Shown piece by piece: positions 1 to 39,295 of a stretch of 39,295 nt of DNA; the stretch's first letter is position 1, and each line of letters starts with the position of its first letter. The position numbers and the translations under genes are program-made. Origin of the DNA: a virus; IMG/VR virus record IMGVR_UViG_3300030107_006739, positions 1 through 39,295 of that record; one strand, given 5' to 3'. The notes below the pieces were generated by a model. The model did not search any database. It was not told where the DNA came from and saw nothing but the letters and a program-made list of their open reading frames with translations.

Positions 1-98
1 CCTCGAATAAACCACCGCCCGGTCTGGCTAACGCTGGATCGGGCTTTTTTGTGCCTACTTTTTGAGCGGTTAACCCTTGGTTTACGGGCTTATTTATA
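1..98. repeat. Terminal direct repeat, left copy
   Basis: The first 98 bases recur at the far end of the contig (39196-39293). Position 99 then differs (G here, T at 39294) and position 100 agrees. The copy includes a complete terminator hairpin. The likeliest reading is that the contig closes on itself (circular or circularly permuted genome, with an assembly overlap). A genuine short terminal repeat is the alternative, and the sequence alone cannot separate them. Confidence 0.85.
17..50 (+). terminator. Rho-independent terminator
   Basis: Bases 17-25 pair with 36-44 in a nine-pair stem (GCCCGGTCT with GGATCGGGC) that includes two G-U pairs. The 10-base loop is GGCTAACGCT and six Ts follow (45-50). 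On the circular map it ends transcription from the right-arm operon before the early operon. Its right-end copy lies at 39212-39245. Stem register, loop length and loop sequence closely match the terminator at 37588-37624, so the two look like duplicates. Confidence 0.85.
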
Positions 99-258
99 GC
101 GGCTTAACCCTCAGTTTTACCCCTTGTTTTTCTTTGTCTTTTCCCTTCTTTTTTTATTCTCTTTTTCCACATTGCATATATTTGCAGAATAGACTAGTCT
201 CCCCGATACCGTGCGTTTGTGCGGCGAAAAAAACTGAATGCTTTAGGAGGCATGCAAA
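51..258 (+). promoter_or_regulatory. Leader of the early operon
   Basis: This non-coding stretch lies between the terminator and the first early gene. It holds a long pyrimidine tract (about 121-170), a perfect 10-bp palindrome AGACTAGTCT at 191-200, and the box AATGCTTTAGGAGGCA at 237-252 that supplies the Shine-Dalgarno sequence for the gene at 259. TTGCAT at 172 and TAGACT at 190 resemble promoter elements but are spaced only 12 bases apart, so no sigma-70 promoter can be placed with confidence. The promoter for 259-4033 should nevertheless lie here. Confidence 0.4.
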
Positions 259-579
259 ATGAGTAGAAAGAAAACAGTCCCTGGACCCTGGAGAGTTGCT
301 CCTTGCCCTGAAAAAGGCGGGCTACATCCGCTTCATGATAACAGGTGGATAATAAAAGAGGGCGATGAGTTTGGAGAGGGGTTTTGCCGCATCGCTAAGA
401 TGATGGACATCCAAGGGCAGAAAGAAACCGCTCAGCTTATCGCTAATGCGCCTGCAATGGCGCGAACACTGGAGCAGATAGGGTTTGCTCTTCACGCCTT
501 TGGTGACAGCGATGACAGTGGTCTGAGGGATACGATAGCCTCAATAGTAAAACTCTACCGTGCGAAGGTGCAGTCATGA
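259..579 (+). CDS. Small early phage protein, unknown function
   Basis: This 106-residue protein is the first of the early operon. The ATG follows a strong AGGAGG with ideal spacing. The middle carries a TAQLIANAPAM motif (about residues 53-63), a pattern seen in many short phage proteins of unknown role. Two Trp-containing N-terminal stretches suggest a small folded domain. Its last four bases overlap the next gene as ATGA, so the two are probably translationally coupled. No enzymatic motif is visible and the function is unknown. Confidence 0.75.
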   Translation: MSRKKTVPGPWRVAPCPEKGGLHPLHDNRWIIKEGDEFGEGFCRIAKMMDIQGQKETAQLIANAPAMARTLEQIGFALHAFGDSDDSGLRDTIASIVKLYRAKVQS

Positions 580-908
580 GGTGCCCTGAATGCGGGTCTA
601 CCGGGCCATTCTTGGTGGAGGCGAAAGTTACCGTGCGTGTGCGCGCTGAAAGCACGGGCGAAGGTATCCGGAGCGCTGCCACCACAAGCCCACAGTGGGA
701 CGGGGAAAGCTATGCAATGTGCGAGAACTGCGAGATCTCTCAGCCGTTCAAGCATTTCCTGGAGAACGGACGGAAGATCAGGGGCGCGGCGATAAGCGCC
801 ATAGAGACATTCCTAGAGGAAACCGAGTCACAAGGATACGTAGACACGGGCGAGGCGATTGACCTGCTTAAGGGCATTCACTCACTACTGAAGGTGGAAA
901 ACAGATGA
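576..908 (+). CDS. Small zinc-ribbon-like protein
   Basis: This 110-residue protein starts MRCPECGS, a CxxC knuckle, and has a second CxxC (CENC) near residue 50, together a plausible four-cysteine zinc site. The layout resembles the short phage zinc-ribbon proteins often annotated as Lar-like or restriction-alleviation-like, but the match is only to the metal-binding pattern. The C-terminal half looks helical. It overlaps both neighbours by four bases. A nucleic-acid-binding or protein-binding role is inference. Confidence 0.7.
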   Translation: MRCPECGSTGPFLVEAKVTVRVRAESTGEGIRSAATTSPQWDGESYAMCENCEISQPFKHFLENGRKIRGAAISAIETFLEETESQGYVDTGEAIDLLKGIHSLLKVENR

Positions 909-1099
909 GATACATATTTGACGTAAAGTTTTTTGCTCAAGTGGCAATCGACGCTGACAGTGAAGAGGAAGCACGGAGGATTCTCGAAAGCGTAGCAACG
1001 CCCGAGAAAAAAGAGCCCGGAATAAGGCTCGATGCTGGCTCTCAAGACGGAGAAGCGGATCTAATAGAAAAGGACTTTGGTCCGGGGATAGATTTCTAA
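905..1099 (+). CDS. Small early protein, unknown
   Basis: This 64-residue acidic protein has an N-terminal pattern of alternating hydrophobic residues (FDVKFFAQVAI) followed by an SEEEARRIL helix. That beta-then-helix arrangement is typical of many tiny phage proteins. The ATG overlaps the previous stop (ATGA) and the stop overlaps the next ATG (TAATG). Its place in an uninterrupted overlapping operon is the main support that it is real. Function unknown. Confidence 0.65.
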   Translation: MRYIFDVKFFAQVAIDADSEEEARRILESVATPEKKEPGIRLDAGSQDGEADLIEKDFGPGIDF

Positions 1100-1437
1100 T
1101 GGCGATACCAAGAACAAGAAAAGAACTGCTAAGCAAGAAGCTAGGCAGGCCCAGTCTTGAGCCTGACAAGGCAATCGTATGGCGTAGCATAGGTCTGCAG
1201 CCCCGCGATTGGGAGCGCTTGAAGCGACTGGTCAAGACGATAGGCGAGGACGAATTTGGCAGGCGTATGACTGACTCATCTCTGTGCCGGAAGATTCTCC
1301 AACAAGGCATGGAGCGCTATGAACGTGCGTTCGAGCTTCCGCCATTGTCGTCAGGCCAGAAGGAAGAGCAAGAGCAAGCTGAACCGAGCGTTGGGGCTAG
1401 TGAAATCCAAGAGGTTTACGATATAACCGACCTGTAG
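1099..1437 (+). CDS. Basic early protein, possible DNA-binding
   Basis: This 112-residue protein has a Lys/Arg-rich N-terminal half and an acidic, Gln/Glu-rich tail. The segment from about residue 28 (VWRSIGLQPRDWERLKRLV) to residue 71 (SLCRKILQQGMERY) reads as strand-helix-helix, loosely like a ribbon-helix-helix fold. That would suit a small regulator or a DNA-binding accessory of the recombination genes that follow, but the assignment is tentative. It overlaps both neighbours by one base. Confidence 0.6.
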   Translation: MAIPRTRKELLSKKLGRPSLEPDKAIVWRSIGLQPRDWERLKRLVKTIGEDEFGRRMTDSSLCRKILQQGMERYERAFELPPLSSGQKEEQEQAEPSVGASEIQEVYDITDL

Positions 1438-1910
1438 TGGGAAAGTTTAGCAGAGACAAAGGAAAGCGCGGGGAGCGCAAAACCGCGAACGAGATAAAGG
1501 AATCCTTCCCGTGGCTAACAGACGTGAAGCGCGGACTGCAGTCACGGGGAGGAGGCGCTGAGGTGCCAGATGTTGTGGGGGTTCCTGGCCTACACATCGA
1601 AGTTAAGACAGGTAAGCTCCCTAATCCTAGAGCAGCATTATCGCAGGCTAAAAAAGATTGTGCCGGTGTGACATATCCTGTCGCAGTCATACGCGATAAC
1701 CGTCAGCAGCCATTTGTCGTGATGGACTGGAGCGATTTCCGCGCAGTTATTGAACCGTGGCTGAAGGAAAAAAAGAAATGGGATTTGACACAAGTTATGA
1801 CCGAGGTTCCGGATGGGGAGCCTCAGAAACCGGACGCATATACCACGGATGCAGAAAAACATACCTGCGAAAACGAGACGAAAGAGAAAAGCCTGAAGAG
1901 CCCTACGTAA
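1437..1910 (+). CDS. PD-(D/E)XK nuclease, Holliday-junction-resolvase-like
   Basis: This 157-residue protein starts at a GTG overlapping the previous stop (TAGTG). The first 110 residues show the restriction-like nuclease core: KxxKRGERKTA with Glu13, PDVVG with Asp45, and HIEVK with Glu55 and Lys57, followed by a Gln-containing helix near residue 70. This arrangement matches archaeal Hjc-type and phage resolvase-like nucleases. It sits directly before an exonuclease and an ERF annealing protein, which fits a role in resolving or trimming recombination intermediates. The last 43 or so residues are read out of frame with the start of the exonuclease gene (133-base overlap), so that tail is probably not a conserved domain. 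The exact substrate is not determinable. Confidence 0.75.
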   Translation: MGKFSRDKGKRGERKTANEIKESFPWLTDVKRGLQSRGGGAEVPDVVGVPGLHIEVKTGKLPNPRAALSQAKKDCAGVTYPVAVIRDNRQQPFVVMDWSDFRAVIEPWLKEKKKWDLTQVMTEVPDGEPQKPDAYTTDAEKHTCENETKEKSLKSPT

Positions 1911-2653
1911 AGCCTTTCGAGGGTAACGAGAGCACTGAGAATGGCAATACGCTAGAGCCTTTTATTATTGAGACGGGCGCAAAAAAGGCGGGTGTTGAGA
2001 TTTCTACCGTTGAGCCTGAGACGAAGACCCACCCTGATCTCGACTTCATTTTTGCCACAACAGACGCTTTGGGTGTTGGTCCCAATGGTGTGCCCTGCGT
2101 AGTAGAGGCGAAGCTGGTCGGCATTGGCCCGCATTTAGACTGGGGCTCTGAGGACGATGGATGGGATGGTGTTCCTTTCTTGGTTCAAGCTCAAGTGGCT
2201 ACACAAATGGCAGTTCACGAGCGGGACGAGGCATGGGTCTTTGCGTTTATTGGTTCAACAGTAAAAACGTATCACCTAGAGCGGGACCGTGAGTTCGAGC
2301 TTGAATTATTCAAAATCTGCGGGGATGTCTGGGAGCTAGTAGTAGCCAGGGAGGACCCGCCACCAGGACCTGAAGATGTTGTGCGACAGTTCTATAGCAA
2401 GAAATGGAAAGCCTCTAACGGTAATACGCTAGTGACAGAGGATGCGTGCGAGTTAATTAGGCATAGGCAAGTTTTCAATGCGCACGAAAAAGAAGCAAAA
2501 GAGAATCGCCTTACAATCGAGAATGCTCTACGCATTCTAATTGCGGAACATGATGCAGTAGAGTGCAGCATAGGCCGCGCAACCAATAAGTTCTCGAAGA
2601 ACGGTCGTCGCACCCTTCGAGTAAAAATGTTTGAGGAGAAAAATGATGAATAG
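1778..2653 (+). CDS. YqaJ/lambda-type recombination exonuclease
   Basis: This 291-residue protein probably degrades one strand of double-stranded DNA 5' to 3', giving single strands to its annealing partner. Visible family features are GASETGRI near residue 14, Glu60 in an NTLEPF segment, Asp96 in TTDAL, VVEAK with Glu110 and Lys112, and a QAQ motif at 137-139. These are the metal-binding and catalytic positions expected of the YqaJ/lambda exonuclease fold. I start at ATG 1778 because AAGGA precedes it; the in-frame GTG at 1757 has no such site. The downstream ERF gene overlaps by a few bases, the usual exonuclease-annealase pairing. Confidence 0.82.
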   Translation: MGFDTSYDRGSGWGASETGRIYHGCRKTYLRKRDEREKPEEPYVKPFEGNESTENGNTLEPFIIETGAKKAGVEISTVEPETKTHPDLDFIFATTDALGVGPNGVPCVVEAKLVGIGPHLDWGSEDDGWDGVPFLVQAQVATQMAVHERDEAWVFAFIGSTVKTYHLERDREFELELFKICGDVWELVVAREDPPPGPEDVVRQFYSKKWKASNGNTLVTEDACELIRHRQVFNAHEKEAKENRLTIENALRILIAEHDAVECSIGRATNKFSKNGRRTLRVKMFEEKNDE

Positions 2654-3653
2654 AAGTGCAATCATAATAGAGCTACTGGCAGCAGGGCTTGATGGAAAAG
2701 AGGCTGTAAAGATTGCTGAACAGCAACTAAAAGACAGGGGGGCTTTCTATAAAAAGCTAACCACCGCGCAAACGCGAATGAAGTCTGTCGTAAACGACCT
2801 GATGAACAACTTCACAAACAAAAAATACGCAAATGTAGATCAGTTTTTGGAGAAGGGGCGCAGCGCTCTCAATGATGCAGGACTGACGCTCTTTACGACT
2901 GACAGCAAAGAGATCGTCAAGATGGTTACAGATAAGAACGGCATCGACCAGCCCGAGAAACACTGGGAGATTGCTTTAAGGATTGGGGACAGTCAGAGCG
3001 GATACAAGGAAGAGATCTTTTACGCTATCCCTGTAGGCAGAGAACAAGACGTAGGCAAGAGCGATAGCTATGCCCTGAAATACTTGACCCGAAGCCTTAT
3101 GATGTCACCACGCGAGGAAGATGATCCGGATAAGCGGCACGATATTGACGCGCAAGATTATCAAAGCAATCAGCGTAAGAAGAAGTCTACAGCCAAGAAG
3201 CGGACTAAGGCTGCTCCGGCACCGAAGAACCCTTTGCCTGCCAAGCCCGTCAACGGAGCGGGAGCGGACAAGCCGGTGGCCCCCAAAAAGACACCACGCA
3301 CGAATGGCAAGACAACAAAGAAAGGAATGAACGAGCGTGTTGAGCGAGCACGTGCTCGATTAGCCGCGTGCAAGGAGGAGCTTAAGGAAGGCCCCATGAA
3401 GGCCATTCTGAATGACGCCGGGTTCACCGCACAGCATTTCAACGAGGTGCAGCATTTTGAGGATGCCGCAGACCTCCTCGAAGCGCGTATTATATTTGAC
3501 CGTCTCACAATAAAGCTGTCCGACAAAATTGGTCAGCCTGAGACAGATAAGCTGCTAAAGGATTTTAGCGACATCAATAACGTGGAGACACTCAAGGCAG
3601 GGATCGGCCACCTGAGTGACTCACTTAACCAGGCAATGGAGGCACAACAATAA
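2646..3653 (+). CDS. erf: ERF-family single-strand annealing protein
   Basis: This 335-residue protein is an annealing recombinase of the ERF superfamily (P22 Erf). The family core spans roughly residues 25-165 and ends in the hallmark DSYALKYLTRSLM followed by an acidic EEDDPD. A Lys/Ala/Pro-rich low-complexity linker (about 172-225) leads to a helical C-terminal part that is not typical of the minimal family and may contact partners. ATG 2646 lies seven bases after GAGGAG; the adjacent ATG at 2643 is possible. It follows the exonuclease and precedes an SSB-like gene, forming a complete phage recombination module that could also circularise the genome. Confidence 0.85.
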   Translation: MNRSAIIIELLAAGLDGKEAVKIAEQQLKDRGAFYKKLTTAQTRMKSVVNDLMNNFTNKKYANVDQFLEKGRSALNDAGLTLFTTDSKEIVKMVTDKNGIDQPEKHWEIALRIGDSQSGYKEEIFYAIPVGREQDVGKSDSYALKYLTRSLMMSPREEDDPDKRHDIDAQDYQSNQRKKKSTAKKRTKAAPAPKNPLPAKPVNGAGADKPVAPKKTPRTNGKTTKKGMNERVERARARLAACKEELKEGPMKAILNDAGFTAQHFNEVQHFEDAADLLEARIIFDRLTIKLSDKIGQPETDKLLKDFSDINNVETLKAGIGHLSDSLNQAMEAQQ

Positions 3654-4033
3654 TGGATGACGTAAAGCAAACAGGCAACATCTACTTCAGCAAATTCAAC
3701 GACGCGAACAGCAAAGGGGTTAAATTTCAAATACGAAAAAAGCCTTATGCGGACGCAGAATATGAATATATCCCCTGGGAGGCTTGGGATTCCGAATTCA
3801 AGCAGCCCGCAACTCAGCTAAGAAAGTATTTCAAGGACGGCTCGGTCATCAGTGTTTCGGGAGAGCTCCGCGCCAAAAAATACGCTGACTCCGAAGGAAG
3901 GAAAAAAACAAAGGTTTACGTACAGCTCAAAAGCTGGAGCTTTGTGCCGCGAGACTACTCGGAAGAGAGCCATGTTGAACGGACCCCTGACGGCAATGAC
4001 GAGGCAAGCTCGTCTGATTCATTTCCTTTTTAA
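3653..4033 (+). CDS. SSB-like single-stranded DNA-binding protein
   Basis: This 126-residue protein has a beta-rich body followed by an acidic, Ser-rich tail ending SDSFPF. That closely mimics the C-terminal DDxPF tip by which bacterial SSB recruits recombination and replication enzymes. Segments such as VISVSGELRAKKY and TKVYVQLKSWSF suit an OB-fold, including the aromatic residues that stack on bases. The start overlaps the ERF stop (TAATG) and GGAGG lies upstream. Sequence similarity to classical SSB is not obvious by eye, so the call rests on the tail, size and neighbourhood. Confidence 0.7.
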   Translation: MDDVKQTGNIYFSKFNDANSKGVKFQIRKKPYADAEYEYIPWEAWDSEFKQPATQLRKYFKDGSVISVSGELRAKKYADSEGRKKTKVYVQLKSWSFVPRDYSEESHVERTPDGNDEASSSDSFPF

Positions 4034-4090
4034 GATCAATTAAGAAGAGAAGAGAACAAGCAATCCGAACATAGTGAGGATTAATCTGGT

Positions 4091-4139
4091 TTGACAGTGC
4101 TCCCATTGAGAACATGACCTCGATCTGGAGCGCTGTCAA
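4091..4139. repeat. 13-bp inverted repeat with TTGACAG arms
   Basis: TTGACAGTGCTCC (4091-4103) faces GGAGCGCTGTCAA (4127-4139). Twelve of 13 positions pair as DNA and the remaining one is a G-U pair in RNA. The spacer is 23 bases. There is no T-run after it, so it is a poor terminator. Each arm displays TTGACAG reading inward, which favours a protein-binding or origin structure over a termination signal. Confidence 0.65.
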
Positions 4140-4236
4140 CCCTTCCCTAACTGCCTGATATTCCTAGCTTCCCTGAGAACAGAAATCACTTGACACTGTT
4201 TTCCGGAATGCCCCTAAAACAGCTATTGTATATACT

Positions 4237-4253
4237 AGGTATCTACCAGGTAT
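4237..4253 (+). promoter_or_regulatory. AGGTAT direct repeats, candidate operator
   Basis: AGGTAT occurs at 4237-4242 and 4248-4253, about one helical turn apart, with an inverted GGTA/TACC element between them. They overlap the region just downstream of the TATACT element and lie about 20 bases before the start of a gene whose N-terminus looks like a ribbon-helix-helix DNA-binding domain. Such proteins often bind short tandem half-sites, so autoregulation is plausible but not shown. Confidence 0.35.
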
Positions 4254-4271
4254 TGACACAAGGAAGATGGG

Positions 4272-4808
4272 GTGATTACTTACGTAGCCATGAGTTACGA
4301 CCACAATATCTACATCAAAATGCGCAAGGATTTGAGAGAGGATCTGAACGCGCACTACGAGTTGGCCAAGGAGAAGGCACAGGAGGAGCAGTACACGTTT
4401 AGTCAACATGTCCGCAAAATCCTGCGACAAGCGGTGAAGCGGACCCGTAAGTCATCTGCCCAGAGCGCAGACTCGGGCGCAGCGGACATTGTTCCGGTGA
4501 TTGCTCGAATCTGGGACGAAGAGATGCCTGCGAACGTAGCCCGCATGGGAACAAAGAGCGAGAAGCGTAAGACCAGTATTATGGCGCGATACAAGGAGGT
4601 GCCGGAGATTGAGTCTTGGCGACTGGCAATTCGCGCTTTGTCTCGCGACGAGTACCATACGAAGCGAAAAAACTTCTCGGTAGAGTATCTGCTTAGACCG
4701 TCACACTTTTCCAAGTGGGTTGACGCTGGCGCCGCGCTATCGAAGGAAGCGGACCACGTAAAGGGATTGGCTCAGTTCATGTTTGAAGAAGGAGAAGCGC
4801 GTGACTAA
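4272..4808 (+). CDS. Replication initiator-like protein with RHH N-terminus
   Basis: This 178-residue protein combines two parts. Residues of about 12-56 read as ribbon-helix-helix: a basic strand (NIYIKMRKDL), a helix, then SQHVRKILRQAV. Residues of about 70-165 resemble the conserved C-terminal region of phage O-type replication proteins: IWDEEMP, then an Arg/Lys helix, a Trp-containing helix, SVEYLLRPSHFSKW and a closing helix. The GTG at 4272 is chosen because AGGAAG lies five bases before it; ATG 4290 lacks a site. It is followed by a loader-like gene overlapping by eight bases, as in many phage replication pairs that recruit the host DnaB helicase. The DNA-binding role is inferred. Confidence 0.65.
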   Translation: MITYVAMSYDHNIYIKMRKDLREDLNAHYELAKEKAQEEQYTFSQHVRKILRQAVKRTRKSSAQSADSGAADIVPVIARIWDEEMPANVARMGTKSEKRKTSIMARYKEVPEIESWRLAIRALSRDEYHTKRKNFSVEYLLRPSHFSKWVDAGAALSKEADHVKGLAQFMFEEGEARD

Positions 4809-5319
4809 GACAAAAAAAGAAACAGAAGTGTCGCGCCTGGTGGTGGGCATGTATAGCGCGTTTCCTCGGGCCACAATGATTAGCGAGGCAGCCCTGGGTA
4901 TTTGGGTGTTTGCGCTAAAAGACTACCCAACGACACAGATTCGTCAGGCAGTCAGCAAAGTTATCAATAGCCAGGATTGGCCGCCTGATTCTTTGAATAA
5001 GTTTTTAGGGATTGTCTCCGGAGGTGGAGGCTTTACCAAGGCAGAGGAGGCTGATCCTCCTGGTTACAGGGATTTTTTGAAGCAATACAGAGAAGAAGGA
5101 CTGGGGAGAGGGCCTAGCCCGGAGCCCCCTGATAATAGCCACGAGCCTAAAACACCTGCCTACAAAGCATCTATCTGGTGGAAATTGATCAGGGACATTT
5201 CGCAAGGCAGGGTGAGGTGTCCACCAAGCATTCGCAAGGGAGACATTTACGCTACGGATGATGCCGAGGCGCGATGGATCAAGGCCGAGTTCGAGAAGCG
5301 ACTGAGGGCAAGTCGATGA
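4801..5319 (+). CDS. Helicase-loader-like replication protein
   Basis: This 172-residue protein has an N-terminal helical domain (about residues 12-62) with MYSAFPRATMI, W near residue 34, KDYPTTQIRQAV and a Pro-rich DWPPDSLNKFL. This pattern resembles the helicase-binding domain of G39P-like loaders and related phage P-type proteins. A Gly/Pro linker precedes a C-terminal part that includes RWIKAEFEKRL. The GTG at 4801 has AAGGAG seven bases upstream. No helicase gene is present, so it would load the host DnaB. The assignment is by pattern and position and is moderately uncertain. Confidence 0.55.
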   Translation: MTKTKKETEVSRLVVGMYSAFPRATMISEAALGIWVFALKDYPTTQIRQAVSKVINSQDWPPDSLNKFLGIVSGGGGFTKAEEADPPGYRDFLKQYREEGLGRGPSPEPPDNSHEPKTPAYKASIWWKLIRDISQGRVRCPPSIRKGDIYATDDAEARWIKAEFEKRLRASR

Positions 5320-5585
5320 AAGCGATATATGAAACGTGGTGTTCCCAGGGTCGCTCAAAAGCTCATTGGTTTGGGGGCCGTTTTGACCCCACGTTAGACC
5401 AGCTACACGAGATAAGAACAGCTTTGGAGGCAGGCCTGCAGCCTGAAAGCCCGGAGGGAGTAAGTTTCTTTTCGGAGGCTGGCAAGCGCTGGTTTGACTG
5501 GGCGCAGGAAGATTATCCAGAGGACTCAACCACTGTCGAACAGTGGGCAGAAATAATAAAACACTATGGAGCGGTTTTAGCATGA
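5316..5585 (+). CDS. Small protein, unknown
   Basis: This 89-residue acidic, Trp-rich protein starts at an ATG overlapping the previous stop (ATGA) and ends the same way. Notable stretches are KAHWFGGRFDP near residue 15 and RWFDWAQEDYPED near residue 61. I do not recognise the family. Its position between the loader-like gene and the methyltransferase suggests a replication or DNA-modification accessory, but nothing in the protein demonstrates that. Confidence 0.6.
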   Translation: MKAIYETWCSQGRSKAHWFGGRFDPTLDQLHEIRTALEAGLQPESPEGVSFFSEAGKRWFDWAQEDYPEDSTTVEQWAEIIKHYGAVLA

Positions 5586-6394
5586 GCGGCCTGTTAGCTG
5601 AGCCTTTTTACGAGGACGAATTTGTGACTGTCTTTTGGCATGACAGTTTTGAGCTCATGGGCAACTTCAATCAGGACTGGGGATTTTCAGAGCGCCTTCC
5701 TTCAGTTGATCACCTGATAACCGACCCTCCTTACGCACCAAGCGTGCATAGCCGAGCGGTCGTCACACCAACAAAATGGGAGGAAAATCACGAGACGAGC
5801 ACTAAAACCGGCGAGTTTACGTTTCGCGATTTAGGTTTTGGCCCAATGCACGAAGGCTTTCAGTGTCGATTCTGGGAGATACTCCCCGTAATCAAGCGCT
5901 GGGCGCTTATCTTTAGCGACTGCGAGAGCGCGAGTCTGTGGCAGCAGGCGATTGCTGAGGCGCCGAGCTACGTAAATATGCGTGATGAGAAAATGCACCA
6001 CCGAAACGTGCGTACAATGTTTTGGCATAAACAAAACGCGCAACCTCAGTTGACCGGGGACAGGCCTGCCGCCCACCTCGAAGCGATCACAGTCACGCAC
6101 TCTCACACGAAAATGAAATGGAACGGGGGAGGCAGTGGGAATCTGCTGCAGTACCCGATTGCTAAAGGATTTTCAGAGCGCTTCGACCACGGCACCCCGA
6201 AGCCTCTGGCTTTGGTGAAGAAACTTATTTCTCTTTTCACTGACGAAGGTGATTTGATTTTAGATCCGTTCGGAGGCACAGGCACTACAGCAAGAGCCTG
6301 CAAGGACCTGAAGCGGAAATGTGTAACAATCGAAAAAGACAAGCGCTGGTGCGAGGTGATCGCCAAGCGTTGCAAACAAGGAGTATTGCTATGA
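5582..6394 (+). CDS. DNA methyltransferase (N6-adenine or N4-cytosine)
   Basis: This 270-residue enzyme transfers a methyl group from S-adenosylmethionine to an exocyclic amino group in DNA. The catalytic motif DPPY is at residues 48-51 and the AdoMet-binding DPFGGTG is at 228-234, an order typical of beta-class enzymes such as CcrM-type methylases. A HGTPKPLALV segment before the AdoMet motif is also family-like. No restriction endonuclease lies beside it, so it is an orphan methylase that may protect phage DNA or tune replication. The target sequence cannot be read from the protein. Confidence 0.85.
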   Translation: MSGLLAEPFYEDEFVTVFWHDSFELMGNFNQDWGFSERLPSVDHLITDPPYAPSVHSRAVVTPTKWEENHETSTKTGEFTFRDLGFGPMHEGFQCRFWEILPVIKRWALIFSDCESASLWQQAIAEAPSYVNMRDEKMHHRNVRTMFWHKQNAQPQLTGDRPAAHLEAITVTHSHTKMKWNGGGSGNLLQYPIAKGFSERFDHGTPKPLALVKKLISLFTDEGDLILDPFGGTGTTARACKDLKRKCVTIEKDKRWCEVIAKRCKQGVLL

Positions 6395-6735
6395 GTGACG
6401 ACAACAAAAAACCAAAGGATTCATTTTCCCACGAAGACTGGGACAAGGAAGCGGCCTTCAACCTTAAGTGCGAAAGCAACGAACAGATTGAAAAAGCGCT
6501 GACCAGCATTGCAGCTACGAACAACCAAGAGATTATGCAAAAAGCAATGAGCACGATAAAGCTCATGCACGCTATCGAAGTAACGCTAGAGAAAAAAGAG
6601 ATAGACCAGAAGGAGGTAGACTGCGCAATCGCTACACTAAGAGCTATCGTGGCGCGGAGCTTGACAAACGAGTTCGTGTTCATCGAAGAAGAGCAAACAG
6701 ACGAAACACAAAGCAAAGATTTTACGTGGCATTAG
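6391..6735 (+). CDS. Acidic helical protein, unknown
   Basis: This 114-residue protein begins at an ATG overlapping the methyltransferase stop region. It is strongly acidic and mostly predicted helical, with KSNEQ/KALT and EVTLEKKEI-type amphipathic stretches. It has no enzyme motif and I do not recognise the family. It lies between the methylase and the integrase, separated from the latter by 20 bases, and is probably co-transcribed with both. Confidence 0.6.
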   Translation: MSDDNKKPKDSFSHEDWDKEAAFNLKCESNEQIEKALTSIAATNNQEIMQKAMSTIKLMHAIEVTLEKKEIDQKEVDCAIATLRAIVARSLTNEFVFIEEEQTDETQSKDFTWH

Positions 6736-6755
6736 GGCTGGCTGTAGGAGGCACA

Positions 6756-7784
6756 ATGAAAATCAGAGGCAAAAAAGCAGAAGCGGTTATCCCAACACTC
6801 TGGGAACTAGACGGGAAGTTTTACATCATTAGAGAAGTCAATGGTCGCAAGAGACAGTTGTACCTTAGAGGCATTACTATGCAGCAGTCTGCAATGCAGA
6901 TGGCAGCAGAGTGCGACATAGCGGTAGTCAATAACACGTTCGAAGCGTTTGCGGACAAGTTCAAAGCGAGGAAAAGCATAAGTATCGCGCAAGCCTTCTC
7001 TCTTTGGATTCAAGCCAGCGAAGAGGTAAACAAGAACAAGGCGAAAGTTATCGCCACAAAAAAAAGATTAGCCGCGAATTTTCTGGCGCAAGTATCAAGC
7101 TCTCATTTGTCTGCCATAGACAGGGGCGCCGTCGAAAAATACATTGCGACCCGAAACGTACAGGTCAGTCCCACAACAGCTGGAGACGAGCTTACCAAGA
7201 TGAGGACTTTTTTTAGATTCTGCGTCAGCAAGGGATGGATAAGCTCAAACCCAGCCGAAGGCATTCAAGGGCCAAAGAAGAGTGCGCGCACAAAAGACTA
7301 CGTGCATGTCATTACCCGCTCTGAGCTTGACCGGTTATCTTTTCGGCGCCCAGTTTACCGAAACATATGCTTAGCTTTATGGCATACGGGATTACGCATC
7401 GAAGAGTTGTACCGTGTTCGCTTGCAGGATATTCACGAGTCTATCCTGCACGTGCGCTGTGGCGAAGAGAGGACGAAGAACGCACGAGGAAGAGAGGTCG
7501 AGATAGGCCCAGAGGCAAGAGAAGCTCTGCGCAAGGTGAGCTTGTCCGATCTCCCTCACACAGAGACTGTGCGCAAGGTACTAAAGAGGGCTTGTAAGCG
7601 CGCAGGACTGACTAGTTTCACTCCTCATCAGTTTCGCCACAGTCGTGCGTCTCTATGGCTGGCTCAAGGGTTGCCCAAAAAAAACATTTCTGTATTACTT
7701 GGACATTCGAGTACGGATGTAACGGAACAGTATCTACATCCGGTGACGAAGGAGACGTATGACGCCATTACAGGAACACAATAA
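6756..7784 (+). CDS. int: Tyrosine recombinase (integrase)
   Basis: This 342-residue recombinase would catalyse site-specific strand exchange. ATG 6756 follows a strong TAGGAGG. Residues of about 72-170 form a SAM-like core-binding domain. The catalytic domain carries the complete set: Arg214 (HTGLRIEEL), Lys241, His291 and Arg294 (HQFRH), His317 (LGHSS) and the nucleophile Tyr326 (EQYLH). The N-terminal 60 residues resemble a small beta arm-binding domain. All key residues are intact, so activity is likely. It implies integration or resolution of genome forms. No excisionase or attachment site was identified next to it. Its end overlaps the next gene by 26 bases. Confidence 0.9.
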   Translation: MKIRGKKAEAVIPTLWELDGKFYIIREVNGRKRQLYLRGITMQQSAMQMAAECDIAVVNNTFEAFADKFKARKSISIAQAFSLWIQASEEVNKNKAKVIATKKRLAANFLAQVSSSHLSAIDRGAVEKYIATRNVQVSPTTAGDELTKMRTFFRFCVSKGWISSNPAEGIQGPKKSARTKDYVHVITRSELDRLSFRRPVYRNICLALWHTGLRIEELYRVRLQDIHESILHVRCGEERTKNARGREVEIGPEAREALRKVSLSDLPHTETVRKVLKRACKRAGLTSFTPHQFRHSRASLWLAQGLPKKNISVLLGHSSTDVTEQYLHPVTKETYDAITGTQ

Positions 7785-8088
7785 ACTAATCGCCAAGATT
7801 CTGCATACGCGCTCTTATGATCCCGAGCTGTCCGCGACAAGGATAGCCAAACGGCATGGGTGCGATATATCGTTTGTAAAGCGAGCGCTGAAGGGAGAGG
7901 TGCAGTATCCCGGTTATTACCGAAAGCTCAGCAAGCAATACAAGTTGCCGGTTGAGCTTATCCAGGAACAAATGGAGCAAGGGAAGAGATACTGCCCTAA
8001 ATGTGAAACTTTTTGCGAAACCCGCGAGTTTAGGGCTACTTCAGGCAGCTCTTGGCGCCACCTGACTGCGTATTGCGAGCCAAAATGA
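7759..8088 (+). CDS. HTH protein with C-terminal zinc motif, possible regulator
   Basis: This 109-residue protein has a helix-turn-helix-like segment near residues 25-47 (SATRIAKRHGCDISFVKRALKG) and a second basic helix. The tail carries CPKC at about 74-77 followed by further cysteines (CETRE and AYCEPK), a plausible zinc site. AAGGAG precedes the ATG, which lies inside the integrase gene. Position right after an integrase and the HTH suggest a regulator or excisionase-like factor. It is the best candidate for a lysogeny switch component here, but this is inference. Confidence 0.6.
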   Translation: MTPLQEHNKLIAKILHTRSYDPELSATRIAKRHGCDISFVKRALKGEVQYPGYYRKLSKQYKLPVELIQEQMEQGKRYCPKCETFCETREFRATSGSSWRHLTAYCEPK

Positions 8089-8423
8089 GCCACTATTTTG
8101 ATTTCTTAGAAGCTGACGCACGAGACAAGCAGCTCACTGTAGCGAAAAAACTAGGCGTAGTGCCAGAGGGGTGCCTGTTGAACGGCAGCCTGGTTATGGG
8201 ACTGCACTACACTACCCCAGACAATCCGCCAGAGGGCTACGTGTGCGGATTGTGCAAGGATGGACCCAGAGATAGGTGTGGCGGGGCGCCGTACAAGGAG
8301 CCGGAGCACAAAAAGCCCGAGCTATCATCCAGAGATCGCGCAAACATCACCAATGATGACGCGGGTTTTCGCGGACTGGAGAGGCGAAGAGTGGTGGATA
8401 TACTCAACTCTCTGGTAGAATAG
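8085..8423 (+). CDS. Small Cys-containing protein, unknown
   Basis: This 112-residue protein starts at ATG 8085, overlapping the previous stop by four bases. A central CGLCKDGPRDRCGG motif gives three clustered cysteines and could hold a metal or form a disulfide. The C-terminal third is basic and charged. I do not recognise the family. It closes the replication/integration block; the next gene begins four bases later. Confidence 0.6.
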   Translation: MSHYFDFLEADARDKQLTVAKKLGVVPEGCLLNGSLVMGLHYTTPDNPPEGYVCGLCKDGPRDRCGGAPYKEPEHKKPELSSRDRANITNDDAGFRGLERRRVVDILNSLVE

Positions 8424-8427
8424 CTTT

Positions 8428-8709
8428 ATGAAAGAAATCGAAAAGAAATGGTATCAAAGCAAAAAATTTCTCGCCTTTCTGATTTTAGTAATAATGACGA
8501 CAAGCCTGATTGCGATGGGTATCCTTTGGCGGACAACACCTGACGTTCTTCAGAGTCTTGTGACGATCCTGGGCGGAACTACGGGCGCAGCGGGCGCCGG
8601 GCTTATAGGCACGCAAGGCTACGTGGATGCAAAGGTGCGGCCTGCATTGCTGGAGACAGAGATCGTAGAAAAAGAAGAAGTGCTCGACGATGATGGTGCG
8701 GAGAAATAG
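8428..8709 (+). CDS. Small membrane protein, holin candidate
   Basis: This 93-residue protein has a short basic N-terminus (MKEIEKKWYQSKK), a transmembrane segment at about residues 14-33, a second hydrophobic Gly/Ala-rich segment at about 40-62, and an acidic tail. Two membrane spans, charged ends and a position heading a run of small membrane proteins beside an endolysin suit a class II-type holin, which would permeabilise the inner membrane to time lysis. There is no family-specific signature, so the call rests on topology and context. Confidence 0.6.
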   Translation: MKEIEKKWYQSKKFLAFLILVIMTTSLIAMGILWRTTPDVLQSLVTILGGTTGAAGAGLIGTQGYVDAKVRPALLETEIVEKEEVLDDDGAEK

Positions 8710-8977
8710 CGTGTGGTGGGGCGTGATGATAGGCCTTGCAGGACTGGGCGCAGGGTTTTTGGCTATGAAGAAGGCATTTACCGGGCAAGGGCGAATCACG
8801 GAACACAATCGCCAGCGCCGGTATGCGGAGATGCTCACAGCCGAAATCGAACGCAAGGATGCAGCGATAAACAAAAAGGTTTCTTCCAAAGTCCAGAAGA
8901 TAAAACGTACTACGTTGCGGCGAAAGAAGAACAAAGACCCCATTTCGTTCTTATCGAGGACGCGACAGGAATGGTAA
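8690..8977 (+). CDS. Membrane-anchored basic coiled protein, i-spanin candidate
   Basis: This 95-residue protein has one N-terminal transmembrane segment (about residues 9-27) and then a highly basic helical region. That is the topology of inner-membrane spanin subunits, which bridge to an outer-membrane partner late in lysis. Starts at 8690 or 8693 are adjacent ATGs. It overlaps the holin candidate by 20 bases and the next gene by seven. The strongly basic tail is unusual for a spanin and leaves room for another role. Confidence 0.5.
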   Translation: MMVRRNSVWWGVMIGLAGLGAGFLAMKKAFTGQGRITEHNRQRRYAEMLTAEIERKDAAINKKVSSKVQKIKRTTLRRKKNKDPISFLSRTRQEW

Positions 8978-9315
8978 AAGAAGCCGCGTTTGCTGCAGCT
9001 CTGCTTGCTGCACTGCCTGTATCCGCTATCGCGCAATCTGCTTGCGGGGGACCTCGAGAAATGACGGTCTGTGAAGCCGAGCTTTATGATGCAGGAGTGA
9101 CCTGGGAAGGCAGAGCTCGTGAAACACGTGCTCACCTTGAAGGGTGCATGGAGAAACTTCGCATCCGGACATCTACCGTGGTCAACAACCTGGTTATCCC
9201 TCCATTTCCTCAGCCTAAAAACGCAGACTGGAAACAAGATGCAACGCTTCTAGGTCTGGTCGCAACACTAGGACTTGGCCTGGGCGTGACTCTTGGCGTA
9301 TTCTTAGGTCGATGA
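8971..9315 (+). CDS. Secreted, C-terminally anchored protein in lysis cassette
   Basis: This 114-residue protein has an N-terminal signal peptide (hydrophobic to about residue 20, with an AIAQ cleavage-like site) and a Gly/Leu-rich transmembrane segment at the extreme C-terminus (about 92-113). The periplasmic middle carries several cysteines and a helical ETRAHLEGCMEKL stretch. I start at ATG 8971; the longer open frame back to 8713 reads through the preceding gene in another frame. The topology is reminiscent of unimolecular spanins or secreted lysis factors, but it has no lipobox. It overlaps both neighbours. Confidence 0.5.
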   Translation: MVKEAAFAAALLAALPVSAIAQSACGGPREMTVCEAELYDAGVTWEGRARETRAHLEGCMEKLRIRTSTVVNNLVIPPFPQPKNADWKQDATLLGLVATLGLGLGVTLGVFLGR

Positions 9316-9749
9316 AGCAACCTGACTGCCCTTTAAACGTGGTTATCTATGCGCCAGCAGGCAGCGCGGAGAACTACGATTGCACTGGTCCTACTCAGTT
9401 GCGAGAGTGGCTAAAAAGGGGCCGAGTTACCGAGCAAACAGCGGTTTTTGCAAGGAGATCGGGAGAATGGATGACTGTTGCGTCATATTTGAATTGGTCC
9501 GAACGGAAAAGCGACGTGGAGACGCTATCGGACATGGACGCTACACTGACGAACCTTGTCGGCGTAGCTGAGGAGCTCAAAAGACTGACCGAACTTGCGA
9601 GCAAAAGAGAGGCGAGTAAGCATCATGACAGATCGAGAAACTTCCGTGAGTATCGGAAAACTGAGCGCACAAATGGAGACACTAACCGCGACGATGACCA
9701 CAACCGTACAGCAGTTTGCCGCGCAGTCCCAGGGGCTGGTTCGTATTGA
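9312..9749 (+). CDS. GYF_2-like domain protein
   Basis: This 145-residue protein overlaps the previous stop (ATGA). Residues of about 25-60 (GPTQLREWLKRGRV, then W near 53) match the GYF_2-like pattern GP...L..W...G.(V/I)...T.V......W..., a small fold that usually binds proline-rich peptides at membranes. Residues of about 70-100 are helical. The last 41 or so residues are read out of frame across the next gene (overlap 9625-9749) and look low-complexity and basic, so they may be non-conserved. Role within the lysis block is unknown. Confidence 0.5.
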   Translation: MKQPDCPLNVVIYAPAGSAENYDCTGPTQLREWLKRGRVTEQTAVFARRSGEWMTVASYLNWSERKSDVETLSDMDATLTNLVGVAEELKRLTELASKREASKHHDRSRNFREYRKTERTNGDTNRDDDHNRTAVCRAVPGAGSY

Positions 9750-10008
9750 AGCGCAAATGGAAGCCGTTGAGGAGCGCGTTTCTGAGCTAAGAAAATCTCT
9801 GTACGGACAGGACGGTAACGAGGGAATTGTCCGCAAGATCTCAACATGCGAGGGTTCTTTGGTTGCTATTCAAAAAGAAATCGCAGAACTCAAAGAGATG
9901 GCGGACAGCTTCAAAACGACTATTTTCAAGATTATTGTTCTTGTTATTGGTTCCGGAGCTTTGTCGGGCGGTGCAGCGGCAAAACTGCTAGGAGCTATTG
10001 CGCCCTGA
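9625..10008 (+). CDS. Coiled-coil membrane protein, XhlA-like
   Basis: This 127-residue protein has a long N-terminal coiled-coil (about residues 1-95, with heptads in QMEAVEERVSELRKSL) and one C-terminal transmembrane segment (about 100-124). That architecture matches XhlA-type hemolysin/holin-associated proteins, which sit in the membrane and aid lysis. ATG 9625 is preferred over upstream in-frame starts as it begins a typical soluble N-terminus. Its final 14 bases overlap the oppositely oriented endolysin gene, with no room for a terminator between them. Confidence 0.6.
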   Translation: MTDRETSVSIGKLSAQMETLTATMTTTVQQFAAQSQGLVRIEAQMEAVEERVSELRKSLYGQDGNEGIVRKISTCEGSLVAIQKEIAELKEMADSFKTTIFKIIVLVIGSGALSGGAAAKLLGAIAP

Positions 10009-10417
10009 TCTCAAAGTGCGGTCCATCAAGGAAGGTTTGATCATCAAGATCATTGTCTCCGTCCCAATCTAAGCCGCACCTAAGCTCCCAGACATCTTCT
10101 ATTCGACCGTCGTTTACCATCTGAATAAAGGTGGCTTTTACGAAACCCTGGAAGTGATAAAACCTTTTTGTGTTCGTCCAGTCGGACGATTTGAACGGGT
10201 AAGGAATTACGTCTACAGCGTGGCTAGGTGATTTTGCATGAAGGCTTTTCAGTGTTTTGCTAAATCCCTGCTCTACCAATTCTTTCTGGCGCTCAGGCGT
10301 GCGATAGCCCTCGATAACAGAACAATCGTAGTGACGGACAACCTCTTCAAACAACTTGATTAGCACAGGGTGACAGCTATCTAGTTTGCGTCGGCTGCTT
10401 TTTCCAAAACTAGGCAT
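9995..10417 (-). CDS. Endolysin, M15-family peptidase
   Basis: This 140-residue protein resembles phage M15 (VanY/D-Ala-D-Ala carboxypeptidase-like) endolysins that cleave peptide cross-links in peptidoglycan. Family features are GYRTPERQKEL at about 37-47, a metal-binding pair in the region SLHAKSPSHAVDV (His60 and Asp69) and a final metal ligand in GPHFEI (His134). Length is typical for a single-domain enzyme without a wall-binding module or signal peptide, so it would need a holin to reach the wall. It is the last gene of the virion operon and its start overlaps the upstream stop (TAATG). Confidence 0.82.
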   Translation of the reverse strand: MPSFGKSSRRKLDSCHPVLIKLFEEVVRHYDCSVIEGYRTPERQKELVEQGFSKTLKSLHAKSPSHAVDVIPYPFKSSDWTNTKRFYHFQGFVKATFIQMVNDGRIEDVWELRCGLDWDGDNDLDDQTFLDGPHFEIRAQ

Positions 10418-10734
10418 TATAAAACTTGCTCATAAGTTCCCGGTTCAGGATTCCAAAGCTCATTGTTTTCTGCAATATGCGTTTTTATTTCTTCATGCGT
10501 TTTAACTGTGTTGTTAACTTCCGCAATAATAGTTTCTTCCGTGTCGTTTTCAGAGACAGTAATCGCCATAGATTCCGCGAGTGTCTTTAGGGTGTCTCGG
10601 GACAGCAAACCAAGCCCGTCTAATGCGATCTCAATTTTTTCTATTATTCGGGTTTTATCATAAGATATCCGGATATTTATTCTTCCTTCGACAGGAATAT
10701 TATCAAAGTCTTTAACAATATACCCAATACTCAT
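10417..10734 (-). CDS. Small protein between lectin and endolysin, unknown
   Basis: This 105-residue acidic protein begins at ATG 10734, overlapping the upstream stop (ATGA). The first half has alternating beta-type patterns (RINIRISYDK), the rest is helical and acidic. Its location just after fibre and receptor-binding genes is where tail fibre assembly chaperones often lie, but no chaperone signature is visible. Function unknown. Confidence 0.6.
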   Translation of the reverse strand: MSIGYIVKDFDNIPVEGRINIRISYDKTRIIEKIEIALDGLGLLSRDTLKTLAESMAITVSENDTEETIIAEVNNTVKTHEEIKTHIAENNELWNPEPGTYEQVL

Positions 10735-11609
10735 GTCCAATCCCCCGACGCAATATCACTGATCTCGCTTGTAGATAAGATTTTATTATAAAGACGAATA
10801 TCGCTAAGAATTATTTCCGCATGACCACCGGAGGTTCCGTCAGGCCTAACATAAGAAGCGAAAGATAGTTTTGCGTCTGCTGTAGACCCAATAAGAGTGC
10901 TGGGGCTTGTAGAGCTATGAGAGCCATAAGAAGCCACTTCTGTGCCGTCGTAGTAAATTTTGTAGTATCGACCCGTGGTGTCTTTATCGGGAAATGTCGC
11001 AACTAAATTTCTCCACCCAGTATGAGGAATAGTGTTTGCTTCACTCGTCCTGTACCCGTTCCACAACGGATTAAACCAAAAATTGAGAGTTGTGTTCGAC
11101 CAAAAATATGTTCCAAACCCGTCGTTCCAAGAATTGCTCGTTGCTGCGGTGTAATAAGTCGTATAGTTAGCGTGGCTACTTTGGTCGTCTTTGATCCACA
11201 TTGAAAGCGTAAAGCCTGCGCCATGCGATTCATCAAACAGATTTCCTATTACAGAATTTGTGCCGCCTGAATCTACAGTTTTTACCCAGGCCACATCGTT
11301 AACTCCGTCAAAAGAAATAACGCTAGGCGTACCGATTTCAGAAGGCCCTCCGCTAACCGAAGAAACGCCATCAAGGGTTAGGTCAGTAACCCCAGCAGAT
11401 GCGTTTAGCCCGTAATCCGTTGCTGTGGTAGTTGACCCGTCATTCATCTTCCACCAGTGAACAAGGTTGTCCTTCGCAGAAATAGAGGCGGGAATGCCGC
11501 CAGAAGGCATGTCTGTTCCGTCAATTTTTGCAATGTTTGCTTTAGCTACATGGTTGACCTTGGCGATATTAGCAGCTGCAACATCGTTAACCTTTCCAAT
11601 ATCGGCCAT
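10731..11609 (-). CDS. LamG/concanavalin-like lectin virion protein
   Basis: This 292-residue protein has a short N-terminal repeat region (NIAKVN and NIAKID segments separated by VAxA, residues of about 8-30) and then a jelly-roll domain of the LamG/concanavalin A-like type. Family-like pieces are FTLSMWIKD, WRNLVATF, YKIYYDGTEVA and IILSDIRLYNKILSTSEI. Such domains bind glycans, so it probably contacts the host surface from the tip of the fibre or the capsid. Its start overlaps the fibre stop (TAATG). The N-terminal repeats may be the virion attachment segment. Confidence 0.78.
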   Translation of the reverse strand: MADIGKVNDVAAANIAKVNHVAKANIAKIDGTDMPSGGIPASISAKDNLVHWWKMNDGSTTTATDYGLNASAGVTDLTLDGVSSVSGGPSEIGTPSVISFDGVNDVAWVKTVDSGGTNSVIGNLFDESHGAGFTLSMWIKDDQSSHANYTTYYTAATSNSWNDGFGTYFWSNTTLNFWFNPLWNGYRTSEANTIPHTGWRNLVATFPDKDTTGRYYKIYYDGTEVASYGSHSSTSPSTLIGSTADAKLSFASYVRPDGTSGGHAEIILSDIRLYNKILSTSEISDIASGDWT

Positions 11610-13711
11610 TAGGCGACCTCAACCATAGTCAAAGATGGATTGAAATAAACAACATCATCTGAAAGGGCTACACCAACGACCTGAACAAGGTCGCCGGTTC
11701 CAGTCGGAACAGTTTGTGTCATTGCACCAGGCGTCGCACCGGAAGCATAAAGAAGCCCACCAATCGTCCAGTTCCATGAGTCGTGCCGAATAAATCCCTG
11801 CAAAAGAATTGTGCCTGTTTCTGTGTCGTTGAAAGCAGCAGGAGCGATGCCAATTACGGGCATTGTGCCAATAGCGTCTGAGTCGGAAATAACAACCTCT
11901 CCGGTTACAGTGTGAATACAAACAGTTTCAAACGCTCCGATTGCTCCGCCTGCTAGCATCTCTGCTGTTAGCCCTGTCGAGGTATTATCTGTAGTCGGCA
12001 AAAGCGGAGTTCCAATACTTAGAGATTTTGCTTCTGCTAAGGTTGCTGTGCCTCCAATCGCTAATGCTCCAGAGCTTACTGTTCCAGTGGTAGTAATTGC
12101 GCTAGATCCATTGTTTATAGTGCCAAACCCGCTTGTGATAGAACCGCTATCAAGTGCTCCTGTTGTGACTATAGAGCCAGAGCCAGCGGTAGCGCCTTTG
12201 CTGTCTAACTGCGTCTGAATTGCGCTCGTTACTCCGTCTACGTAATTCAGTTCTGCGGCGGTTGCTGTGATAGTGGTGCCGTCAATAGACAGCGCATCAC
12301 ACTCTAGGGTGCCGTCGAAATCTCCGTCTACCGCATCAATATCCCCTTTGAATACAGCTGCCGTAATAGTTCCAGAAGATGGGTTATAAGTAAGGTTGCC
12401 GTCCATCTCTAAACCGACGTTTCCGGTTGTAGAAGTCGCCCCCTCAACAAACGCAATCAGGTTTTCTTCGTTAGTGGCTTCGTTATCAGTAACCAATACG
12501 TGAGAGCTGTTTGTAGCATTGGTAGCGGTTGTAACCGTCGTTCCTGCAATCACAGTAGCTAACGCCACTCCGCCAACAGTGATAGCGTCAGCCTCAAGAG
12601 TGCCATCAAAATCACCATCTACTGCGTCAATGTCCCCCTTAAATACGGCGGCTGTAACGGCTCCTGACGAAGGATTGTATGTGAGATTGCCGTCCATTTC
12701 TAGGCCGACATTTCCAGTAGAGGAGGTTGCCCCTTCTACGAAGGCGATTAGGTTTTCTTCGTCCGTAGATTCGTTGTCGGTGACAAGGACATGGGAGCTG
12801 TTTGTGGCGTTAGTTGCTGTAGTTACGGTTGTCCCCGCAATAACTGTCGCAAGCGCAGTCCCATCTACCGTAATTGCATCCGCTTCTAAGGTGCCATCTA
12901 CATCTAGGTTACGGAAGACAGCGACATCGCCATTTGCATCTACTGTTAGCCGATCAGCATTTCCGCCAGCATCAATCCTAAGTTTATCGGTGCTGTGGTC
13001 ATAGTAAACCTGGCCTGCTGCTGCGGCTGCGTCGTCGCCAAATTGAATTAGTCCAATATTGTTGGCCGAACCAGATAGCTGGATTGAGGGCCGAGCATCG
13101 TCCTCGGCAATAATTGGGGCAGTGGTTGATTTGCTCCCGGTAGAAACATCTCTGACGGCGTGAACTTCTGTCGCAGCCTGCTCGGTGCCCGCACCAAGTT
13201 TTGCCACGCTTACGTTTCCGCGTGTTACTGTAAGATCGCCTGAGCTTGCGCCCGTAGCTGCTGTCGTTCCGAGGACAAACTCATCACGGGACTCATCCCA
13301 GATAATGCCCGCGTTGTCTGAACTTCCGCGCTCAATGATAAGCCCAGCATCACCGCTCGGTGTTCCGCTTGTTCCGTTAGCTAGCTCAATCAGCTTGTCT
13401 TCGACCACGGTATTGGTTGTGCTTATCGTGGTTGTGGTGCCGTTGACAGTTAGATTGCCTTCCACCACTGCAGCGCCGTTGACGTGCAGTTTTGACGTAG
13501 GTGTCGCAGTGCCCACGCCCACATTCCCCGTGTCACCTTCGACAACCAACTTATCGGTATCAACAATAAAGTCGTCACCGGAGTCGCTTCCTAGGTCTAT
13601 CTTGACACTAGTGCTGTCGTCAGAAGCAATTTCTTTTAGGCTTATTTTCTGGACGTTTTGTAGGTCTTGATCGCTAAAATCCGCAATACCGCTATGCTTG
13701 ATGAGTGCCAT
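11609..13711 (-). CDS. Tail fibre-like protein with tandem repeats
   Basis: This 700-residue, Thr/Ser/Gly-rich, beta-type protein is almost free of Cys and Trp outside the C-terminus. The N-terminal region carries GNVGVGTATPTSKLHVNG and NLTVNGTTTTI, motifs common in marine phage fibres and related beta-structured proteins. Residues 274-370 and 371-467 form two tandem 97-residue repeats that agree at about 90 positions; a third begins but diverges. The C-terminal part (about 560-700) contains a compact domain with GFIRHDSWNW and GDLVQVVGVAL. It is the likely host-recognition fibre, upstream of the LamG protein. Confidence 0.78.
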   Translation of the reverse strand: MALIKHSGIADFSDQDLQNVQKISLKEIASDDSTSVKIDLGSDSGDDFIVDTDKLVVEGDTGNVGVGTATPTSKLHVNGAAVVEGNLTVNGTTTTISTTNTVVEDKLIELANGTSGTPSGDAGLIIERGSSDNAGIIWDESRDEFVLGTTAATGASSGDLTVTRGNVSVAKLGAGTEQAATEVHAVRDVSTGSKSTTAPIIAEDDARPSIQLSGSANNIGLIQFGDDAAAAAGQVYYDHSTDKLRIDAGGNADRLTVDANGDVAVFRNLDVDGTLEADAITVDGTALATVIAGTTVTTATNATNSSHVLVTDNESTDEENLIAFVEGATSSTGNVGLEMDGNLTYNPSSGAVTAAVFKGDIDAVDGDFDGTLEADAITVGGVALATVIAGTTVTTATNATNSSHVLVTDNEATNEENLIAFVEGATSTTGNVGLEMDGNLTYNPSSGTITAAVFKGDIDAVDGDFDGTLECDALSIDGTTITATAAELNYVDGVTSAIQTQLDSKGATAGSGSIVTTGALDSGSITSGFGTINNGSSAITTTGTVSSGALAIGGTATLAEAKSLSIGTPLLPTTDNTSTGLTAEMLAGGAIGAFETVCIHTVTGEVVISDSDAIGTMPVIGIAPAAFNDTETGTILLQGFIRHDSWNWTIGGLLYASGATPGAMTQTVPTGTGDLVQVVGVALSDDVVYFNPSLTMVEVA
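12311..12892 (-). repeat. Two tandem 291-bp (97-codon) fibre repeats
   Basis: Copy 1 in protein order is 12602-12892 and copy 2 is 12311-12601. By my codon-by-codon comparison only about 23 of 97 codons are identical, while about 90 of 97 encoded residues are. A partial third unit (GTLECDALSID) starts at 12310. The copies are too different as DNA to be an assembly artefact or a recent duplication. Confidence 0.85.
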
Positions 13712-13713
13712 AA

Positions 13714-14079
13714 TTAAGTCCTCGGAAGCGACCGCGCTTCGATCTCTAAATAACTGGTAGTCGTAGCGCCTGAATCAGACACTGTAAAAGTGATCCTGCT
13801 TAGACCAAGGCAATAGTCATCAATCAAATACTCGGACATAGCTGTAGCGGAACCCGTATGAGGCTTTTCAGCAATGGTCATCCACGTGCCACTGCCTCGC
13901 ATCATTTTTTCGATTTTATAGGAGCCACTAAGATCACTGCGGATACTATACATTGTCCTCAACGCAGCTCTGTCATCGACAAATTTCTGCGATACCTCAA
14001 CATCTCCGTTAGTAAACCCTGTTTTTTTGATGACAGTGCCGTAGCCGATCTGCGTGCCATCTCTCGTTGTAGTTGCCAT
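13714..14079 (-). CDS. Virion-associated protein, unknown
   Basis: This 121-residue protein is beta-rich, with SLSGSYKIEKMMRG-like and ITFTVSDSGATTTSYLEIEA stretches resembling small fibre-linker or decoration domains. It lies between the largest internal protein and the fibre, three bases before the fibre start, so it is probably translated with it. I do not recognise the family. A role at the tail-fibre junction is an inference from position only. Confidence 0.6.
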   Translation of the reverse strand: MATTTRDGTQIGYGTVIKKTGFTNGDVEVSQKFVDDRAALRTMYSIRSDLSGSYKIEKMMRGSGTWMTIAEKPHTGSATAMSEYLIDDYCLGLSRITFTVSDSGATTTSYLEIEARSLPRT

Positions 14080-14082
14080 TCA

Positions 14083-17000
14083 TTACCTCAGTCGCTTTCG
14101 CGCACGACGCATCTTTTCTGCGTCTAACAAAGCCTGTCGAACCGAGCTATATGCGTCTCGCAAAGCCCTCGCCTGTTCGTAAGGCACATCCATAGGAGAT
14201 ACCGTGTACGCCGGTAGCCCTAAAGTCTGGTTAAGAATTTGCTGTGCAAACACATTCCCCGCCTGTCCACTAGGAGTATACTGCCTGTAACGCCCGATTG
14301 TCGAGATAGGAGCAGCACCCTCTTCTCCTCCTCCTTTTCCATACAGGTACATATTTGAAAGCTGTATTTGGGCTGGGGACATCATCATGGGCAGCACATA
14401 TCGAGTAAGCCAAGGCGTCTCTTCTACGTACTGTCCTTTCTTCATTGGCGGGGGTGCGGTCCTGAGCGCCTCAGGGACTACTGGCATTTTTGAAGGAAAC
14501 ATGCCTAAAGGGGTTGCCCTCTGTAGAGCCTTGCCGGTGAGTGCTTCTTTTTCCCACACTTGCTCAGCAAGGAATTTAGGCAATGGCGCCATGCTTCCAA
14601 CAAGTGTTTCAAACTTAGGTCTGGGTCCTCTTCCCTGTGCTAGATTTGAGATGCCGAAAAGATCAAGCGGCAGTGTCATTGACTCGCCAAACGGCTCTCT
14701 TGGTCGCATCACGGCGCCTAGCCCTGGCCCAACTCCCGTGCCTTTTATCTTTGCCGGATCTTCGCCTGTGATAGGAGATATAGCAGTACGAACCATCTCT
14801 CTCGCGGTTCCAAGGGCACGCTTGCCGGTGTCTCCGAGATGATAGTAGGGCGATGAAGCCGCCACGTAGCTGCCTGGACGAGGACCCTTTTCGTCTGGTT
14901 GCTGTGCCTCAAAAAACCTATGCACACCTGCTACGGCGCCGGGGCGAGTAGCTACAAGCCTGCCTGTCATCTTTGGCGCAGTCATCATCCATGTCGCAAA
15001 CGGCAAAAACCATCGTCCAACTTGAACCATTCGTGAAGGATCTGCGTAGTCAAGCAACACATCGAAGGTTCTTTTTGCGGCAATCGCGGGGCTGTCGCCT
15101 TTAGATAGGCGCCACATAAAGTGACCCATTTTTGCGTGCGCTTCCCATTGCTTGGCTAGATACTCGCCAGTAATCGCGGGAAGACCTCCAAGAGCACCTG
15201 TGTAGTCCTTGGAAAACTCCAAAGGCTCACGAAGAAGAGTCTCTTTGCGAAGCGCTTTTCTTTGGGCTGCCGTCATAGGCATCTGCCCATCGAGCTCTTT
15301 AGCGACAAGGCTCTCGAACTCTTCCCCTTTTACCCTGCCGTGTTTTTTGCGCACAGCTTTCTCTGCTTGCTTTAGTTGTTTCTGGGAAACTCTTTGAAAC
15401 CGCTTATAGTCACCTGCGGTAAGGCCAACCTGCTCAAGACGTGCCATCCCTGTCGCGTCTATAATTGGGATGTTGTACTCTTCCGCTAGATCTACAAGCT
15501 CGTCTGCGGAATACGTTTTGTTTGGAGTCTTAAGCTGCCCAGTTCTCTTGCCATCTTTAGTTTTTCTTAGAACCTTGTTAGCACGCCCAATCCACATGGC
15601 CGCACCAGCATTGCCGTCAACCACCATTTGAAGGCTGTCGTTCCACGCATTGAGAACATGGTATCCAGGCCTAGTTACCAGCACGTTCTTTTTCCAGAAG
15701 TTTGTGAGGTTAGCATACACCTCAAAGCTCTTCATTACGCCGCGAGCAACGGGCGTTTTTCCTCCCGGCACACGAGCCATCCAATTCCTAAATGTCTGGT
15801 ACGAGCTATCGAAGGCGCCATACATAATATCAGCGAGATCGTTAGGCAGCATCTGGCCTGTCTTGCCAATCTCTGTGTAGTCGCCCGCCCATCCTGTTTT
15901 TAGCTTGCTGTCGATAGGCTTGCCGAAGGTCTTCAGCATTTCCGACTCAAGCCTCGCTGCTCCGGAACCCCGCGCTGCACGCTGAATGTAGTTGGGCACA
16001 GCACGATGAGGGTCAGCAACGCCCTTGATCTTGCCAAGCTGGTACATCCGTTCACGCAGGTCTAAGGTGCTTTGCGCAATCGTTTCAGCCGACTCTCCGC
16101 GCTTAAGCATATCCTCTGACATGTCTCGGATTTTTACTTCAAGTTTTTCCGGGGAGATTCCGAGCTCAAGCCCTGCGCCTTGTCGTGACCTTGCCTTGCT
16201 TGGGTCTGCGGGACGAACGGATTTTGCTCCAGGAATATCCTCGAGGACCCCCCATTGCCGCTTGAAGTCTCGAGGAAAATACCGTCCAGTATATTGATTC
16301 CAAGCAATGCGGTTTTTCTTTAGGTAGCCGCTTGCGGAGGCTGCATCGTGAACCTCACCGAAAAGCCGGTCAAGCCCTTTGACCCACGCCTGCTCTTGTG
16401 GAGCTAGCTGGCGAAGAAGAGTGTCGTCTTTCAGCGCTTCTCTTGTTAGCTTTTTATAGTCACGCACAATCGTCTTGCGGTTCGCTCGACGCATAGGAAT
16501 ATCTTCTATCTGCTTTAGGTCCTCTAGCTGCTCAACCATCTGCGCTCGAAGCTGGGTCATTTTATCGTCAAGCTGGTTAGGGTCGATCTTGTCTAAGCGC
16601 CGTACTTTGCCGCCCTTGGTGTAAAAAAGATCTCGGTCAATCTTGTTTATTCCTGCAGGCTCAAAGGGGTCGATGACGTTTTTGACTATCCATTCTCGCC
16701 GTTCAGCACTTGCGGGGGCAATCTTAGAAAGCTCCTCATATTTATTGAGGAACTCTTTTTCAAACTTCCCTGCAAAGCCCTTGGCTCTTTTGCGCGCCTG
16801 CTTAGTAAGCATTTTTGTGGGGTCATACAGTTCTCGAATCGTGCTTCCGGTAACGGATTCGATAGGTTTTTTGCCGTAATGAAACGCTTTTTGTGCGGCC
16901 TTGCCGAGTGCGTATTCTTTTCCCGTTATCTGCGGCAGGTCCACGCCCAGCTTGGACGCACCTGGAAATATACCCGGAACCTGAGCTCTTAGCTGAGAGC

Positions 17001-18018
17001 GAGCGAAAAACTCTCCTTGATCTCCAAAGATCTTTTTTGCGTCGGCTGCAGTTAGGCCTGCGTTTTCAAATACGTCTACAACGTCATCGAACACCCCTGC
17101 AGTGCCCGCTTTCCTCGACGCTAATTCGCCTACTTCTTCAGCTAAGTTTTGCGCTTTCTTTTTGCCCAGCTTCTTTGTTGTGGCGCGCAAGGTTGCTTGA
17201 GAAGCGTTTTTTGCGCTACCCGCTGTACCAAGACTGAGCCATGATGACGGGCTTGTTCCCATCATTATCGCCGTATCCGCAACGTCTTTTTGCGTCTCGC
17301 GTACAGTCTTCCAAATGTTTTCCTTGGTGGGGGTCCTTCCTTCCCAGAGATCTGACGCCGCCCCTGCTGCAGCTACGGCGCCGCCTAAAGGCGTTCCAAT
17401 CGCCCACCCCGGAAGCTCTCCCGCTAAGGTTAGCAGTTTAGGCAGAAACTCACCCTTGTCTGCTTCCTCTCTGATTCTCTTCATCCACTCTTCGGCACCA
17501 ACGTCCTTTCCCGGCTTGTCGCCTTCTCGCTTAGGTGTAGACCAGCTACGGATGAGATTGCGGTGATCCCAGTCGAGAGCCTTGAAAAGCATCTCTCCTC
17601 CCGATTTAAGAACCTCTATCGGGCTCTGCTCCCCGCGAACTGCTTTTCTGCGCGCCTCTTTTATTTTTTGAGCAAGGTCAGGACGGTTTTCTCTCTTAGC
17701 TATCGCAGCCAACTTGCCTGCTGCGCGGTCAAAATCCTTATAGGTTCTGATTGACCTTTGAACACGCAACCTTTCCTGGCGCCGCAAAGGTTCATCCATC
17801 GTGTTTATTCTTTTAGCTACCTCGCGAAGGTTCTGAGGCTGAATATACCTGGCCGCCTCCTCTAGCTCCGGAGTTAGCTTCTCAAGAAGCTGATTGTACG
17901 CGGTGTCTACATCTGTACCCGGCTTGTACGATGGTGTAGTTGGCTTGTACGATGGTGTAGTTGGTTGGCGAAGCAAAGGAGCTCCTCCCCCAGGTATAAA
18001 GTCTGGCGGAATTGACAT
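14083..18018 (-). CDS. Giant internal virion / ejection protein
   Basis: This is the largest protein, 1311 residues and strongly basic. It starts with a Pro-rich tail that includes an exact 7-residue duplication (PTTPSYK at 19-25 and 26-32). Residues of about 764-800 (LTNFWKKNVLVTRPGYHVLN) and 982-1018 (DYADPSRMVQV, then FLPFATWMMTAPKM) match the pattern of the large polyvalent-protein regions found in phage ejected proteins. Size, position after the tail-tube genes and basic character fit a protein injected with the DNA, like T7 gp16-type cores. No lytic transglycosylase or polymerase motif is visible. Confidence 0.7.
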   Translation of the reverse strand: MSIPPDFIPGGGAPLLRQPTTPSYKPTTPSYKPGTDVDTAYNQLLEKLTPELEEAARYIQPQNLREVAKRINTMDEPLRRQERLRVQRSIRTYKDFDRAAGKLAAIAKRENRPDLAQKIKEARRKAVRGEQSPIEVLKSGGEMLFKALDWDHRNLIRSWSTPKREGDKPGKDVGAEEWMKRIREEADKGEFLPKLLTLAGELPGWAIGTPLGGAVAAAGAASDLWEGRTPTKENIWKTVRETQKDVADTAIMMGTSPSSWLSLGTAGSAKNASQATLRATTKKLGKKKAQNLAEEVGELASRKAGTAGVFDDVVDVFENAGLTAADAKKIFGDQGEFFARSQLRAQVPGIFPGASKLGVDLPQITGKEYALGKAAQKAFHYGKKPIESVTGSTIRELYDPTKMLTKQARKRAKGFAGKFEKEFLNKYEELSKIAPASAERREWIVKNVIDPFEPAGINKIDRDLFYTKGGKVRRLDKIDPNQLDDKMTQLRAQMVEQLEDLKQIEDIPMRRANRKTIVRDYKKLTREALKDDTLLRQLAPQEQAWVKGLDRLFGEVHDAASASGYLKKNRIAWNQYTGRYFPRDFKRQWGVLEDIPGAKSVRPADPSKARSRQGAGLELGISPEKLEVKIRDMSEDMLKRGESAETIAQSTLDLRERMYQLGKIKGVADPHRAVPNYIQRAARGSGAARLESEMLKTFGKPIDSKLKTGWAGDYTEIGKTGQMLPNDLADIMYGAFDSSYQTFRNWMARVPGGKTPVARGVMKSFEVYANLTNFWKKNVLVTRPGYHVLNAWNDSLQMVVDGNAGAAMWIGRANKVLRKTKDGKRTGQLKTPNKTYSADELVDLAEEYNIPIIDATGMARLEQVGLTAGDYKRFQRVSQKQLKQAEKAVRKKHGRVKGEEFESLVAKELDGQMPMTAAQRKALRKETLLREPLEFSKDYTGALGGLPAITGEYLAKQWEAHAKMGHFMWRLSKGDSPAIAAKRTFDVLLDYADPSRMVQVGRWFLPFATWMMTAPKMTGRLVATRPGAVAGVHRFFEAQQPDEKGPRPGSYVAASSPYYHLGDTGKRALGTAREMVRTAISPITGEDPAKIKGTGVGPGLGAVMRPREPFGESMTLPLDLFGISNLAQGRGPRPKFETLVGSMAPLPKFLAEQVWEKEALTGKALQRATPLGMFPSKMPVVPEALRTAPPPMKKGQYVEETPWLTRYVLPMMMSPAQIQLSNMYLYGKGGGEEGAAPISTIGRYRQYTPSGQAGNVFAQQILNQTLGLPAYTVSPMDVPYEQARALRDAYSSVRQALLDAEKMRRARKRLR
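17921..17962 (-). repeat. Exact 21-bp tandem duplication
   Basis: Bases 17921-17941 are repeated without change at 17942-17962, duplicating seven codons near the N-terminus of the 1311-residue protein. In contrast with the scrambled fibre repeats, this copy is exact and so probably recent, or still slipping. It keeps the reading frame. Confidence 0.85.
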
Positions 18019-18020
18019 CG

Positions 18021-18896
18021 CTATTGCCTCCAGAAGCTAGGCCCGTACTTGCTTGACTCGCTCATTTTGGGCGAGCCTTGTGTTGCAGGCGAGCTTTGTC
18101 TTGCAGGCGCAGGGAACCTAAACCCGAATCTCCTTTCAATCTGCGATACCGCCGCCTGGTCACGGGGACTGTAATCCTTAAACGGGGTGCTTTGATATTC
18201 TGCTAGCTTATCCGGGTTCTCCGCAAAAAACATAGCAAACACGGCTTCACGCGCCGCGCTAGGGTCTTTATTTACTCTTGCCGCTCTTACAAACTGAGCC
18301 GCTTGATTAAGCATTCTTGCCCTGATTCCTTGATTCTCTATCAGTCCTGGATCAATCTCGACTCCCAATGTTTTGGAGTCTAAAACCAGTTTGTCGTAAT
18401 ATCTTTGCGCATCACGTGCATACCTGCTGAGGTCATCGGCTTCGCGAGTAGCCATATTAAACGGAAGCCTTTGCATTAGGGTGTCGAGTTGTCTTCCTCT
18501 CCCCATGCCCGCTAATTTGATTCTTAGCTTACTCGACTTATCCCATGCGTCATCTGCAAGTTTCTTTGTGCGCTTGTCTTCTTCAGCCCACGATTCTTTC
18601 ACCAGCGGACCCAAAACGCCTGGCGACTTTAGTTCTTCTGCGCTCATCTTCAGGACGCCCGCTCTCGCTCGCGGAGGAAGAGAGCTGGTTACTCGATCCA
18701 TAAGTTTTGCATCTTTTTGAGCCTGGGCGAGTTTCTCCTGGATATCTAAAAGCTCTTTTCGCTCAGCCTTTCTTGTTTTTTCTCTTTTACCTGCCTCTTG
18801 GCCTCGCCAGTATGATGAACCCAGGTTTTCCGCGCCAGAGCTGATCCCTGAAGCCAGACCACCAAAAAAACTACCTAACCCTGTTTGCCTTGCCAT
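18021..18896 (-). CDS. Internal virion protein, unknown
   Basis: This 291-residue, mostly helical protein opens with a glycine-rich segment (GSFFGGLASGISSGAENLGSS) and a charged coiled-coil (about residues 35-75). The C-terminal part is Pro/Ser-rich. A Gly-rich amphipathic start and a coiled-coil are typical of podovirus internal or ejection proteins. It lies between two larger candidates of the same class (spacings of 2 and 21 bases), which is the main support. The ATG at 18896 follows an AAGGAG a few bases upstream. Confidence 0.6.
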   Translation of the reverse strand: MARQTGLGSFFGGLASGISSGAENLGSSYWRGQEAGKREKTRKAERKELLDIQEKLAQAQKDAKLMDRVTSSLPPRARAGVLKMSAEELKSPGVLGPLVKESWAEEDKRTKKLADDAWDKSSKLRIKLAGMGRGRQLDTLMQRLPFNMATREADDLSRYARDAQRYYDKLVLDSKTLGVEIDPGLIENQGIRARMLNQAAQFVRAARVNKDPSAAREAVFAMFFAENPDKLAEYQSTPFKDYSPRDQAAVSQIERRFGFRFPAPARQSSPATQGSPKMSESSKYGPSFWRQ

Positions 18897-18917
18897 AACC
18901 TAATTCTCCTTATTCAG

Positions 18918-21074
18918 CTAATTGACTGCCGCCGCCCCTGCTGCGCCTGCGTATCCGCCAGCATACGCCATGCCTGCTTTGCCGAGCGCCGAGCCAAGCA
19001 TTCCAAGTGCCTGCATCCACTCAGAAGGCACGAAGTTGTTGTGATACCACGTCTGATAATCGCGCTTAAGTCCGTCCATGTACTCAGCCATTCTGACCGA
19101 CCGAGCAAAAGCCAAAGAACCAAGCTCGTCCTCTCTGTGCATCATTGCAATATCTCTTAGCGTATTGAACTTCCGTTCTGCGTCAGCAAGCTGCATACGG
19201 AAATTCTCATCTCTAAGCTGGAACTCCCTCGCCATTTCTTGTTGCGCAGATGCTGTGCCTACTCGACGCATCATGTCTGCTTGGGCGCCCATAGCCATTT
19301 CGGGAGAGCCTCCCATCATTAGGTTTTGGTATCCCGCAGTCCTAAGCGCATCCTGATAAACGCCCGCGTTAGCCTGACGAATCTCTGCTTTCTCTGCTTC
19401 TATGTCTCTGTCAGAGTGAGTAGGGAGAGGGGACTCAAACAACGCACGCATCATCTCGTCTTCTGGCGAGCCTTTTTCGTAGCCGTACTCTCCTTTTTCG
19501 CTTTCCGGCTCAGGGGCGGCAGGCATTAGGCTCTCCGCTGGGTCAAGCTCTAGCGCCTGAGCAAGCTGCTCGTGAGTAAACTCTCTTCCTTTTTCGTTTG
19601 GCTCAAGATTGAAAATCATCTCGTCGTCTTCCGGGTCTTCTCCACCCCCCAGCGCGACCACTTGACCGTACTGGTTGACGTACATCCCGTTCTTCAGAAG
19701 CCATTCTTGTTCCTGATAAGAGGTAAACCCCTTCTCTACAATTTCATCTATCTGTTCAAACCGCTCGTCGTTGTAATGAAGCACGTCTTCGTCATTGATT
19801 CCCGCCCTGTTTAGCAGAGCCTTAATCCTGATTGCTGCGCCCTTTTCTCTTTCAAGCTCATTCCGGGGATTGAGGAGGTCTTTCCAGTCAATCTCCTGGT
19901 CAATGAAGTAGTCTCGGACATTTACGTCATCCCAGATTCTGAAATTGCCCGTTGCGTCAAGAACACTAAACTCACCCACGTCGGAGCCTGAGAATGTTGA
20001 TGAGCTAATGGGTATAATTCCAAACTCGTCGTAAAGCCGATTAATCTCTTCCCAGGTAAACGACCCTGCCTCTACGAGGGCGTTCACCTCTTCCCATACG
20101 TCTTCTTCGCTGTAATTAGCGAGCCCGCCTGACGATATGTTTGCGTAGCCGTCCTTAATCTTGCCTCTAAACGCTTCTCCTTTTTCTCTCTCTGTTTTCA
20201 GCTCTTCTGGAGTCTGAGGACTATCATCCGCAAGCGCTTCTTCGTCTTCTGGCGGCAGTTCTGTCGGCGTAGAATACAAAGGATTGCGCAAAGGACTATC
20301 TTCAGGCAAAGGCTGGGCTCCCTCTGCATCACCTAGGGAAAAAGGGCTTCCTACAGAAGACCTCCCGGCTTCTGACTGTTGAGCGCTTATCTGGTCAGCC
20401 ATGCTCTTTGCTGACAGGAACCCCTCTGCGAGCGGAGCCAGAGGCGAAGCGCGCTCCCAAGGGAACGGTGCCGATATAAACTCTTTTTGCGCGTCACTCC
20501 CGCCCCAGGTAAGCGGATCTGCAGCTATATGAGCAAAAGGATGGAACCCTTCACTTGCTTGCCAGGCGGCTCTTGTGTCCGGAGTTTGGCCCCCTTGCCA
20601 GGCGCCCGCTCTTGGGGGCGGCGACGGTTGCGCTGCAGAGATGGCACCCGCAGGATCTGGATGTCTTCTGGCTAGCGGGGATTTAGGCATCCGGCTACGA
20701 AGATCTGACTCAAGCCCTGCTGCTCTGGAGATTGCTCCTGCAGGATCTGGATATCTTTTGGGTAACTGTGGTGCCGTTTGCTGAGCTCCCGGCAAACGAC
20801 TGCGAATGCCTGCTTCTAAAGGAGACGCTGGCGCCTGTGGAGCCAACTGCTGAGCGCCGGGCAGTCGGCTCCTGATTCCCGACTCTAGCCCTGTGCTCCT
20901 TGCGGGCATCCGGCCACGAATGTTTGATTCCAAGTCTGGCGCCCTTCGCCCTCGCGGAAGTCGCGGCTGGTCAATATGTGAAGCAGGCCTATTCCTGGAC
21001 GTGACCCTTTCTAAGACTTTCGGGGTTGTATATATTTTTCGGCGCAATGTTCCGCCAAGATTATTTGTTGCCAT
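18918..21074 (-). CDS. Large internal virion protein with short linear repeats
   Basis: This 718-residue protein has a disordered, Pro/Arg-rich N-terminal third with four LE(S/A)xxRxRxP units (residues 48, 63, 86 and 121) and two R(Y/H)PDPAGAIS units (107 and 137). The middle is acidic (EDEE-rich). The C-terminal 150 residues are helical and end in a Gly/Ala-rich hydrophobic segment (LGMLGSALGKAGMAYAGG). That tail suits a protein that leaves the capsid and enters the cell envelope. It is the first of three such genes following the tail genes. Confidence 0.65.
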   Translation of the reverse strand: MATNNLGGTLRRKIYTTPKVLERVTSRNRPASHIDQPRLPRGRRAPDLESNIRGRMPARSTGLESGIRSRLPGAQQLAPQAPASPLEAGIRSRLPGAQQTAPQLPKRYPDPAGAISRAAGLESDLRSRMPKSPLARRHPDPAGAISAAQPSPPPRAGAWQGGQTPDTRAAWQASEGFHPFAHIAADPLTWGGSDAQKEFISAPFPWERASPLAPLAEGFLSAKSMADQISAQQSEAGRSSVGSPFSLGDAEGAQPLPEDSPLRNPLYSTPTELPPEDEEALADDSPQTPEELKTEREKGEAFRGKIKDGYANISSGGLANYSEEDVWEEVNALVEAGSFTWEEINRLYDEFGIIPISSSTFSGSDVGEFSVLDATGNFRIWDDVNVRDYFIDQEIDWKDLLNPRNELEREKGAAIRIKALLNRAGINDEDVLHYNDERFEQIDEIVEKGFTSYQEQEWLLKNGMYVNQYGQVVALGGGEDPEDDEMIFNLEPNEKGREFTHEQLAQALELDPAESLMPAAPEPESEKGEYGYEKGSPEDEMMRALFESPLPTHSDRDIEAEKAEIRQANAGVYQDALRTAGYQNLMMGGSPEMAMGAQADMMRRVGTASAQQEMAREFQLRDENFRMQLADAERKFNTLRDIAMMHREDELGSLAFARSVRMAEYMDGLKRDYQTWYHNNFVPSEWMQALGMLGSALGKAGMAYAGGYAGAAGAAAVN
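20685..20933 (-). repeat. Coding repeats LE(S/A)xxRxRxP
   Basis: Four short motif units lie within about 250 bases of the 718-residue protein, two followed by PGAQQ. The units are interrupted by variable Pro/Ala linkers and use different codons, so they were retained by selection or built up by old duplication. They could be docking motifs for a multivalent partner such as the portal, scaffold or another internal protein. Confidence 0.6.
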
Positions 21075-21083
21075 CTTATACCC

Positions 21084-21683
21084 CTATGACGCCAATTCTT
21101 CTTTAATCCAGAAGGTGACTGTTACGCCTCTAATCTTCGGAGAATTGCCTTGCCCCCCAATGAGGACTTTTAGTGTTTGATTGTTGTCAAAATTGATTAG
21201 CGGATTGGAGACAGGGTTTGAATTGTAGATATAATGGAACCCGCTTGCGTCGTTTACGTGGTCAGTCGTAATGACCCTCCCTACGCCTCCAAGAATAATA
21301 TCATCCAGCTTTATCGTGATTTTGGGGTCTGTTGTGTCGATAACCTTTTCTACGCAATACACCTCGATAAAAGCGATAGAAGCCTTTTTAGAGCTTTGAA
21401 CCCTTGTGGTTGTGCGAATGATTTCCGTGTCGGCTGTGCCGCAGACATACAAGGCATTTGTCCCCGCCGTTGACAGGGTGGTGTCTCGGCTGAAAGGGAC
21501 CACCGAAATAGACCACGGCGACAAGCCGTATCTGTCTGCAAGCTGAGACGAGACAATACCCGCGCTTTCATGCAGGTTTGTCGTCGTGATATTATCTAGG
21601 GCTGCAGTTAAGTCATTGAAGTTTGTATTTACCTCGCTCGACTTAATTAGCCCCGTACCAAAACTATGAGTTACAACAGTCAC
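21084..21683 (-). CDS. Virion protein, unknown
   Basis: This 199-residue protein starts at GTG with GAGGTG five bases before it. The first 45 residues (HSFGTGLIKSSEVNTNFNDL) carry the SEVNxNFxxL pattern that recurs at the N-termini of phage tail-associated and fibre-like proteins. The rest is beta-rich. It probably is a small tail or fibre component beside the nozzle. The family is not recognised with certainty. Confidence 0.6.
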   Translation of the reverse strand: MTVVTHSFGTGLIKSSEVNTNFNDLTAALDNITTTNLHESAGIVSSQLADRYGLSPWSISVVPFSRDTTLSTAGTNALYVCGTADTEIIRTTTRVQSSKKASIAFIEVYCVEKVIDTTDPKITIKLDDIILGGVGRVITTDHVNDASGFHYIYNSNPVSNPLINFDNNQTLKVLIGGQGNSPKIRGVTVTFWIKEELAS

Positions 21684-21695
21684 TTCTACACCTCA

Positions 21696-22376
21696 TTATC
21701 CGTAGTTCTCTACGTCGCCATACAGTCTAACCCCTAACGCGCTGCGCAATGCTATCCAAGGCACGGGCGCCACTTGGGGGGTTACTGTCAATTCTTCCGG
21801 AAAATCATTTGCCGTGGCCCCAGTATACCCTGTTTTTCGTCCTTTGCGGCGTGCTCTATCACCCATTCCGTATCCAGGGCAAAGCCACTTGGTATAAGTG
21901 TTTGCTGTGTACGCCACAAAAAAGATGCCACTTCTGGGGTCCAGCGTGACAGGCTTGGTCAGATCAGCATTGAACCGTCTAGGGGTCTGGGTGCCTACGT
22001 CTGCCGTTTCTGTGTGAGACGCCGCTCCCAGCTTGGCTACTCGGCGCAGACTATACGGCTCCGATGTCTTTATCGGGTCGCTACTCGTAAACGGGCCGGG
22101 GTTATACTTGTATATCGCCATACCCGCTTCTGCGGTTGTCCCATCGGTTACGTTGCTTCGGATCACAGCCGACACCCTGAAAACAGTCATATGGCCATGA
22201 AGCCTTAGCGGAACAACGTATACGCGATAGTCATCTGCGTGCGTAGTTTGCATGTCGTCAGCCAGATCTCCTACAGGGGGAACCGTCTCCACTTCATGTA
22301 CGCAAGGAAAACTTTTTTTACTCCCCCTGAGCTCCAGGTTTCGTACTCGCTTTTCGATTGTCGCCAAGAGAACCAC
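21696..22376 (-). CDS. Virion protein, unknown
   Basis: This 226-residue protein begins at GTG overlapping the nozzle stop (TAGTG), with a purine-rich AAGGGGG upstream. A short helical N-terminus (ATIEKRVRNLELRG) precedes a beta-rich body with FFVAYTANTY and WIALRSALGVRLYG. The layout resembles small tail decoration proteins. No function can be read from the sequence beyond its place in the tail block. Confidence 0.6.
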   Translation of the reverse strand: MVLLATIEKRVRNLELRGSKKSFPCVHEVETVPPVGDLADDMQTTHADDYRVYVVPLRLHGHMTVFRVSAVIRSNVTDGTTAEAGMAIYKYNPGPFTSSDPIKTSEPYSLRRVAKLGAASHTETADVGTQTPRRFNADLTKPVTLDPRSGIFFVAYTANTYTKWLCPGYGMGDRARRKGRKTGYTGATANDFPEELTVTPQVAPVPWIALRSALGVRLYGDVENYG

Positions 22377-25180
22377 TAGCGCCCCCTTCTCTCAAGGATC
22401 CGAGCAAGGAAGGTTATAGCGCGAGCTTTCCATCGAGACGTTCCGCTGAGCTCAAGCTGAAACTTGTTACCTCTCGTTCCGTTGGGTTGGTTTATTCTTT
22501 TCTCTAAAAACCGCCCGTCTGCCCAGTTAGGATCTGATTGACCCGTGTCCTCGGTCCAGTAGGATGACCCGAATGTCGCCTGTTTTGCGTTTACAGAAAG
22601 CGTTTTAGCTAGCGCAGTGCTCTCTTTTTTGTCGGTGTACGAGTTTACGGTTAGCGTGTTTGTGGCGCCCATGTCCTCAACATCTACGAGTGCCGCAACA
22701 AGGCTGCCTTCTCTTTCTCCAAAAGGAGCCATGGCTGCGCTTTTCGCGTGCGCCGAAATCGTTTCCCCGTCGTCACTCTCTCCCTCTGTTAGCACCTGAA
22801 CATGTCCGTCGTTTGTACCGAAAAGGACCCGCTCTCTTCCTCCCTCGTCAAAATCGGTAGTCATGAACGAGACGCCAAAAGGCGCAGACCACACCCACCA
22901 GGCTTTGCGGAAATAATCGAACACCAGAACCTTGTCGTTCTTTTCGCTGCCTCGACTAGGCACTGCAACGTAGTAGCGGTTTTTAGTCTGGGAGACTGCG
23001 GCTACTGCGTTGTGGATTTTTGACTGATTTACGCCGCCCTCAAGAACACGACTCCAGTCATCCAGCACAGCAACCGGCTCGTGGCCGTTGTAAGCGTACA
23101 CCCCGTCTGAAGCCACGCCGAGAAGAACGGTTTGCCCGTTCATGGATATTCTTTGCGCGGACCAGTGAGAAACAAAACCAATTCCCTGGCTTGCTGGCCG
23201 AACAAACAGCTTCCCGTCAGCGTTGAAAGGCCCGCAATCAAAAATCTGGGTTGCTGTAAACACGACTAGTTTTTCGTTCAGAGTAGTCATGCCGGTAATT
23301 CTGTTATTAAAGCTGTCTTGTATTTGAGTCCTGTTCGCAAGCGGCCATATATACGGCGCCAACAGCCAACTCCAGTGGACAATGTTTGTGTCTGGGTCGG
23401 CCACAATGAGATGTCCCTTGTAGTCGCATATGTACCGTCCCTTTGGAACGACGGTGCTAAACTGGTTCCCCACAAAAAGAGAGAAGTCCGTCTCTTCGGT
23501 GTCTCCTTTTTCGGCTATCTCTCCTGCAATTCTTTTTACAAACTCGCTTGTTGTGTCCGCAGGCATTATGCGTGTGCGTTTGCCGTCATACTCAAGAATC
23601 GAACCCTTGCCGTTCGTCAAAAACAAGCGCTTGAATAGTCGGGCATAAACTCCTGTGTACTTGAAGCCTGCCTTCATTGACCATCGGAGCTCCCTTGAAA
23701 GTTCCCAGTTTACCGGCTTGCTCGTAATCGCGCTGCTGGGAGATCGCGCATACTTGCCTGCCGTTGAGCCTCCGTTGACTAAAACTATCTCATGCGCACC
23801 GTTGGTCGAATCATGCTGGTGGACCTCGTAATCCTCTTCGTTGATGATGGCCCGAGCGTGAGGCTGTGTTATCGCGAATCTTTCGTTAGCGTTGGGCGTG
23901 TTATCGAACGCATCGTAAACATCCAGGTAAGCATACGTCGAGTCGGTTGTAATTCTAGCTATCTCTCTTTCGTGCCCCACTGTATTGCCGCTGCCCGAGA
24001 CAGCCGTAATGCGAAGCCTGCAATGCTCTAGCTCTTTGTATCCCGTAGGAACCGCGCTTTTGAGTAACTTTATCTTTGAAGCAGAATAAGTGGTTTGAGG
24101 GACAAGGCTCTCAGCGATCACCCCGCCTCTGAATTGCCCGTACTTTGGCTCCTGACTGCCGGAGTCAAATGTCCAACTATAATCGGTAATGTTTTTCCGC
24201 AGTTTGCTTGGGTTTCCGTGCTTATTTGTAGACGCGCTTCCAGCCGTACTGCCGCTGGTTGTAAACTCCGGCCAGGTTATCGCCCCGTAGACGCCTGCGC
24301 CCTCGTCCTCTACCAGTTGCTGCAGTCGAGTGGGCTCGTTTTCGTTTGTGATGACACCTATCTGCGCTCCCGGCTCATGTGGCCTGCGCTTGGTTGCGCC
24401 TCCAGAGATCTGTCTATCGTTGCAGACAACCGTGACGTTGCGGTCGCCAAGCCTTACGGGAAAAATCCCGTTTACTGGATTGAGCTCAAAGACTCGAATC
24501 CCCGGCTGGGACAATGTTAGCGCGTTCCCACTGCCGTCAGTTAGATAGGTTGATGCGTTTGCGGAATTGTCCCAGACATCGAGGCGCACCCAATAAAGAG
24601 TATCCAGCGTCATTGAGCCCCCGTCATCGATTGCACTTGGCGCCCAGGACTCCCATCCAGAAAGTTTCTCAGAATGAAAAGTTATTTGCCCGTCTTTACA
24701 AAGCGAGGACATGTAATTACCTCTTCGCTCTGTCGTCGTGTCCTTGAAATAACCCACCTCAGTCCAGGTAAGACTCGCCCCTGACTTGGTTGAATAATAG
24801 ACCTTAAGAGACACAGTGCTGTTTCCTACTGGCCCGCCAGAAGGAGAAGCGGTTACAATCCCCCAATCAACGCCATCAAACTTGTCATACGCGCCAATAA
24901 AAAATCGGCGTATATTTGTGCTTGAAAAAGTGCCCGTCCCGTCCCTTGCTTCCGCGAAGTTTCCCCCGCTGCCGTTATCGGTGGCAACGAAAACCGCCCC
25001 TTTGGGATGATGATGCGGCGCACCGCAGGCTATTGTGGTAAATGACTCTCTGCGCTGGAGCTCTCCATCGAGGTTGACTACGTTTTCGGCGGACACAGCC
25101 TGGTTAGGCTGAGCCTCTCTCTCAAAGCGATTGATGCCGCCAGATAGCGATGGCATCGGAACCGAAACGTAGCCGCGCAT
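22376..25180 (-). CDS. Tail nozzle protein, T7 gp12-like
   Basis: This 934-residue protein opens with PMPSLSGGINRFEREAQPNQAVSAENV. The SLSGGINxxxxxxQPNQxxxxENV pattern is the one used by T7-type tail tubular protein B. The rest is a long beta-rich body with propeller-like stretches, as in nozzle proteins. It would form the narrow end of the short tail through which DNA exits. It lies downstream of the adaptor gene, separated by one small gene, as expected. A GAGAGG lies upstream of the ATG. Its length is somewhat above T7 gp12. Confidence 0.72.
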   Translation of the reverse strand: MRGYVSVPMPSLSGGINRFEREAQPNQAVSAENVVNLDGELQRRESFTTIACGAPHHHPKGAVFVATDNGSGGNFAEARDGTGTFSSTNIRRFFIGAYDKFDGVDWGIVTASPSGGPVGNSTVSLKVYYSTKSGASLTWTEVGYFKDTTTERRGNYMSSLCKDGQITFHSEKLSGWESWAPSAIDDGGSMTLDTLYWVRLDVWDNSANASTYLTDGSGNALTLSQPGIRVFELNPVNGIFPVRLGDRNVTVVCNDRQISGGATKRRPHEPGAQIGVITNENEPTRLQQLVEDEGAGVYGAITWPEFTTSGSTAGSASTNKHGNPSKLRKNITDYSWTFDSGSQEPKYGQFRGGVIAESLVPQTTYSASKIKLLKSAVPTGYKELEHCRLRITAVSGSGNTVGHEREIARITTDSTYAYLDVYDAFDNTPNANERFAITQPHARAIINEEDYEVHQHDSTNGAHEIVLVNGGSTAGKYARSPSSAITSKPVNWELSRELRWSMKAGFKYTGVYARLFKRLFLTNGKGSILEYDGKRTRIMPADTTSEFVKRIAGEIAEKGDTEETDFSLFVGNQFSTVVPKGRYICDYKGHLIVADPDTNIVHWSWLLAPYIWPLANRTQIQDSFNNRITGMTTLNEKLVVFTATQIFDCGPFNADGKLFVRPASQGIGFVSHWSAQRISMNGQTVLLGVASDGVYAYNGHEPVAVLDDWSRVLEGGVNQSKIHNAVAAVSQTKNRYYVAVPSRGSEKNDKVLVFDYFRKAWWVWSAPFGVSFMTTDFDEGGRERVLFGTNDGHVQVLTEGESDDGETISAHAKSAAMAPFGEREGSLVAALVDVEDMGATNTLTVNSYTDKKESTALAKTLSVNAKQATFGSSYWTEDTGQSDPNWADGRFLEKRINQPNGTRGNKFQLELSGTSRWKARAITFLARILERRGR

Positions 25181-25184
25181 TCAT

Positions 25185-25595
25185 TTATCCTCTCGTCCTT
25201 TTCTTGGGTTTGGTTTCTTCTGATGACGCAATCGCTAGTCGGGCTGAGAACTCTTGCTGGTCTGCTAAAAGCTGCTCTTTTTGCCTTCTAAGCTCTTCCA
25301 TCTCTGCTTCCATTTGGGTCTGCACATCCTTTAGAATGCGCACTTTCCCCTTGTGGCGCGATATATGCTCGCCGTCTTGAAGCTGACGCCATGCTTCGTC
25401 AGGAATATCAATATACGTTCTTTTGCTATCGCCTGTTTTTTTCGCAAGCGTTCTGGTTTGCATCTTCCCGTTCTTGTCTCTTTGTCGCTCATAAACGACT
25501 TTCCACTTTCCGCCGTGCGACGGGGGAATAATGTACGGCCTTCCGCCGTAAGAGAAAATAAATGGTCGATCAGAGTCGTGACAAACTTGTGGCAT
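25185..25595 (-). CDS. Small tail-region protein, unknown
   Basis: This 136-residue protein starts at ATG 25595, overlapping the adaptor stop (TAATG), with GGAGAGG upstream. The N-terminal half is beta-like and basic; the C-terminal half (about 90-125) is a coiled-coil (QMEAEMEELRRQKEQLL). It lies between adaptor and nozzle genes, so it may be a tail assembly or internal protein. The open frame extends upstream to 25670 but the ATG with its site is preferred. Confidence 0.6.
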   Translation of the reverse strand: MPQVCHDSDRPFIFSYGGRPYIIPPSHGGKWKVVYERQRDKNGKMQTRTLAKKTGDSKRTYIDIPDEAWRQLQDGEHISRHKGKVRILKDVQTQMEAEMEELRRQKEQLLADQQEFSARLAIASSEETKPKKRTRG

Positions 25596-26296
25596 TACAT
25601 ACCTCTCCTTCTTTTTCTTATTCTTTTTGGCCCGCGCTGCCGCTGGCTCTGGGTGACAAACGCACCCCAAAGATTTTGATACTGCATAATTTGAATATCC
25701 GTAGCTTCCCCGTCACGCCTAAGCAGTTTTAGTGCGGCGCCGAGCGCAATCGTTTCTGTCCACCTGGGCGACATAGGTGCCTCATCGCCTGATGCGGATA
25801 TTACAAATGGGGCGTCAATATAGCTTACTCGAAGCGTCATTGAGCCGGTTGCTTTCGGGTAGAGCTGGATACGATAAGCATCCACATCTGTGCCCGAAGG
25901 CCCTAAAAGCGTATACCGAAACTTGTAGTAGCTCCCAAACACTTCGCCGGGGTCATAGTCTTCCACGGCAAGAGGGGAAATGTACTCGATGTTTATAGGT
26001 AGATTCGCGGACGAAACGTCTTCCACCTTATAGATTGACTCGGCGCCAATCGAGGAAGGCATTTCTACTGGGGCACTGTCTTCGCTGTACGAGAAAGATG
26101 CGCGCAACAAAGCCTCGCCAGGAAATGACGCAGCCATCTGGTTGCCCATCTCGACAAGCTGATTGTTTATTGCTTCGTCAACATCAGTGTACGCGCCGTC
26201 TGCGTTCCACCTGTCTCCATCCGGATCGCCTACCTCTCTGAGCACTCGCGAGCGTAGGCTGGATAACGTCTCTGCGCTTTTTCTCGACGCAGCCAT
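25595..26296 (-). CDS. Head-tail adaptor, T7 gp11 / gp4-like
   Basis: This 233-residue protein begins with two helical stretches (LRSRVLREVGDPDG, then DVDEAINNQLVEMG), the helix-rich start typical of podovirus adaptor proteins that ring the portal. It continues with a beta domain containing YRIQLYPKATGSMTLRVSYIDAP and ends with a helical SPRWTETIALGAALKLLRRD. This strand-helix order is common in T7 gp11-like proteins. The start overlaps the previous stop (TAATG), and the C-terminus is very basic (RKRRRGM). Confidence 0.7.
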   Translation of the reverse strand: MAASRKSAETLSSLRSRVLREVGDPDGDRWNADGAYTDVDEAINNQLVEMGNQMAASFPGEALLRASFSYSEDSAPVEMPSSIGAESIYKVEDVSSANLPINIEYISPLAVEDYDPGEVFGSYYKFRYTLLGPSGTDVDAYRIQLYPKATGSMTLRVSYIDAPFVISASGDEAPMSPRWTETIALGAALKLLRRDGEATDIQIMQYQNLWGAFVTQSQRQRGPKRIRKRRRGM

Positions 26297-27246
26297 TACA
26301 TTGTTTTCCCGTTATGGTTTGGTTTCGCGGCAGGCATACCAAGCCTCAGTCGTTTTGCCTGCTGCAGCATGTTCCGTCTATCAAGCTCTTTTTCTACTAC
26401 GTATGAGTGCTCAATAAGTTTATTTTGCGCGTCTTCTTTTTCTTGGTTTCTGGCCGCAATTTTGTCAAACAGCCACTGCTCGTGACGGCTGCCTTTTTTG
26501 ACGCGATGCTTTACGCCTTCAAATTCAACAATATGAGAGCGTTCTCTTTCCCATTTTCTCTTGTCAAGCTCTTCAAGGGATGTCTGGTTGCACTGCATTG
26601 AGCGGCTTGCGCAACCTTCCTCGATGTTAGCCACGTCTCTAATGTGGTTGTAATAGTAGCTGTGAAAATCGTGAAGAAAATCTCCCTCGACTCTCGCGTT
26701 TTCTTTTTTTGCGTCAGTTCTTCGGCTAACCACAAAATTGAATATTTCATCGGGCGTAAGGCGATGGGTGTCGCAACGCGCCTTCACAAACTCTATTGAC
26801 TGCCTATTGGGGGGAATGTAGTCCCCAACCTGGCCTCTTAGCTCCTCTGCGCGCTTATCTTCAAAGTTTATATCTTCAGGAAGATAACCCTCTTTTTGAC
26901 TGTCGAAGTCATGAAAAATCTGAATACAGTGCCATCCCGCAAGACCCATCTTGGGGTTTGGAACAAATTCAAACAAACACCACCTCTTGAACCAGGGGTG
27001 CAGTGCGATCTTCAGTGTTCCGTTTTTAGCGAGCTCGCCAAATACGTCTTCAAATACACACTTAACACCCACTGGTAGAGGGGGGCTTTTTGCTATCGCG
27101 TCCGGATCAAACCGGAGACGGAAAACTTCGGGATACAGAAAGTATTTCTTGCACCACTGCATACCGGTGTCTGGATCCCAAGCTCCCTCGAGATCAACAT
27201 CCACCGTCTTCGTGGCTCTTTTACCAAGATGTTTCGGGCGTCCCAA
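26296..27246 (-). CDS. Virion-operon protein, unknown
   Basis: This 316-residue protein lies between the major capsid and adaptor genes. It appears to start at TTG 27246, with GGAG six bases upstream; no ATG follows until about residue 29. The first half has several Trp/Phe/Cys-rich strands (YFLYPEVFRLRFD, WFKRWCLFEFVP), the second is a long charged helix (about 225-300). I do not recognise a family. A head-tail or capsid accessory is likely from position. Confidence 0.6.
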   Translation of the reverse strand: MGRPKHLGKRATKTVDVDLEGAWDPDTGMQWCKKYFLYPEVFRLRFDPDAIAKSPPLPVGVKCVFEDVFGELAKNGTLKIALHPWFKRWCLFEFVPNPKMGLAGWHCIQIFHDFDSQKEGYLPEDINFEDKRAEELRGQVGDYIPPNRQSIEFVKARCDTHRLTPDEIFNFVVSRRTDAKKENARVEGDFLHDFHSYYYNHIRDVANIEEGCASRSMQCNQTSLEELDKRKWERERSHIVEFEGVKHRVKKGSRHEQWLFDKIAARNQEKEDAQNKLIEHSYVVEKELDRRNMLQQAKRLRLGMPAAKPNHNGKTM

Positions 27247-27260
27247 AGTTTTCTCCTTCT

Positions 27261-28691
27261 CTAGCCTGCGTCCGGTACGTCGTCTAGATCAAATTCGAGA
27301 TCGTCCAAGATCCCGTTATTGTGAGGCTTCCTGCATTCTGTGTTGCCTGACTTATGCCAGATCTGCTCAGATTGATCGTAGTTCGGGATGAACCGAACTT
27401 GCGGGTCGTCCAATGGCGCCAGATCACTTTCTGAGTACCAACCCCAGGAGCTTTCATCGAGAGCAACAACCTGCCCTGGAGGGCATAGCCAATCTTCAAC
27501 GTAAGGAACAAGTGTTGATCCAGCCATGTGAACCATTTGCCCGTAACCGTGCTTCCCTTGTTGGACAGGAGCGAATCGACGATTATCCTCGTTGACCTTG
27601 ATGATTTCTCTCATCATTGAGTCATGAAGCATTGCTACCGTAGGTGAACCTCCAGAGCCTTCGTTACGAATCCTGTGAATCATGTACGTGAGCCGCATCT
27701 CTTTCATCTCACGAGCGCTTTCGCTGCCGTGATCAAAAACGCCGCCTAGCTTTGAGTAGGTTGCTTTGCTTAGACCGTACAAGTGCGAGTAATGCGAAGA
27801 AGGAAGAACGACAGAACCTACGCCATTGAAGGTGAAGAAGTTGGTGTCGAACGTCCCGTCCGCTGTATACGAGGCGCCGTCTTGCCGTGACGCATAAGGA
27901 ACAATGAAGTCTCCATCTGCAATCGCGTCATCGCCTGTCAAAATAGAACTAAGCGCTTTTCCGCCCGACGCCACGGCACCGGTTTGATGCGTAATTGTCG
28001 GAGAAGCTAAGCTGCCTCCTACAGATGCAATCTTAACCATGTTTTGCGAGTCATTGTTATTGTACAGAGGGACACCGCCAGGGCCGCTGGTTGAGTCAAC
28101 AAAGCCAATAACCATGTTCTCACGAAGATAATGGGTGCCGAATTTGTAATAATTGCCCGCCGTCGTAGCACCGCTGTTTCGATCCTCTCGTCCATACAGT
28201 GTTGCCGTTGGCTCTACGTTTGATTTCACAACGCCCAATACATCGTAATAACCGAGGTACAGCTTTCTGGCGTAGTTAAGGGTAGACTGTGTACGCGCAT
28301 CTTCAACGTCATTCTGCTTGGGTCGCGCCCAGGCAGCCTTATCACCTGCTCGTGCAGCGCGTTGAGACTGTCCTGACCATCGCAAGCGAGTATACATGTC
28401 TCGCGCAACAATACGCGGATTGACGTGTGTTCCCGTGGTTGGCTCTGGAAGGTAATAGCCTTCTCCCGAGCTCATGCCTGCAGATTGAGGCAAGCTGAGC
28501 GTCAAAGCGGAGACTCTACTAATGCCTCCCATTGTGCCTTTCTTTTTCGCGATCTTGTCCGCGATGAGGGCTTCTGTATGAAGCCATGCGTCCCATCGTG
28601 GCCCGTAGTGATACTTTAGAAGATTTGCGTAAGCGCTTCTGGACTGTCCGGAGCCTACGGAAACCTCATTAATTCCTGCATAAGATACCAT
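27261..28691 (-). CDS. Major capsid protein
   Basis: This 476-residue protein directly follows the scaffold. The alternating helix and strand content, a long Gly/Ser-rich middle and an acidic C-terminus fit an HK97-fold shell protein of a larger, N4/P22-like size class. Context is decisive: terminase, portal, scaffold and then this gene. AAGGAAAG lies eight bases before the ATG, the strongest ribosome-binding site in the operon. No protease gene was seen, so maturation cleavage is not expected from the phage. Confidence 0.78.
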   Translation of the reverse strand: MVSYAGINEVSVGSGQSRSAYANLLKYHYGPRWDAWLHTEALIADKIAKKKGTMGGISRVSALTLSLPQSAGMSSGEGYYLPEPTTGTHVNPRIVARDMYTRLRWSGQSQRAARAGDKAAWARPKQNDVEDARTQSTLNYARKLYLGYYDVLGVVKSNVEPTATLYGREDRNSGATTAGNYYKFGTHYLRENMVIGFVDSTSGPGGVPLYNNNDSQNMVKIASVGGSLASPTITHQTGAVASGGKALSSILTGDDAIADGDFIVPYASRQDGASYTADGTFDTNFFTFNGVGSVVLPSSHYSHLYGLSKATYSKLGGVFDHGSESAREMKEMRLTYMIHRIRNEGSGGSPTVAMLHDSMMREIIKVNEDNRRFAPVQQGKHGYGQMVHMAGSTLVPYVEDWLCPPGQVVALDESSWGWYSESDLAPLDDPQVRFIPNYDQSEQIWHKSGNTECRKPHNNGILDDLEFDLDDVPDAG

Positions 28692-28706
28692 GCTGTTCTT
28701 TCCTTA

Positions 28707-29654
28707 TTAGTTGTTCCGAAAGAGTGCTCTCTCGAAGTCTTCTATCGACATGTCCTCTACACTAGGACCGTGCCCACTACTCCCACCACTGAGAGCCGCT
28801 GCCAAGACAGCTTGCGCGTTTGCGTTTGGTTTTGCAGCCGAAGGCTGTTGTGCGACAGGCGCCTGCGCGGGCGCTGCTCCCTTAACCATCTTCAGCAACG
28901 GAAGATAGGGCTCCATTGCCCATTGAATCGCTTGTGCCTCCGTAGCATTATTTAGGTTTTCTGAAAGAATTGTTGCCGCTTGATGCTTTATAGATGTCGC
29001 AACCTCTGACGGGATTTCTCCGTACACTGCAAGAGTCGCATCAATCTGCGGCCCGAGAGTTGCTTCGCTTTGAGCTTGAACCTGCTGACTGTGCATATGG
29101 TTTATGTACTGCTGCATTTGAGCAATCTGATCTTGATACTGACCCTGCATTTGCCTGCGCTCCATGTCAGATCTGAACATGTACACATCGGTTGCTGACG
29201 TTGGGTCGAGCCCTACGCTCGTCATCATCTCTGACAGTTCTCTTGGGTCGTTCATGTTTGGCAAAGCAGGTTGCTCTGGCTGATACGCTTGTTGCTGCTG
29301 CGCATACAGCGCTTGCTGATATTGCTGCTGCTGAACGGCGAGTTGCTGATTGAGCTCTTGCTGCTGAGCCATGTACGCCTGCATCATGTCTTGCTGGCTG
29401 GGCTCTTCTCCTCCCGCAAGCTCTTCGGTGGGCTGAGGCGTTGGGGCTGGTTGCGGCTGCGCCGTTGCCGGTGCCTGCAGTCCTGCTGCTGCAAAAAGAT
29501 CGCTCAAGGAAGAGCCACCTTCTGTTTGGATTGCCTGTGGCTGCTGTACGGCCTCTGCGGGCTGGGGCGCCTCAATGGGCTCAGGGTTTTCTCCAAATAG
29601 CTTTTGGTCTATTTGTGCCATCTCATCTCTTAGGTTGTTGTCGCTCATGTTCAA
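28707..29654 (-). CDS. Scaffolding protein
   Basis: This 315-residue, Gln/Pro/Ala-rich protein has long low-complexity Q-runs (about 85-125), several helical segments and an acidic end (SVEDMSIEDFERALF). Such composition and its place between portal and capsid fit an internal scaffold that guides procapsid assembly and is later lost. The TTG at 29654 has AAGG six bases upstream; the ATG at 29648 is the alternative but lies 12 bases away. The C-terminal helix would bind capsid subunits. Confidence 0.75.
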   Translation of the reverse strand: MNMSDNNLRDEMAQIDQKLFGENPEPIEAPQPAEAVQQPQAIQTEGGSSLSDLFAAAGLQAPATAQPQPAPTPQPTEELAGGEEPSQQDMMQAYMAQQQELNQQLAVQQQQYQQALYAQQQQAYQPEQPALPNMNDPRELSEMMTSVGLDPTSATDVYMFRSDMERRQMQGQYQDQIAQMQQYINHMHSQQVQAQSEATLGPQIDATLAVYGEIPSEVATSIKHQAATILSENLNNATEAQAIQWAMEPYLPLLKMVKGAAPAQAPVAQQPSAAKPNANAQAVLAAALSGGSSGHGPSVEDMSIEDFERALFRNN

Positions 29655-29692
29655 ATACTACCTTATGTTCCTCATCTGTCAAACGATGCCCC

Positions 29693-31792
29693 TTAGAGCA
29701 GGGGTGCTGCGACCTCTTCTGGAGGAGGAAGAGGTTCTTCTGGTTGTTCTGCGCTCATTAGATCTCCATAAGCGCCACCACCACCGTCTCTTGGGCTAGG
29801 TAGCTCAGGAGACTTAGGAGGGGGAGGCTCGCCCAACGCAGACTGCGCGTTGCCTGCTAACATCTGACTTTCGGTCGCAAACGCCTCGGTCTGCTGAGAA
29901 AGAATCATCTCATGCTCTTCAAGGTGCTTTCGGAATCGCTCTTTTGCAGCCTCTGGAAGAGCTAAAAACTCTGGTGTCACGGCAAACTCAGCATGAGTTT
30001 CTTGATGCACATCATGATTATCCTGATCAAGAAGCTCTGGCTCGAAGAACGGATCATCTAAAATCGCTTCATTTTCTGACCGTGCGCGAGAGTAGTGATT
30101 CTCTAGCTTGTGCCGTGTTGTTGAATCTTCGTAATCGACCTCAAGAACCTGCCTCAAAGCCTTAGCTGAAGGATTATCAGGGTCAAACGCGCCTAACTGG
30201 AACAGCTCCATTGCCTCTGCAAACCGAAGAGCACGACTGTTGGGGGCGCCACTAAACGCTTCTACTATTACCGTGTTTTCAAAATCATAGTCGTCTTGCT
30301 TGAACGGTCTTGTCATCCAGCGCTTGTTTTCTCCAAAGATGCGCACTGTGCGTCCTTCTTCGTAGAAATCTCGCGCAAGCATCAAGCACTTTTGAAGAAC
30401 TCTTGCGATGTCTCTTTTAAACAGATGCACTTCTGGCTCGTGAATTGCTTTAGAGAACTCATACAAATAACTCAGCGCACGCCCAGAGTCGTACCCTTTA
30501 GGTGGCTCACCACGGTTGATTTCTCCGTAGGTCGAAATAGTTTGCAACGTGCCTACGGCCATATCCTCATAATTGAACATCGACGAAGGGATGTCGGGTA
30601 CACGCATCCATTCTGGCCTGGCGCCGGGATTGTACTCAATGAGCTCTCCCGCCATATCGCTAAACATGTCCGAATTGATTCCGCTGCCATACGGCACAAG
30701 GAGAGGCGGAGACAAAACCTTGTCTACCCACTCTTTTCTTTTGCTTGCGCTTAGGTTTATCGATCTTTGGATAGGAATGATGTCTTTGACAACTCCGTCC
30801 GGGTATAAGCCATTAGGCAACACGTTTTGTCCTAACCGAAGAACCCAGGGCCACCCGTAAGGCAAGGGGCCAATAGCGATAATAACAGGTCCGCTGTACA
30901 TAATAATGCGGCCCGCAGGATATTGATTGCACGGCTTTTGCCAAAACTCGACAACCTCTGCAAGCTGGTTCGAGTCAGCGTTTGTTGCCTGTCCTGCTGC
31001 TGCCGGAATGTCAAAACTTCGACCATCGTTTTCTATGATCTCCGAGGCGTGCATACTCGACTCTTGTTTTCCAGCCATCCAGCGTCCTTTTGTGCTTTTG
31101 CCGAAATGATCTAACGGAAACTTGTCGTCTAGGATTCGGATGGGCAGGAGCTTTCGATGAAAAATATGCTGGATTTCTTCCTCAGTTTTTGCGTGTGGGT
31201 CAGCCAGCGCGCTAATAATGTCTACAAATTGTACAGATATTTCACCCTCTGCGCGTCGTTCCATGCGCGGCATTTCAAATTCATCCGTATCTGGCAGCCC
31301 GGTTTCGGGGTCAATCAAGGGGAATTCATCATACTCGCCTTTTGATGGATCCCAAATGATCTTATAATACGCGGCGCCGTGGATCTGAGCGGCTGTCTCG
31401 CAACGCATCAAACTCTCGAAATTTATCACGCCGTTACGAAGAAAGGATCGCACGAGCTTTTGACTTGCCTCTGCACGCGCTAAAGATTTCTGGTCAGAAT
31501 TTACCGGAACAATCTCTGGATTAGGAAGACTGCGCAAAACGTCTGCCACCGCTGTGCGGACTGTAGGGCGGATATAATTGATAACCTCTCGCGCTTCATC
31601 AATATCGTAATCATCCTGCACCCAGCCAAGTGGAGACGCCGTACCCCACTGCATTCCGCGATAAAAAGCCATGTTTTCGATGAGATATGGGGCGCGCTGA
31701 GAGATAGATGTTACAGCGTCATCGAACAAGCCTTGCGCCTCAGAAAGCATTTCCTCTGCGCGCTTCTTAGTTAGCTTTTTAGGCTTAGACAT
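29693..31792 (-). CDS. Portal protein
   Basis: This 699-residue protein is in the size range of P22-like portals. Near the N-terminus it has NMAFYRGMQW (about residue 40), then VINYIRPTVRTAVADVL and LPNPEIVPV, characteristic of podovirus portal families. It forms the ring at a capsid vertex through which DNA is packaged and ejected. It directly follows the small membrane protein (3-base gap) and precedes the scaffold. The last 40 residues are Pro/Glu-rich. Confidence 0.82.
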   Translation of the reverse strand: MSKPKKLTKKRAEEMLSEAQGLFDDAVTSISQRAPYLIENMAFYRGMQWGTASPLGWVQDDYDIDEAREVINYIRPTVRTAVADVLRSLPNPEIVPVNSDQKSLARAEASQKLVRSFLRNGVINFESLMRCETAAQIHGAAYYKIIWDPSKGEYDEFPLIDPETGLPDTDEFEMPRMERRAEGEISVQFVDIISALADPHAKTEEEIQHIFHRKLLPIRILDDKFPLDHFGKSTKGRWMAGKQESSMHASEIIENDGRSFDIPAAAGQATNADSNQLAEVVEFWQKPCNQYPAGRIIMYSGPVIIAIGPLPYGWPWVLRLGQNVLPNGLYPDGVVKDIIPIQRSINLSASKRKEWVDKVLSPPLLVPYGSGINSDMFSDMAGELIEYNPGARPEWMRVPDIPSSMFNYEDMAVGTLQTISTYGEINRGEPPKGYDSGRALSYLYEFSKAIHEPEVHLFKRDIARVLQKCLMLARDFYEEGRTVRIFGENKRWMTRPFKQDDYDFENTVIVEAFSGAPNSRALRFAEAMELFQLGAFDPDNPSAKALRQVLEVDYEDSTTRHKLENHYSRARSENEAILDDPFFEPELLDQDNHDVHQETHAEFAVTPEFLALPEAAKERFRKHLEEHEMILSQQTEAFATESQMLAGNAQSALGEPPPPKSPELPSPRDGGGGAYGDLMSAEQPEEPLPPPEEVAAPLL

Positions 31793-31795
31793 TTT

Positions 31796-32170
31796 TTAGC
31801 TCTCCGGGTTGGTCACTAAACGGCTTGCGCTGTTGAGTTTGCCGCCTCTCATTAGCTTTTGCTCTAACGCAGCGCGTCTTAGCGGAGTCTCGATTTCAAG
31901 CTGTCTTTCGCGAAGACTGTGTTCTTTCTTCTTTAGATCGTGCTGCTCCATCCATAGATCTCGCGGCAGCCCGCCAATCGGCGCGGCATTTTTGAGATGC
32001 TCAAGATAGTCGTCACTCAGGCCTTTGAATGTCTCCGCAACAGCTTGATTGTTCTTTACGAGAAGCTCTACTGTTTCTCGATGGCCCTTTAGAAGCCAAT
32101 GCAGGGCTGCGGTCGCAGTACCAACCATACAAACAAACCCTACTGCAGCTAAAATCCACGCGCCAATCAT
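31796..32170 (-). CDS. Single-span membrane protein with helical tail
   Basis: This 124-residue protein has one N-terminal transmembrane segment (about residues 4-26) followed by a long charged helix (about 28-115). The topology resembles an inner-membrane spanin subunit, but the gene lies between terminase and portal rather than in the lysis block. It could therefore be either an oddly placed lysis factor or a virion protein. The ATG has only a weak site (TGAAG). Function unknown. Confidence 0.55.
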   Translation of the reverse strand: MIGAWILAAVGFVCMVGTATAALHWLLKGHRETVELLVKNNQAVAETFKGLSDDYLEHLKNAAPIGGLPRDLWMEQHDLKKKEHSLRERQLEIETPLRRAALEQKLMRGGKLNSASRLVTNPES

Positions 32171-32207
32171 GCTTCAGACCGTACCACACAACCCCCGATC
32201 ATGGCGA

Positions 32208-34223
32208 CTATCGTCGCCTGTTCCTGATCGAGGCTCGTCTTTCCCCTTTTTTCTTGGTTTTTTGGTCATAGCAGATCTTTGCCATAATCGCTTCCCAGAT
32301 GTCGTCATTATGCTTTTCTTTTACCGTTACAGTCTGTGCGGCGACCCTCTGAGCTTTTCTGTCTACCGGGGGTGCGGCTTTGATATGCCCGAAATACCCT
32401 ACCGCTGCAGCCATCACGCAGTCATCGTGCTCGCCAGAAGGCGCCTGCATTTTGCCGTCATTGCTCTCAAATGACATATGTTCTTTGATTATGCTTTCAC
32501 TAAAGAAAACCAGCGCCTCAGTGCGAATTGCCTCCTGTGTATCCGCAAGAATTCTTGTCTTTGTTGAGGATGTCACCAAAAACCCAAACCGGAACGTGTT
32601 TGGATCTGAAACGCGCCCCTTCACCATATCCATAGTTCTGCGATGATAAATATGCGGGTAACGGTTTTCAATCACCCGTGTGCAAGCCGACAGACCTGGG
32701 CCGTTCGCCTCTGGAACTAGATAGGCGTCATTATACCACTCAGCTAATGTGCAAAGCATCTCCCCAAACGCGGGCGCCGGGACCTTGATTCTCAGCATCG
32801 CAGCTTCCACTGCCTGAGTGCCGTCGGTTCGATCAAACACAATCGCGACTGACCAGTCTCCGCGCTTTAAGCCTTGCGCAACATCGGCGCCGATAACATA
32901 GCTGTGCCCGGCCTTTGGCTTTTGCCAAACCGTGAGGTTCTCCATTCCGGCATGGACCTTTTTTGGGTCCTCGTTTGGATCCATCCGTATACACGCCTCA
33001 GGTTTGCGGCTTTTTGCGTGAAGTGCCATGCGCTGCAGTTTGCGCTGTGAAAACCATTTGGATGACGTTGACTGAAACGATTCCGCTGCAGTCGCCGGAA
33101 ACTCTTGCGCAAAAAACAATTCAGGCGGAAGGCCTTGTTCGTTTGCTTGGCAGTCGTTTTCAATCTTTGTCCGGCGCCACTTTATTTGCTCAAGCGTTAT
33201 ATCCGGAAAGGCCTCGAGGAGCGCTTTCTCGTCTGCATCGAGCGTATCTGTTATGTGCTGCCGTTCCCAGTCAAATACCTGTTCTCTATACGCAGGGTCT
33301 TCTAGCCAAGAATAGAAGAACCGAAAGTAGCCATTCCATCCTTGGATAACACTCGCTTCTTGCTGATCGTGCGCGGCAATAATGTCTTCAATGCTAAGCG
33401 CTTTGTTCCATCGCTCATAAAAACCACCCGCAGGACCATTGCCGGTGCTCTCTTCAATTACCGTGCAGTATTTTGGCGCAGCAGTTAGCGCGCTATTTAC
33501 CTCTGCATAGCTTTCAAAAAACGCGCTTTCCGACAGGTGCATCAAGTCAAACTGATCACCACGCGCAGAGTTATCTCCACCGGCACTCGCAACTACGTAT
33601 CTTGAGTTGTGCTCCCACGTGTAGCCTTCAGTTCTGTTTTTGTATTGCGCAACCTTTCTGTACTTATCGTATTCAGGCGACCAGTAATTGTAAAAATCCT
33701 GCGTATACTTGAACACGCGCCTTGCGTTTGCACCACGATGCGCCATTACCAGTACGCTCATGTTTGGCGTAAAATTCGCCTCCAGATAAAATCTGGCGCC
33801 AATGTACGAACTCACACCTGCGCGGCGACACTTAGTAATAACAATGCGCACCGGGCCATCTGAAAGCTCTAGTTCTGGCTCTTTCTCCTTGAACTCATGC
33901 AGGAGCACATCAATGTTTCGTGCGCTAATCTTCCTTACCAGTGTCGAAAACTTCTGCTTGGGGCTTATGCCTATCGCTTTAGCGATGCGGTTTTTGTCCG
34001 GCGAAAGGAGCATGTTTTTTGCGACCCGAAACGCTCTTGCGTTTTCAAACAACTCATGAAGCCTTTTTTGACAACTGTTTAGCCTTAGCGGAATAAGCTC
34101 GCCCTTTTTGTCGCGATGTTCGACAAGAATGAGCTTCTCCATTGCGAGAGCCTTGTCCTCGATGAATCCGCGCTCTACATCAGGGTCATGCGGTTGTACC
34201 TTTGTCTTTTTCGCCTTAGGCAA
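32208..34223 (-). CDS. terL: Terminase large subunit
   Basis: This 671-residue enzyme packages DNA with ATP hydrolysis and cuts it. The Walker A loop is KCRRAGVSS at about residues 131-139; Walker B is FDLMHLSE at 225-232, ending in the catalytic Glu; the coupling motif is EESTGN at 257-262. The RNase H-like nuclease has acidic residues at Asp447 (GADVAQG), Glu505 (PEANGPG) and Asp600/601 (EHDDCV). It starts at TTG 34223 with AGGT eight bases upstream; the internal ATG at residue 28 is an alternative. The Walker A sequence is a variant of the usual KxRQxGxST type. Confidence 0.9.
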   Translation of the reverse strand: MPKAKKTKVQPHDPDVERGFIEDKALAMEKLILVEHRDKKGELIPLRLNSCQKRLHELFENARAFRVAKNMLLSPDKNRIAKAIGISPKQKFSTLVRKISARNIDVLLHEFKEKEPELELSDGPVRIVITKCRRAGVSSYIGARFYLEANFTPNMSVLVMAHRGANARRVFKYTQDFYNYWSPEYDKYRKVAQYKNRTEGYTWEHNSRYVVASAGGDNSARGDQFDLMHLSESAFFESYAEVNSALTAAPKYCTVIEESTGNGPAGGFYERWNKALSIEDIIAAHDQQEASVIQGWNGYFRFFYSWLEDPAYREQVFDWERQHITDTLDADEKALLEAFPDITLEQIKWRRTKIENDCQANEQGLPPELFFAQEFPATAAESFQSTSSKWFSQRKLQRMALHAKSRKPEACIRMDPNEDPKKVHAGMENLTVWQKPKAGHSYVIGADVAQGLKRGDWSVAIVFDRTDGTQAVEAAMLRIKVPAPAFGEMLCTLAEWYNDAYLVPEANGPGLSACTRVIENRYPHIYHRRTMDMVKGRVSDPNTFRFGFLVTSSTKTRILADTQEAIRTEALVFFSESIIKEHMSFESNDGKMQAPSGEHDDCVMAAAVGYFGHIKAAPPVDRKAQRVAAQTVTVKEKHNDDIWEAIMAKICYDQKTKKKGERRASIRNRRR

Positions 34224-34231
34224 TTAACTAC

Positions 34232-36235
34232 CTAACGCCTCCGACCTGCTGCGTAGCCTCCAACGATTGAGCCTGCAGCTCGGCGCAACGCTTCTTGTTT
34301 GCCCTTCGCAGAGCGAGGCTTAGTGGAGCGAGGAACCCCAGGGTGCAGAGTCGGGCGACTAAAGGCCGATTCGCTTACCGAACGACGCCTGGCGGAGGGG
34401 CTCCAGTCTCCTTTTTTCCGAAACGGCTCGTCTGCACCCCTGTTTGCTGATCTCACCATGCCGCCATAGCGATATTCGTTGTTCTTTGCGGCCTTCACCA
34501 TGTCAGGGCTTTTTCCTGCTAGCGCCGCTCCGAGCTCGCGCTGATAACGCTTCCCTTCTTCTGTTTTAGGGTTCCAGTTTCGGAACAGCTCCACAAAGGG
34601 CTCATTGCTGGGTGGTGGCGCACCGGTCTGAATTGCGCTCACTACGTCAGTGGGAAGCACGTATTCTCCCTGTTTACCTAGCATTGGCACCGAGTCTTTG
34701 CCTGGGATGCCGCCGAAAACACCACCACCACGCGCCATTTTTTGCGGCTCCTTTTTTCCTCGGGTGGCCAGCTTAGGCATTCTTCCTTCTTCAGCAATGT
34801 AAGGCCCTAGCTCGTCCTCATCCTCATCCCGTCCAAGCGAAGCAATGTCCGCACTCATCGCGCCTACAATATCTCGCGCTGGTTTCCTCGCTGCCGCGCT
34901 ATCTGCAAGCGCTTGGTTCATCCAGGTCATTTGATTTTTCCTGTCTGACGCAGAACCGCTTAGCCCAGTGCGCATAGCGCCTGTCTCAGAAATCGACGCA
35001 GGCTCAAACTTAGGCACCGAGGAACCCATAGGCGACATATCTTTTTTCGGTTTCGCGCCACCGAACATTTTCTTCCACTGCCCCTGAGGGCTAATATCCT
35101 CAGAAAGGCCGGGAAGCATTGTGCCTATTTTTAGTTTTTTCGCGTCCTCGAGGCCGATTCTCTTTTGAAGGGCTTTGTACGCTTTTTCTACATCTTGAAT
35201 CGACGGGTTATTGATGCCTCGCGCAAGCATGTCCGCAACTACCGCATCGGAGAGTGTGTCTCCTTTTTTCACTCGATAGCCGCCCATTGCTGCAGATGGA
35301 GACATCGCTGGCGCCGTAGCTGACGCTGAAGGCGATTTTGCTGCCGGGGTTGCCGCTGCTTGCTCGACCATGCTTCTTGCGGCTGCTCCTCTTGCTGTTG
35401 TTGGCGTCGTATCCGGTATTGTCGGAATACTGCTAAAAGACCCTCCTTCAGGTTGATAACCAGGCAAAGTAGAAGGCACAGGCTGATCAGGTCTTGTCAT
35501 GTAATGAGCGGCCAAACCGCCTGCTACCGGCAAACCGCCCATTGCGAGAGGCGCCCATGGGAATGGCGCTTTAGGCGTAACATCAATAACTGGGCCGCCT
35601 CTTGTCAAAGCAGACGATTGCGGCGGGAACCCGGTACGCACCGAGGGACCAGGAGGAGTCGCCGAACCGCCTAGACCAGGCATTTGTCGCCCAACCCCTG
35701 TGGGGCCTGCTTTCACCAGAGCGCCACCGGGGGATCTTCCCACAGCTCCACCACCAGGGATTGTCGCTATAGATCCGCCTTTTGGCGTAACAGCTAAAGG
35801 ACCTCCCGTTTGCCGTGTAGCCATGTCCATTGGACCCTGCCTTACTAAAGACTTTGTCTCGGCAGCCCTTTCTCCGAGGCGAGGCCTCCTCATCCCTCTA
35901 GCAATCGCAGCCCATCTATCCGCTTTCGGCATATTGCGGATCGCTCCCATTACTCCTTTTGCTGCTCTCGCTCCAGGAGGCTCCATTCCCCCCAAAGGAG
36001 GCAGACTTGCCACAGGGCTCAAGGGAGGAATCGCCGGATCAAGCCCTGCATCAACTCTTTGCTGGGGTGTCATCTGGCGCCACATTGCCACAGGGTCTAC
36101 CTGAAGCGGCTGAGCAAACGCATCCGGACTAATGTTCCGCTGGTAATACTGCAGCGCAGACTGAAACGGGGAAAGATGCTGCGTTTGAGGCACAGGCATC
36201 ATAGGGAGGTTCAACATATCAAGTTCGTTTGCCAT
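34232..36235 (-). CDS. Proline-rich virion protein with LysM-like domain
   Basis: This 667-residue protein is rich in Pro, Gly and Ala. A LysM-like element starts at residue 320 (YRVKKGDTLS) and continues to about 377, suggesting contact with peptidoglycan. At about 499-536 it has GGIPGKDSVPML followed by GEYVLPTDVV, a motif common in phage tail and internal proteins. The basic C-terminus ends in YAAGRRR. ATG 36235 gives MANEL; the frame is open back to 36322 (GTG), where a good AGGAGG exists but with no suitable start codon near it. It precedes terL, an unusual place for such a protein. Confidence 0.62.
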   Translation of the reverse strand: MANELDMLNLPMMPVPQTQHLSPFQSALQYYQRNISPDAFAQPLQVDPVAMWRQMTPQQRVDAGLDPAIPPLSPVASLPPLGGMEPPGARAAKGVMGAIRNMPKADRWAAIARGMRRPRLGERAAETKSLVRQGPMDMATRQTGGPLAVTPKGGSIATIPGGGAVGRSPGGALVKAGPTGVGRQMPGLGGSATPPGPSVRTGFPPQSSALTRGGPVIDVTPKAPFPWAPLAMGGLPVAGGLAAHYMTRPDQPVPSTLPGYQPEGGSFSSIPTIPDTTPTTARGAAARSMVEQAAATPAAKSPSASATAPAMSPSAAMGGYRVKKGDTLSDAVVADMLARGINNPSIQDVEKAYKALQKRIGLEDAKKLKIGTMLPGLSEDISPQGQWKKMFGGAKPKKDMSPMGSSVPKFEPASISETGAMRTGLSGSASDRKNQMTWMNQALADSAAARKPARDIVGAMSADIASLGRDEDEDELGPYIAEEGRMPKLATRGKKEPQKMARGGGVFGGIPGKDSVPMLGKQGEYVLPTDVVSAIQTGAPPPSNEPFVELFRNWNPKTEEGKRYQRELGAALAGKSPDMVKAAKNNEYRYGGMVRSANRGADEPFRKKGDWSPSARRRSVSESAFSRPTLHPGVPRSTKPRSAKGKQEALRRAAGSIVGGYAAGRRR

Positions 36236-36383
36236 ATCTGCACCATAACACACACTCTTGTAAGACTGGCAACCGTCTGCTAGGGTTGCTGCGGGTCGAT
36301 TGTGCCTCCTAAAGCATTGCACCCTTCGCTATCCCCTTCGTTTTCGTTCATTCATTTTTCTAAGGGGATAGCTCTTTGCTTTT
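36236..36383 (-). promoter_or_regulatory. Leader upstream of the LysM-like virion gene
   Basis: Read on the minus strand it has a perfect 11-base inverted repeat (36328-36338 with 36362-36372, AAGGGGATAGC arms), then the box AATGCTTTAGGAGGCA (36303-36318), then a small hairpin (36269-36274 with 36284-36289, GCAACC arms). A 23-codon open frame (36280-36351) runs through the box and stops before ATG 36235. The AGGAGG has no ATG, GTG or TTG at a useful distance, so it may serve in regulation rather than as a start site. Confidence 0.4.
36328..36372. repeat. Perfect 11-bp inverted repeat
   Basis: GCTATCCCCTT at 36328-36338 faces AAGGGGATAGC at 36362-36372, with a 23-base spacer. Only the plus-strand side is followed by T-rich sequence, where no gene needs terminating, so a protein-binding or leader-RNA role is more likely. 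The AGGGGAT core recurs in reverse at 37148, 37163 and 37173. Confidence 0.65.
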
Positions 36384-36953
36384 TCACCAAGAATCTGTCA
36401 GAACTCGGCGCTTTCGCTCGTTGATACGGTCACGAACCTCGTGCATCCAGATAACGTCGCACTCTTCTGCTGCTATCTCAATTTGACGTAGTTTTATTAG
36501 CTGAGCTAAACGGAACTCTGCCTTTTTTAGGGCATACCGGGTACTGCCCCGAACAGTACAGGTTGTAGACAGAGATGTTGGTGTATGCGTAACTGTGCAA
36601 GTCGATGTTTTGCTGCGCTTTTTTACGGAATATACGCAGTCTAGGGGGCTTAGCTCTGGGGCATACCACTCCTTATAGGTTTTTGGTGTTTCACGTGGAA
36701 CCGGATGGAACTCACGCATGGACTGGTTACGGTACTGGGGGTGGGTAATTCGCTCTAGGGCTAGTTTGCGGCGATCTAAGTTCCTGGGTCCGAGAGGTTT
36801 GGGTACAGGGTCTGTATCGGGGTCCCTTATTATAGGGAATCGGGGATGGTGGGGTTTGCTTTTTTGTGTCCCCTGGGGGTACTGGGGGGTCTTTGCTGTG
36901 CTGGCACCTTCCCAAAGTGTCAGCCTTTTGTCTAAGTCACTGGAATTACTCAC
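36384..36953 (-). CDS. Possible first virion-operon gene, unknown
   Basis: This 189-residue open frame starts at GTG 36953. It is basic, with Pro-rich stretches early and a helical C-terminus (LAQLIKLRQIEIAAEECDVIWMHEVRDRINERKR). A promoter-like pair (minus strand TTGACG and CATCAT, 17 apart) lies just upstream, so the message would start almost at the GTG; no Shine-Dalgarno sequence is visible. As the gene before terL and its neighbour, it could be a small terminase, but no recognisable fold supports this. It may also not be a gene. Confidence 0.4.
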   Translation of the reverse strand: MSNSSDLDKRLTLWEGASTAKTPQYPQGTQKSKPHHPRFPIIRDPDTDPVPKPLGPRNLDRRKLALERITHPQYRNQSMREFHPVPRETPKTYKEWYAPELSPLDCVYSVKKRSKTSTCTVTHTPTSLSTTCTVRGSTRYALKKAEFRLAQLIKLRQIEIAAEECDVIWMHEVRDRINERKRRVLTDSW

Positions 36954-36959
36954 ACATAC

Positions 36960-36988
36960 ATGATGCGCTTTGATGCGTATCGCGTCAA
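36960..36988 (-). promoter_or_regulatory. Candidate late promoter
   Basis: On the minus strand TTGACG (36988-36983) and CATCAT (36965-36960) are separated by 17 bases, matching the sigma-70 consensus at five and four of six positions. A tandem TGATGCG (plus strand 36961 and 36971, 10 apart) overlaps the -10 and spacer and could be an operator. It would drive the minus-strand operon, with transcription starting near 36953. Confidence 0.3.
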
Positions 36989-37016
36989 GTGGCAGGATAA
37001 GCGCTTGTTATCACTC

Positions 37017-37074
37017 GCAATCTGCCTTGCATAGCGTCAATCGTCTGCAATTTAGGTTGCAATCTGCCTTGCAT
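37017..37074. repeat. Two copies of GCAATCTGCCTTGCAT
   Basis: The 16-base sequence occurs at 37017-37032 and again at 37059-37074. The 42-base start-to-start distance is four helical turns, so both copies face the same side of the helix. That is typical of protein-binding sites or iterons. A shorter relative (GTCTGCAA) lies between them. Confidence 0.7.
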
Positions 37075-37147
37075 CGCACGCAATAAATTAACCGGGCTTA
37101 CCCATCCACACCAACTAACTAACCCCAAGTCCCTAGAATCCCTTCTA

Positions 37148-37180
37148 ATCCCCTGAACCTTCATCCCCTGCCATCCCCTG
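37148..37180. repeat. ATCCCCTG short repeats
   Basis: Three exact ATCCCCTG units begin at 37148, 37163 and 37173, and a degenerate unit at 37138. Their core is the same as in the 11-bp inverted repeat at 36328-36372, which ties the two leader regions together. Confidence 0.55.
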
Positions 37181-37318
37181 AAAACTTGCCAGTAATCCAC
37201 TAGAACACCTTTCAAGCGCTTCTGATAACCGCCTAGTTTGCTTGGTTCTTTTCTTGCTTGTCCTGGTGTTAGACTTTTCCAGTTTGCAAAAAGAAGGAAA
37301 TAGGCTTATCTTCCCCCT

Positions 37319-37570
37319 ATGAATGAACCAAAACAAAACAAACCCACAATGATCAGCAGCAATAAGCAAGATCTGTCGACTTTGACAGACAAGCAGAAAA
37401 CAAAGATCCAGCAGCTCATGAAAGGATTCAACGTCAAGATCGAAGAGTGCACAGCAATCCTTAATCCGTTCTATCTTGGCACGGGTTGGGTAGAGCTTCA
37501 GATCCCCAGACCTAACGCTCGATTCGACTATGTAATAGGTATTGATCCTGATGGCATCGGATCGTCTTGA
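37319..37570 (+). CDS. Small right-arm protein, unknown
   Basis: This 83-residue protein starts at ATG 37319, with AAGGAAA about 20 bases upstream, so initiation is weak or unusual. The N-terminal third is polar and basic, and the C-terminal part (WVELQIPRP, YVIGIDPDG) is beta-like. I do not recognise the family. It precedes a strong terminator, so it may be expressed as a one-gene message. The region is unusually rich in GATC. Confidence 0.55.
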   Translation: MNEPKQNKPTMISSNKQDLSTLTDKQKTKIQQLMKGFNVKIEECTAILNPFYLGTGWVELQIPRPNARFDYVIGIDPDGIGSS

Positions 37571-37614
37571 GTCTTGATCACTCTTAAAGCCTCCGATCTG
37601 GCAATCGCTAGATC
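37351..37614. other. Dense GATC cluster
   Basis: By eye there are ten GATC sites in 264 bases (37351, 37370, 37405, 37438, 37501, 37544, 37560, 37576, 37595, 37611), against about one expected. They span the small gene and the following terminator. The wider arm to 39240 also looks enriched, whereas 259-2600 has only a few. Such density is known from Dam-regulated origins. Confidence 0.6.
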
Positions 37615-37624
37615 GGGGGCTTTT
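37586..37624 (+). terminator. Rho-independent terminator
   Basis: Bases 37586-37599 pair with 37610-37623 (AAAGCCTCCGATCT with AGATCGGGGGCTTT), 14 pairs with one G-U, around the 10-base loop GGCAATCGCT; TTTT follows. It terminates the message of the gene at 37319. Its 5' arm AGCCTCC is also complementary to the GGAGGCT of the next gene's ribosome-binding site (37653-37660). Confidence 0.8.
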
Positions 37625-37666
37625 GGGGTTAATCAAGGCCCAATTCAGCTTTAGGAGGCTAAAACG

Positions 37667-38035
37667 ATGAAATTAGAAACTTTAACAGCTGCAGCGATGC
37701 AAACGGATGACAAAGACCATCAGCGAGACCTTTTAGATCTCGTTACCTTACTTGATCAGATCCAAAATCGGATCTTCTGTCCGATTAGGGCATGTAAAAA
37801 GGTGATGGACACTAAGAGATCCGTTCTTGTCATCCCTAAAGCTTGTGGCCTCTCGATGAATAAAGAGTCCAAGGGCTTAGGCTTCTGTTCTGGTCGTTGT
37901 GCGTCTGCAGCGATGGAGAGACTCCGATCAGACTTTATTGACGATGTGTGCACTTTTCGGACTGTTACCGCAGGAAACTTTAAGCAGACTTTCCCTCATA
38001 AACGCCTAAGGCCTGAAGAGGGCGATCAATCGTGA
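37667..38035 (+). CDS. Cys-containing small protein, unknown
   Basis: This 122-residue protein starts at ATG 37667, preceded by the leader box GCTTTAGGAGGCTAA, an excellent site. It has five cysteines: one in FCPIRACKK near residue 38-43 (two residues), one near 60 and two in GFCSGRCAS near 73-77. Spacing suggests a metal site. Helical segments occupy the start. I do not recognise the family. Its stop overlaps the next small frame (GTGA). Confidence 0.62.
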   Translation: MKLETLTAAAMQTDDKDHQRDLLDLVTLLDQIQNRIFCPIRACKKVMDTKRSVLVIPKACGLSMNKESKGLGFCSGRCASAAMERLRSDFIDDVCTFRTVTAGNFKQTFPHKRLRPEEGDQS

Positions 38036-38112
38036 CCTGGGACGAATTCCTCATCACTCTTTTCTTGGCGCTAACCCTCCTTAGGGGATGCGCAATCGCT
38101 TTAGGAGGCTAA
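38032..38112 (+). CDS. 26-residue hydrophobic leader protein (small ORF)
   Basis: A GTG overlapping the previous stop opens a 26-codon frame whose product has a single hydrophobic stretch (FLITLFLALTLL) after an acidic start and ends CAIALGG. The last codons lie over the ribosome-binding site of the next gene, and the stop TAA is five bases before that gene's start. Coupled translation through the SD-covering hairpin is likely. It may act mainly as a leader, or be a real micro membrane protein. The frame, overlap and hydrophobicity are seen; expression is inferred. Confidence 0.4.
   Translation: MTWDEFLITLFLALTLLRGCAIALGG
38076..38108 (+). promoter_or_regulatory. SD-sequestering hairpin
   Basis: CCTCCT at 38076-38081 is exactly complementary to AGGAGG at 38103-38108, the ribosome-binding site of the gene at 38118. 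The loop is 21 bases. If formed in the RNA it would hide the site; a ribosome translating the small frame at 38032-38112 would melt it. Confidence 0.5.
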
Positions 38113-38117
38113 TCAAA

Positions 38118-38927
38118 TTGAAGACAACAATAAGACAACAAAGAGCAAACGGGCTTTTACTCTGGCAGGGTAGGAGCTTGTTCGATGGTGAAGATATAGC
38201 CCTAATCGGGCTCAAAAAAACAGACAACAGGAAGATCGGCCAATGTTCGCAGATGTTGACCTTAAGAGCGGACATCGAACCCGCGATTGCCCGAAGAACC
38301 GGGGCAGATTTTAGCATCTGTGGGGATTGCCCCATAAAGACCACCGTTGAGAATAAGCAGATGTGTTACGTTGACGGTAGATTTCTGCAGACCGTTTATA
38401 AAGAATTGATAGCAGGGAAATATCCCCGAGCGACGATCCGACAGTTTGACGCCTTGGTTCCTCGGTATATGCGGTGGAGGCTAGGCGCATACGGCAACCC
38501 TTCAGGGGTTCCCTGGTTTGAGGTATGGCGTGAACTGTTATCACTTGGGCGCAAGTGGTTAAGCTACGACCATGAATGGTTACGGTGTACACCGTATCAC
38601 TCTCAAGTAAGTATGGCATCGGTAGAAACCATCGAGGATGCGATCCACGCTGCCGACCTAGGTTGGCGCTCGTTTCTTGTGGTCCCTACCGGTGAAGGCG
38701 AATTGACGGTTAATCGGCTGAAGAAAAAAGGCCTACCGGCAACCCTGTGCCCGTATAACCCCAAAGACATCAACACTATGACTTGTGATAGGTGCGGTCT
38801 GTGCGACGGGAAGAAGAACGACAGAGATAACCGACCACATGTGGTCCATGAGGTCACAGGTCATCAGGTGACGTTGAAAAGCCGATCTAGGCATTTAAGG
38901 ATCCTACAAGGTGACTACCATGCTTAA
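38118..38927 (+). CDS. Cysteine-rich GP88-like protein
   Basis: This 269-residue protein has two cysteine clusters: CGDCPIK and CYV near residue 70-85, and CPYN followed by CDRCGLCDG near 216-235. A Trp-rich middle with WLSYDHEWLR lies between. The C-x2-C-P...CY and later CP...C-x2-C-x2-C pattern resembles phage gene-88-type proteins of unknown function with possible metal or iron-sulfur sites. TTG 38118 is chosen because AGGAGG sits nine bases before it; ATG 38088 has no site. The function is unknown. Confidence 0.62.
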   Translation: MKTTIRQQRANGLLLWQGRSLFDGEDIALIGLKKTDNRKIGQCSQMLTLRADIEPAIARRTGADFSICGDCPIKTTVENKQMCYVDGRFLQTVYKELIAGKYPRATIRQFDALVPRYMRWRLGAYGNPSGVPWFEVWRELLSLGRKWLSYDHEWLRCTPYHSQVSMASVETIEDAIHAADLGWRSFLVVPTGEGELTVNRLKKKGLPATLCPYNPKDINTMTCDRCGLCDGKKNDRDNRPHVVHEVTGHQVTLKSRSRHLRILQGDYHA

Positions 38928-39195
38928 GTGCTCATGTTGCGGAAATTACTTTCATAAATGGAAAGGATACCAGGATCAAGATCAGGGGTCTTACTTTGGT
39001 ATTTGCAAGAAGTGTCAGGATTGGATCGAAGGTGATCAAAACGCCAAGCTTGACGAATTATGTGCTCAAATCTGGGAAGGGCTGAGCGATAGCAACCGCG
39101 CCAAGTTCGATGCAATGTCGATTGATGATCGTCGAGCAGTGGCGACCGGCCTAATATATGAGGGCTACGTATCTTTTGAGATTCAAAGATCTTAA
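38920..39195 (+). CDS. Small zinc-ribbon-like protein
   Basis: This 91-residue protein starts at ATG 38920 with AAGGTG six bases before it; its start overlaps the previous gene. A CSCC motif at about residues 4-7 and CKKC at about 31-34 are a four-cysteine zinc site. The rest is acidic and helical. It is followed immediately by the terminator shared with the left end. A small nucleic-acid-binding or regulatory role is possible but not shown. Confidence 0.65.
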   Translation: MLKCSCCGNYFHKWKGYQDQDQGSYFGICKKCQDWIEGDQNAKLDELCAQIWEGLSDSNRAKFDAMSIDDRRAVATGLIYEGYVSFEIQRS

Positions 39196-39295
39196 CCTCG
39201 AATAAACCACCGCCCGGTCTGGCTAACGCTGGATCGGGCTTTTTTGTGCCTACTTTTTGAGCGGTTAACCCTTGGTTTACGGGCTTATTTATATC
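39196..39295. repeat. Terminal direct repeat, right copy
   Basis: This stretch matches bases 1-98 exactly and directly follows the stop codon of the last gene (39195). On a circular map the early operon at 259 therefore lies about 260 bases downstream of the 39195 stop, and the terminator is shared by both contig ends. The single mismatch near the end could be population variation or the low-quality edge of the assembly. Confidence 0.85.

Follow-up and report, generated by a model that had tools for sequence, protein, structure and literature searches.

Phage and bacterial microproteins (<50 aa) that have gone unannotated are very short, carry one hydrophobic segment, lie between larger genes of an operon and are easily missed. 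In leader-peptide attenuators, a short ORF precedes a gene whose SD is complementary to upstream sequence. Translationally coupled pairs, for which PMC12548453 describes RNA unfolding and ribosome scanning models, consist of adjacent genes with a short gap, the second ribosome-binding site (RBS) lying in or just after the first gene and being partly paired. In the MS2 coat/lysis arrangement, covered in the same paper, the RBS of a phage gene stays open as long as its neighbour is translated; of the two genes, it is the small lysis gene that lies downstream.

The locus analysed here shows likeness to each of these. It lies near the right end of a virus record of 39,295 bases (the window), where a frame of 26 codons precedes a gene of the phrog_2554 family. 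The encoded peptide is very short, has a single hydrophobic segment and sits between larger genes, as do the unannotated microproteins; it differs from the known ones by an [LI]R[GA]C segment that forms its own signature, with no convincing family match. The short ORF ahead of a gene and the SD complement upstream resemble a leader-peptide attenuator; however, there was no conserved alternative structure, and what the frame has preserved is a hydrophobic peptide, not a run of regulatory codons. The spacing of the two genes is that of a coupled pair, although masking of the RBS did not exceed what the codon content alone produces, and coupling is here a prediction. An MS2-like opening of the neighbour's RBS is likewise a proposal, and in the window the small gene is the upstream partner. 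It is likely that the frame at 38032-38112 is a genuine gene whose 26-aa product is a single-pass membrane microprotein, that it shares an operon with the phrog_2554 gene, and that the SD complement is incidental.

Organisation of the gene cluster

The cluster is on the + strand, and the features that were assigned within it are as follows.

37319-37570, + strand: ORF
37667-38035, + strand: upstream gene, 122 aa; its TGA stop overlaps the small ORF start as GTGA
38017-38022, + strand: AGAGGG, which by eye is a candidate ribosome-binding site for the small ORF
38032-38112, + strand: small ORF, 26 aa, GTG start, TAA stop (38110-38112); predicted single-pass membrane microprotein
38076-38081, + strand: CCTCCT, in Thr-Leu-Leu codons; upstream arm of the proposed hairpin
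38098-38112, + strand: 15-mer GCTTTAGGAGGCTAA over the SD; exact copy of 37648-37662
38103-38108, + strand: AGGAGG, SD of the downstream gene, within the final codons of the small ORF
38118-38927, + strand: downstream phrog_2554-family gene of 269 aa, starting with TTG (PHROGs match)
38911-39195, + strand: ORF
39212-39239: terminator-like hairpin after ORF 38911-39195 (terminator scan)

The small frame was found just as it had been described in the original prediction: the GTG at 38032 overlaps the preceding TGA, the frame spans the hairpin, and its TAA lies 5 nt before the TTG at 38118. The candidate site AGAGGG is 9 nt ahead of the GTG and is contained within the end of ORF 37667-38035. The window start codons are weak, with GTG for the small ORF and TTG for the next gene. 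For the upstream 122-aa protein, searches of phages and, with one sequence, of viral_contigs gave no relatives; with an alignment query, the sole relative in viral_contigs was the record of L004, one of the related loci described below. The Rfam search of 37000-39295 gave five matches with E values of up to 1, all far under the gathering scores, and none within 37650-39170.

The label 'GP88-like' that had been given to the downstream gene was not confirmed, as the protein matched phrog_2554 instead (E 3.1e-41), a family without assigned function. No Pfam family reached the cut-off, the sub-threshold matches being CR6_interact (E 0.0038) and DUF7227 (E 0.053). Six named phage homologues gave DUF7227, again sub-threshold, in 3/6 and nothing in 3/6, and no mention of DUF7227 was found in the literature searched. 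By tblastn, the downstream protein matched 147 phage records. A single-sequence search of viral_contigs and a search of genome_contigs both gave zero matches, an alignment query of viral_contigs returned only two records, both already known, and a DNA search for relatives in phages returned none. The predicted structure was poor (mean pLDDT of 41.6 from three sequences), and the PDB sequence search gave a single match, with E 0.33.

The 15-mer over the SD is part of a repeated cassette. Its 12-mer core, GCTTTAGGAGGC, is also present at 240-254 (+) and 36301-36315 (-), in near copies of the 15-mer. With up to 3 mismatches allowed, the cassette was found at 6 places versus 1.35 expected, a number that 0/100 shuffles reached. 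Of 54 loci, L001 alone has the exact 15-mer, and this locus is the window itself.

Other elements were observed nearby. A nested hairpin of very high stability is found ahead of ORF 37667, at 37571-37639 (+), and has an inner stem of 17 bp that ends in CUUUU; in a 121-nt fold it gave z = -6.0 with 0/200 shuffles as stable, making it far stronger than the SD hairpin. Its position between two genes is like that of a terminator or an attenuator; the terminator scan did not list it. A second frame of 26 codons (37574-37654, +, TTG start) spans this strong hairpin and ends in the first cassette copy before ORF 37667. In the related loci L007 and L026/L021 (the latter being record IMGVR_UViG_3300030118_005756), runs of CCCTAACCC, a U-tailed hairpin and a GGAGACC ribosome-binding site precede the small ORF, and the same arrangement was seen before another L007 gene (both by eye). 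The motif CTAACCC occurs 5 times in L026 versus 0.6 expected; in the window it is not clearly enriched (5 versus 2.85, with 14/100 shuffles reaching 5).

Conservation and properties of the peptide

Terminase and portal searches yielded 13 distinct related records. All were examined, nine over the whole record and the others at the locus level. Three of the 13 reach the site, and all three carry the small frame at the same position, giving 4/4 with the window. In the remaining related records neither the upstream nor the downstream gene was found, as expected of fragments. The peptide of the window is MTWDEFLITLFLALTLLRGCAIALGG (26 aa). The corresponding small ORFs encode MNCEELAVTGFLVLLLLRACAIAGGF in L007 (minus strand, 1520-1600), MNCEELAVLGFLALLLLRACAIAGGF in L021 (668-748) and MDGFSLQDIALLTALVIFPLIRGCMVALQ in L004 (minus strand, 44-133). 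The last of these, at 29 aa, is more diverged and follows a homologue of the 122-aa ORF; since the L004 contig stops 9 codons into the next gene, that gene is not identifiable.

The L007 and L021 peptides are of equal length to that of the window and are each identical to it at 14/26 positions without gaps, and in each case 0/200,000 residue shuffles scored as well. For L004, 2/20,000 shuffles were as good when compared with the window peptide; when compared with the L021 peptide alone, 1,597/20,000 were as good, which is not significant. A tblastn search of 16 loci with the window peptide matched L007 with E 4e-4 and L004 with E 0.026. Between the small ORFs of L007 and L021 there are 10 base changes, corresponding to 7 synonymous and 2 non-synonymous codons; for this one pair, as few amino-acid changes were obtained by random placement in 0.135% of 20,000 trials (P 0.00135). 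Conservation was assessed on four sequences, of which two (L007 and L021) are mutually close. A MAFFT alignment of the four leaders misplaced L004 and was left out of the counts.

Both of the other forward frames hold at least one stop in all four small-ORF loci, and the frame of the downstream gene relative to the small ORF is 2 in the window, 1 in L007 and 2 in L021. These offsets indicate that an overlapping N-terminal extension does not account for the conservation and, together with the stops, that it is the peptide itself that is conserved and not the shadow of an overlapping gene. The gene upstream of the small ORF in L007 and L021 differs from that in the window, so the small ORF holds its place before the phrog_2554 gene though its upstream neighbour swaps. 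The downstream protein of L007 is 43% identical to that of the window.

All four peptides share one plan, in which an acidic N-terminal stretch is followed by a hydrophobic core and, after the core, by [LI]R[GA]C. By count, each contains two acidic residues and one Arg; by eye, the acidic residues lie before the core and the Arg lies within [LI]R[GA]C in the four peptides. The maximum Kyte-Doolittle value over 18 residues was 2.2-2.5 in 4/4 peptides, so that the hydrophobic segment is of sufficient length for a membrane span, and only 4 of the 338 window ORFs of 20-45 aa, the small ORF itself counted, reach its value. The original suggestion that a small membrane protein is plausible was therefore supported, since in 4/4 records having the site the frame still encodes a protein whose core is of the membrane type.

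Two other types of product were considered. Lipoproteins have a positively charged n-region and uncharged residues ahead of the Cys. In 4/4 peptides (by eye) there is no Lys or Arg before the core, acidic residues are present there, and an Arg is found two residues before the Cys, so a lipoprotein was rejected. The hydrophobic ORF 8428-8709 and the peptidase-like ORF 9995-10417 (minus strand), elsewhere in the window, look like lysis genes, and the small peptide therefore need not be a holin.

The window peptide had no matches in Pfam or NCBIfam, and against PHROGs only a weak match to phrog_11843 (E 0.076), a family without assigned function; the L007, L021 and L004 peptides had no PHROGs match. 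With tblastn, whose low-complexity filter may hide such peptides, the window peptide matched nothing among phage or plasmid records, and the L021 peptide nothing among phage records. When viral_contigs was scanned with DNA patterns for an [LI]R[GA]C segment and an SD after it, 7 and 24 stretches were obtained, among which a short ORF of the right type was seen by eye only in already known records. A stricter pattern gave none in genome_contigs. Six named phages, of the 147 with a phrog_2554 gene (Klebsiella records were left out), were inspected by eye over the 320 nt before that gene, and none had a small ORF of this kind. On this basis the pair of small ORF and phrog_2554 gene seems to be restricted to the present phage group, and the peptide looks like a lineage-specific addition beside a widespread gene, bearing in mind that little weight can be given to a search that fails with a hydrophobic query of 26 aa.

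Pairing of the SD with the small frame

The exact complementarity of CCTCCT to AGGAGG was verified, and the predicted fold pairs the two. The 129-nt fold was unremarkable (z = -0.99; 33/200 shuffles at least as stable). The original prediction had taken this pairing to mask the SD, in a layout of translational coupling or attenuation. Were the frame a leader whose translation opens a dedicated attenuator hairpin over the SD, the peptide would matter little. Such a function would fit the perfect 6-bp complement, which arose in only 2.4% of 20,000 synonymous recodings and is mildly unusual; a 6-bp stem with G-U allowed arose in 72%. It would also fit the state of the SD, which was mostly paired in all four loci (unpaired 0.15-0.27); whichever of six flank choices was used, the SDs of the window (0.60-0.92) and of L004 (0.62-0.86) paired with the small frame.

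The strength of the masking was compared with 400 synonymous recodings of the small ORF per record, using phage codon usage. Opening the window SD cost 3.5 kcal/mol versus a mean of 4.0 for the recodings, and 62% of recodings masked as strongly or more; the corresponding values were 80% for L007, 77% for L021 and, in the best case, 24% for L004. Masking of the RBS is therefore not beyond that given by coding content. From 41 hand-listed candidates, 26 starts had a recognisable SD, two of them being alternative starts of one gene; their opening costs ranged from 0.2 to 9.8 kcal/mol, and the window SD, at 3.7 kcal/mol, was 20th from the most open and hence the seventh most closed, which is not extreme for this genome.

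Pairing between the RBS and the leader was also not conserved across the four loci. Under the same six flank choices, the L007 SD hardly paired with the frame (0.03-0.09) and paired downstream instead (0.73-0.87), while pairing of the L021 SD with the frame was variable (0.06-0.41). The SD partners in the window and L004 sit at different distances from the start, and an exact SD complement within the frame is absent from L007, L021 and L004. The frame was kept in 3/3 relatives; CCTCCT, however, is gone from L007 and L021, where the frame and the downstream gene are intact, which is the very outcome that the original prediction had named as counting against the hairpin. As the peptide is what has been conserved, a dedicated attenuator is unlikely. 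Of the layout first proposed, the short stop-to-start gaps stand, whereas the dedicated masking of the SD found no support.

The SD hairpin is most simply explained as a by-product of pyrimidine-rich leucine codons placed before a purine-rich, repeated SD cassette. It may have a role specific to the lineage of the window and L004, because these two both pair the SD with the frame and are the closer pair by terminase identity (86%, versus 79% for the L007 and L021 records).

Probable coupling to the phrog_2554 gene and a possible role at the membrane

The stop-to-start gaps are +5 nt in the window, +1 nt in L007, +2 nt in L021 and +16 nt in L004, short distances of the kind seen in coupled pairs. 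According to the review PMC12548453, coupling is most efficient at short stop-to-start distances, and distance increases under 20 nt can lower it, which bears on the gap of +16 nt in L004. The small gene and the phrog_2554 gene would be translated in one operon, with the SD of the latter inside or just past the 3' end of the small ORF. A ribosome ending the small gene would then halt 1-16 nt before the next start, and termination-reinitiation or local unfolding would couple the two genes. Coupling by the terminating ribosome is likely, and we infer that the small ORF is translated.

If termination-reinitiation were the sole function, the frame would serve to deliver ribosomes and any peptide would do. 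The gaps and the efficiency of short distances agree with this, but amino acids have been retained while synonymous sites changed. Moreover, L007 and L021 have ATG starts and GGAG-type SDs (by eye) for both genes, so reinitiation is not obviously needed there, and coupling as the only role is doubtful. Least credible by far is a true start of the downstream gene at ATG 38088 with the small frame as an accidental overlap: the ORF is open from there (279 aa), but AGGGG directly abuts this ATG, too close for an SD (by eye), the L007 homologue has no possible start upstream of its ATG 1518, which aligns within a few residues of TTG 38118 (both sequences having been supplied from those starts), and the small peptide is conserved.

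The reading favoured here is a membrane microprotein that is expressed together with the phrog_2554 gene. In it, the acidic N-terminal part would lead into about 12-18 hydrophobic residues, after which come [LI]R[GA]C and a short tail. Under the positive-inside rule, the orientation of membrane segments follows their charge, and the peptide would accordingly be placed in the inner membrane as N-out/C-in. An accessory function at the host membrane is a guess. It is a long shot that the peptide, by entering the membrane while still ribosome-bound, keeps the polycistronic mRNA, and with it phrog_2554 synthesis, at the host membrane, that the small ORF founds a microprotein family, and that [LI]R[GA]C tunes the coupling via the nascent chain, not the RNA hairpin; the conserved [LI]R[GA]C would in that case be made as the ribosome reaches the SD.

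An upstream SD complement can come from leucine-rich coding, and a synonymous-recoding control is therefore needed before riboregulation is called. For the phage group, which has been seen only as viral contigs, the analysis adds a conserved, probable membrane microprotein with no convincing match in the family libraries tried.
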